Assembly (NCBI GenBank): GCA_030833315.1
Contig: JAURHM010000027.1
Coordinates: forward strand, 1 to 43,199
Length of the DNA: 43,199 nucleotides
Source: Burkholderiales bacterium
GTDB lineage: Bacteria > Pseudomonadota > Gammaproteobacteria > Burkholderiales > SG8-41
Direction of reading: 5' to 3'
Part shown: piece after piece, positions 1 through 43,199 of the stretch
Layout of the letters: every line of letters begins with the position of its first letter
Position numbering within the stretch: position 1 is the first letter of the stretch
Notes under the pieces: generated by a model
What the model was told of the DNA's origin: nothing
Database searches by the model: none
The model's input: only the letters and a program-made list of their open reading frames with translations
Translations under genes and position numbers: made by a program

Positions 1-1661
1 ATCAATCGCTTGGTGTACTCCTGCTGCGGATTACGAAGAATCTGATCCTTTGGCCCTTGCTCCACAATCTTGCCGTGCTGCATCACCGCTATGCGATCCG
101 ACAGCAGATCGACCACGGCTAGGTCGTGTGAGATAAAGAGGGTGGCAAACTGCTGCTCTTTTTGAATCTGCTGCAAAAGCTCGAGGACGCGTGCCTGTAC
201 CGACACGTCCAGCGCGGCGGTCGGCTCATCCAGAATCAGCAGTTCGGGCTTGGTGGAAATGGCCCGGGCAATACCGACACGCGCCTTCTGCCCGCCCGAC
301 AGCTGGTGCGGCAAGCGGTCCAGCAGTTCATGCTGGAGACCGACCTGGGTCGCCAGTGCTTCGACGCGGGCGCGGATTTCGGCATTGTTGGTCATGCCCT
401 CCAGGCGCAGCAGCGGATCGGCAATCGATTGCGCGGCCGTGGCACGCGGGTTGAGGCTTTCGTGCGGATCCTGGAACACCATCTGCAGTTCGCTACGCTG
501 CGGTGAGCGCGCAAACGCGGCGGCGGTCACTGCCGTCAATTCCTGCCCCTTGAAGCGAATGCTACCGGCGGTGGCATCGAGCAGCCGCATCACCATCGCC
601 GAGGTCGTCGATTTGCCGCAGCCGGATTCACCGACCAGACCGACGCTTTCGCCGCGGGCGATGCTGAAGCTGACGTTATCAACCGCACGGTAACCGGCTT
701 CTTTTTTGCCGCGGTTTTTGATCCGTTGCAGCACGCCACCCGGCGCATCGAATTGTTTGACCAGATTCTTCACTTCGAGTAGCGGTTCAGCCGAAACAAT
801 CATCGTCGGTGGCAGCGGCAGGCGCTGGTCATCCGGCATGAGGTCGCGGATGGTTGCCGCGGCATGCGGCGTTGAGCGGATCAGCCGGCGCGTATACGGG
901 TGCGCCGGTGCGGTGAACAGGTTCGCGGTGTCCTGCTGCTCGACCACTTCGCCTTTTTCCATGACAACGATGCGGTCGCAATATTCACCGGCAAGGCCGA
1001 GGTCATGGGTGATCAGCAGCGTCGACATGCCTTCGGAGCGAGTCAGTTCGCGTACCAGCTCCATCACCGCCTTCTGCGTGGTGACATCCAGTCCGGTGGT
1101 CGGTTCATCGGCAATCAGCAACTGCGGTTTGCAGGCCAGCGCAATGGCAATGACCACGCGCTGGCACATGCCGCCGGAGAGTTCGAAAGGATAGGCATGG
1201 TAACGGCGCGCCGCATCACGGATGCGAACACGCTCCAGCGCCTCAATGGCCTTGGCTTTGGCCTGTTCGTGCGTGGCCTGTGCATGGCGGATCAGCACGT
1301 CTTCAATCTGTTTGCCGACAGTACGGATCGGATTCAGCGCAGCGCGCGGATTCTGGAAAATCATCGAGATTTCGCGGCCCCGCAGGTCGCTCATCATGTC
1401 TTCGGATGCGTCGTGCAACTGCATGCCGCCGAATTCGATACCGCCCGAAACGATGCGACCGGCGCGGTCGAGGATGCGCATTACCGCATAGGAGGTCACC
1501 GATTTTCCGGAACCGGATTCACCGACAATGCCCAGGGTTTCGCCCTTGGCGACCTGCAGATTGACCGAACGCACGGCAGTGACCGGTCCCTTGCGCGTGG
1601 CGAACTCGACGCAGAGATCGCGAACGGCAAGCAGCGGTGGATTGTGCAGATGGATGCTCAT
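1..1661 (-). CDS. Fused double-ATPase subunit of peptide-type ABC importer (C-terminus cut by window edge)
   Basis: This protein powers the importer encoded just upstream by hydrolysing ATP on the cytoplasmic side. 553 residues are visible and the frame is still open at the left edge. Two complete nucleotide-binding domains lie in one chain. The first has Walker A GESGSGKS (near 1505-1530), signature LSGG (near 1180) and Walker B LLIADEP (near 1110). The second has GESGCGKS (near 610-640), LSGGQ (near 300) and LLILDEP (near 230). A basic linker (near 700-730) joins them, so this is a DppD-DppF fusion as in GsiA/YejF-type proteins. Each half has the peptide-importer form of the domain. The ATG at 1661 overlaps the TGA of the permease gene (ATGA), which implies translational coupling. 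Substrate (peptides, glutathione, opines or others) cannot be told from the sequence. Confidence 0.93.
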   Translation of the reverse strand, partial: MSIHLHNPPLLAVRDLCVEFATRKGPVTAVRSVNLQVAKGETLGIVGESGSGKSVTSYAVMRILDRAGRIVSGGIEFGGMQLHDASEDMMSDLRGREISMIFQNPRAALNPIRTVGKQIEDVLIRHAQATHEQAKAKAIEALERVRIRDAARRYHAYPFELSGGMCQRVVIAIALACKPQLLIADEPTTGLDVTTQKAVMELVRELTRSEGMSTLLITHDLGLAGEYCDRIVVMEKGEVVEQQDTANLFTAPAHPYTRRLIRSTPHAAATIRDLMPDDQRLPLPPTMIVSAEPLLEVKNLVKQFDAPGGVLQRIKNRGKKEAGYRAVDNVSFSIARGESVGLVGESGCGKSTTSAMVMRLLDATAGSIRFKGQELTAVTAAAFARSPQRSELQMVFQDPHESLNPRATAAQSIADPLLRLEGMTNNAEIRARVEALATQVGLQHELLDRLPHQLSGGQKARVGIARAISTKPELLILDEPTAALDVSVQARVLELLQQIQKEQQFATLFISHDLAVVDLLSDRIAVMQHGKIVEQGPKDQILRNPQQEYTKRL

Positions 1662-2560
1662 GTGCGCCTCTGCGGATCCACGAGGTCGCGCAGACCGTCG
1701 CCGAGCAGGTTGAAAGTGAATACTGCGAGCATCAGCGCCGCACCGGGGAACAGCGCCAGCCACCATTCACCCGAGACAATGTAGTTGGCGCCTTCAGCAA
1801 CCATGATGCCCCACTCCGCCGTCGGCGGACGCACGCCGAGACCGATAAAAGACAGGCCCGCGGCATTGAGAATGGCCCAGCCCATGTTTAGCGACAACTG
1901 CACCATCATCGGCGGCAGGGTGTTCGGCAGAATCTTCGCGATGAGGATACGCAGCTCGGAATTGCCGGAGAGCCGCGCTGCCTGCACATAACCGGCATTA
2001 CGGCGGATCGACACTTCGGCGCGCGCCACCCGCGCATAAAACGGCAGGTTGATGATCGCGGTGGCAATGACGATGTTCTGGATGGTGTTGCCGGCAGCGG
2101 CGACGATCCCCATCGCCAGCACGAACAGCGGAAAGGCCATGATCGTATCGAGCATCCGGCCGGAAAGCTTGTCGAACCAGCCGCCCCAGTAGCCAGCGCA
2201 GGCGCCCATCAAAGCCCCGCAGACAAACGAAAGCGCCACCGCGGATACCGAGATCAGCAGATCAAGCCTTGTGGCGACAACGACGCGGGAAAACACGTCG
2301 CGGCCCAGCTGGTCTGTGCCAAACCAGTGTTGCCAGGTTGGCGGCTTGAGTGCCTTGTCGGCTGCGGTGGCGAGCGGGTCGTGCGGCACCAGCGAGGGGC
2401 CGAACACTGCAACCGCGATCATCGCGGCCAGCATCACGAAAGCGAGGAAGGTGACGGGATTGGACGTCATCACATAACGGAAATGGGCGAAGCCCCGGCT
2501 CCAAGCCGATGTGCGCGGCGCGGCAGCAGCGATCGGCGAGGTCATAACGGCATCATTCAT
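1658..2560 (-). CDS. ABC importer permease, DppC/GsiD type
   Basis: Inner-membrane permease of the peptide/nickel/opine class, 300 residues, the usual length for DppC. A cytoplasmic N-terminal tail comes first, then a hydrophobic segment near residues 30-55 (SNPVTFLAFVMLAAMIAVAVF), the typical periplasmic stretch FGTDQLGRDVFSR near residue 100, and further membrane helices. The coupling (EAA) loop is near residues 195-215, around AARLSGNSELRI. The ATG at 2560 is preceded by AGGA, which overlaps the stop codon of the upstream permease 13 bases away. The gene ends in an ATGA overlap with the fused ATPase. It should pair with the DppB-type permease as a heterodimeric channel. Family is clear; substrate is not. 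Confidence 0.93.
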   Translation of the reverse strand: MNDAVMTSPIAAAAPRTSAWSRGFAHFRYVMTSNPVTFLAFVMLAAMIAVAVFGPSLVPHDPLATAADKALKPPTWQHWFGTDQLGRDVFSRVVVATRLDLLISVSAVALSFVCGALMGACAGYWGGWFDKLSGRMLDTIMAFPLFVLAMGIVAAAGNTIQNIVIATAIINLPFYARVARAEVSIRRNAGYVQAARLSGNSELRILIAKILPNTLPPMMVQLSLNMGWAILNAAGLSFIGLGVRPPTAEWGIMVAEGANYIVSGEWWLALFPGAALMLAVFTFNLLGDGLRDLVDPQRRT

Positions 2561-2573
2561 GATTTTTCATTCC

Positions 2574-3593
2574 TCAGCCGTCGACCTGCACGCGCGGATC
2601 GATCAGCGTGTACAGCGTGTCGATAAACAGATTGAGCACGACAAACAGAACGGCCATCGACAGCACAAAGCCCTGCACCGCGGCGTAATCCGAAACAACC
2701 AATGCCTCGATGGCAAAGGAACCGATGCCGGGCCAGGCGAAGACTTTTTCGACCAGCACATTGGCGCCCAGCGTGAACGAGAACACCATGCCCAGCGTGG
2801 TCACCACCGGCAGCAGCGCGTTGCGGAAGGCATAGACCATCAGCACCCGTCCGCGCGCCAGCCCGGCGGCGCGCGCGGTGCGCAGGTATTCGGAGGACAG
2901 CGCCTGCAGCATCGAGGCGCGGGTCATGCGTGCGATCGGCGCCAGCGTGAACAGTGCCAGCGTGATTGACGGCAGCAGTAATTGCTTGGCAGCCGACCAT
3001 GCGGTGCTCCATTCACGCGCAATCAGGCTGTCGAAGACCAGAAAACCGGTGACCTGCGGCGGGGTGACATGCATCAGATCAAGACGACCGAGCGGCGCCG
3101 GTGCCACGCCGAGCAGAAAATAAAACACATAGACCAGCAACAGCCCGGTAAAAAAGGTCGGCAGGCTGACACCGGCGGTCACCACGAACCGGCACAGCTG
3201 ATCGATCCAGGTGTCCTGGCGCACGGCGGCGAGCACGCCCAGCGGGATCGCCACTGCCACCGAAAGCAGCAGCGCCGTCAATGTCAGCTCCAGCGACGCC
3301 GGCAGACGGCGCAGCAGTTCAGTCGCCACCGGCTGCCCGGTGGACACCGACTGGCCGAGGTTGCCGGTGCCGAGGTCCTGTACATATTTCAGGAACTGCA
3401 CCGGCAGCGGCTGATCGAGACCGAGATTGGCGCGGATCTCGGCAATCGACTCCGGTGTTGCGGCAGCGCCGGCGAAATAGGCCGCAGGGTCACCCGGCAG
3501 TGCGCGCGTCAGCAGGAAGGTGACGATGATGATCCCGATCAGCGTCGGGACCGCCTGCAGAACGCGTGCAAAAATGATGGCCAGTTGACCCAT
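2574..3593 (-). CDS. ABC importer permease, DppB/GsiC type
   Basis: Inner-membrane permease of 339 residues, typical of DppB. The N-terminal membrane helix (about residues 9-30) is followed by the family stretch TRALPGDPAAYFAG and a periplasmic segment containing RANLGLDQPLPVQFLKY, both hallmarks of the family. The coupling loop with RTARAAGL lies near residues 238-245, and the C-terminus ends in IDPRVQVDG, as usual for the family. It lies 12 bases after the binding-protein gene and 13 bases before the DppC-type gene, so all four genes form one operon read leftward. It forms the translocation path together with the DppC-type subunit. Confidence 0.93.
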   Translation of the reverse strand: MGQLAIIFARVLQAVPTLIGIIIVTFLLTRALPGDPAAYFAGAAATPESIAEIRANLGLDQPLPVQFLKYVQDLGTGNLGQSVSTGQPVATELLRRLPASLELTLTALLLSVAVAIPLGVLAAVRQDTWIDQLCRFVVTAGVSLPTFFTGLLLVYVFYFLLGVAPAPLGRLDLMHVTPPQVTGFLVFDSLIAREWSTAWSAAKQLLLPSITLALFTLAPIARMTRASMLQALSSEYLRTARAAGLARGRVLMVYAFRNALLPVVTTLGMVFSFTLGANVLVEKVFAWPGIGSFAIEALVVSDYAAVQGFVLSMAVLFVVLNLFIDTLYTLIDPRVQVDG

Positions 3594-3605
3594 GCCCCCG
3601 TCCGC

Positions 3606-5216
3606 TCAGACCTTGAACGAACGCGCGTCGACCTGACGATGGAACCAGAACTCGTAACCTTCGAGCTTCGGTGACATCGCGGACTCCAGCGTCGGCTGCC
3701 ACAGCGGAATGCGCGGCACGTCGTCGAAGGCCTTCTGGATCAGCTGCTTGATCTTGGCATCGTAGGTCTTGTCCGACTTGTCCATGTGCAGGGTTTCGTC
3801 GACCAGCTTCTTGACCACAGGATCGTCGTAGTTCGAGGCATTGAACAGATTGCCCTTGATGTACGCCCAGTAGAAGTAATAGTCCGCCGTGTTCAGCCAG
3901 CCGCCGAAGTTCTCCAGCAGGAACGGCAGTTTTTTGTCGACCAGCGCGACCGTGCGCCAGTTGGCACCCGGCACCTTGTCGAGCTTGACCTTGATGCCGA
4001 TCTTGCCCAGGCTTTCCTGGATCAGCAGCGCGGCGGGTTCACCCCAATCGGCTTCACCCAGGTCATAGGACAGCGGCACTTCGAAGCCGTCCTTGTATTT
4101 GGTCTGCGCCAGCAGGGCCTTGGCTTTTTTCAGGTCCGTGTCATAGGGGAATTTCTGCGGCCATGCGGCAGTAGCGGGTTTCGGCGATTTGCCGCCCCAC
4201 ATCGGCACACCGCGGCCATAGGCCGCCTGCTTGAAGATCTGATCGTAGGGAATGGCGTAGGCCACTGCCTGACGCACCTTCTGGTCCTTGAACGGTTCGA
4301 AGTTGTAATTGAGGCAGGCGACATACAGGCAGTTGTCTATCGGCGAACCGGTGACCTTGACCTTTTTCGCTGCAGCCAGTTCCTGCGCATCCTTGTTGGG
4401 AATCTGGAAGGACAGATGCGCATCGCCGCGCTCAACCATCGCACGACGTGTTGCAGTGGCCGGCACTTCACGGATGATTACGCGCTGTACTGCCGGCAGC
4501 GGACCGCCGACCCATTTGTCATTGCGCACATAGACCAACTGCTGACCGGCATCCCAGCGCTCGACCTTGAACGCGCCACTGCCGGCGGGGGTGCGATGCA
4601 AATACTCGGCAGCCCAGGGATCCTTTTCGGTGGCATTCGCCTTGGCCACTTTGGAATTGATGATCACCGCTACCGGCACGCCAAGATTGGGCAAGGCCAG
4701 CTTTGACGGCTGTTTCAGATCAATACGGAAGTTTTTCGAATCGACGACAACAAACTGCGAAGGATCGACAAAGCCGCCGGCACCCATCTGCACCTTCGGG
4801 AAACCGCCCAGTGCCAGAGCGCGATCAAAAGACCATTTGACGTCTTCTGCGGTAACGGGCGTGCCGTCCCAGAACGTGGCATTGGCTTTGATCTTGAACA
4901 GGATCGCCTTGCGATCCGAAGACAGCTGCCAGCTCTCTGCAAGTTCGGGCTCGACCTTGTCGTAGTCATAAGACAGCGAACCGTCCGGCAATTTTTTGGT
5001 GCCGAATGTCACCAGCCGGTCATAGACATTGACCGCCACCTGATAACTCGGCCGGTTGGTGCCGGGCCGGTGAATGTCGAGGCTGTTGATCGTATTGCCG
5101 ATCAGCACGACAACGGTGCCTGTCGATTGAGCCCAGGCATTGGTTTTCAGAAAAGGCAACATCGCTGCACCTGCAGCAACGGCACCGGCAGATTTGAGAA
5201 GTTCACGACGGTTCAT
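3606..5216 (-). CDS. Periplasmic binding protein of peptide-type ABC importer (SBP family 5)
   Basis: This is the receptor that captures the substrate in the periplasm and delivers it to the two permeases. It has 536 residues, normal for the DppA/OppA family. The N-terminus has a twin-arginine-like signal (NRRELLKSAG, then an Ala-rich hydrophobic stretch ending near NAWA-Q, about residue 30), so export by Tat is likely, although the consensus is not perfect. Family features include AESWQLSSDRKAILFKI, FWDGTPVTAEDVKWSFDRAL and VRQAVAYAIPYDQI. The ATG at 5216 has AAAGGGA in front. It is the first gene of the operon, as usual for the most abundant component. Ligand unknown. Confidence 0.93.
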   Translation of the reverse strand: MNRRELLKSAGAVAAGAAMLPFLKTNAWAQSTGTVVVLIGNTINSLDIHRPGTNRPSYQVAVNVYDRLVTFGTKKLPDGSLSYDYDKVEPELAESWQLSSDRKAILFKIKANATFWDGTPVTAEDVKWSFDRALALGGFPKVQMGAGGFVDPSQFVVVDSKNFRIDLKQPSKLALPNLGVPVAVIINSKVAKANATEKDPWAAEYLHRTPAGSGAFKVERWDAGQQLVYVRNDKWVGGPLPAVQRVIIREVPATATRRAMVERGDAHLSFQIPNKDAQELAAAKKVKVTGSPIDNCLYVACLNYNFEPFKDQKVRQAVAYAIPYDQIFKQAAYGRGVPMWGGKSPKPATAAWPQKFPYDTDLKKAKALLAQTKYKDGFEVPLSYDLGEADWGEPAALLIQESLGKIGIKVKLDKVPGANWRTVALVDKKLPFLLENFGGWLNTADYYFYWAYIKGNLFNASNYDDPVVKKLVDETLHMDKSDKTYDAKIKQLIQKAFDDVPRIPLWQPTLESAMSPKLEGYEFWFHRQVDARSFKV

Positions 5217-5506
5217 CTGGCATCCCTTTCTTGGTCACCCGCATTTCAGGCGGTATACAAGATTGGATGCAAGACGCGTACCACGGCGCGAATATTACCG
5301 GGATATCATTAAATATTGTTTAAAAACAATTATTTATTGCTTAACACCGCAGATGCCGAGTCACCAAAAGGCAGCACCAATTCAGTGCATCAGAGCGCCC
5401 GACAGTGCGCCGTGGTGCACGCCGGGCGGTCAATACAGCGCTGCCGTTCCGATTCGTTCAGCCTTCGATAAGCCGATGGTGAACGGCAGCCGCTACAGCA
5501 GATCCG
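5217..5506. other. Intergenic region upstream of the ABC importer operon
   Basis: This 290-base interval has no gene I can support. Its left half must hold the promoter and leader of the importer operon (read leftward). An AT-rich block at about 5305-5345 stands out from the GC-rich surroundings and contains an inverted repeat, listed separately. The right half (about 5345-5506), downstream of the SDR gene, shows no hairpin with a T-run and no recognisable coding remnant. Confidence 0.6.
5315..5330. promoter_or_regulatory. AT-rich inverted repeat, candidate operator/promoter of the importer operon
   Basis: ATTGTTT-AA-AAACAAT is a perfect 7-base inverted repeat with a 2-base centre. It lies about 100 bases upstream of the binding-protein start codon in an AT-rich patch. 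Size and symmetry suit a dimeric regulator site, but no regulator gene is adjacent. The role is inferred. Confidence 0.3.
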
Positions 5507-6424
5507 TTACACCGGATCCCAGCTGAACACATCCTGATTCCGCGACAGCGGATAAAAATCCGGCTTGAACGCCGGCAGCGCAATCTCCGCAATCGCCTGC
5601 GGCGTCCAGCCGTCGCTGCGCTGCATGCCGCGAATCGGCCGCGACTGGCTCATCAGGAAGATTTCGTTCATGCGCGTATAGAAGATCTGGCCGTTGACGT
5701 CCTTCGCCGCATCGCTGGCGAGGAATACCGCCAGCGGCGCATTCTTGTCCGGGGTGACCATCTGGCGCTGGGCGACGCGCGCCGCCTTGTCCGGCGTATT
5801 CGAAGGAATCGAACCGGTCATGCGCGTCCACGCCGAAGGCGCAATGCAGTTCGAGCGCACGTTGAAGCGCTGCATGTCGAGCGCAATGTGTTTGGACAGC
5901 ATCACCATGCTCGCCTTGGCCGCGCCGTAATTGGCCTGCCCCACATTCCCTGCAAGGCCGGAGTTGGAAATCATGTGTACGAAGCTGCCGCCGTTCTGGT
6001 TGCGGAAATGCGTTGCCGCGGCACGGCTCATGTTGAAGGCGCCGTAGCTGATCACCTTCATCACCGAGTCCCAGTCTTCGAAGGTCATCTTGTGGAAAAT
6101 CACGTCACGCAGGATGCCGGCATTGTTGACTACGCAATCGACACGACCGAAAGTGTCAACGGCTTTTTGCACGATGCGCCCGGCCGCGTCGAAGTCAGCC
6201 ACGCTGTCATAACTGGCAACCGCCTCGCCGCCGTTTTTCTTGATCAGCTGAACCACCTCCTCAGCCGGCGTCTGGTCGGTGCCTTCGCCCGCGAGCGACG
6301 CTCCGATGTCGTTGACGACGACCTTCGCACCCTCTTTCGCCATCATCAGCGCGATCTCGCGCCCGATGCCGCGTCCGGCGCCCGTCACCACCACCACCTT
6401 GCCCGCAACAATACCTTCACTCAT
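5507..6424 (-). CDS. SDR-family NAD(P)-dependent dehydrogenase
   Basis: Short-chain dehydrogenase/reductase of 305 residues, longer than the usual 250. It has the Rossmann motif TGAGRGIG (about residues 15-22), the structural motif NNAG, and the catalytic Ser (in MISNSG), Tyr and Lys (YGAAK). The long loop after the first helix and the C-terminal extension resemble SDRs acting on hydroxyacyl-CoA or steroid-like alcohols (multifunctional-enzyme type 2 N-domain), but the substrate cannot be fixed. The ATG at 6424 has GGAG before it. The gene follows a Bug receptor on the same strand with a terminator-like hairpin in between (6439-6470). This suggests one transcription unit with reduced read-through into the enzyme gene. 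Confidence 0.9.
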   Translation of the reverse strand: MSEGIVAGKVVVVTGAGRGIGREIALMMAKEGAKVVVNDIGASLAGEGTDQTPAEEVVQLIKKNGGEAVASYDSVADFDAAGRIVQKAVDTFGRVDCVVNNAGILRDVIFHKMTFEDWDSVMKVISYGAFNMSRAAATHFRNQNGGSFVHMISNSGLAGNVGQANYGAAKASMVMLSKHIALDMQRFNVRSNCIAPSAWTRMTGSIPSNTPDKAARVAQRQMVTPDKNAPLAVFLASDAAKDVNGQIFYTRMNEIFLMSQSRPIRGMQRSDGWTPQAIAEIALPAFKPDFYPLSRNQDVFSWDPV

Positions 6425-6438
6425 TTTGAATCTCCGTT

Positions 6439-6470
6439 AAAAATGCCGCGCAACAAAAGCTGCGCGGCAT
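6439..6470 (-). terminator. Rho-independent terminator/attenuator between Bug gene and SDR gene
   Basis: Read leftward, a 10-base-pair stem (ATGCCGCGCA / TGCGCGGCAT) with an 8-base loop is followed directly by TTTTT. It lies after the stop of the Bug gene (6506) and only about 20 bases before the SDR start codon. It can end the receptor transcript while letting part of the polymerases continue. Confidence 0.75.
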
Positions 6471-6505
6471 GAATGTTCTGCTGACCGAACAAATCTGAAT
6501 TGCAA

Positions 6506-7498
6506 TCAGAAGTGCAGTTCAAGCTTCGCCGCCTTGGCCAGCTTGCGCCACTTATCCACTTCGGCACGGATCGTTGCGGTATAAGCCTCGGGCGTCGAAC
6601 CGACCGGGGTCGAGCCGTCGGCATTGAGCTTCTTGATCGTTTCGGGATCCTTCAGCGCGACAATGATGCCGGCATTGATCTTGTTGACGATGGGTTTCGG
6701 AATCTTGGCGCTGCCGATGATTCCGTACATCTGATCAACGTTGTAGCCGGGGATGCCGCTCTCGGCAACAGTCGGAATATCCGGCACGGCGGGGGAACGC
6801 TTGCTCGCAGTAATCGCGATCACGCGCAGGCGGTTGGTCTGCATGTGCGGACGCACGCCGAACAGCGTACCGAAGCCGACCTGCACTTCACCGCTAAGGT
6901 TGGCGACGACGCCGGCAGCCGTACCCTTGAACGGAACGTGGGTCATCTTGGTCTTGGCCATGTAATCGAACAGTTCACCGGCCAGATGCTGCAGGCCGCC
7001 GGTACCCGACGAGCTGTAATTCAGCTTTCCCGGATTGGCCTTGGCATAGGCGATCAGTTCATTGACGTTTTTCGCCGGCACCGAAGGATTGAGGTAAACC
7101 GCGTAGAACAGCGAGGTTGCTTGGGAAATACCCTGGAGGTCCTTGGTCAGGTCATAGGGCAGGTTGGGGTTGGTCGCCGAGTTGACGTGCATCGACGCCG
7201 AGATCAGGCAGATCGTGTAACCGTCGGGAACAGCCTTGGCAGTGAGATCAACGCCGATCGCACCGGCAGCGCCGGTGCGGTTGTCGACCACCACTTGCTG
7301 GTTCCACTGGTCACTGAGATGTTTGGCGATCATGCGCGCGGTGGTATCAGTGCCGGCACCCGGCGTGAACGGTCCGATCATGCGCACCGGCTTGTTGGGA
7401 TAGTCTTTGACCGGGTCGGCAGCCGAAGCGGCCGTGGTCACGGCACCCAGCAGTGCGGCCGCCAGCACCCCGGCGGTCTGTTTGAGTTTCAGCATCAT
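6506..7498 (-). CDS. Bug-family (TTT) periplasmic substrate-binding protein 1
   Basis: Periplasmic receptor of the tripartite tricarboxylate transporter class (TctC/Bug fold), 330 residues. A Sec signal peptide covers about residues 1-28 (LKQTAGVLAAALLGAV, cleavage after ASAA). The family motif YPNKPVRMI.PF.PG follows, then QVVVDNR.GA.G, IPKPIVNKINA and a C-terminal KWRKLAKAAKLELHF. I chose the ATG at 7498 over longer in-frame starts because AGAGGAG lies 7 bases upstream and the signal peptide begins there; a second ATG follows at once. Bug ligands are usually carboxylates or amides. No TctA/TctB genes lie nearby, so it is an orphan receptor. A terminator and an SDR gene follow. Confidence 0.92.
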   Translation of the reverse strand: MMLKLKQTAGVLAAALLGAVTTAASAADPVKDYPNKPVRMIGPFTPGAGTDTTARMIAKHLSDQWNQQVVVDNRTGAAGAIGVDLTAKAVPDGYTICLISASMHVNSATNPNLPYDLTKDLQGISQATSLFYAVYLNPSVPAKNVNELIAYAKANPGKLNYSSSGTGGLQHLAGELFDYMAKTKMTHVPFKGTAAGVVANLSGEVQVGFGTLFGVRPHMQTNRLRVIAITASKRSPAVPDIPTVAESGIPGYNVDQMYGIIGSAKIPKPIVNKINAGIIVALKDPETIKKLNADGSTPVGSTPEAYTATIRAEVDKWRKLAKAAKLELHF

Positions 7499-7663
7499 GG
7501 TGTTGCTCCTCTGTATAAAAATTGTTGTGGGGTCATGGTAGGCAATCCGCTGCAGCTGCGCCACGCCGCATTGCGACAGCCGGAACCGGCGGTCACGGCC
7601 GCATGGACCCGATCACTGACTGCGAGATCCCGGAATTCCTTAACTAATTGATTAAATTGCGTT

Positions 7664-8512
7664 TTAGTGAACCTGCGCCTTGCATTCCCGGATCCATGCA
7701 GCAACGGATGCGGCATTCTGCGCCGGCGGCATCAGGGATGAGAGCCGCGCATTCGGCAACAGTTCACGCAACGCCTGCGCCGACGACGCGGAATGCGACG
7801 CATCATCGCCGGACATGATGAAGGCCGGCAGTTGCATGGCGAGCAGCTCTTCACCGCTGGCACCGGAGGGCATGGTGTCGCTGAACAGGTTGTCACGCGA
7901 CTGCGCGATCAGCGCGCGGTAGGCCTCGACATCCTGCTGCAGGTAACGCGCGGCAAAGGCGGCATCATGCTTGATCGGCGCCGACCACGGCCCGGCCTCG
8001 GGATCATTCCAGAACAGTCCCGACCGTTTCGCGCGTTCCGCAACGGCGGCAAATCCGTGCGTCTTCAGGTAATCGAGATGCCGGTCGAAATTGCTGCGCG
8101 CCTTGATCATCCAGCGGTATCCGCCCACCGGCCAGTGCAGCAGCAGTCCGCGTACACGCTGCGGATAACGCGCACCGATGGCCAGCGCAACCGATACGCC
8201 CATACAGCCGCCGATCACAAACGCCCGGTCGATCTTCAAGTGATCCAGCAGCGCCACTGCATGCCGCGCGTAGGCCGCCCAGTTCAGCGGCTCGATGCGG
8301 CCGCCCGATTCGCCGGCTTCGCGGCGATCATAGGCGATCAGCGTGAAATCCCTGCGCAGCGTATCCAGCGGCTGCATGTCCTTCCAGACGCCGTTCAGCC
8401 GCCAGCGTGAAATCGACGAATCAAAACCGGCCGGCGCCAGCATCAGCAGCGGCGGCCCCTCTCCAGCGACCTCGTATTGCGTGCGGATGCCATCAATCTC
8501 GGCAAATGCCAT
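7664..8512 (-). CDS. Alpha/beta-hydrolase-fold protein with Cys nucleophile
   Basis: 282-residue alpha/beta-hydrolase fold protein without a signal peptide. The nucleophile elbow reads GGCMG (Cys103), so Cys replaces the usual Ser. The acid-loop SGDD is present near residue 235. The stretch where the catalytic His is normally found reads MPPAQN, and the only later His is the terminal residue, so a standard triad cannot be completed. It could act as a thiol hydrolase using another general base, as a transferase, or it could be non-enzymatic. The WPVGG segment after the elbow suggests a defined subfamily rather than random decay, and the frame is intact. It is divergent from a Bug receptor (8682) that is itself followed by another hydrolase. 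The ATG at 8512 is preceded by AGGA (about 8519-8522). Confidence 0.85.
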   Translation of the reverse strand: MAFAEIDGIRTQYEVAGEGPPLLMLAPAGFDSSISRWRLNGVWKDMQPLDTLRRDFTLIAYDRREAGESGGRIEPLNWAAYARHAVALLDHLKIDRAFVIGGCMGVSVALAIGARYPQRVRGLLLHWPVGGYRWMIKARSNFDRHLDYLKTHGFAAVAERAKRSGLFWNDPEAGPWSAPIKHDAAFAARYLQQDVEAYRALIAQSRDNLFSDTMPSGASGEELLAMQLPAFIMSGDDASHSASSAQALRELLPNARLSSLMPPAQNAASVAAWIRECKAQVH

Positions 8513-8624
8513 TAAGTCCTCCAGAAATCAGGGGCGTATTTTACTGCGTGCCTGCGGCGACAGCGCATTCTTCTGCGATCATGTGGACTCCAATTCCCGG
8601 CCGTAATCCGGATTTCTGACTGCG

Positions 8625-8648
8625 CGATCGTGATCGAGCCCTTATACT
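8625..8648 (+). promoter_or_regulatory. Candidate promoter and operator of Bug gene 2
   Basis: The perfect inverted repeat CGATC-GT-GATCG (8625-8636) is followed by a -10-like TATACT (8643-8648). This is about 35 bases before the ATG of the Bug gene, in the 169-base space shared with the divergent hydrolase. No good -35 box is seen at the right spacing, which fits activator dependence or a chance match. Inferred only. Confidence 0.33.
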
Positions 8649-8681
8649 TTTGCGCATCTGCAGGACTTGAAAGGCCACATC

Positions 8682-9647
8682 ATGAAAACATATTCCACAC
8701 TGCTGCTCGTTGTATGGCTCGGCATGTTTGCCGTTTCCGCCACCGGCGCGGACAACTATCCGAACCGTCCCGTACGGATGATCATCCCCAGCGGCGCCGG
8801 CGGTATCACCGACATCATCGGCCGAACCATCGCGCCGAAACTGACCGAAGCCCTCGGCCAGCAGGTGGTGATCGACAACCGCCCCGGCGCCAGCGGCGTA
8901 CTTGGCAGTTCGATCGTTGCGAAATCCGCGCCCGACGGTTACACGCTGCTGATGGTGTTTCCGTCGCATCCGGTGAACCCTGCCCTGTTTCCCGACATTC
9001 CCTTCGATACCGCCAACGCCTTCGCGCCGATCACCATGGTCAGCGCCGTGTCGCCGGTGCTGATCGTCGGCAACGCCTCGCCGGCTAAATCGGTCAAGGA
9101 CCTGCTGGATCTGGCGAAAGCCAGGCCGGGACAACTCAATCACGGCTCGGTTGGTGCCGGCAGCATGGGCTCGCTCGCCGCCGAACTGCTGCGGTCGATG
9201 GCAGGCATCCGCTTCACCCAGGTCGCCTACAAGGGGTCGCCGCAGGCGCTGACCGCCACCATTTCCGGTGAAATCGATTTTTATCTGATCGGCTCCGCCG
9301 GGACCGCCGCCCAGCAGGTCAAGGCCGGCCGCGTGCGTGCACTGGGCGTCGGCGCGAAAACGCGCCTGGCGGTGCTGCCCGACGTGCCGCCCATCGCCGA
9401 TGTACTGCCGGGTTACGAGGCGCGCGGCTGGAACGGCATCCTTGCGCCGGCAGGAACACCGAAACCGGTGATCGACCGCCTCAACCGCGAAATCGTCGCG
9501 ATTACGCGGACTGCGGAATTCACCCAGGTCCTCCTCAGCGAAGGCGCCACAGCCGCGGGCAATTCCCCGGTGGAATTCGACGCGATCATCCGCGCCGACA
9601 TCCGCAAGTGGGCGAAGATCGTCAAGGACAACAACATCAAACAGTAA
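8682..9647 (+). CDS. Bug-family (TTT) periplasmic substrate-binding protein 2
   Basis: Orphan TTT-type receptor, 321 residues. It has a signal peptide at about residues 1-22 (TLLLVVWLGMFAVSATGA), then YPNRPVRMIIPSGAGGITD, QQVVIDNRPGASG, the mid-protein YKGSPQAL loop, TPKPVIDRLN and a C-terminal RKWAKIVKDNNI. The ATG at 8682 is preferred because AAGG lies 7 bases upstream; an in-frame TTG at 8667 has no better signal. It lies 23 bases before an alpha/beta hydrolase on the same strand, so the two are probably co-transcribed. It is divergent from a second hydrolase. This arrangement suggests uptake of an ester or amide that the hydrolases then cleave. Confidence 0.92.
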   Translation: MKTYSTLLLVVWLGMFAVSATGADNYPNRPVRMIIPSGAGGITDIIGRTIAPKLTEALGQQVVIDNRPGASGVLGSSIVAKSAPDGYTLLMVFPSHPVNPALFPDIPFDTANAFAPITMVSAVSPVLIVGNASPAKSVKDLLDLAKARPGQLNHGSVGAGSMGSLAAELLRSMAGIRFTQVAYKGSPQALTATISGEIDFYLIGSAGTAAQQVKAGRVRALGVGAKTRLAVLPDVPPIADVLPGYEARGWNGILAPAGTPKPVIDRLNREIVAITRTAEFTQVLLSEGATAAGNSPVEFDAIIRADIRKWAKIVKDNNIKQ

Positions 9648-9670
9648 GCGCAAGCAAAAGGAAAACCGCC

Positions 9671-10462
9671 ATGCCCTACCTCGACCTCCCCGACTGCCGT
9701 CTGCACTACGTTGTCGACGACCATACCGACGGCTGGACCAAACCCGAAACCGTGCTGTTCGTGCACGGCTTCACCGAATGCACCGAAGCCTGGCGGGCGT
9801 GGGTTCCGCATTTCTCGCGCCGCTACCGCATGCTGCGCATCGATCAACGCGGTTTCGGGCTGTCGACGCCGGTGCCCAGGGATTACCCGCTGAGCAACGA
9901 CCGCTACATCGATGACCTGAGCGAAATCATCCGCCAGACCTGCAATGGCGGCCCGGTGCATATCGTCGGCGGCAAAAGTGGCGGCATCAGCGTGCTGGCA
10001 CTGGCCGCTGCACGACCGGAACTGGTCAAGACCGTCACCGTGTCCTGTTCGCCGGTAACGCCGCCGAATGCCGCGGGCTGGGTGGAAGAGATGGAACGCA
10101 CCAGCGTGCGCGCCTGGGCCAAACGCACGCAGCGCGAGCGCATGGGCAGCAAGATGCCGGATGCCGGCATCGACTGGTGGTCGGACATGATGGGACGCAC
10201 GCCGCTGTCGACCATCCACGCGTATATGCGCTGGGTCGGGGCAATCGATATCCGCGAGAACATCAAGAAAATCAAGGCGCCGACGCTGGTCATCGGCACC
10301 GACACCGCACGCCGCGGCAAAGCTGTGTTTGAAGGCTGGCAGAAAACCATCCCCGATTCGGAACTGGCGATCCTGCCGATCGACGGCTACCACGCCGCAG
10401 GCACCGATCCCGACCTCACCGCAAAAACCACGCTCGACTTCATTGCACGCCGGGGGCGTTAA
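9671..10462 (+). CDS. Alpha/beta hydrolase
   Basis: 263-residue cytoplasmic alpha/beta hydrolase. The oxyanion-loop motif is VHGF, the nucleophile elbow is GKSGG (catalytic Ser near residue 103), the acid is in VIGTD and the His is in DGYHA near the C-terminus, so the triad is complete. The ATG at 9671 has AAAGGAAAA just upstream; longer in-frame starts run back into the Bug gene and are rejected. It is the second gene of the Bug-hydrolase unit. Likely activities are ester, lactone or C-C bond hydrolysis; the exact substrate is unknown. It converges on the old yellow enzyme gene with a 15-base gap. Confidence 0.9.
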   Translation: MPYLDLPDCRLHYVVDDHTDGWTKPETVLFVHGFTECTEAWRAWVPHFSRRYRMLRIDQRGFGLSTPVPRDYPLSNDRYIDDLSEIIRQTCNGGPVHIVGGKSGGISVLALAAARPELVKTVTVSCSPVTPPNAAGWVEEMERTSVRAWAKRTQRERMGSKMPDAGIDWWSDMMGRTPLSTIHAYMRWVGAIDIRENIKKIKAPTLVIGTDTARRGKAVFEGWQKTIPDSELAILPIDGYHAAGTDPDLTAKTTLDFIARRGR

Positions 10463-10477
10463 CGCAGCGCTGGCGCG

Positions 10478-11707
10478 CTAACCGCGGCGGGCGATTCCTT
10501 CCTCCCAGGAATAGACGCCGCGCTCTTCGGTGCCGTAGGGAATGTCGATGGCACTGCCCGGCGGATAGTCGCGGGCATGGTGTTCGAGCTGGCGCAGCCG
10601 CTGCGCCTCGCGCGGATGCACCAGCGCCAGCGGGTCAGACACACCGAGTTCGCGCGCCGCATGCAGCGGCCAGTTCGGGTTATCCATCAGGCCGCGGGCA
10701 AGGGCGATGAAGTCGGCATGCCCCTGCTGCAGCAGATCCTCGGCATGCTGCGGCTCGCGAATCATGCCCACCGCCACGGTCGGCAGCCCCGTGGCGCTCC
10801 GGATTTCGCTGGAATAACCGGCCTGGAACCCGGGAACACGCGGCACTGGCGGCAGTTTGCCGTCGCCCCCCACGCCGCCGGAAGAACAATCGATCGCATC
10901 GATGCCGCGGGCTTTCAGTTCCTTCGACAGCGCCAGCGTCTCCTCGATACCCCAGACGCCGCCCGGTCCTTCAACCGCGGATACGCGGAACCACAGCGGC
11001 CGGTCCGCCGGCCATACCGCACGCACGGTTTCCGCGACTTCCAGTGCGAAACGCATGCGGCCCTGAAGGTTGCCGCCGTAGCCGTCCGTACGCAGATTCG
11101 ACAACGGCGAGAGGAACTGGTGGATCAGGTAGCCGTGCGCGCCGTGGATCTCGCAGAGCTCGTACCCGGCGTCAACGGCGCGCTGCGCGGCACGGCGCCA
11201 TGCTTCAAGACATTCGCGGATGTCATCGAGATCCATCGCCTTGGGAATATTGCCGCCCGGCGTCGGGGGCAAGGCGCTGGCGGACAAGCCCTGCCAGGGC
11301 CTGAGTTTGCCGTTCGCATCGGCCTCGGTCAGCGGCGCACGATCCTTCAGCGGACCGTGCTGTGAGGCACGACGGCCGCAGTGACCCAATTGGATTGCCG
11401 GCACGGCACCGAGTGACTTGAGGAAATCAGTGATGCGGCGGTAGGCCGGCACATGATGGTCATGATAAATGCCGGCGCATTCGTGGGTCTTGCGTCCGCG
11501 CGCGTCGACCGCGGTTTCTTCGGTGAACACGATGCCGCAACCGCCCATCGCGAAGCGGCCGAAGTTGACCAGCTGCCAGTCTTCGGGGGCACCGTCATCG
11601 GAAGCGTACTGGCACATCGGCGAACTGACGATGCGGTTGCGGGCGGCGATGCCACGCAGTTGGATCGGTGTGAACAGCAATGGCGTATCGGATCGGGGTT
11701 CAGTCAT
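10478..11707 (-). CDS. namA: NADH:flavin oxidoreductase, old yellow enzyme family (NamA/YqjM-like)
   Basis: FMN-dependent ene-reductase of 409 residues, somewhat longer than YqjM. It has the N-terminal LFTPIQLRG.A.RNRIV.SPMCQYAS pattern of the YqjM subclass (Cys in the SPMCQY loop), QLGHCGRRAS (the substrate-binding HxG region), the AAQRAVDAGY-E-HGAHGYL block with its active-site His pair, RTDGYGG, and a phosphate-binding end (HADFIALARGLMDNPNWP). Such enzymes reduce activated C=C bonds with NAD(P)H. The ATG at 11707 matches family N-termini; the 24 residues before it in the open frame look non-coding. No strong ribosome site is seen. A role in breaking down unsaturated acids or lactones with the neighbouring hydrolases is inference. 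Confidence 0.9.
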   Translation of the reverse strand: MTEPRSDTPLLFTPIQLRGIAARNRIVSSPMCQYASDDGAPEDWQLVNFGRFAMGGCGIVFTEETAVDARGRKTHECAGIYHDHHVPAYRRITDFLKSLGAVPAIQLGHCGRRASQHGPLKDRAPLTEADANGKLRPWQGLSASALPPTPGGNIPKAMDLDDIRECLEAWRRAAQRAVDAGYELCEIHGAHGYLIHQFLSPLSNLRTDGYGGNLQGRMRFALEVAETVRAVWPADRPLWFRVSAVEGPGGVWGIEETLALSKELKARGIDAIDCSSGGVGGDGKLPPVPRVPGFQAGYSSEIRSATGLPTVAVGMIREPQHAEDLLQQGHADFIALARGLMDNPNWPLHAARELGVSDPLALVHPREAQRLRQLEHHARDYPPGSAIDIPYGTEERGVYSWEEGIARRG

Positions 11708-11760
11708 CTTGGCAGCATTCCGTAAGGATTCGGTAGCAGTGTAATCAGGACGGACCCGCC

Positions 11761-14700
11761 TCAACCCATCGCAGTCCACAATTTGTCGAGCCGTTTATAC
11801 GACACCGGAAATGGCGTCTTCAGCTCCTGCGCATACAGTGACACGCGCAACTCCTCGATCTGCCAGCGGAACTCGAGCAGGCGCGGATCGACGAGCCCGG
11901 CTTTTTTCTGCTGGTCGAGACGCATTTCAAAACGTCCCCACAGCTGGGCGATGCTCGCCGCATGCTTGCCGTCGCGTTCGGCATTGGCCGGATACTTGGC
12001 GAGACGCATCTGCATCGCCTTGATATAGCGCGGCAGGTGCGTCAGCTGCGACCATGGCGTCGCGCTGAAAAAGCCCTTGTGAATCAGGCGCTGGAGTTGC
12101 GCGCGGATGTCGTTGGCGGCGCGCGCGACATTGCCCTTGGCGGCGCCCAGTGCCAGTGAGAGCTGGTGCACATCGGCGGCAATCGTCACAAACAGGCGGC
12201 AGGCCGCTTCCGAGACGGCCGGCAGCCGCGTACGCGCACGTTTGACCTGATCTTCAAAGGCCTTCAATCCGCGCGGTAACTCATCATCACCGATGAAGGC
12301 ACGGTCGCAGATCGCCGTGATCAGATCGGCGCGCAGGTCATCTGGGCTGGCGATGGTGCGCAGCTGCAGCGCCGCCTGGTCAAAACCTTTCAGATTTTTC
12401 TCCAGCTGACGCATCTGCTCCTTGAGCATCAGCCGCATCAGGCGCACGATGCCGGCGCGCATCGATTCCTGCGCGGCGCTTTCAACATCGAACAGGCGGA
12501 TCGCCACGCTGTCGCCCTCATCCGCCAGCGCGGGATAACCCGTCACCTGTCGGCCGCCGCGGTTGAAGGTGATGGTCGGCGGCAGGTCGCCGAAATCCCA
12601 GACCTTGATGCCTTCGCGCTCGATGCCGGTGGTGGTTTCACTGAAAGTCAGTTGCGCGGCCTCACCCAATTGCGCTTTCAACGCAGCCAGATCGCGCCCG
12701 GTGGCGAGTTCGCGTCCTGATTCATCCACCACCCGGTAGTTGCAGCGCAAATGCAGCGGAAAATCGATGGCCGCGGCTTCATCGCGTGCCAGCGGTGCAC
12801 CAGCGGCACGCGAGGCATAACGCACCACCGCATCGGCAAAGGTGCCGTGAGCCGAACCCTCGGTCTGCAGGAATTTGGTGATGTGCTCGGTCGGCGGCGT
12901 CAGATGACGGCGCCAGTTTTTCGGCAGCGCCTTGAAGGCAAAGGCCACCTTGTCACGGATCATCCCCGGCACCAGCCAGTCAAAGGCCGCGGCGTCGAGC
13001 TTGTTGAGCAAGGCCAGCGGCACAGTGACGGTGATGCCATCGAGCGGATGACCGGGATCAAAACGGTACTTGAGTTTGACTTCGAATTCACCCGCTTTTT
13101 CCCCGACCATGACGCTATCCGGAAACTGCGCTTCGGTAATATCTTCGGCGGCATGGCGCATCAGGTAATCGCGCGTCAGCAGCAGATGGTCGGCATTGTT
13201 CTGTTCAACCGTCTTGCGCCACTGCTCAAAGCCCGCGCCGTTGACGATGTCCTGCGCAATGCGTTCGTCGTAAAAAGCGAAGATCACTTCGTCACTGACC
13301 AGCACATCGCGTTTACGCGCCTTGTGCTCCAGTTCCTGCACTTCCTTTATAAGTCTTTGATTTTGCTGTATGAACTTTGCTGGCGTGGCGTAGTCCGCGG
13401 CGACCAGCGCCTGGCGGATGAATATCTCCCGCGCCTCCTTCGGATTGATCGGGCCGTAATGCACGCGGCGCTTGGGAACGATGGTGATGCCGTACAGCGT
13501 GACACGTTCATAGGCCGTGACCATCGCGCGGTCGCGCTCCCAGTGCGGGTCAAAGTAATGGCGGTCGACCAGATCGCGCGCCAGCGGCTCGATCCATTCC
13601 GGTTCGATACGCGCAACGCAGCGTGCATAAAGCCTTGCGGTATCCACCAGTTCCCCGGCCATCACCCACTTTGGCTGCGCCTTGCGCAGACCCGAGCCCG
13701 GAAAGATCATGAACTTGATGCCGCGCGCGCCGAGATACTCGCCCTCTTCGTTTTTGAAGCCGATATTGCCCAAGAGACCGGCAAGCAAGGCGCGGTGGAT
13801 CTGATCCTCGGTCGCCGGCTTTTCATTCGCCTGCAACCCGAGCTCGGCGGTCAGTGAAGCCAGTTGGCCGTGGATGTCGCGCCACTCGCGCATCCGGCGT
13901 TGTGACAGGAAAAGCTCGGCCAGTTGCTGCGCCAGCTTGCGGTTGGATTGCTTGTGTTTGATCGACTCATCGAAAAAATCCCAGAGCTTCAGATAACTCA
14001 TGAAGTCGGATTTGGCGTCGGCAAACTGCGCGTGCGCACGGTCGGCCGCCTCCGACTTGTCGAAAGGACGGTCGCGCGGGTCCTGCACCGACAGCGCCGA
14101 CGCGATGATCAGCACTTCACGCAGGCAGCTCTCCTGCTTCGCGGCGATGATCATGCGCGCAATGCGCGGATCAATCGGGAATTTGGCAAGCTGCCAGCCG
14201 ACGGGCGTGAGCTGCTTCTGCGCATCCACCGCACCAAGTTCCGCGAGCAACTGGTAGCCGTCGGTAATCATCCGCGGCGTCGGCGCCTCCAGGAAAGGAA
14301 AATCCTCGACATCGCCGATGCGCAGCGCCTTCATGCGCAGGATCACATGCGCCAGCGAAGAGCGCAGGATTTCCGGATCGGTGTACTGCGGCCGCGCGTT
14401 GTAATCGTCCTCATCATAGAGCCGGATCGCCACACCGGCAGCCACGCGGCCGCAGCGGCCGGCGCGCTGGTTGGCAGAGGCGCGCGACACCTTCTCGATT
14501 TGCAGCTGCTCAACCTTGTTGCGGTAGCTGTAACGATTGACCCGGGCCAGCCCGGTATCCACGACATAATGAATACCCGGCACAGTCAGCGAGGTTTCGG
14601 CGACGTTGGTGGCGAGCACGATGCGCCGCGCACCATGCGCCCGGAACACCTCATCCTGCTCTTCAAAGGACAATCGCGCATACAGCGGCAGGATTTCCGC

Positions 14701-15519
14701 ACCCTTCGGATGATGCTTGCGCAGGGCTTCGGCGGCTTCGCGGATCTCACGCTCACCGGGCAGGAACACCAGCACGTCACCACCAGAACGTTCGCGCCAC
14801 AGCTCGGTGACGGCATCGACAATCGCCTCGTCGAGATCCTTCTCTTCCTGGTTCTCGTTTTTGGCCAGCGGGTGATAACGCACTTCCACCGGATAGGTGC
14901 GACCCGAGACCTCGATTACCGGCGCCGGTTTGCCGTTGATTTCAAAATGTTTGGAGAAGCGTTCGGCATCGATGGTCGCCGAGGTGACAATGATTTTCAG
15001 ATCCGGCCGGCGCGGCATCAGCCGGCGCAGATAACCGAGCAGGAAGTCGATGTTCAGACTGCGTTCATGCGCCTCATCGATGATCAGCGTGTCGTAGGCA
15101 CGCAGATCACGGTCACCCTGGGTTTCAGCGAGCAGGATGCCGTCGGTCATCAGCTTGATATAGGTGTTCTGCGACAGCTTGTCGGCAAAACGCACCTTGT
15201 AACCGACGGCATGGCCCAGCGGGCTTTTTAATTCATGCGCGATGCGCGTCGCGACGGTGCGTGCGGCAATGCGCCTCGGCTGGGTGTGGCCGATCAGACC
15301 GTACACGCCGCGCTGCAGCTCCAGACAGATCTTCGGCAACTGCGTCGTCTTGCCCGACCCGGTTTCGCCGCAGACGATGACCACCTGATTGTCACGAATC
15401 GCCTGCGCAATGACCTCGCGCTTGCCGACTACCGGAAGGGCTTCCGGATAGGTCGGCTGCGGCAGATTGCGCAGCCGGTGTTCGATGTCTTCGGGGGTAC
15501 GGGGTTTCAAATTTTTCAC
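11761..15519 (-). CDS. hrpA: ATP-dependent RNA helicase HrpA (DEAH-box)
   Basis: Large DEAH/RHA helicase, about 1252 residues, close to E. coli HrpA in size and layout. It has Walker A GETGSGKT (about residues 51-58), DEAH in IIDEAHERS, SAT in VTSATIDAERF, a helicase C domain with TNVAETSLT and QRAGRCGR, the OB-fold/HA2 part, and the long C-terminal region specific to HrpA (DUF3418). E. coli HrpA is linked to fimbrial mRNA processing and to rescue of stalled ribosomes. There is no in-frame ATG before the Walker A. The candidates are GTG at 15519 (chosen) and TTG at 15525 or 15528; the TTGs lie in or against the T-run of the upstream terminator. No clear ribosome site is seen for any of them. 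Confidence 0.93.
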   Translation of the reverse strand: MKNLKPRTPEDIEHRLRNLPQPTYPEALPVVGKREVIAQAIRDNQVVIVCGETGSGKTTQLPKICLELQRGVYGLIGHTQPRRIAARTVATRIAHELKSPLGHAVGYKVRFADKLSQNTYIKLMTDGILLAETQGDRDLRAYDTLIIDEAHERSLNIDFLLGYLRRLMPRRPDLKIIVTSATIDAERFSKHFEINGKPAPVIEVSGRTYPVEVRYHPLAKNENQEEKDLDEAIVDAVTELWRERSGGDVLVFLPGEREIREAAEALRKHHPKGAEILPLYARLSFEEQDEVFRAHGARRIVLATNVAETSLTVPGIHYVVDTGLARVNRYSYRNKVEQLQIEKVSRASANQRAGRCGRVAAGVAIRLYDEDDYNARPQYTDPEILRSSLAHVILRMKALRIGDVEDFPFLEAPTPRMITDGYQLLAELGAVDAQKQLTPVGWQLAKFPIDPRIARMIIAAKQESCLREVLIIASALSVQDPRDRPFDKSEAADRAHAQFADAKSDFMSYLKLWDFFDESIKHKQSNRKLAQQLAELFLSQRRMREWRDIHGQLASLTAELGLQANEKPATEDQIHRALLAGLLGNIGFKNEEGEYLGARGIKFMIFPGSGLRKAQPKWVMAGELVDTARLYARCVARIEPEWIEPLARDLVDRHYFDPHWERDRAMVTAYERVTLYGITIVPKRRVHYGPINPKEAREIFIRQALVAADYATPAKFIQQNQRLIKEVQELEHKARKRDVLVSDEVIFAFYDERIAQDIVNGAGFEQWRKTVEQNNADHLLLTRDYLMRHAAEDITEAQFPDSVMVGEKAGEFEVKLKYRFDPGHPLDGITVTVPLALLNKLDAAAFDWLVPGMIRDKVAFAFKALPKNWRRHLTPPTEHITKFLQTEGSAHGTFADAVVRYASRAAGAPLARDEAAAIDFPLHLRCNYRVVDESGRELATGRDLAALKAQLGEAAQLTFSETTTGIEREGIKVWDFGDLPPTITFNRGGRQVTGYPALADEGDSVAIRLFDVESAAQESMRAGIVRLMRLMLKEQMRQLEKNLKGFDQAALQLRTIASPDDLRADLITAICDRAFIGDDELPRGLKAFEDQVKRARTRLPAVSEAACRLFVTIAADVHQLSLALGAAKGNVARAANDIRAQLQRLIHKGFFSATPWSQLTHLPRYIKAMQMRLAKYPANAERDGKHAASIAQLWGRFEMRLDQQKKAGLVDPRLLEFRWQIEELRVSLYAQELKTPFPVSYKRLDKLWTAMG

Positions 15520-15526
15520 TACCAAC

Positions 15527-15552
15527 AAAAAAGGCCGGCGTTCACCGGCCTC
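15527..15552 (-). terminator. Rho-independent terminator after ybhB-like gene, abutting the hrpA start
   Basis: Read leftward, GGCCGG-TGAACG-CCGGCC is followed by TTTTTT, about 20 bases after the stop of the YbhB-like gene. The T-run ends about 8 bases before the GTG proposed as the hrpA start. It therefore both ends the YbhB unit and forms the leader of hrpA. Confidence 0.85.
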
Positions 15553-15571
15553 TTCGTCATTTCCTTTGCGA

Positions 15572-16201
15572 TCACAGATTCACTTTAGGATTCAGCGTAT
15601 ACAGGCCGGTGAGTTTGGCCTCGCCGAGCACATGGCCGGCGATGGCATTACGTACGTCAGCGCCGCCGAATTTCCCGGCGACCGGACATTTCGCCACGTC
15701 CAGCGCATACAGCGTGAACACGTAATGGTGCTTGATGCTGTCATTCCACGGCGGACAGGGGCCGTCGTAGCCGAAGTAGTCGCCTTTCATGTCCTTGTCG
15801 CCTGCAAACCACGCGGTGTAATCGTTGATGCCCTGGCGCGTACCGTGCGGAGCGTTGGGTCCCGCCTTGCCGCGTGCGGTGACCGTATTGGAAAACTCAC
15901 CCGCCGCAATCACTCCGGAAGCCGGATCAAGATCGACCAGTACCCAGTGGAAAAAATCGACGCGCGGCAGCGCGGCCGGGATTTCGCGCCCCTCCTGATT
16001 CACGTCATCGGGTTTGGACGGCACATCAGGGTCATGACAGATCAGCGCCAACGATTTCGTGCCGGCCGGCAAGTCGCTCCAGGCCAGTTGCGGATTGCGG
16101 TTGGCGCCGAGCGTGCAATGGGTCTTGGCATCGGGGGCGCAGAAGGCAAATTCGGCCGGAATCGGCTGGCCGTCGCCGAAGCTGGTACTGGTGAGTTTCA
16201 T
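15572..16201 (-). CDS. YbhB/YbcL-family PEBP (Raf-kinase-inhibitor-like) protein
   Basis: 209-residue phosphatidylethanolamine-binding-protein fold. The N-terminal MKLTSTSF..G..IPAEFAFCAPDA pattern, the conserved PQL-like SDLP..TKSLALICHDPDVP block, a DFFHWVLVDLDP segment and DYTAWFAGD plus YDGPCPPWND (the ligand pocket, DGPCPP) all fit the bacterial YbhB/YbcL group, here longer than E. coli YbhB (158 residues). The molecular role of the bacterial proteins is poorly known. No signal peptide, so cytoplasmic like YbhB. The ATG at 16201 has AAGGAG upstream. It lies about 50 bases after the aminopeptidase gene and ends in a strong terminator. Confidence 0.92.
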   Translation of the reverse strand: MKLTSTSFGDGQPIPAEFAFCAPDAKTHCTLGANRNPQLAWSDLPAGTKSLALICHDPDVPSKPDDVNQEGREIPAALPRVDFFHWVLVDLDPASGVIAAGEFSNTVTARGKAGPNAPHGTRQGINDYTAWFAGDKDMKGDYFGYDGPCPPWNDSIKHHYVFTLYALDVAKCPVAGKFGGADVRNAIAGHVLGEAKLTGLYTLNPKVNL

Positions 16202-16249
16202 ATCGGAATCTCCTTCGGAAATCAGCTTTGGATTATAACAACGCGCTCA

Positions 16250-17293
16250 TCACAGGGATTGCAGCGCTGACAGCCGCTGATTGCGCTCGGCCACCGGCAG
16301 CGCCGCGAGTTCGCGCACGGCGGCATAAAAACGTCCGAGATCGTTACCCTGCAGTTCCAGCAAAGCCTCAAACGCCGGCACTTGCTGTGTGTAGAAGGAC
16401 ACTGCCGCGAGATGGGCATTGCCCAGCGGTTGCGTGAACCAGCGGTCATAACCGGCAAAACCGCCCCAATCCTGACGCTGCGCTGCATAAGCGCGTTTCA
16501 GTGCATCGAAGGCTTCCGCCTTGCGCCGGCGCTTCTCGTCGACGGGTATGTCGCTCGCATACAGCGTCGCCAGATCACTGCGGGTGCGCATCACCAGTTC
16601 GCGGAAATCGGCTCGGAAACGTTGCAGCCTTGCATACTGCAGGCGATCAGCTTCGCTGCCGTGGGTGTTCATCCAGCGTGCCACCCCCGCCTGCTCAACC
16701 ACGGTGGCGAAAGATTCGTTGAACACGGTATCGTCCTTGACGTAAACGACCTGGTGCGCAAGTTCATGGAACAGCAGCCGCGCCAGTTCCGGTTCGGGAT
16801 AATGAATGAAGGTGTTCAGCAAGGGGTCGGCGAACCAGCCGATAGTCGAGTAGGCCGGCACGCCACCGACATGGACATCGTAACCTTCAGCCGCCAGTGT
16901 TTTGGCCTGGGCGCGCGCCTCGGCTTCGCTGAAATAACCGCGATAACCGACGCAGCCGGCGAAGGGAAAACACGATTGCCGCGCTTCCGTTGAAAACTCC
17001 GGCGCGGCGAATACATTCCACACCACAAAAGGGCGTGCCAGATCGGCATAAGCGCGGTAACTGCGGTTGTCGGGCAGACCCAGTTCGCGGCTGGCGTATT
17101 CCCGGATGCGCAGGGCGCGCTCCAGCTGCGCCTTCAGTTTGGGATCCAGCGCGGGGTCGGCTAGCAGATCTTCAACCGGCGCTTCGCGCTGCCAGATTCC
17201 CAGCTGGCCGCCCACGGATTTCCAGTAGTAGCCGAGATTGCCGCAGCCGGCGAGCGCGAGCACGACGAGCAGCAGCGTGACACGACGCATCAT
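16250..17293 (-). CDS. Lipoprotein aminopeptidase-like zinc protease (PF10023 type)
   Basis: 347-residue lipoprotein: a short hydrophobic signal with lipobox LAGC (Cys17 counted from the first of two Met codons). The zinc-site motif HELAH lies near residue 178, followed by NESFAT about 20 residues later, giving the second-helix Glu expected of gluzincins. This matches the proteobacterial 'putative aminopeptidase' family. It is likely anchored in a membrane facing the periplasm. The start at 17293 is set by the lipobox; the stop of the upstream hydrolase overlaps it by one base (TGATG), so the two are translationally coupled. The open frame continues upstream, but only as shadow of the hydrolase gene. 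Substrate unknown. Confidence 0.88.
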   Translation of the reverse strand: MMRRVTLLLVVLALAGCGNLGYYWKSVGGQLGIWQREAPVEDLLADPALDPKLKAQLERALRIREYASRELGLPDNRSYRAYADLARPFVVWNVFAAPEFSTEARQSCFPFAGCVGYRGYFSEAEARAQAKTLAAEGYDVHVGGVPAYSTIGWFADPLLNTFIHYPEPELARLLFHELAHQVVYVKDDTVFNESFATVVEQAGVARWMNTHGSEADRLQYARLQRFRADFRELVMRTRSDLATLYASDIPVDEKRRRKAEAFDALKRAYAAQRQDWGGFAGYDRWFTQPLGNAHLAAVSFYTQQVPAFEALLELQGNDLGRFYAAVRELAALPVAERNQRLSALQSL

Positions 17294-17934
17294 CAGTACG
17301 CCGACCCGAAACGTCCGTGGCGCAGAAAAGCGCCGCATTGACGTGCCACTTCAGAAGAAAACAGCATTTCGGTATGACCGACATGCACCTCGATACGTTC
17401 TGTGATGCCGGGAACCGCGGTTTCCTCGACAGCGACAACCCCGTCATGCGGCTGCGGCAGATCGGCGCCAATCAACGCGCCGAGTCCGATACCGCGCGTG
17501 CCGGCGATCACCCCGGCCTGACACGCGCGCAACTGCGGACGCGCCTCCTCAAGCCATTCACGGATGCTACGTCCGAGCAGCCAGTCGCCGCCGGGAAATT
17601 GCGCGAGCCGGCGCGCGGCGGCACTATCGGTATAGGGCGTGCCGATCAGCAGCAGCCGCTCGCAAGTGATGGCCGGCGTGCGTTCAAGCATTTTCATCGC
17701 CACCAACCCGCCCATGCTGTGCGCGACGAGGTTCAGTCGCTGAAGGCCGAGACTGTAGCAATACGCCGCCAGATGATCGGCGTTTTCCGACAGCGTCTGG
17801 CGCATCGTCGGATAGGACCAGGTGTCGACGTCGAAACTGTCTTTTTTCAGTTGATACGCGAGATATTCCATGACCAAGCCGTGCACCCACAGGCCATGGA
17901 CAATGATGACCGGCAGCGCCCCGGCGTCACTCAT
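17293..17934 (-). CDS. Small alpha/beta hydrolase (lipase-like)
   Basis: 213-residue alpha/beta hydrolase with IIVHGLWVHG as the oxyanion-loop motif and AHSMGG as the nucleophile elbow (Ser near residue 72). A HDGVVAVEET segment supplies a plausible catalytic Asp, and a C-terminal VGHTEML a His, as in the PGAP1/lipase-like group. No export signal is seen. The start ATG at 17934 has an AT-rich upstream stretch without a clear ribosome site. The gene lies 28 bases after the histidine phosphatase and overlaps the aminopeptidase by one base. It probably cleaves lipid-like or short esters; not certain. Confidence 0.88.
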   Translation of the reverse strand: MSDAGALPVIIVHGLWVHGLVMEYLAYQLKKDSFDVDTWSYPTMRQTLSENADHLAAYCYSLGLQRLNLVAHSMGGLVAMKMLERTPAITCERLLLIGTPYTDSAAARRLAQFPGGDWLLGRSIREWLEEARPQLRACQAGVIAGTRGIGLGALIGADLPQPHDGVVAVEETAVPGITERIEVHVGHTEMLFSSEVARQCGAFLRHGRFGSAY

Positions 17935-17962
17935 AAATATCTGTTTTATTGATTATTTCCAC

Positions 17963-18604
17963 TCAGATCCGGCGGTCACCAAAAATGGTGACGCCGTCGG
18001 GACCAAGATGCTCGGCGTCGCCCCAGGCGCCGGCGCTCCAGCGGCTGCCGTCAAAAGCAAACCAGTTAAGGCTGGCATTGACCAGCGGCACCGGGCGTTG
18101 CGCATCGAGCGCCAGTCCGGTCGCAGCGCGGTAGGCGGAATCGAGCACCAGACCGTGGGTGACGATGGCGATGGTTTCATCAGCATGGCGTTGCGCGAGT
18201 TCTTCCAGCGCGGCGCGGCAGCGCGCGAAAAAAGCTGCCGGGCTTTCACCGCCGGGCACCGCGTATTGCGGGTCGCGCGACATGAAACGTTCATAACTTT
18301 CCGGATCGCAGGCCTGCATTTCTTTCTGGGTCATCCCCTCGAAAACACCGAAGTGGCGTTCGCGCAGGCGTTCATCAGTGAGGATATTGTGTCCGGTGAC
18401 GACGGCAATCTGCTCGGCAGTGCGTGCGGCGCGCGGCAGGTCGCTGGAATACAGCGTGGTGAAGTACTGTTTTTTCAGGCGGATTCCGAGTTGCTGCGCC
18501 TGCCACAGCCCGCGCTCGGTCAGCGGACTGTCGAGCTGGCCCTGCATGCGGCGCTCGGTGTTCCACAGCGTTTCGCCATGGCGGATCAGGATGAGCTGGG
18601 TCAT
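17963..18604 (-). CDS. Histidine phosphatase family protein (GpmB/CobC-like)
   Basis: 213-residue member of the phosphoglycerate-mutase-like superfamily. The phosphorylated His lies in LIRHGET at about residues 6-12, the RERHFG..EG block holds the catalytic acid, and VTHGLVLD holds the second catalytic His. It could be a cofactor-dependent mutase-like enzyme or, more often for this group, a small-molecule phosphatase (alpha-ribazole or nucleotide type). The ATG at 18604 fits family N-termini; earlier in-frame codons add an unrelated tail. It is the first gene of a leftward run with the hydrolase, aminopeptidase and YbhB-like genes and is divergent from the TSUP gene. Confidence 0.9.
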   Translation of the reverse strand: MTQLILIRHGETLWNTERRMQGQLDSPLTERGLWQAQQLGIRLKKQYFTTLYSSDLPRAARTAEQIAVVTGHNILTDERLRERHFGVFEGMTQKEMQACDPESYERFMSRDPQYAVPGGESPAAFFARCRAALEELAQRHADETIAIVTHGLVLDSAYRAATGLALDAQRPVPLVNASLNWFAFDGSRWSAGAWGDAEHLGPDGVTIFGDRRI

Positions 18605-18700
18605 GAAACGGTGAAGTCCTGGTGATCTGCAAATACCTTGCCGGACAACGGCCAAGAGCGTCCAGCGGCTGCATGAATTCTACCGGTTATACTCGGCACG

Positions 18701-19450
18701 ATGCTGATTGCCGACCTGCTGCAACCCCAAATCCTGATCTTCGCACCGCTGATCGTGTTCGCGGCCTATGTCGTGTTCGGCATCTCCGGATTCGGCTCGA
18801 CGCTGATCGCGGTACCGCTGCTGGCGCACCTGTTCCCGCTGCAGTTCGTGGTGCCGTTTTTTGTGATCCTCGACTGCGTCGGCGCCTTCAATATGGGACT
18901 GCGGCTGCGCGCCGACCTGATGCGGCGCGAACTGATGCTGCTGATCCCGTTCATGGGACTGGGTATTCTTGCCGGCGTCTGGCTGCTGGTGCGCATGCAT
19001 CCGGAACTGCTTCTGGGCAGCCTCGGCGCGTTTGTTTTGCTGTTCGGCATGTCCTACGTCCTGCGCAGCGGCAAGGGTTTCCCGCTGCCGCGCTGGGCTG
19101 CGGCGCCGATAGGGGCTTTCGGTGGTGCAACTTCCGCGGTATTCGGCATCGGCGGGCCGATTTATGTGTTCTATCTCGCCGGCCGCGGCGGCGATCCGAC
19201 GCAGATCCGCGCCACCATGCCGGTGATTTTCATGTTCACCACGCTGGCGCGCATTGTGCTGTTCATTGCGGCAGGGCTTTATTCGCCGGCGGCGCTGGTC
19301 GCCGCAGCGGCCCTTTTGCCGGTGATGGCGCTGGGCGTGTGGACAGGCCACCACCTGCACCTGAATCTGTCACGGGAAACGGTGATCCGGGTGATGGGCG
19401 GCCTGCTGGTGGTCAGCGGCATTTCCCTGATCGTTCGCGCGATCGGCTAA
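18701..19450 (+). CDS. TSUP-family membrane exporter (TauE/SafE)
   Basis: 249-residue integral membrane protein with about eight hydrophobic segments. The N-terminal half contains the family-type VFGISGFGSTLIAVPLL repeat, and the second half has the matching GAFGGATSAVFGIGGPIYVFY. TSUP proteins export sulfite, sulfoacetate or similar organic or sulfur anions from the cytoplasm. The ATG at 18701 opens the frame at the first membrane helix; the ribosome site is weak. It converges on the aminotransferase gene with a 14-base gap. A link to the sulfatase about 3 kb away (sulfur anion disposal) is possible but is inference. Confidence 0.9.
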   Translation: MLIADLLQPQILIFAPLIVFAAYVVFGISGFGSTLIAVPLLAHLFPLQFVVPFFVILDCVGAFNMGLRLRADLMRRELMLLIPFMGLGILAGVWLLVRMHPELLLGSLGAFVLLFGMSYVLRSGKGFPLPRWAAAPIGAFGGATSAVFGIGGPIYVFYLAGRGGDPTQIRATMPVIFMFTTLARIVLFIAAGLYSPAALVAAAALLPVMALGVWTGHHLHLNLSRETVIRVMGGLLVVSGISLIVRAIG

Positions 19451-19464
19451 AACCTGCTGACACC

Positions 19465-20667
19465 TTACGGCTTGAGAAAGCGGGCGATGCGTGCCACGCC
19501 TTCGCGCAGCACATCGACCGGGCAGGTATAGGCAAATCGCAGATGTTCGTGCGCGGCATGCGCACCGAAATCGATACCCGGGGTAATCGCCACTCCGGCT
19601 TGCTCCAGCAGTTCGCGCGCAAACACAAAACTGTCGGGCGCCAGTGCCGCGCTGTTGGCATAGATATAAAACGCGCCCTGCGGCTGTTGCGGGACGCCGA
19701 AACCGATAGCGCGCAGCGCCGGCAGCAGGAAATCCCGGCGCACGCGGAATTCGTCGCGCCGCGCATCGAGCAGCGCCAGCGTCTCCGGCTCAAACGCTGC
19801 CAGTGCCGCGTGCTGCGCGGGCGTTGATGCCGCAAGGAAGACGTTCTGGGCAATACGGTCGATGGCATCGACATAACGTTCGGGCGCCACCAACCAGCCG
19901 AGGCGCCAGCCGGTCATATTGAAATATTTGGAGAAACTGTTGATCACGAACACATCTTCACGGAGCGCCAGTGCCGTCTGCGCGGCACCGTCATAAACCA
20001 GACCGTGATAAATCTCGTCGACGATCAGCGCACCGCCGCGTGCTGCGGCGAAATGCGCCATCGCACACAACTCATCCGGCTCGATCAGCGTTCCGGTCGG
20101 ATTCGACGGCGTTGCCAACAGTGCGGCTTTGCTGCGGATGCCCCAGTGCTGCTGCAGATGTTCGCTGCGCAACTGGTAGTTGCTGTCCGGTCCGACCGCA
20201 ATGCCCACCGGCACACCATCCATCAGCCTTACGAAATGACGGTTCGCCGGATACCCGGGATCGGCAAGCAGCACTTCGTCACCGGGATTGATCAATGCTG
20301 AGGTTGCCAGCAGCAGCGCGCCGGAAGCGCCGGGAGTAACAATGATGCGTTCGGGTGCGACCGTGACGCCGTAACGGCTGCGGTAAAACGCGGCGATGGC
20401 CTGGCGCAGGGCCGGCAGGCCGAGCGCTGGGGTGTAAAAAGTTTCACCCCGCTCAATCGCCTGTGCGCCGGCCTTGCGGATTGATTCCGGCGTCGCAAAA
20501 TCGGGCTCTCCGATTTCCATATGAACAATGCTGCGACCGGCGGCCTCCAGTTCGCGGGCACGCGCCAGCAGCGCCATCACATGGAAAGGCTCGATGTGAC
20601 CGACACGCTGCGCCAGCGGCCAGCCTTTGCGGCCGGTAATTTGCGAATCGGGATTCTTGTCGATCAC
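19465..20667 (-). CDS. Class I/II pyridoxal-phosphate aminotransferase
   Basis: 400-residue fold-type I aminotransferase. Seen in order: HMEIGEPDFATP near residue 50, TPALGLPALRQAIA, the cofactor-stacking region ASGALLLATSALINPGDEVL, NPTGTLI, DEIYHGLVYDG (Asp and Tyr for the cofactor), and the Schiff-base Lys in SFSKYFNMTGWRLGW. The C-terminus has RFAYTCPVDVLREGVARI. This is the subgroup related to aspartate/alanine aminotransferases; the amino donor is not predictable. The start is GTG at 20667: an in-frame stop lies only 13 bases upstream and the next Met (residue 31) would remove the conserved start of the fold. No strong ribosome site is visible. Confidence 0.9.
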   Translation of the reverse strand: MIDKNPDSQITGRKGWPLAQRVGHIEPFHVMALLARARELEAAGRSIVHMEIGEPDFATPESIRKAGAQAIERGETFYTPALGLPALRQAIAAFYRSRYGVTVAPERIIVTPGASGALLLATSALINPGDEVLLADPGYPANRHFVRLMDGVPVGIAVGPDSNYQLRSEHLQQHWGIRSKAALLATPSNPTGTLIEPDELCAMAHFAAARGGALIVDEIYHGLVYDGAAQTALALREDVFVINSFSKYFNMTGWRLGWLVAPERYVDAIDRIAQNVFLAASTPAQHAALAAFEPETLALLDARRDEFRVRRDFLLPALRAIGFGVPQQPQGAFYIYANSAALAPDSFVFARELLEQAGVAITPGIDFGAHAAHEHLRFAYTCPVDVLREGVARIARFLKP

Positions 20668-20703
20668 GATGGACTCACATCAACAGGGAGTTCTGACACT
20701 AAC

Positions 20704-20733
20704 AAAAAAACACGGGGCCCGCGGGCCCCGTGT
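20704..20733 (-). terminator. Strong rho-independent terminator built on a perfect 24-base palindrome
   Basis: ACACGGGGCCCG followed by its exact complement CGGGCCCCGTGT (20710-20733). Read leftward it runs into TTTTTTT (20704-20710), about 20 bases after the stop of the dienelactone hydrolase gene. It insulates that gene from the aminotransferase gene, which is read in the same direction. Confidence 0.88.
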
Positions 20734-20753
20734 TTCCGGTGCGTGTAAAACAA

Positions 20754-21629
20754 TCAAACGCCGTTTTTCCTGAACCATTCCGTGGCGCGTTTCCAGCCGT
20801 CCTCCGCCTGCTCCTTGCGGAAGCTCGGCCGGTAGTCGGCGTGGAAGGCATGCGGGGTATCCGGATAAAGATGAATCATCGACGGCTTGCCCTTCTCCTT
20901 CAGTGCCGCATTCATCTTGTCGACGGTGTCATTGGGAATGCCGGCATCGGCGCCGCCATAAAGACCCAGCACCGGCGCGTTGATCTGATCGACGAGATCG
21001 ATCGGATGTTTCGGCGTCATCTCGCTGCCCTGCCCCACAAGACGGCCGTACCAGGCCACGCCGGCTTTGACGTTTTTGTTGTGTGCCGTGTAGAGCCAGG
21101 TGATGCGGCCGCCCCAGCAGAAACCGGTGATGCCGAGACGTTTGCCGTCAGCGCCGTTTTTGCCGGCCCAGGCCACCGCCGCATCAAGGTCGCTCATTAC
21201 CTGCGCGTCCGGCACGAAGTTGACGACCTTGGCGAAAATTTCCTTGTTGTCAGCCAGCTTCGACACGTCGCCCTGCCGGTAAAACATTTCCGGCGCAATC
21301 GCGATATAACCAAGCCTGGCAAAACGGCGGCAGACGTCCTTGATGTGTTCGTGCACGCCGAAAATTTCCTGAACGACGAGAATGGTCGCCAGATTCTTGC
21401 CGTTGGCAGGCATCGCGCGGTAAGCCGGAATGTCGCCGTTGGCGGTCGGGATCTTCACTTCACCGGCAGTGAGGCCAGCGGCGTCGGTGGTGATCATCGT
21501 TTGCGCGCACACCGGTTGCACCGCAAGGGCAAAGCCCGCAGCCAGCGAGCCGGCGACAAATTCACGGCGGGATACAGCGGTGCGGTTGGAAACCAGAGCC
21601 AGCAGGTCTTCACGCAGCATGTCGTTCAT
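20754..21629 (-). CDS. Tat-exported dienelactone hydrolase family protein
   Basis: 291-residue protein of the carboxymethylenebutenolidase (dienelactone hydrolase) family. The nucleophile elbow is GFCWGG (Cys171), preceded by the oxyanion-side [12 protein letters not shown], with a plausible Asp in [11 protein letters not shown] and His in [15 protein letters not shown] twin-arginine signal [17 protein letters not shown] lies unusually deep: RR is at residues 21-22 after an extra acidic N-tail, with cleavage after about residue 43 (VCAQ). I chose the ATG at 21629 because GGAG sits just upstream. It would hydrolyse lactones or esters in the periplasm. A strong terminator follows. Confidence 0.9.
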
Positions 21630-21736
21630 GGTGAACTCCAAAAAGGCAGGGGGAAATATTGAGCGGCTAAGCCTAGGGGAAAGCCTGCGAATTGACAAGG
21701 CACGATAGCGCCGCCGGTGTTATTCCGGCCGCGCAA

Positions 21737-21757
21737 AACCCTGAACCGGTAAGGGTT
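21737..21757 (-). terminator. Weak terminator-like hairpin after sulfatase gene
   Basis: Read leftward, AACCCT-TACCGGTTC-AGGGTT followed by two further T residues lies 3 bases after the sulfatase stop codon. The stem is 6 base pairs and the T-run short, so termination is plausible but not certain. Confidence 0.4.
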
Positions 21758-21760
21758 ACA

Positions 21761-23125
21761 TCAACGCTTTGCAGCAGGCTGATAGTCGTCGGGGGCGCCG
21801 GGCGGAATCGGCGGATTGCGTTTCAGGCCTTCCTGGAACTCATGCATCATCAATCGTAATGGAGTGCGCGCCCATCCCGACGTGGTGTTGACGTCGGTTT
21901 CCTCTTTCGGGTCCTGGATCAGGTTGAACAACAGCGGCGACTCGAGATGATTAGCGCCGGCATTGGGTTCGGACTCCCAGACCAGATGCATTTTCCATTC
22001 CCGCCACTTGGCCGCACGCAATTCCGACTTCATGTAGAACAGAAAACCCTCGCGCGCGGATTTGGCTTGCGCACCGGTAAAAAATGCCAGTTGATCAAGG
22101 CCGTCAATCGGGCGGTCGTCCGGCACTGCAGCGCCGATGATGCCGGCAAGCGTCGTATAAAGATCCGTGACATGGACGATTTCATTGGAAACACCGCCGG
22201 CCGGTATGCGGCCTGGCCAGCGCAGCATGCAGGGCGCGCGCAATCCGCCCTCCATCGACGTGTGATAGGTGCCCTGCCACATACCCGCGGAACCGCGCCA
22301 GGGCCGACGGAACTCCGGACCGTTGTCACTGGCGAAAATGAACAGCGTGTTGTCGGCGATACCCAGTTTCTCAGCAGTATCAAGCAACTGCCCGACACGG
22401 TGATCCATCTCGGCGAGCGCATCGGCAAAATCGCCGGCACCGGTCTTTCCGGAAAAATCGTGGTGCGGAATCGTCGGGTAATGCAATTGCGTCAATGGCA
22501 CATAGGAAAAAAACGGCGTGCCGGACTTGTGCTGGTCGGCAATAAACGCCTGCGAACGTGCAATCAGTTCACCGTCAATGCGACGGCGCATTTCAAGGTC
22601 ATAAAGCGCCGCCTCTTTCGGCACTTCGCCGGCGCGCGCTTCCAGCACAAAGGGCAGCGGCGTCACCTTCGGGTCATAACCCGCGGAACTGGTGAACATG
22701 CTTTCGTTGGTGGTACGCGGGATCCCGTACCACTCATCGAAGCCGCGGTCCGTCGGAAAGCGACCCTTGCGGTCACCGAGATGCCATTTGCCGTGGATTG
22801 CCGTGGCATACCCCTGCTGCTTGAACAGCTGCGCCAGGGTGATTTCCCAGGGAATCAGTCCCTGCGGCAAACCCGCAGGCACCGACTGCAGGGCGCCGGT
22901 GCGGATCGGATGCCGGCCGGTCATCAGCGCCGAACGCGTCGGCACACAATCGCTTTCCACATTGAAATTGAGCAAACGCAATCCTTCTGCGGCCAGCGCA
23001 TCAATGCGCGGCGTCGGCGCCCCGCGCAGCGTACCGCCGCCATAACAACCCAGCTCCCCCCAACCCAGATTGTCGGCAAGAACCAGAATCACATTGGGCT
23101 TTTTGCCCGGTGTCGCGTCAGCCAT
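21761..23125 (-). CDS. Type I sulfatase (arylsulfatase-like)
   Basis: 454-residue sulfatase. The formylglycine site is CVPTR at Cys60 (CxPxR, the T variant of the more common S), followed by the helper stretch MTGRHPIRTG. Metal-ligand regions are VLADNLG (Asp18 with Asn19 where many members have a second Asp), and FASDNGPEFRRP further on. HGKWHLGD contains the catalytic Lys/His pair. There is no signal peptide, so it should act in the cytoplasm, unlike many periplasmic sulfatases. It would release sulfate from an imported sulfate ester; maturation needs a formylglycine-forming enzyme not encoded here. It lies 51 bases after the TrmB-like gene on the same strand, and a Bug receptor is divergent. 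Confidence 0.92.
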   Translation of the reverse strand: MADATPGKKPNVILVLADNLGWGELGCYGGGTLRGAPTPRIDALAAEGLRLLNFNVESDCVPTRSALMTGRHPIRTGALQSVPAGLPQGLIPWEITLAQLFKQQGYATAIHGKWHLGDRKGRFPTDRGFDEWYGIPRTTNESMFTSSAGYDPKVTPLPFVLEARAGEVPKEAALYDLEMRRRIDGELIARSQAFIADQHKSGTPFFSYVPLTQLHYPTIPHHDFSGKTGAGDFADALAEMDHRVGQLLDTAEKLGIADNTLFIFASDNGPEFRRPWRGSAGMWQGTYHTSMEGGLRAPCMLRWPGRIPAGGVSNEIVHVTDLYTTLAGIIGAAVPDDRPIDGLDQLAFFTGAQAKSAREGFLFYMKSELRAAKWREWKMHLVWESEPNAGANHLESPLLFNLIQDPKEETDVNTTSGWARTPLRLMMHEFQEGLKRNPPIPPGAPDDYQPAAKR

Positions 23126-23176
23126 ATCAAACTCTCCCGTTATTCCTGCTCAAAATCCGTTCGCATATATGTATTG

Positions 23177-24067
23177 CTAGGCCATGTCCTGATCGTCACC
23201 GGCGATAACCGGACGCCCCCGGCCCCGCGGCCGGTATTTGCCACGAAGCTTTTCCAGCTTGCGGCCGAAGCGTGCATCCACCTGCTTGCCGAAGGCCTGA
23301 TGGATTTCCGCGAGGTAAATCTCGTGCAGCAGCAGCGTCTCGATGACATAGACAATCGAGGCATCGCGCGCATACGAAGCCTTCACTTTGCCCGCATAGG
23401 AGGCAATCAGCATCCCGGTGCTGTCCGACGCTACCGTCAGCATCTGATCAGACGGGGGGCCGTGCGGCTCACCGTCGCCTTCGTGCGGAACCACCTGGAT
23501 GCGCGTATGCGCCCTGAGCCCTTGTACTTCCCTGCCGAATACGATCAAACGCACCGACACATCACGTCGCGCAGCATCAAACAGCAGGCCGGCATAAGGC
23601 TCGATCAGATCGACAGGCCCTTTCAGCCAGAGATGTTCGCGCGCATCCTCGATCATGCCGGTCAGCTTGGCGTGGACCTCATCTTCTCCGCGGTATATCC
23701 AGACATACGCGCTCTCGTCGGCTTTCACGGTGCGCTTCAGCGTGCTCACCACGCCATCACACAGCCCCGTTGTCGCGCGCTGTATGCGCCGGAAAAACTG
23801 TTCCGGATTCACCAGTACATAGCGGACCGGATTTTCGGTGACCGGTTGAATGGCGCCCCGCCCTTCGAGATTGCGCAAAGCGGCATACACATTCGCCCTT
23901 GGCAATCCGGCAACCTTGGCAATTTCGTAGGCGGTCGCAGGCTGCTTCGTCGACAGCGCGGCATAGGCTTTCGCCTCGTAATCGGTAAAACCGAGTTCGC
24001 GCAAGGTCGCCGGCAAGGACAGCGCAGCGCGTCGGATAACCGGTGCTTTGTCAGCTTTGGATCGCAT
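23177..24067 (-). CDS. TrmB-family transcriptional regulator
   Basis: 296-residue regulator with an N-terminal winged helix typical of TrmB (LRELGFTDYEAKAYAAL, then ATAYEIAKVAGLPRANVYAALRNLEGRGAI, about residues 20-75). The TrmB-type spacer PVRYVLVNPEQFFRRIQ follows, then a C-terminal effector domain with EDAREHLWLKGPVDLIEPY resembling the phospholipase-D-like fold of this family. TrmB proteins, best known in archaea, sense sugars or other small molecules. It starts at ATG 24067, precedes the sulfatase in the same unit and is divergent from Bug gene 3. Local control of both is the natural guess. A basic, low-complexity C-terminus (RGKYRPRGRGRP) is notable. Confidence 0.88.
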   Translation of the reverse strand: MRSKADKAPVIRRAALSLPATLRELGFTDYEAKAYAALSTKQPATAYEIAKVAGLPRANVYAALRNLEGRGAIQPVTENPVRYVLVNPEQFFRRIQRATTGLCDGVVSTLKRTVKADESAYVWIYRGEDEVHAKLTGMIEDAREHLWLKGPVDLIEPYAGLLFDAARRDVSVRLIVFGREVQGLRAHTRIQVVPHEGDGEPHGPPSDQMLTVASDSTGMLIASYAGKVKASYARDASIVYVIETLLLHEIYLAEIHQAFGKQVDARFGRKLEKLRGKYRPRGRGRPVIAGDDQDMA

Positions 24068-24162
24068 AGTAGTTGCTTATGCTACTTCTATAATGCTAAT
24101 TTGGCAAAACCAGATCGCCCCATCGGGTTTATCCCGGTCAGATCAACGATGAAAGGATTCCC
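24068..24162. promoter_or_regulatory. Divergent control region between trmB-like and Bug gene 3
   Basis: This 95-base interval holds a consensus -10 TATAAT on the plus strand (24089-24094) but no good -35 box, as expected of an activator-dependent promoter. ATGCTA occurs twice as a direct repeat (24079-24084 and 24093-24098, 14 bases apart, on the same helix face only approximately). These are candidate TrmB-regulator sites. Binding is inferred. Confidence 0.4.
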
Positions 24163-25152
24163 GTGAGCACCACTTTACGCAGTCTGCACGGTCTCGCCCC
24201 GCTTTTTGCAGGCGCCATGGCAATCATCCTGCCGGCGGCTTTCAATGCCTGCCACGCACAGGCCTGGCCGACACGTCCGGTACGCCTGGTCGTCCCCTAT
24301 GTGCCCGGCGGCGCAACCGATCTCGTATCACGCATTGTCGCCGAGCAATTGACTGTCAAACTGGGGCAGCAGGTCGTGGTCGACAACCGGCCCGGCGCCA
24401 CCGGCACCATCGCTTTCACCGGTGTCGCCGAAGCCATTCCGGACGGCTATACCTTGATTACCGCCGCCGATTCGCTGACGCTGCTGAACGCCGCTTACAA
24501 AAATCTGAAGTTCGACCCGCGCACCAGTTTTGTGCCGATCTCGCTGATGTCCACCCAGCCGCTGGTGCTGGCTGTGCATGCCGCCGTGCCGGCAAAAAAC
24601 ATCAAGGAGTTCATCGCCCTCGCCAAATCGAAACCGCTGTCCTTCGGAACATCGGGTACCGGCACTTCGCAACACCTGTCGGGCGAACTGATCAAGAACA
24701 TGACGGGCATCGACATGATGCACATCCCGTACAAAGGGGGCGGCCAGGCGATTGTGGATCTCTCAGGCGGTCAGGTGCCAGCCGCAGTCCTCGGGTCCTC
24801 AACGGTCATCCCGCAGACCAAGACCGGGCGCGTCAAAATCCTGGCGGTGACTTCGAAGAAACGTTCTGCAGCACTCCCCGACATCCCCACGCTCGACGAA
24901 TCCGGGCTGAAAGGCTTTGATGTCTACCAGTGGACGGCGATGCTGGCGCCTGCGAAAACTCCCAAAGCGATCATCAACCGGCTGAATGCCGATGTAACGC
25001 AGATCATCAAGGAACCTGTTGCGCGCGACCGACTGCAGGGCGCCGGATTCGATCCCCAGACCAGCACGCCGGAGTACGTCGCACAACTGATTCGCGACGG
25101 CATGGCGCGCTGGGGGAAACTGATCGAAGAACTGAAGCTGGACGTGAAGTGA
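24163..25152 (+). CDS. Bug-family (TTT) periplasmic substrate-binding protein 3
   Basis: Orphan TTT-type receptor, 329 residues. A signal peptide covers about residues 1-33 (LFAGAMAIILPAAFNACHAQA). It then has WPTRPVRLVVPYVPGGATD, QQVVVDNRPGATG, FGTSGTGTSQHLSGEL, YKGGGQAI and TPKAIINRLN, all family-typical. It begins with GTG at 24163, with AAAGGA 5 bases upstream. A five-codon frame (ATG at 24149) ends in TGA overlapping this GTG by two bases and contains the ribosome site, so it is probably incidental. The gene is divergent from the TrmB-like regulator and sulfatase, which makes a sulfate ester or its parent acid a reasonable ligand guess. Confidence 0.92.
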   Translation: MSTTLRSLHGLAPLFAGAMAIILPAAFNACHAQAWPTRPVRLVVPYVPGGATDLVSRIVAEQLTVKLGQQVVVDNRPGATGTIAFTGVAEAIPDGYTLITAADSLTLLNAAYKNLKFDPRTSFVPISLMSTQPLVLAVHAAVPAKNIKEFIALAKSKPLSFGTSGTGTSQHLSGELIKNMTGIDMMHIPYKGGGQAIVDLSGGQVPAAVLGSSTVIPQTKTGRVKILAVTSKKRSAALPDIPTLDESGLKGFDVYQWTAMLAPAKTPKAIINRLNADVTQIIKEPVARDRLQGAGFDPQTSTPEYVAQLIRDGMARWGKLIEELKLDVK

Positions 25153-25162
25153 GCGGACTGCG

Positions 25163-25181
25163 GCAGGTCTTGAACACCTGC
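25163..25181. terminator. Small hairpin between convergent Bug 3 and GST genes
   Basis: GCAGGT-CTTGAAC-ACCTGC, a 6-base-pair stem in the 36 bases between two convergent stop codons. No T-run follows on either strand, so it is at most a weak bidirectional terminator or 3'-end stabiliser. Confidence 0.3.
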
Positions 25182-25188
25182 AACAGGA

Positions 25189-25797
25189 CTACTTGATCAA
25201 CCCTTCCGCCTTCATCGCCGCCAGCACCTGCGGACGCTCGCCGATGCGGTTGAACAGCGACAGAATGTTCGGCCAGGGTGCGAGATCGATTTTGTGGAAA
25301 CCGCACCAGCGCAGCACATTAAACAGATAGGCATCGGCCACGCTGAAGGCATTACCGGTGAAAAAAGGCTTGCCCGCGAGCATCCTGTCGAGGGCATTGA
25401 AGCGCCGGGCGATGTAAGCCTTCTGCACTTCCTTCATTTCCGGAGTCATCGCCGGATTGAACAGCGCACCGACCGACTTGTGCACTTCGGTGGCAATGAA
25501 GTTGAGCGCTTCCATCATACGGTAACGTGCCATCGTTCCGGCCGCGGGCACCAGCCCAGAAGCCGGTTTCTGGTCGGCGAGGTATTGCAGGATGGTACTG
25601 ACTTCGGACAGCACTTCACCGTTGTCGAGCTGCAGCGCGGGCACGTACCCCTTGGGATTGATCTGCCAGTAGTCGGCGCCGGACGCGGTTTTTTTGTTCG
25701 GGATGTCGACTTTTTCCAGATCAAAGGCAAAACCGGCTTCCATCAGCACGATATGCGGCGCGAGTGAACAGGCACCTGGCGAGAAATACAGCTTCAT
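25189..25797 (-). CDS. gstA: Glutathione S-transferase, beta class
   Basis: 202-residue cytosolic glutathione transferase. It starts MKLYFSPGACSLAPHI, the beta-class thioredoxin-fold motif with Cys10, which binds glutathione by a mixed disulfide. NPKGYVPALQLD supplies the cis-Pro and GEVLSEVSTILQYLAD the Ser that contacts glutathione's gamma-glutamyl group. The all-helical domain follows (FSVADAYLFNVLRW, the N-capping box). I chose the ATG at 25797 because AAGGAG precedes it and family N-termini start there; the open frame upstream is only antisense to the cold-shock gene. It conjugates or reduces xenobiotics and is divergent from the cold-shock gene. Confidence 0.93.
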   Translation of the reverse strand: MKLYFSPGACSLAPHIVLMEAGFAFDLEKVDIPNKKTASGADYWQINPKGYVPALQLDNGEVLSEVSTILQYLADQKPASGLVPAAGTMARYRMMEALNFIATEVHKSVGALFNPAMTPEMKEVQKAYIARRFNALDRMLAGKPFFTGNAFSVADAYLFNVLRWCGFHKIDLAPWPNILSLFNRIGERPQVLAAMKAEGLIK

Positions 25798-26025
25798 GGG
25801 ATCTCCTTGGATTTGAGCAGCTGGCGTAAAAATGCCTGCGGACCGGCATCGTGCCGCAAGCCGATATTCCTTGCAAATAGAAGGACATCCGCCCATACTC
25901 CGCGCCGGCGCCTGGATTCTGTCCGCCCTTCGCACCCGCACGGGTGCTTCTGTTTGGCCTTCTCCACACGTCATTGATGCCCTGTCCACTCCGGACCGGG
26001 ATCGCCAAATTCTGGAGAACTGCTC
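25798..26025. promoter_or_regulatory. Divergent region between gst and cold-shock gene, with leader hairpin
   Basis: 228 bases without a gene. GCACCC-GCAC-GGGTGC (25932-25947) forms a compact hairpin about 80 bases before the cold-shock start codon, inside the expected 5' leader. Cold-shock mRNAs often have structured leaders, so this may be part of a temperature-sensitive leader, but the short T-poor flank also allows chance. The ribosome site of the cold-shock gene is GGAG near 26014. Confidence 0.35.
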
Positions 26026-26235
26026 ATGGCCACTATCGGCACCGTTAAATTTTTCAACGCCACAAAGGGTTTCGGATTTATTCAACCCGACGGCGAATCC
26101 AAAGACGTTTTTGTGCACATCTCGGCCGTTGAGCGCGCCGGCATGAAGACGCTCAATGAAAACCAGAAAGTTTCGTTCGACCTCGAAAAAGGTTCCGACG
26201 GCCGTTCTTCCGCCGTCAATCTGCAAGAAGTCTGA
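26026..26235 (+). CDS. cspA: Cold-shock domain protein (CspA family)
   Basis: 69-residue single cold-shock domain, the standard length. It has RNP1 KGFGFI (about residues 14-19) and RNP2 VFVHIS (about 29-34), with the typical start [11 protein letters not shown]. It is a single-stranded nucleic-acid chaperone that melts RNA structure in the cytoplasm. Upstream lies GGAG and a long leader. The IF-1 gene follows 55 bases later on the same strand with a hairpin in between. Whether it is cold-induced or constitutive cannot be read from the sequence. Confidence 0.96.
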
Positions 26236-26242
26236 TCGTGCT

Positions 26243-26263
26243 GCGGCGGGATCAACCCGCCGC
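26243..26263 (+). other. Stem-loop between cold-shock gene and infA
   Basis: GCGGCGGG-ATCAA-CCCGCCGC, a perfect 8-base-pair GC-only stem with a 5-base loop, 7 bases after the cold-shock stop codon and 27 before the IF-1 start. No T-run follows (AAATCATT), so it is more likely a 3'-end stabiliser or processing site than an intrinsic terminator. Confidence 0.6.
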
Positions 26264-26290
26264 AAATCATTCCTAAGAAGGAAGCTGCAG

Positions 26291-26563
26291 ATGTCCAAAG
26301 AAGAGATGGTCGAATTCGAAGGTGTCATTGAAGAAGTGCTGCCCGACACCAAATTCCGCGTCACGCTGTCCAACGGCCACGCAGTGACCGCTTATGCCTC
26401 GGGCAAGATCCGCAAGCACCGCATCCGCATTCTTGCCGGTGACCGCGTCACGGTGGAGATTTCGCCGTATGACCTGAGCAAGGGCCGTATCAGCTTCCGC
26501 CACAAGGACGAGCGCGCAGGTCCGCCTGCAGCACGCCCCGGCAATTTCTTCCGCAAGCGTTAA
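26291..26563 (+). CDS. infA: Translation initiation factor IF-1
   Basis: 90-residue IF-1, an OB-fold (S1-like) protein that binds the 30S A-site during initiation. It starts [24 protein letters not shown] and contains the conserved [31 protein letters not shown] sequence of IF-1. It carries a C-terminal extension of about 18 residues ([13 protein letters not shown]...) beyond the 72-residue E. coli protein. Many betaproteobacteria carry such a second, longer infA apart from the ribosomal-protein operon copy. The ATG at 26291 has AAGGAAG upstream. Its neighbour is another OB-fold RNA-binding gene (cold shock), so joint expression in the cold is plausible. Confidence 0.94.
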
Positions 26564-26574
26564 CGCTTCTGAAC

Positions 26575-27090
26575 TCAGCCTGCCGCTTTGCGGCGGGTCG
26601 CCCTGACCGTCGGCGCCACGCCGGCCAGCGGCAAAGCAGTCTTGTATTTGACCTGCTTCAGCGCAAAACTCGATTTCAGGTTGCCCACTCCGGGAATCTT
26701 CGCCAGAAAATCGACAATGAAACGTTCCAGCGCCTGCACATCGGCTACCATCACCCGCAGCATGTAATCCGAATCGCCGGTCATCAGGTAACACTCCATG
26801 ACTTCGGGCCGTTCAGCGATTGCGCGCTCGAAAGTCTCCAGCGCCTTTTCCACCTGCCGTTCCAGCCGCACCTGGATGAACACCGACACGGTGAGTCCCA
26901 ACGCCAGCGCATCGAGCAGACTGACGTAACGGCTGATCAGCCCCGCCTCCTCCAGCCGCCGCACCCGTGCCAGGCAGGGCGACGGCGACAGATTCACCGC
27001 CTTCGCCAGCTCGACATTGGACAGCCGCGCATCCTCCTGCAACCGGGCGAGGATTTTCCAGTCTGTTGCATCAAGATTTATTTTCGGCAT
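26575..27090 (-). CDS. Lrp/AsnC-family transcriptional regulator
   Basis: 171-residue Lrp-type regulator. An N-terminal helix-turn-helix ([45 protein letters not shown], residues 5-50) is followed by the RAM effector domain ([27 protein letters not shown]) that binds amino acids and forms octamers. The C-terminus has an extra basic tail ([11 protein letters not shown]). The ATG at 27090 matches the family. It is divergent from the lone dehydrogenase E1 gene, with an AT-rich region between; this type of layout usually means that the regulator controls its neighbour. The mde locus of Pseudomonas putida has the same partners. Confidence 0.92.
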
Positions 27091-27232
27091 TTTGTGCTTA
27101 ATAAATAAATAAATACGCTATTTTATGCTTATTTAATGGTTAAAAACAAGAACATACAGAACCCTGTATCGCACGTTCCCGCGTAGCATCCACGGTCATG
27201 CGCAGTCCCGCGCGCGGAGGAAGAAAAACACC
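27091..27232. promoter_or_regulatory. AT-rich divergent control region between Lrp-type regulator and E1 gene
   Basis: 142 bases. The left half (27091-27150) is very AT-rich in an otherwise GC-rich window and includes four tandem AAAT units (near 27099-27115), typical of curved Lrp-family targets. Read leftward there is a candidate promoter for the regulator: TTGTTT (27144-27149), an 18-base spacer, and TAAAAT (27120-27125). The E1 gene has GGAGG at 27216-27220. Sites are predicted by eye only. Confidence 0.5.
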
Positions 27233-29914
27233 ATGACCGACTTATCCGAACTTGCGGCAGCTTTCTGGCGCGTGATGCCCGCCGATCCCGATCCGGTGGA
27301 GACGCGCGAATGGCTGGATGCCTTCAATTCCCTGATTGAATCCAATGGCCGCGAACGCGCCACCTATCTGCTGCGCAAGCTGCTCGACGAAGCACGGGCG
27401 AAACGCGTGCCGATGCCGCCGGTGCTGAACACGCCTTACTGCAACTCCATCGCACTGGCCGAACAACCGCAGTTTCCCGGCAACCTCGACATCGAAGCAC
27501 GCATCTCGGCGCTGGTGCGCTGGAACGCGCTGGCAATGGTGGTGCGCGCCAATCGCGGTGCGGCCGAACTCGGCGGGCATATCGCCACCTATGCGTCCAT
27601 CGCCGACCTGTTCGAAGTCGGCTTCAATCATTTCTTCCGCGCCGGACAGAACGGCGATGCAGTTTTTTTCCAGCCGCACGCCTCCCCCGGAATCTACGCC
27701 CGCGCCTGGCTCGAAAGCCGCCTGAGCGAAGACCAGCTCAACAACTACCGCCGCGAAACCGGCGGCCCCGGCACCGGCCTGTCATCATACTGCCACCCCT
27801 ATCTGATGCCGGATTTCTGGCAGTTCCCCAATGCCTCGATGGGGCTGGGACCGGTCAACGCGATCTACCAGGCGCGTTTCATGCGCTACCTCGAACATCG
27901 CGGCATCCAGAAAACCGCCGGACGCAAGGTCTGGGCCTTTGTCGGTGACGGTGAGATGGATGAACCGGAGTCGCTGGCCGGCCTGTCATTGGCAGCACGC
28001 GAAGGACTCGACAACCTGATATTCGTCGTCAACTGCAATCTGCAGCGTCTCGACGGCCCCGTGCGCGGCAACGGCTCGCTGATCCAGGAACTGGAAGGCC
28101 TGTTCTCCGGCGCCGGCTGGCACGTCGTGAAATTACTGTGGGGCTCGGAATGGGATCCGCTGTTTGCGCGCGACACCGAGAACGTGATCCTCAAACGCCT
28201 GCACGAAACCGTCGATGGCGAATTCCAGAAATACGCAGCGACCGACGGGCGCTTCAATCGCGAACAGTTTTTCAACAAGGACCCGGACCTGCAGGCACTG
28301 GTGTCCCACCTGTCGGATGAAGACATCGACCGCCTGCGCCGGGGCGGCCATGACCCGGTAAAGATCCATGCCGCCTATCACGCCGCAATGAACCATCACG
28401 GCCGGCCGACAGTGATCCTAGCCCAGACCAAAAAAGGTTACGGTATGGGCCATTGGGGCCAGGGCAAGATGGGCGCACACCAGCAGAAAAAAATGGAAGA
28501 CGATGCCCTGCTCGCCTTCCGCGACCGTTTTGCGCTGCCGATTCCCGATGCCGACGTCAAAGCGCTGAAATTCTGGAAACCGGCAGACGACAGCCCGGAG
28601 ATGCGCTATATGCACGCCCGTCGAAGTGCGCTGGGCGGCTATCTGCCGGCACGCGTTACCACGGCAGCAAAAATCACTGTGCCCGTGCCGGAAGCCTATG
28701 CACGCATCAGTGAAGGTTCCGGCGATCGCGAAGAATCGACAACGATGAGCTTCGTCAAAATGCTCGCGCAGATGCTGAAGGATCCGGCGATCGGCAAAAA
28801 CATCGTGCCCATCGTCGCCGATGAAGCACGCACCTTCGGCATGCAATCGCTGTTCCGTCAGGTCGCCATTTATTCACCCTTTGGCCAGCTCTACGAACCG
28901 GAAGACCGCGACGAACTGCTCTATTACAAGGAAGCCCAGGACGGACAGATTCTGGAGGAAGGCATCAACGAAGCGGGCGCGATGTCGTCGTGGATTGCCG
29001 CCGCGACCAGTTACAGCGTGCACGGCACGCCGATGCTGCCCTTCTATATTTTTTATTCGATGTTCGGCTTCCAGCGTGTCGGCGACCTGATCTGGCAGGC
29101 GGGCGACTGCCGCTCGCGCGGCTTCCTGATCGGTGCCACTGCGGGTCGCACCACCTTGTCCGGTGAAGGCCTGCAGCACCAGGACGGTTCATCGCATCTG
29201 GTTGCATCGACAGTGCCCAATTGCCGGGCCTGGGACCCCGCTTACGGCTATGAACTGGCCACGATCATTCAGGATGGCACGCGGCGCATGCTCGAAGCGC
29301 AGGAAGACGTTCTTTATTACATCACCGTGATGAACGAGAACTACGCGCAGCCGGCCATGCCGGAAGGCGCCCGCGACGGCATCCTCAAAGGAATGTATCT
29401 GCTGCAGGAACAGCACGGCGCGCAGGTGCAGTTGCTGGGCAGCGGCACCATCCTGCGCGAAGCCATTTCTGCAGCAGACCTTCTCGCGGACGATTTCAAA
29501 ATAAAAGCTAATGTATGGAGCGTGACCAGTTGGAGCGAACTGCGCCGCAACGGCATGGACTGCGAACGGCACAATCGCCTGAATCCGGCCGCCACGCCGC
29601 GCACGAGTCATGTCGAAAATTTGCTGTCATCGCACAAAGGACCGGCGATTGCCGCCTCGGACCACGTCACCGCAGTACCGGACCTGATTCGTGCCTACGT
29701 CCCGCAGCACTATGTGGTGCTTGGCACCGACGGTTACGGCCGCAGTGATTCACGCGAGAATCTGCGCCGTTTTTTTGAAATGGACCGTTATCACATTGCG
29801 ATTGCCGCACTGGCAGCACTGGCCGATGAGAAAACCATCAGTCGCGACATCGTCGCCGATGCAATACGCCGTTACGGCATCACCGCCACCGACAACGCAC
29901 CCTGGCAAGCCTGA
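27233..29914 (+). CDS. aceE: Homodimeric 2-oxoacid dehydrogenase E1 component (AceE/MdeB-like)
   Basis: 893-residue thiamine-diphosphate-dependent E1, the size of E. coli AceE (887). The thiamine motif GDGEMDEPES ... NCNLQRLDGPV lies near residues 237-275. GHWGQGKMGAHQQKKM includes the active-site loop His, and NEAGAMSSWIAAATSYS and the TTLSGEGLQHQDG block follow. It decarboxylates pyruvate or 2-oxobutyrate and passes the acyl group to a lipoyl-E2. No E2 (aceF) or E3 (lpd) follows, and the gene is divergent from an Lrp-type regulator. The mde locus (mdeR, mdeA, mdeB) of Pseudomonas putida has an AceE-like MdeB for 2-oxobutyrate beside an Lrp-type gene. So this may be an accessory E1 rather than the housekeeping one. 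Confidence 0.93.
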   Translation: MTDLSELAAAFWRVMPADPDPVETREWLDAFNSLIESNGRERATYLLRKLLDEARAKRVPMPPVLNTPYCNSIALAEQPQFPGNLDIEARISALVRWNALAMVVRANRGAAELGGHIATYASIADLFEVGFNHFFRAGQNGDAVFFQPHASPGIYARAWLESRLSEDQLNNYRRETGGPGTGLSSYCHPYLMPDFWQFPNASMGLGPVNAIYQARFMRYLEHRGIQKTAGRKVWAFVGDGEMDEPESLAGLSLAAREGLDNLIFVVNCNLQRLDGPVRGNGSLIQELEGLFSGAGWHVVKLLWGSEWDPLFARDTENVILKRLHETVDGEFQKYAATDGRFNREQFFNKDPDLQALVSHLSDEDIDRLRRGGHDPVKIHAAYHAAMNHHGRPTVILAQTKKGYGMGHWGQGKMGAHQQKKMEDDALLAFRDRFALPIPDADVKALKFWKPADDSPEMRYMHARRSALGGYLPARVTTAAKITVPVPEAYARISEGSGDREESTTMSFVKMLAQMLKDPAIGKNIVPIVADEARTFGMQSLFRQVAIYSPFGQLYEPEDRDELLYYKEAQDGQILEEGINEAGAMSSWIAAATSYSVHGTPMLPFYIFYSMFGFQRVGDLIWQAGDCRSRGFLIGATAGRTTLSGEGLQHQDGSSHLVASTVPNCRAWDPAYGYELATIIQDGTRRMLEAQEDVLYYITVMNENYAQPAMPEGARDGILKGMYLLQEQHGAQVQLLGSGTILREAISAADLLADDFKIKANVWSVTSWSELRRNGMDCERHNRLNPAATPRTSHVENLLSSHKGPAIAASDHVTAVPDLIRAYVPQHYVVLGTDGYGRSDSRENLRRFFEMDRYHIAIAALAALADEKTISRDIVADAIRRYGITATDNAPWQA

Positions 29915-29943
29915 GCAAAGCCACTCAGTTCAGGCGGCTTTGC
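29915..29943. terminator. Hairpin at 3' end of E1 gene
   Basis: GCAAAGCC ... GGCTTTGC, an 8-base-pair stem with a 13-base loop starting at the base after the E1 stop codon. No T-run follows on the plus strand, so it may act as a 3'-end stabiliser or a factor-dependent terminator. Confidence 0.35.
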
Positions 29944-30181
29944 GTCGCACCGGGGCCGGTCGCTTCGGCAGCGCCTTTACCGGCGAGTGGCGCAAGCCTT
30001 CGATAAAGACACCGATCAGACGCTCGGCTTCATTAACCGCGGGCATGGCCTTGGGATACATCACCCAGTTGCTGATCAGTCCGTCAATCAGACAGTGCAG
30101 GCCTTCGGCTTTGCGCTGCACATTCAGGCCCTTGGGCAACTGCCCGGACTTGATTGCCGCCTTGAACCCGATTTCAATCCG
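29930..30181 (-). pseudogene. TetR/AcrR-family regulator relic (C-terminal effector domain only)
   Basis: The 83 codons before the stop at 29930 read like the end of AcrR/TtgR-type repressors: an IEIGFKAAIKSGQLPKGL start, then GLHCLIDGLISNWVMYP and AERLIGVFIEGLR. The DNA-binding helix-turn-helix and the first half of the effector domain are absent. The frame is closed by TAG at 30182-30184, and the Bug gene 4 stop lies only 16 bases further, so there is no room for the missing part. The only usable starts are internal (TTG at 30139), which would give an isolated 69-residue fragment. I take it as a relic of a deletion. Such regulators usually control RND pumps; one lies 4.6 kb away. Confidence 0.75.
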
Positions 30182-30199
30182 CTACGGCAACGCCGTAAA

Positions 30200-31165
30200 C
30201 TACTGCGGGGTCAGACCGACATCCTTGATCAATTTGACGTAGCGGTCGTATTCCGACTTCATCAGCTTGTCGTAGGTTTCCGGACCCGAATTGAGGGCCG
30301 GGTCGGCACCCATTTTCTCGAACGACTCACGGATACGCGGCTGGGAAACGGCATTCCTGATGTCAGCAGCCAGTTGCGTGGTGATCCGCTTGGGTACGCC
30401 GGCAGGTCCGATCAGGCCGAACCAGCCGTCGGACTGCGCCGCCGGCAAACCCTCCTCGACGATCGACGGTATGCTCGGGAAAGCCGGGTTACGCTTCGCC
30501 GAAGTCACCGCGAGCGGACGCAGCCGCCCGTCTCGAACCATCGGCAAAATCGTCGGGATCGTGAACACCAGATAATGCACACGGCCGGCGATAGTCTCTC
30601 CGAAGGCATCCGGCACTACCTTGAACGGCACATGTACAGTGCGCACCCCCGCCGCCTGATTGAAAATTTCACCGGCGATGTGAGCCAGCGTGCCGATACC
30701 CAGTGACCCGTAGTTGTATTTCGACGGATCCTTCTGTAGCAGGACCACCATTTCGCGGATGTTCTTCGCCGGCAGGTTGGGGTAAACCGCAATGATGTTC
30801 GGGATCGACGCCACTTCGGTGATCATCGTGAAGTCGCGGATCGGATGGTAAGGCGGCGTTTTCTGCAGCAACGGGCCAACGGTGTGCGGCGGCGCGACCA
30901 TCGCATAGGTATAACCGTCGCCCGTGGCCTTGGACAGCAAGGTGCTTCCAATCAGACCACCGGCTCCGGGGCGGTTATCGACAACTACCTGCTGACCATA
31001 CAATTCGCTAAGCGGCACACTCAGCGTACGGGAAAGAAAATCACTGGAAGATCCCGGCGGCAGGGGCACAATCACGCGAATCGGCCGCTCGGGAAATTTC
31101 TGTGCACCTGCAACGCCCGCCATCACCAGCAGCAGCACTGCCACCAGACTGTGCATCCGTTTCAT
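30200..31165 (-). CDS. Bug-family (TTT) periplasmic substrate-binding protein 4
   Basis: Orphan TTT-type receptor, 321 residues. A signal peptide covers about residues 1-21 (SLVAVLLLVMAGVAGA). It then has FPERPIRVIVPLPPGSSSDFLSR, QQVVVDNRPGAGG, YNYGSLGIGTLAHIAGEI, the VPFKVVPDA pocket loop and a typical YDRYVKLIKDVGL end. I chose the ATG at 31165 because GAGGAGG lies just upstream; the longer frame (20 more residues) lacks this. A small hairpin TACGGC-AAC-GCCGTA (30183-30197) follows 2 bases after the stop, at the junction with the TetR relic. It has no transporter membrane genes beside it. It is divergent from the VOC gene. Confidence 0.92.
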   Translation of the reverse strand: MKRMHSLVAVLLLVMAGVAGAQKFPERPIRVIVPLPPGSSSDFLSRTLSVPLSELYGQQVVVDNRPGAGGLIGSTLLSKATGDGYTYAMVAPPHTVGPLLQKTPPYHPIRDFTMITEVASIPNIIAVYPNLPAKNIREMVVLLQKDPSKYNYGSLGIGTLAHIAGEIFNQAAGVRTVHVPFKVVPDAFGETIAGRVHYLVFTIPTILPMVRDGRLRPLAVTSAKRNPAFPSIPSIVEEGLPAAQSDGWFGLIGPAGVPKRITTQLAADIRNAVSQPRIRESFEKMGADPALNSGPETYDKLMKSEYDRYVKLIKDVGLTPQ

Positions 31166-31337
31166 GCCTGCCTCCTCACTGAAATTCCGGGTAGCAGTCC
31201 CGGACTGTTTGGTATTTTCATGCATATTAACTACTGTGCTGCATCATGGTAATGTCAGCCCCTGTTTTGCACAATACTGACTGGAATTCGTGGCACTATT
31301 CCCGGGCGGCCTTGAAGTGCCTATACAGGAGAGCAGT

Positions 31338-31733
31338 ATGGGAATAGAGTTCATTCAACACGTGAATATCCGCTGTGCACCCGGTGATCTCGCCGCGATT
31401 GAGCGTTTTTATCTGGAGGTGGTCGGACTACAGCGCGGACCCCGCCCGCCGAACCTGCGCAACCAGGGCATCTGGTTATATCTGGGCGCGCAGCCCGTGG
31501 TGCATGTCACCGCTCGCTGCGCCGAAGGTTTCGTGCAGGCGGAACATCAAGGAAGCGTCGACCATATCGCTTTCCAGTCAAAGGACGCTGCGGCGTTTGC
31601 CGGAAAGCTGCGCGGCATGAACATCGCCTACGAACAGTCGAATGTGGCAGGCGCCGGCTATCAGATATTCATCCGCGATCCGGTAGGAACGGTCCTCGAA
31701 TTCAATTTCCCCAACAGCGAAGCGCCGGCCTGA
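31338..31733 (+). CDS. VOC-family (glyoxalase/dioxygenase-like) protein
   Basis: 131-residue protein with the paired beta-alpha-beta-beta-beta modules of the vicinal-oxygen-chelate fold. Candidate metal ligands are His in FIQHVNI (near residue 8), His in VDHIAF and Glu in VLEFNF at the C-terminus. The pattern AIERFYLEVVGLQRGPRP is family-typical. Glyoxalase, fosfomycin-resistance-like and dioxygenase members share this fold, so the reaction is open. The ATG at 31338 is preferred because AGGAG precedes it; upstream in-frame codons lack one. It converges on the nitroreductase gene with a 4-base gap. Confidence 0.9.
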   Translation: MGIEFIQHVNIRCAPGDLAAIERFYLEVVGLQRGPRPPNLRNQGIWLYLGAQPVVHVTARCAEGFVQAEHQGSVDHIAFQSKDAAAFAGKLRGMNIAYEQSNVAGAGYQIFIRDPVGTVLEFNFPNSEAPA

Positions 31734-31737
31734 CGGA

Positions 31738-32343
31738 TCAGACCGCCGCTTTACCCCAGCGGCCGCTGTAGAAACGCTCACCCAGCGGCTTGCGCGCCCG
31801 ACCCTTGAGTTCCTTCTGCCGAGTCTCTTCGTCTTCGATGGTTTCCGCGGCTGCCTGATAACCCACGGCAATCATCGCCATCGGCATGAAATCCTCGGGG
31901 ATGCCGAAGGCCGTCCGCGCCTTGCCGATATCAAAGCCGCCCATCTGATGCGCGACCAGACCTTGCGCAACCGCTTCCAGCGAAAGGGCCAGCGCCGCCA
32001 TGCCGGTATCGTACTGCGCCCAGCGGTTGGCTTGCCCGTTGTGCTCAAAAGTGGCGCCGGCGCATGCCATCAACAGCAGCGGCACCTTGCCCGCCCACTT
32101 TTTGTTGTTGTCGGACAGACAGTCAAAGGCCTGCTGCCAGCCCGCGGCATCGGTCGCGCGGTTCCACACCAGAAAACGCCAGGGCTCGGCGCCGAAACAT
32201 GACGGCGCCCAGCGCGCGGCTTCGACCAACGCCGCCGTCTGTGCCGGCGTTACGCCGCGTTGTGCATCAAATGCACGCGGACTCCAGCGGCGCGCCGACA
32301 GATCGTTGATGGGTACGCTGGTGCTTGCATTGCGGTTCTGCAT
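31738..32343 (-). CDS. Nitroreductase family protein (FMN-dependent)
   Basis: 201-residue nitroreductase-fold oxidoreductase. RRWSPRAFD near the N-terminus supplies the FMN phosphate-binding Arg residues, ARWAPSCFGAEPWRFLVW is the usual FMN contact region, and GLVAHQMGGFD and GIPEDFMPMAMIAVGY mark the C-terminal part. It would reduce nitroaromatics, quinones or similar with NAD(P)H. The ATG at 32343 has TGGAG upstream. The stop codon lies 4 bases from the convergent VOC gene, and both stops sit in the small palindrome CTGA-CGGA-TCAG. Confidence 0.92.
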   Translation of the reverse strand: MQNRNASTSVPINDLSARRWSPRAFDAQRGVTPAQTAALVEAARWAPSCFGAEPWRFLVWNRATDAAGWQQAFDCLSDNNKKWAGKVPLLLMACAGATFEHNGQANRWAQYDTGMAALALSLEAVAQGLVAHQMGGFDIGKARTAFGIPEDFMPMAMIAVGYQAAAETIEDEETRQKELKGRARKPLGERFYSGRWGKAAV

Positions 32344-32402
32344 GAATATCTCCAGTAATCAAATGAACAAAATCAAACCAACAGAAAATAGAAATAAATG
32401 CT

Positions 32403-34022
32403 TCAGACAATCTCGCCGCCCGTTTCATCGTTTGCATTAACGGCAATCCAGTGCGTAACCCGCGGCGGCCCTTCCCCGCGGTGAAATGCGCGCACCCGCT
32501 CGAACAGCGGCGCATCACCCGCCGTTCCGCGATGATGCTGGCGCATATGCTCGGCCCAGGACTCGACGACAAAGGTTTCAATATAACGCCCGGCAGCATC
32601 CGGATCTTCAAATAATCCCCAGGACAAGGCCCCGTCCCGACGACGGATGCGTTGCATACCCTGCGCCACAGCCACAAACGCGCCGGCATCTTCCGGTGCA
32701 ATGCGGTATTCGACGTGTACGGCGACCGGTCCGCGTTCCAGTGCAATCTCCGCGTGTCCCGATGAACGCATCAGCGCGGCCGGCGCGCTGCTGGCCAGAC
32801 CGTCCTCACCGCCCAGTGTCAGCCGCCGGGTCAGCAGCATGGCCAGCAGTGCACCGGCAGCCGACAGCAGCAGCGCCTGCGGCACGCCGCCGCGCGCGGC
32901 CAGCGCACCCCACAACACCGCACCTCCGGTCATGGCCGCGGCATAAACCATCAGATAGACCGAAAGCGCGCGGGCACGCACCCATTGCGGCACGGCGGTC
33001 TGCGCACTGACATGCAGCGTCGACAGCAGTGCGAGCCAAGCCGCGCCGCAGGCCAATACGCCGGGCAATAACAGAAACAGATTCCCGGCCAGCGCAACCG
33101 CTGCCGTACCCGCGGCATAAACCACCGTCGCGCCGCACACCAGCACATCACGGCTGCAACGACGCCGCAAAGCCGGCATGAACAGCGCCGCACTGACCGC
33201 ACCTGCGCCGATGCCGGCGAGCAGCAGACCATAGGTACCCGCCCCACCACCGGTGTTTTGCGCCACCAGCGGCAGCAAGGACCAGGTGGCTGATGAAAAA
33301 ACAAAAAAACCGGCAGCACGCCCCATTACATACTGCAACGCCGTGGCTTCGCGCACATAACGCACACCGGCACGCAAAGCGCCGGAGAAACGTTCGGCCG
33401 GCAGGGTGCTGGGCGAAGGCTGGCGCGGCCAGCGCACCAGGACAACGATCACGCCGATAAAAGAAAAGGCGTTGAGCATGAACGCGGCCTGCGGCCCCGA
33501 AGCCGCGACAATCACCCCGGCCAGCGCCGGGCCGACGGCACGTGCGAGATTGATGCCGAGGCTGTTCAATGCAATCGCCGCCTGCAACTGACCGCGCGGC
33601 ACGATTTCGTGAACCGTCGCCGCCCACGCCGGCGTATTCAATGCCGCACCGCAAGCCAGCGCAAAACTGAAGGCCAGCAGGCCCCAGGCATTCATCCAGC
33701 CCATTGCCGTGGTGATCGCCAGCACCAGCACCACCATCAGCATCCAGACCTGGGTATAAATCAGGTAACGCCGACGGTCGAGAATGTCGGCGAGCGCGCC
33801 TCCGGGCAGGGCAAGCAGGAAAATCGGCAGCGCGGTCGCGGCTTGCACCAGCGACACCATCAGGGGATTCGGATTCAGTGTGACCATCAGCCAGCCCGCC
33901 CCCACCTCATGCACCCAGGTGCCGATATTGGAAACCAGCGTGGCGATCCACAGCGCGCGGAAGAGCGGCTGGCGCAAAGGCGCCCAGGCGGATGGCGGCG
34001 ATTCAGTTTTGGGATCAGTCAT
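32403..34022 (-). CDS. MFS transporter fused to a C-terminal ABM-like ferredoxin-fold domain
   Basis: 539-residue fusion. Residues about 1-405 are a 12-helix MFS carrier of the EntS/DUF894 group (LVSNIGTWVHEVGAGWLMV..NPNPLMVSLVQAA, loop ADILDRRRYL). Residues about 425-539 form a soluble domain like antibiotic-biosynthesis monooxygenase (ABM) proteins: VHVEYRIAPEDAGAFVAVAQGMQRIRRRDGALSWGLFED, then FVVESWAEHMRQH. The tail may sense or bind a small molecule, or be a partner of export. Substrate unknown. The ATG at 34022 is chosen because family N-termini start near there; the longer frame adds a dozen non-conserved residues. Confidence 0.9.
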   Translation of the reverse strand: MTDPKTESPPSAWAPLRQPLFRALWIATLVSNIGTWVHEVGAGWLMVTLNPNPLMVSLVQAATALPIFLLALPGGALADILDRRRYLIYTQVWMLMVVLVLAITTAMGWMNAWGLLAFSFALACGAALNTPAWAATVHEIVPRGQLQAAIALNSLGINLARAVGPALAGVIVAASGPQAAFMLNAFSFIGVIVVLVRWPRQPSPSTLPAERFSGALRAGVRYVREATALQYVMGRAAGFFVFSSATWSLLPLVAQNTGGGAGTYGLLLAGIGAGAVSAALFMPALRRRCSRDVLVCGATVVYAAGTAAVALAGNLFLLLPGVLACGAAWLALLSTLHVSAQTAVPQWVRARALSVYLMVYAAAMTGGAVLWGALAARGGVPQALLLSAAGALLAMLLTRRLTLGGEDGLASSAPAALMRSSGHAEIALERGPVAVHVEYRIAPEDAGAFVAVAQGMQRIRRRDGALSWGLFEDPDAAGRYIETFVVESWAEHMRQHHRGTAGDAPLFERVRAFHRGEGPPRVTHWIAVNANDETGGEIV

Positions 34023-34078
34023 GACTTGAAGGCGGCGAGGCGCCATCATAACCGAGCGCATGACCGGTGCACCGCAGC

Positions 34079-34321
34079 TCAGATAACGGCAAAGACGTCC
34101 ACAGGACCGCCCGACTCGATCCAGGCGTCAATACCGTCTTCCAGCGGCCGCACGCGGGTAGATCCGCAGTTCATCAGGATGCATGCGACACGCACCGCAC
34201 TGACTCCATTGGGTCAACTGCAATAGACCACCACATCGCGGTCCGGTGGTATGCCGGACAGCGCGGGGGCCGCATCATCCAGATTGACCGGCACCGCCGG
34301 CAGCGAACCCGTCATCAGCAT
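34079..34321 (-). pseudogene. Rhodanese-domain relic with in-frame TGA at a conserved Cys
   Basis: Read leftward from ATG 34321, the frame gives SLPAVPVNLDDAAPALSGIP, DRDVVVYCS, then TGA (34214-34216), then PNGVSAVRVACILMNCGS and RVRPLEDGIDAWIESGGPV to a stop at 34079. This is the second half of a rhodanese (sulfurtransferase) domain of the kind often joined to DedA membrane proteins. The homologous active loop is CxCPNE, so the TGA replaces the second Cys. The N-terminal half of the domain cannot be recognised upstream. Both facts point to a decayed gene. A selenocysteine reading of the TGA would need an intact upstream part, which I do not see. It lies 3' of the RND operon. Confidence 0.7.
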
Positions 34322-34526
34322 TTCCCGGCTGAACGGGCTGCAAAAGGGAAAACCACACGCGACGACATTGTCAGCCGCTGCGGCAAACACAGTATCCACT
34401 CGGACCACATGGACGGATGCACACCTCGGCTTACCTGCAACCGGGACGGCGCGCTGATGCGGCAGATCAGGTGTTCGTGCCTGGCTGGCTGGACCGTGGA
34501 TTGCGCGCCCAGTAAAACCTGGTCGA
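34322..34526. other. Unassigned interval between rhodanese relic and RND gene
   Basis: About 205 bases, read leftward from the RND stop codon. Stop-free frames exist but none resembles a known family, and the codon pattern looks unordered. It could hold eroded sequence of the rhodanese-containing gene. No hairpin with a T-run and no promoter is evident. Confidence 0.5.
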
Positions 34527-37500
34527 TCAGTGCGTTCCCGGCGCGATCTCGACGGTATGCCGCTGGCCGGCGATATAGGTATAGGCAACGGGAATCACAA
34601 ACAGCGTAAACAGCGTGCCGATGGTCATGCCGCCGACCACCACCCAGCCGATGGCCGAGCGTGATTCAGCACCGGCACCGGTGGCAATCGCCAGCGGCAC
34701 CGCACCCAGAACCGTTGCCGCCGTGGTCATCAGGATCGGCCGCAGGCGCAGCGCACAGGCCTCGACCAGCGCCTCGACCTTTTCATGACCCTTGTCGCGC
34801 AACTGGTTGGCGAACTCGACAATGAGAATACCGTTCTTGGTGATCAGCCCGATCAGCATCACCAGGCCGATCTGGCTGTAGACATTAAGCGTGCCGCCGG
34901 TCAGTTTGATCGCCAGTAAAGCACCGGTCATGGCCAGCGGCACGGTCAGCATGATCACCAGCGGGCCGCGGAAGCTCTCGAACTGCGCTGCCAGCACCAG
35001 ATAGATGAATGCCAGCGCAAGAATGAAGATCAGATAAAGCTGCTTGCCCGATTCACGGAATTCGCGCGACTGCCCGTCCAGCGCCGTCTGATAGTCCGGC
35101 GTCAGAACCTCGTTCGCCGCCTGATCCAGCGTGCCCAACGCTTCCGAGAGCGTGTATCCCGGCGCCACGTTCGCGGAAATGATCGCCGCACGCAGCCGGT
35201 TGAAGTGATTCAGCTCCTTGGGGGCCACCGTTTCGGTCAACGACACCAAGTTAGACAGTTGCGAGATGTCGCCGCGCGAACCGCGCACATAGATCGAAGT
35301 CAGGTCGTTCGGCTGGCGGCGGTCCTTGTCCTCGAGTTTGACGATCACGTCATATTGCTTGCCCTCGCGCTTGAAGCGCGTCACCTGACGACCACCGAGC
35401 AGGGTTTCCAGCGCACGGCCGATGGCTTCGACCTGGATGCCCAGCGCTGCCGCTTTCTCACGATCAATGACTACAGACAGTTGCGGCTTGTTGAGCTTGA
35501 GATCGCTGTCGACGTTGGTCAGCGCCGGCGAGCGCCGCGCCTTGGCCATCAAGGCCGTAACCGAGCGGTCGAGTTCCTCGTAGGAATTGCCCTGCACCAC
35601 AAACTGCACCGGCGGGTTGCGGAAATTCTGACCCAGCGACGGCGGATTGATCGGGAAGGCCAGCACGCCGGGCATGGTCGCGAACATCTTCGGTGCAATT
35701 GACGCGGTGACTTCCTGCGTCTTGCGTGTGCGTTCTGCCCAGTCCGTCAGCCGCACGAAAGACAACGCAAAGTTCACGGGATTGGGCCGGTCCAGTCCCG
35801 GCGCCACCACCACAAAATAGGAACTTATTTCCGGAACCGCGGCATAAATGCCCTCCCAGGCCCGCGCATAGTCATCCGTGTATTCCTTGGTGGCACCTTC
35901 CGGCGCGACCATCACCCCGAGAAAAAAGCCGCGATCCTCCAGCGGCGACAGCTCGGACTTGATGGTCAGAAACAATGCGGCGCCGCCGGCCGCGAGCAGC
36001 ACAAACAGCGCGACAACCACACCACGATGCGCCAGACTGCGCCGCAGCAGGCGTTCATACCCCGCAGCCATGCCTTCAAAAAACCGTTCCAACGCGTTGT
36101 AGACCGGGCCATGTGAGGCCTCATGACGCAGCAGTTTCGAACACATCATCGGCGTCAGTGTCAGCGCAACGAAACCCGACACCGCGACCGCCGCGGCCAC
36201 CGTCAACGCGAACTCGAGGAACAGTCGCCCGGTATTGCCCGTGGCAAATGCCAGCGGCGCGAACACCGCGGCCAGCGTCACCGTCATCGCCACCACGGCA
36301 AAAGCGATTTCACGGCCGCCGGTCAGCGATGCCTCGACCGGCGTCATGCCATTCTCAATGTGGCGATGGATATTCTCCAGAACCACGATCGCATCATCCA
36401 CCACCAGACCGACCGCGAGCACGATGCCCAGCAGCGTCAGCACGTTGATCGAAAAACCCATCAGCCAGATCAGGAAAAACGCACCGACCAGCGACACCGG
36501 TATGGTCACGAAGGGAATCAGCGTCGCGCGCAGCGAACGCAGGAACAGGAAAATCACCAGCACCACCAGCACCAGCGCCTCAATCATCACACTGTAAACC
36601 GAAGTGATTGATTTTTCGATGAATACCGAAGTATCAAAGGCCACAGCGATTTGCATGCCCGGCGGCAGTGCCGCAGCGATTTTCGGCACTTCGGCCTTCA
36701 CGGCCTGCGCCACCGCCAGCGTGTTCGCCGTCGACTGTTTGACGATGCCCAGACCCACGGCCGGCTTGCCGTCGACGCGCAGGATGTTGCGCTCATCCAC
36801 GGCGCCAAGCTCGGCGCGACCGACATCGCTCAGCCGCACAGGATAACCTTTGACTTCACGAATGATCAGCTGGTTGAACTGTTCCGGAGAGCGCAGATCG
36901 GATTCGGAAAGCACGGTGAATTCGCGCTGCGTGCTTTCGATGCGGCCGGAAGGCACTTCAATATTCTGGCGACGCAGCGCATCTTCGATATCCAGCGGCG
37001 TCAGTGCATAAGCCGCGAGCCGTTCGCGGTCCAACCAGATGCGCATTGCATAACGCCGCTCACCACCGATGATCACCGACGCGACGCCCGGCAAGGTCTT
37101 CAAACGGTCCGCGACATAACGGTCGGCATAGTCGGAAATCTCCAGCGCCGCATGCTGATCCGAGAACAGCCGCAACCAAACGATGGCCTGGGCATCGGCC
37201 TCGACCTTGGCGATGATCGGCTCCTTGACCTCCAGCGGCAGCCGGTCGCGCGCCCGTGATACCCGATCTCGCACATCGCTCGCTGCCAGGTCGGGATTGC
37301 GGTCGTTGGTGAACTCCACCGTGATCTGGCTGACCTCCTCGCGGCTGACCGATTTCAACGTCTTCACACCCTCGATGCCGGAGATGCTGTCTTCCAGCGG
37401 CTGGGTCACCTGCGATTCAATGACCTGCGGACTGGCGCCGGTGTACACCGTGCGCACCGATACCACCGGCGTATCGATTTTTGGGTATTCGCGAACAGTC

Positions 37501-37595
37501 AGGCGGTCAAACGCGATGATACCGATCAGCACGATCAGCAGACTCATCACCGTGGCCAGCACGGGACGCTTGACAGAAATCTCCGGCAGAAACAT
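34527..37595 (-). CDS. RND efflux transporter permease (HAE1 type)
   Basis: 1022-residue inner-membrane proton-drug antiporter. It starts MFLPEISVKRPVLATVMSLL as in the AcrB/MdtB/VexF group, has GGERRYAMRIWLD and the paired membrane Asp residues in GLVVDDAIVVLENIHRH (equivalents of D407/D408 of AcrB), and the symmetrical GLVMLIGLITKNGILIVEFANQLRD motif in the second half. It exports hydrophobic compounds from the periplasm through a trimeric pump. It follows its adaptor gene by 14 bases with AGGAAAG at the start. No outer-membrane channel (TolC/OprM) gene follows, so it must share one encoded elsewhere. No intact regulator is adjacent. Confidence 0.94.
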   Translation of the reverse strand: MFLPEISVKRPVLATVMSLLIVLIGIIAFDRLTVREYPKIDTPVVSVRTVYTGASPQVIESQVTQPLEDSISGIEGVKTLKSVSREEVSQITVEFTNDRNPDLAASDVRDRVSRARDRLPLEVKEPIIAKVEADAQAIVWLRLFSDQHAALEISDYADRYVADRLKTLPGVASVIIGGERRYAMRIWLDRERLAAYALTPLDIEDALRRQNIEVPSGRIESTQREFTVLSESDLRSPEQFNQLIIREVKGYPVRLSDVGRAELGAVDERNILRVDGKPAVGLGIVKQSTANTLAVAQAVKAEVPKIAAALPPGMQIAVAFDTSVFIEKSITSVYSVMIEALVLVVLVIFLFLRSLRATLIPFVTIPVSLVGAFFLIWLMGFSINVLTLLGIVLAVGLVVDDAIVVLENIHRHIENGMTPVEASLTGGREIAFAVVAMTVTLAAVFAPLAFATGNTGRLFLEFALTVAAAVAVSGFVALTLTPMMCSKLLRHEASHGPVYNALERFFEGMAAGYERLLRRSLAHRGVVVALFVLLAAGGAALFLTIKSELSPLEDRGFFLGVMVAPEGATKEYTDDYARAWEGIYAAVPEISSYFVVVAPGLDRPNPVNFALSFVRLTDWAERTRKTQEVTASIAPKMFATMPGVLAFPINPPSLGQNFRNPPVQFVVQGNSYEELDRSVTALMAKARRSPALTNVDSDLKLNKPQLSVVIDREKAAALGIQVEAIGRALETLLGGRQVTRFKREGKQYDVIVKLEDKDRRQPNDLTSIYVRGSRGDISQLSNLVSLTETVAPKELNHFNRLRAAIISANVAPGYTLSEALGTLDQAANEVLTPDYQTALDGQSREFRESGKQLYLIFILALAFIYLVLAAQFESFRGPLVIMLTVPLAMTGALLAIKLTGGTLNVYSQIGLVMLIGLITKNGILIVEFANQLRDKGHEKVEALVEACALRLRPILMTTAATVLGAVPLAIATGAGAESRSAIGWVVVGGMTIGTLFTLFVIPVAYTYIAGQRHTVEIAPGTH

Positions 37596-37609
37596 TAAGC
37601 TGTGCTTTC

Positions 37610-38707
37610 CTACTGCTTCGCCGCCGGTTTATCGGTCGCCGCAGGCTTGTCGCCTAGAACGTTGACAGCAGCACCGTCCTGCAGCTTCAGCTGTCCGTCA
37701 ATGACAATGATGTTGCCCGCTTCCAACCCCTTGAGGATTTCGACTTCTCCCGGACGCCGCGCACCCATTTCCACCTTGACCAATTGCGCCTTGCCCTCGG
37801 CAATGCGGAACACAAAACGGCCGTCGCCGCGCGGCACAATCGCCTGCTCCGGCACCAGCAAGGCATTGTCACGACGCTCCAGATCCAGGCTGACGCGCGC
37901 AAACATGCCGGGCTTCAGCCGCACGCCGGGATTGGGCAGGCGCGCACGCAGCAGCACAGTGCGCGTGGATTCGTCCACCGCAGGTTCAATGGCGTAAATC
38001 GCTCCGTTGAAAGACTCGCCGGGATACGCATCGACATTGATCACCAGCGGCTGCCCGACCTTGATGCGCCGTAGATAGGCCTCGGGCACGCGGAAATCGA
38101 GTTTCAGCACGCCGATGCCTTCCAGCCGCGCAATATCCTGACCGGCCTTGGCATAGGCGCCGGGACTGACCTGACGCAGGCCGGTCACACCTTCAAACGG
38201 CGCACGGATGGTGCTCTTGGCCAGCTTGGCCTTGATCTCCGCCTCGCGTGCAACGGACTGGTTGAGATTTTCCCGCGTCTCATCCATGGCCTGTGCGCTG
38301 ATGAAATTCTTCGCCAGCAGATCTTCGGAGCGTTTTAGCCGGCTGCGGTTCAGGTTGGCGGCGGCCACGGCGGAGGTCAGTTGCGCCTCCACTTCAGAGG
38401 CGTTGAGAGATACCAGCTTGTCGCCCTTGCGCACCAACTGGCCTTCCTGAAAATGAAAAGCCTCGATGCGCCCGTCGATCTCGGGGCGGATCATCACCGA
38501 CTCATTCGCCAGCAGGGTGCCGACCGCGGAAACTCCATCAGTCACGGTGCCGCGGACGACAGCAGCGGCCTTTACCGGCAAAGCGCGGGCCGGTCCGGCT
38601 GCCGGTTTTCCGGCGGGCGCGGACTGCAGCTGCGAAAAATGTTTCCAGGTGAATCCGGCGCCAGCCAGCAGCGTGACAGCGAGGGCCAAATATGCAATGC
38701 GTTTCAT
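37610..38707 (-). CDS. RND efflux periplasmic adaptor (membrane fusion protein)
   Basis: 365-residue adaptor. An N-terminal hydrophobic anchor or signal (residues about 3-20), then the barrel-sandwich half-motif GRIEAFHFQEGQLVRKGDKL, an alpha-helical hairpin region (SRLKRSEDLLAKNFISAQAMDETRENLNQSVAREAEIKAKL), the second half-motif RAPFEGVTGLRQVSPGAYAK, a beta-barrel (LDFRVPEAYLRRIKVG) and the membrane-proximal domain. It bridges the RND permease and an outer-membrane channel. The ATG at 38707 begins the signal; about 100 additional in-frame upstream codons lie in the intergenic region and the 3' end of the hydrolase gene and look non-coding. No good ribosome site precedes this ATG. Confidence 0.93.
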   Translation of the reverse strand: MKRIAYLALAVTLLAGAGFTWKHFSQLQSAPAGKPAAGPARALPVKAAAVVRGTVTDGVSAVGTLLANESVMIRPEIDGRIEAFHFQEGQLVRKGDKLVSLNASEVEAQLTSAVAAANLNRSRLKRSEDLLAKNFISAQAMDETRENLNQSVAREAEIKAKLAKSTIRAPFEGVTGLRQVSPGAYAKAGQDIARLEGIGVLKLDFRVPEAYLRRIKVGQPLVINVDAYPGESFNGAIYAIEPAVDESTRTVLLRARLPNPGVRLKPGMFARVSLDLERRDNALLVPEQAIVPRGDGRFVFRIAEGKAQLVKVEMGARRPGEVEILKGLEAGNIIVIDGQLKLQDGAAVNVLGDKPAATDKPAAKQ

Positions 38708-38861
38708 GGGGAGGAACTGCGGAAAAGTAAGTGACTTCGGATGAACAAAGGATGAAGTGCGCGGCAGGAGCAGGTAGTTTACCGCGCCCGCTGTTGCCTT
38801 GTCAGAGTGAAATGACCCACCCTCCCTGCGTTTTCCGCCCAGCAACTGCCGGGAACCGCGA

Positions 38862-40025
38862 TTAATCCGGCAGGTGGTCGGCAATCCAGTCGGCAACAAA
38901 ATCCACACCGACCTGCCGGTTATCGACATGCGCGTGTTCGGCACCGCCGTCCTCTGCAGTGAATACACGCAGGGTTTTGCGCCCGGAACCAAGCGCGTCA
39001 TACAGCTTCTGCGCATTTTCTACCGGTACCACCCGGTCGTTCGCACCGTGCGTAACCAGAAAAGGCATGGTGATCTGCTGCGCAACCTCCTGCAGGCGGA
39101 AGCGTTTCGCCACTTCAATGCCGCCGTCAGCGTCGGCGGCCCCGACCACCCACTGAAACTGGAAATTGGATTGCGCCACCTTGTGGCCCTCAGCCAATGC
39201 CTTTTCCTTGATGCGCTGCTGCCAGCCGGCCAGATCCCAATGCAGCGCGGTCATCGCCACGCCGACGGCATAACGCTGCTCGAAAGCAGCAATGCGTGCC
39301 GAGTAATAACCGCCGAAGCTGTAACCCATGATCACGACACGCGCCGGATCGACATCGGCTCGCTGAGCAACATAGTCATAAGCCGCCTTGCCCGGCACCT
39401 CATAGTCATGACGGCTGTGGATGCCGCGAAAACGCAGCGTTTCACCCTGCCCCGGACCGTCGATGGCCAGCGTATGCATGCCGCGCTTCGCAAATTCCAG
39501 CCCCGCAAAGATGATGCTCATCTCCTTGCAGTTATCCATGCCGTTGAAAATCACCACAGTCGGCGCACGCTTCGACACTCCCGGCGCCTTCATGAACAGC
39601 GCGGGCAAGGTCTTGCCTTCATACGGAACCTCGACAAATTCGATCTCCGGATGGCGGCGCGTCAAACCTTCACGGAAGCAGCGATAAGACTGACGCCCCA
39701 CCGCGGCCTTGGCATCGCCCGGCGGGATAAAACGTTCGCCGGTGTAGTAATAGTTGCCGGCGCGCAGATAGAAATTGCCGGCCGTGCGGTCATGGCCGCG
39801 AGCGGCCTCGGCATCCGCCGTCTTTTCGATCTGCGCCGCCATTGCGCACCACTCCTGCTGCCAGGCATCGGGTTCGCCCTGCCGGGTTTTCAGTTTCTCG
39901 GCGATACGGTCGATCTCATCCATTGCCACCACGCCGTAAGGCGCCATGCCCTTGCACGCCAGCGCAGCGTTGGACCACAGGAAATTGCCGGGGAAATGAT
40001 CAATCCAGAAACCGCGCGTGCTCAT
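38862..40025 (-). CDS. Alpha/beta hydrolase (FrsA/esterase-like)
   Basis: 387-residue cytoplasmic hydrolase. A helical N-terminal part (about residues 30-110) precedes the catalytic domain, as in FrsA and 2,6-dihydropseudooxynicotine-hydrolase-like enzymes. Visible motifs: VVIFNGMDNCKEM, DGPGQGETLRFRG, the elbow GYSFGG (Ser near residue 215), THGANDRVVP (Asp) and EHAHVDN (His). The true start is ATG 40025 with GGGAGG upstream; the TTG just before it is not needed. Likely to act on esters, amides or C-C bonds. It lies about 78 bases downstream of the thioredoxin gene, on the same strand. Confidence 0.9.
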   Translation of the reverse strand: MSTRGFWIDHFPGNFLWSNAALACKGMAPYGVVAMDEIDRIAEKLKTRQGEPDAWQQEWCAMAAQIEKTADAEAARGHDRTAGNFYLRAGNYYYTGERFIPPGDAKAAVGRQSYRCFREGLTRRHPEIEFVEVPYEGKTLPALFMKAPGVSKRAPTVVIFNGMDNCKEMSIIFAGLEFAKRGMHTLAIDGPGQGETLRFRGIHSRHDYEVPGKAAYDYVAQRADVDPARVVIMGYSFGGYYSARIAAFEQRYAVGVAMTALHWDLAGWQQRIKEKALAEGHKVAQSNFQFQWVVGAADADGGIEVAKRFRLQEVAQQITMPFLVTHGANDRVVPVENAQKLYDALGSGRKTLRVFTAEDGGAEHAHVDNRQVGVDFVADWIADHLPD

Positions 40026-40055
40026 CAAACGCCTCCCGCCTGAACAAGAATGAAC

Positions 40056-40078
40056 GGCGATGCATTGCGCGCATCGCC
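40056..40078. other. Stem-loop between thioredoxin and hydrolase genes
   Basis: GGCGATGC-ATTGCGC-GCATCGCC, an 8-base-pair stem with a 7-base loop, between the stop of the thioredoxin gene and the start of the hydrolase gene. A T-rich run follows only on the plus strand, where no gene ends, so as a terminator it points the wrong way. It may be an mRNA stabiliser or processing site. Confidence 0.4.
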
Positions 40079-40103
40079 GGTGTTTTTAATATTGTTTTTG
40101 AAT

Positions 40104-40487
40104 TTACTGCTGTTGCTGCTGTGACTGCTGATCACGCTCAGCGATGTCGCGGCGCACCTGGTCCATGTCCAGCGCCTTTGCCTGCTCCAGAACACTGTCC
40201 AGCCCCGAAGCAGGCAGTGCGCCGGCCTGCTGGAACAGCATGATTTCTTCACGGAACAGCATGAGGGTCGGGATCGAACGGATGCCGAAATGGCCGGACA
40301 GCGCCTGCTCGTCATCGGAGTTGACCTTGGCAAACACCACATCCGGATGTTTTTCCGATGCCGCCTCGAACACCGGCGCAAAACTCTTGCAGGGGCCGCA
40401 CCACGGCGCCCAGAAATCAATGATCACCATCTTGTTGCCGGTGACCGTGGCTTCAAAATTTTCCTGGGTGAGTTCAAGGACAGCCAT
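40104..40487 (-). CDS. Thioredoxin-like protein
   Basis: 127-residue thioredoxin with active site WCGPCK (about residues 29-34) and cis-Pro in RSIPTLM. It reduces protein disulfides in the cytoplasm. Its C-terminus is longer than TrxA: after the final helix (LDSVLEQAKALDMDQVRRDIAE) it ends in a Gln-rich tail SQQQQQ coded by CAG/CAA repeats. The ATG at 40487 fits; the ribosome site GGAGTG lies just upstream. It lies about 50 bases after pabB on the same strand. Confidence 0.92.
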   Translation of the reverse strand: MAVLELTQENFEATVTGNKMVIIDFWAPWCGPCKSFAPVFEAASEKHPDVVFAKVNSDDEQALSGHFGIRSIPTLMLFREEIMLFQQAGALPASGLDSVLEQAKALDMDQVRRDIAERDQQSQQQQQ

Positions 40488-40538
40488 CTTTACACTCCGC
40501 AGTTTGTGAACCGCGATGATGGCATAAAACCGCCGGCC

Positions 40539-41930
40539 TCAGGCGCCGCCGCTGGCGCTCTCCGCACTCTGCTGCAGCAGGTTGAGCAGGGCTGCGGCCT
40601 TGTCGAAGGTTTCCTGGTATTCGGCGTCGCGCTGCGAGTCGGCAACGATGCCGCCGCCCGCCCAGAAACGCACGATGCCGCGGGAATGCACCAGCGTGCG
40701 GATGGCGATGTTGGTATCCATGTCGCCGTCGTAGCCGATGTAACCGACCGCGCCGCAATACACGCCGCGGCGATGCGGTTCCAGTTCCTCGATGATCTGC
40801 ATCGCGCGGGTTTTCGGCGCACCGGTGATCGAGCCGCCGGGGAAGGCGCCGCGCAGCAGGTCTATCGCATCGCGCCCTTCGGCAAGCCGGCCGGTCACCG
40901 TGCTGACCAGGTGATGCACGGTCGCAAAACTCTCCACCTCAAACAGCCGCGGCACCTTCACCGAACCGATGGCGCAGTTCTTCGACAGATCATTGCGCAG
41001 CAGATCGACGATCATCAGGTTCTCGGCGCGGTCCTTTTCGCTCACCACCAGTTCGGCGATGCGTTCGGCATCGAGCTTCGCATGACCGGCGCGCGGCCGC
41101 GTTCCCTTGATCGGCTTGGTTTCGACCTGACCGTCAGCCACACGCAGGAAACGCTCCGGCGATGCCGAGAGAATCTGCGCGTATGGCGTATTCAGGTATG
41201 CCGAATACGGTGCGGGATTGATCAGGCGCAAGCGCTGGTAAGCGAGCCACGGGTCACCGCTGGCCTGCGCGGTAAAGCGCTGCGCCAGATTGACCTGGTA
41301 ACAGTCGCCGGCACGGATGTAATCGAGGATGTGGTCGAAAGCGTAGCCGTAGCCCTTGGGGGTGAAATTGGAGGTCACCGGCGACGTGACCCGGAAAGGC
41401 GCGCGCTGCCGCTCCGGCGATGCAGCAGTAAACAGCCGCACCAGTCCGCCCCATTTGCGATCAGTATCCGGATCGCGTCCCTGCCCGACCAGCCAGGCAC
41501 GTTGCTCCGAGTGATCGACCACCACCGCCCAGTCGTAAATGCCGACGGCCATATCCGGAATGCGTTCGCTGTCACGGGCGCGCGCCGGCAGACGCTCGAG
41601 GCGCCGTGCGAGGTCATAACCGAAGTAACCGATCGCACCGCCGGAAAATGGCACCTCGCAGCGGCAGGAAGGATCAATCGCCAGCTGATCACGCAGCAGT
41701 TCAAAAGGATCCGCGCGCGACAACTCGCTGGTATCCGCATGCACTTCCGTCAGACCGCCCCGGGTGACCAGACGCACATGCGGTTCGGCGGCGATGATGT
41801 CGTAACGCGCCTGCCCCGGGTAATGCAGGCCGCTGTCGAGAAACACCGCCCACGGCCGGTCAGCCACGGCCTCGAACAGCGCAGCGCTGTCGGGGCGGTA
41901 GGGTAATTCGGTCAGCAACGGGATCGGCAT
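40539..41930 (-). CDS. pabB: Aminodeoxychorismate synthase component I
   Basis: 463-residue chorismate-utilising enzyme that turns chorismate and ammonia (from PabA glutaminase) into 4-amino-4-deoxychorismate for folate synthesis. It has the PIKGTRPR motif with the Lys typical of PabB rather than anthranilate synthase (usually PIAGT), DLLRNDLSKNC, the SITGAPKTRAM block and YCGAVGYIGYDGDMDTNIAIRTL. No aminodeoxychorismate lyase (PabC) domain is fused at the C-terminus. The ATG at 41930 lies behind an AT-rich stretch (about 41931-41965) that may hold the promoter. The short C-tail (ESASGGA) is usual. PabA and PabC are not in the window. Confidence 0.93.
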   Translation of the reverse strand: MPIPLLTELPYRPDSAALFEAVADRPWAVFLDSGLHYPGQARYDIIAAEPHVRLVTRGGLTEVHADTSELSRADPFELLRDQLAIDPSCRCEVPFSGGAIGYFGYDLARRLERLPARARDSERIPDMAVGIYDWAVVVDHSEQRAWLVGQGRDPDTDRKWGGLVRLFTAASPERQRAPFRVTSPVTSNFTPKGYGYAFDHILDYIRAGDCYQVNLAQRFTAQASGDPWLAYQRLRLINPAPYSAYLNTPYAQILSASPERFLRVADGQVETKPIKGTRPRAGHAKLDAERIAELVVSEKDRAENLMIVDLLRNDLSKNCAIGSVKVPRLFEVESFATVHHLVSTVTGRLAEGRDAIDLLRGAFPGGSITGAPKTRAMQIIEELEPHRRGVYCGAVGYIGYDGDMDTNIAIRTLVHSRGIVRFWAGGGIVADSQRDAEYQETFDKAAALLNLLQQSAESASGGA

Positions 41931-41969
41931 AAATTTATCAATTAAAACAAATACTTATTTAAATCACTC

Positions 41970-42008
41970 GGCGCGCCGCCCTGATTTTCCCAGATTCCGC
42001 GACGCGCC
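41970..42008 (-). terminator. Possible terminator after selO, upstream of pabB
   Basis: Read leftward, GGCGCGTCGC pairs with GCGGCGCGCC (10 base pairs, one T-G wobble) around a 19-base loop, about 50 bases after the selO stop codon. The AT-rich sequence that follows is not a pure T-run. A weak terminator separating selO from pabB is plausible. Confidence 0.35.
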
Positions 42009-42059
42009 GTCACCGTGCCGGCAAAACATCCACCCCACCTATGACCACAGACCAGGCCA

Positions 42060-43199
42060 TCAAGTGCCGCAGAAGGTCTGATAACCGGCCGACTCGCTGG
42101 CCGGCGCAGGCTCCGCGTAAGCTGCGAATTCCATTCTTTCATCAAACGGCCGCTGCAATACCGTCAGCAGTTTCTCGAATGGCGAGTAATCACCGAGATC
42201 CACCGCAGCGGCCAGCGCCTCTTCAACACGATGGTTGCGCGGAATATAAACCGGGTTCGCTGCGCGCATCGCCTGCGCACGCTGCGCGGGCGCAACACCT
42301 TCGCCATTAATGCGCGCACGCCAGCGCAGCAACCAGCCGTTTAAAGCCGCATCATCGGCATAGAGCTTGCGCAACAATCCTTCGCGTGAAGCATCAAGGG
42401 CTTCGGCGACATCGGCAAGCCGGCGGAAGGCTTGTGTGAAATCCACACCCTGCCCTTCCATGCCCTTCAGGAAATCCTGGGCCAGCACAAGATCGTCGCC
42501 CTGATCGCGCGTCAGCCCCATTTTGAGACGTATGCCGCGCAGCCAGTAGTGTTCATATCGCTGCTGGAAAGCCTCCAGGATTTCCATCGCCTTTTGCACC
42601 GCGCGTTCCTGATCATCATTCTGCTCAGCCGCCAGCAAGGGCAGCAGCGCCTCGGCCAGGCGCGCCAGATTCCAGTTGGCGATCGGCGGCTGGTTGGAAT
42701 AGGCATAACGGCCCTGCTCATCAATCGAACTGAACACCGTCGCCGGGTTGTAGTGGTCCATAAAGGCGCAGGGACCGTAATCGATGGTCTCGCCCGAGAG
42801 CGTCATGTTGTCGGTATTCATCACACCGTGAATAAAACCCACGTTCATCCAGCGCGCGATCAGTTCAGCCTGGCGCTCACACACTGCGCGCAGCAGTCCG
42901 AGGTAAGGATTTGCTTGCCCTTTGAGTTCAGGGTAATGCCGTGCAATCACATAATCGGCCAGTTTGCGCAGCGTCGCATCATCGCCGCGTGCGGTGACAA
43001 ACTGAAAAGTACCGACACGGATATGACTGGAAGCGACACGTGTCAGCACGGCACCCGGCAGATTGCGCTCGCGGCGCACCATTTCACCGGTAGTCACCGC
43101 TGCCAGTGCGCGCGTGGTCGGTATACCCAGCGCATGCATCGCCTCACCAATGATGTATTCGCGCAGAACCGGGCCGAGCGCCGCCTTGCCGTCGCCGCC
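42060..43199 (-). CDS. selO: Protein adenylyltransferase SelO (N-terminus cut by window edge)
   Basis: 379 C-terminal residues of SelO (YdiU/UPF0061), a pseudokinase-fold enzyme that transfers AMP to proteins. The frame is open to the right edge. Seen: [24 protein letters not shown], the [11 protein letters not shown] block, [12 protein letters not shown] (the catalytic-loop HGVMNTDN) and DYGPCAFMD (metal-binding Asp in place of DFG), then [20 protein letters not shown]. The C-terminus reads YQTFCGT, so the residue that is selenocysteine in animal SelO is Cys here. AMPylation by SelO acts in oxidative-stress response and protein S-glutathionylation in E. coli. About the first third of the protein is outside the window. 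Confidence 0.94.

Follow-up and report, generated by a model that had tools for sequence, protein, structure and literature searches.

The fragment and its locus

The window, a stretch of 43,199 nucleotides from a draft Burkholderiales genome, carries a partial rhodanese frame on the minus strand at 34321-34079, which covers the latter half of the domain. The frame translates as MLMTGSLPAVPVNLDDAAPALSGIPPDRDVVVYCS*PNGVSAVRVACILMNCGSTRVRPLEDGIDAWIESGGPVDVFAVI*, in which the first asterisk is a single in-frame TGA. This codon lies at 34216-34214, at the second position of the rhodanese C-x-C loop, as the earlier note had it, with YCS before it and PNGVSAVRVA after it. The frame is kept on both sides, as was also claimed, and no other stop occurs from the ATG at 34321 to the terminal TGA at 34081-34079. 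The fragment gives a partial, weak match to the rhodanese profile PF00581, covering profile positions 42-101 of 102, which agrees with the earlier observation that the first half of the domain is absent. Its score was 22.2 bits in a whole-genome scan, equal to the cut-off of 22.2, and fell below the cut-off when the fragment was scanned as a 169-aa frame (20.7 bits). The features of this part of the window are listed here in plain words.

32403..34061, minus strand: MFS_3 transporter, conserved flank
34079..34297, minus strand: relic, read as the 3' end (last ~70 codons) of a gene for a DedA-rhodanese selenoprotein (translation, PF00581, 77% identity to G020 and G027, blastn)
34178..34216, minus strand: decayed SECIS region, with hairpin columns 19-36 at 34198-34181
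34216-34214, minus strand: in-frame TGA, second position of the C-x-[C/U] loop (C-S-U-P), corresponding by homology to the Sec codon that the intact family conserves
34298..34464, no strand: gap between conserved blocks, 167 bp without significant match to intact loci
34465..34515, plus strand: LysR-type regulator remnant, last 16 codons and stop (blastn; match to LysR residues 286-301)
34527..37595, minus strand: RND transporter (ACR_tran, PF00873), conserved flank, 92.6% identical to its G020 counterpart

Within the bacterial family, the fragment reaches its highest identity (77%) with genomes G020 and G027. The gene order in G020 is RND, LysR, pirin, FMN reductase, LigB-type dioxygenase, DedA-rhodanese and MFS_3. 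DNA homology of the window to the intact gene ends at 34297, and 34298-34321 falls in unmatched sequence. The LysR gene is complete in G020, and its remnant in the window translates as DQVFVPGWLDRGLRAQ*. Using blastn, window positions 33901-34297 were matched to 8863-9259 of the locus L064 from a relative, and 34465-34700 to 13188-13422 of the same locus. From the positions of these two blocks, 3.93 kb of the intact G020 arrangement, including the DedA part of the gene, corresponds to 167 bp in the window. These 167 bp (34298-34464) had no significant match to five intact loci or to the G026 scar, and are a deletion scar, degraded remains or foreign filler. Compared with intact orthologues at the same locus, essential parts of the gene are lost. 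A deletion very probably took most of the LysR gene, the pirin, FMN reductase and LigB genes and, from the selenoprotein gene, its first three quarters; the remaining quarter is now drifting.

The deletion is read from a single draft assembly (3.10 Mb, 105 contigs, 98.1% complete). This and the unexplained 167-bp junction would fit an assembly artefact, in which the real operon is intact and the contig is chimeric or collapsed. However, both flanks are colinear with relatives, the retained coding part has replacements of its own, no intact or second copy was found elsewhere in the 98.1%-complete assembly, and sister genomes show separate losses. We therefore consider an artefact highly improbable. 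Plasmid records gave no DNA match to the region.

The sister genomes differ in what they retain. In G029, the MFS gene is 95% identical and the match ends at window position 34158, after which the sequence diverges. In G026, the match reaches position 34173 and is followed by a different internal junction, and in G017 the match is confined to a part of the MFS gene. Since these remnants differ from each other and from that of the window, there appear to be at least three end states of the loss in one genus.

The TGA codon in relatives and the selenocysteine machinery

The 80-aa fragment was used as a query against 74 genomes of the same family. This search gave 52 matching rows in 51 of the 74 genomes, the window's own row included, and an in-frame TGA was present in 51 of the 52 rows. 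The only row without it, G026, is a shorter match that starts past that codon. Because family matches at 43-77% identity also carry an in-frame TGA, the one in the window is not due to chance. Of the 52 rows, 30 had loci that were inspected, one from the window and 29 from relatives, and all 30 contain [YF]C-x-TGA. The earlier note had implied a TGC-to-TGA change in the window copy; this was not supported, since the inspected close relatives have TGA at the site and not TGC (29/29). An extra TAG besides the TGA was seen in G004 (C15:21454-21618), G069 (C11:26957-27163) and L073 (codon 72 of the frame). These family members are possibly decaying copies or sequence errors.

At the level of the order, 399 genomes were searched and 58 rows were found in 53 genomes. 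In the best 30 of these 58 rows, which were the ones inspected, the site is TGA in 11 and Cys in 19. Genomes G187 and G247 carried "1 TGA" in the search listing and were rejected as TGA forms, since the site is Cys in each. In a quick tree built from 68 Sec and 19 Cys fusions, three Sec/Cys changes are required, of which well-supported branches force only one; the tree is compatible with different numbers of origins.

The presence of selA, selB, selC and selD had been proposed as a check, and selA, selB, tRNA-Sec and selD were all found in the window genome. The scores were 570.9 bits for selA, 423.3 bits (cut-off 242.25) for selB, a 673-aa ORF after selA, 75.9 bits (gathering score 47) for tRNA-Sec and 414.4 bits for selD. 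The SelD of this genome carries a Sec codon of its own, SHGGG-U-GCK (L011, contig C51:34571-35500). Further Sec genes were sought among the molybdopterin oxidoreductase genes of the window genome, and none was clear. According to the available text of a 2006 survey, the Sec-decoding Betaproteobacteria sequenced by that time had the fdhA product as their sole selenoprotein (PMC1794560).

Within the family, selA scored above the cut-off in 67 of 74 genomes (47 of the 50 that have a TGA match, 20 of the 24 that lack one), and its co-occurrence with the TGA is therefore uninformative at this level. In a wider set, selA was above the cut-off in 14 of 15 genomes with Sec forms, the exception being the genome of L155, and in 1 of 14 control genomes. 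Eleven of the 15 are not betaproteobacterial by title.

These results bear on the reading of the fragment as an ordinary pseudogene, in which truncation of a Cys-type DedA-rhodanese gene was followed by a TGC-to-TGA nonsense mutation. Although the fragment is truncated and Cys forms do occur in the order, this history is very unlikely given the TGA at the same codon in all 29 inspected family relatives, the Sec machinery in the genome and a downstream RNA that is conserved in the TGA forms and not in the Cys forms (next section). Instead, the TGA is very probably an inherited Sec codon, from a gene for a membrane rhodanese selenoprotein that many relatives have intact and of which the window keeps the decaying last quarter.

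The hairpin after the UGA and its decay in the window

In the relatives, a hairpin lies 16-33 nt past the UGA, within the coding sequence. Synonymous conservation was scored in 28 relatives, with L034 and the short L059 left out. Codons +1 to +11 hold eight fourfold-degenerate sites that could be scored, and six of these have an entropy of <=0.25 bits, compared to 0/82 outside codons -3 to +13.

To collect more sites, genome contigs were scanned with a pattern that fixed columns 19, 20, 22, 29, 31 and 32, limited column 23 to C or T and left columns 21, 24-28, 30 and 33-36 free. The scan returned 78 contigs, which gave 56 distinct 39-nt rows after 22 repeats were dropped; 68 of the 78 contigs, with frames of >=290 residues, entered the protein alignment. 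By title, the contigs belong to Betaproteobacteria or Burkholderiales, Acidobacteriota (including Thermoanaerobaculia and gp7), Rokubacteria (one), Candidatus Brocadia (two) and a Deltaproteobacterium (one), and some labels are doubtful. In Brocadia and the Deltaproteobacterium, the frames have 115-155 codons and encode standalone rhodaneses. Five MAG contigs (L111, L123, L134, L140 and L125) are titled Bordetella parapertussis (four) or Chitinophaga pinensis (one). These species labels look wrong, since the fusion genes group with uncultured Betaproteobacteria in the quick tree.

Across the 56 distinct sites, a hairpin of columns 19-24 with 30-36, in which column 34 is bulged, has 95.5% of its cells paired. 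Pair 24-30 is G-C in 34 sites, C-G in 22 and broken in none. Pair 21-33 is G-C in 37, G-U in 7, C-G in 4, U-A in 3 and unpaired in 5. Columns 21, 24, 30 and 33 are third codon positions, and pairs 22-32 and 23-31 are not independent evidence because their columns were preset by the scan pattern. The covariation score was 0.265 against a shuffled mean of 0.075, and none of 500 shuffles scored as high. Two cruder counts were not above the shuffles (both-sides-changed pairs 2 vs 1.7; pair types 5 vs 3.9). The 22 rows with C-G at 24-30 are the Acidobacteriota, Rokubacteria, Brocadia and Deltaproteobacterium loci, so this swap follows the division of the titles into a betaproteobacterial type and the rest and may have happened only once. 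Changes at 21-33 occur both inside and outside the C-G groups. The hairpin loop is CGUGU in 50/56 sites, CGGGU in 4/56 and GGUCU in 2/56. The Cys forms are without the hairpin or loop: in the 14 of 19 that a motif search recognised, 24-30 can pair in 6 and 21-33 in 2. Conservation and covariation thus support the hairpin of the relatives as a predicted SECIS guiding Sec insertion.

Rfam detected no SECIS in window positions 33900-34700, and none either in four intact Sec loci or around selD. A purpose-built SECIS model, R1, was used in its place. The relic scored 23.8 bits with R1, while 12 intact Sec sites, which are not independent of the model, scored 54.8-66 and 19 Cys loci scored at most 25.8. 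The relic was the only match below E 0.1 in the window genome. With a score in the range of the Cys loci, the window copy does not have an intact SECIS. Pairs 19-36, 20-35, 22-32 and 24-30 are still standard in the relic, and 23-31 is a wobble. When the 48 nt after the TGA were folded as single sequences, competing structures appeared. Since the relic's own fold is a different hairpin, we do not claim that it still forms a SECIS. The SECIS-like hairpin that the earlier note had looked for after the TGA is thus found in the intact genes, and only a weakened version is left in the window copy. In its ancestral state, the gene has the marks of a bacterial selenoprotein gene: a conserved UGA with Cys homologues at the same site, genes for Sec biosynthesis and insertion, and the putative SECIS hairpin in its intact relatives.

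Coding changes in the relic were compared with those in its relatives. At positions invariant in five relatives, the relic has 13 private changes, distributed 4/5/4 over the three codon positions; for comparison, 5/7 private changes in L036 and 2/2 in L035 fall at third positions. Several of the relic's replacements affect residues common to the aligned relatives. Over 68 codons, dN/dS was 0.11-0.25 for four relic-relative pairs and 0.07-0.17 for five intact pairs. As the relic values are only slightly above those of the intact pairs and no extra stop is present, relaxed selection is not evident and the inactivation of the window copy must have been recent.

The same data could be taken to mean that the 80-aa frame from the ATG at 34321 is translated with Sec as a minimal working selenoprotein. 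The low dN/dS against four relatives, the lack of an extra stop and the four standard hairpin pairs with the wobble at 23-31 would agree with this. However, such a protein would have a rhodanese fold without its first half and replacements at shared residues, its R1 score is far from the 54.8-66 bits of intact sites, and two sister genomes (G026 and G029) retain even less of the gene. A working minimal selenoprotein is accordingly hard to credit. The preference for a pseudogene in the earlier note holds, supported by the truncation, the SECIS decay and the remnants in sister genomes; what decays is, very probably, a selenoprotein gene.

The intact protein and known systems

In the G020 protein, residues 29-155 form a VTT/DedA domain (PF09335) and residues 207-302 a rhodanese domain (PF00581). 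The intact gene product in relatives has ~313 residues, and the frame length is 310-350 residues in 24/29 relatives. The active loop reads Y-C-x-U-P-N-E-A-S-A-A-R-V-A. An AlphaFold2 model of the intact protein, made with a 42-sequence alignment, had a mean pLDDT of 89.2 and a pTM of 0.79. In a Foldseek search against the PDB, rhodanese-domain structures such as 3ilm and GlpE (1gmx) were on top among the best 50 of 353 matches.

In an alignment of the L170 protein with 86 other full-length fusions, the DedA part has a CX8C pair, Cys89 and Cys98, that is invariant among both the Sec forms (68/68) and the Cys forms (19/19). Arg at reference position 283, whose codon lies inside the hairpin loop, is invariant in the 68 Sec forms, while this position is L, Q or K in 13/19 Cys forms. 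The CX8C pair and the CxU loop suggest, from sequence, a dithiol/selenol relay in a membrane protein for sulfur or selenium transfer. In the intact genes, the UGA is probably read as selenocysteine by SelB and tRNA-Sec under the guidance of the hairpin. The loop Cys would carry a persulfide or selenium, and the neighboring Sec could resolve the persulfide as a selenenyl-sulfide. Electrons or sulfur might then pass to or from the CX8C pair in the DedA domain. Our tentative hypothesis, somewhat less probable than its opposite, is that the intact protein is a membrane-bound device for sulfur/selenium transfer or thiol redox.

A broader proposal, which we hold to be evenly balanced, is that the fragment represents, as a fossil, a family of DedA-rhodanese CxU membrane selenoproteins that is so far undescribed and is found in MAG contigs titled Betaproteobacteria, Acidobacteriota and, once, Rokubacteria. 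Its CxU/CX8C selenol/thiol relay would be coupled to membrane transport or envelope redox, and in the window genus several independent deletions would be removing the gene from genomes that retain the Sec machinery. The relic leads in this way to a membrane-fused rhodanese selenoprotein in Betaproteobacteria and Acidobacteriota. The family may have been missed because annotation that halts at the TGA would cut the genes just past the loop Cys. Since Sec/Cys pairs and a well-defined SECIS are available, the effect of Sec on a rhodanese loop is testable by swaps in one scaffold.

A literature search found no paper joining selenoprotein or selenocysteine with rhodanese and DedA, or VTT domain with selenoprotein. 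DedA-rhodanese selenoprotein fusions are without mention in the available text of PMC13188914, PMC9312934, PMC12013277, PMC5029168, PMC2398784 and PMC1794560, and a term search for DedA gave no match in that of PMC13188914, PMC12013277, PMC5029168 and PMC2398784. The word "undescribed" is provisional, as the literature covered is without supplements, most subscription papers and preprints.

In two Candidatus Brocadia contigs, a c-di-GMP-I-GGC riboswitch (RF03167, gathering score 59) was observed at L168:6593-6698 (61.3 bits) and L153:6309-6420 on the minus strand (68.6 bits). It precedes the standalone Sec-rhodanese gene, with 79 and 85 nt, respectively, between it and the first in-frame start, suggesting a candidate second-messenger control of a selenoprotein in Brocadia.

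The nearest described family is NF041203 (rhodanese_LYCAU), named "Rhodanese-like domain-containing protein form 3, CxU" in the available text of PMC13188914. As in the intact fusion, Sec occupies the second position of the C-x-U loop in its rhodanese domain. It was the best NCBIfam match of both the G020 fusion (71 bits) and the relic (33.9 bits). However, neither the relic nor any of the five fusions scored (60-86 bits; one is a Cys form) attained its curated cut-off of 115, and these fusions reached no other NCBIfam cut-off. The model has 126 positions, and in the fusions only the rhodanese part was matched. Among the standalone proteins, the delta-proteobacterial L175 passes with 165.6 bits and the Brocadia protein L168 scores 65.3.

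TsoB (NF045694) is given as a rhodanese/DsbD fusion-like selenoprotein in the same available text (PMC13188914). It resembles the intact gene in being a rhodanese-containing fusion selenoprotein, but its motif is UxxxxU, with two Sec. The sole TsoB match seen was the standalone L175 (25.1 bits, cut-off 805), and no DedA fusion was matched.

The domain pair itself is known, as COG0586 DedA-rhodanese fusions with the same two domains as the selenoprotein are noted in the available text of PMC10127716, where the link between rhodanese and undecaprenyl phosphate is called unclear. For the COG0586 DedA undecaprenyl-phosphate flippases, the same text gives acidic and Arg residues at the re-entrant tips as essential (Glu39, Asp51, Arg130 and Arg136 in YghB), and "selen" occurs in it only within the title of one reference, which deals with DedA and selenite resistance. 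The Cys-type DedA-rhodanese fusions (19 of the inspected best 30 order-level loci) share the loop, with Cys in it. The selenoprotein fusion differs from them by Sec in place of the second loop Cys and by an RNA hairpin that is absent from the Cys forms.
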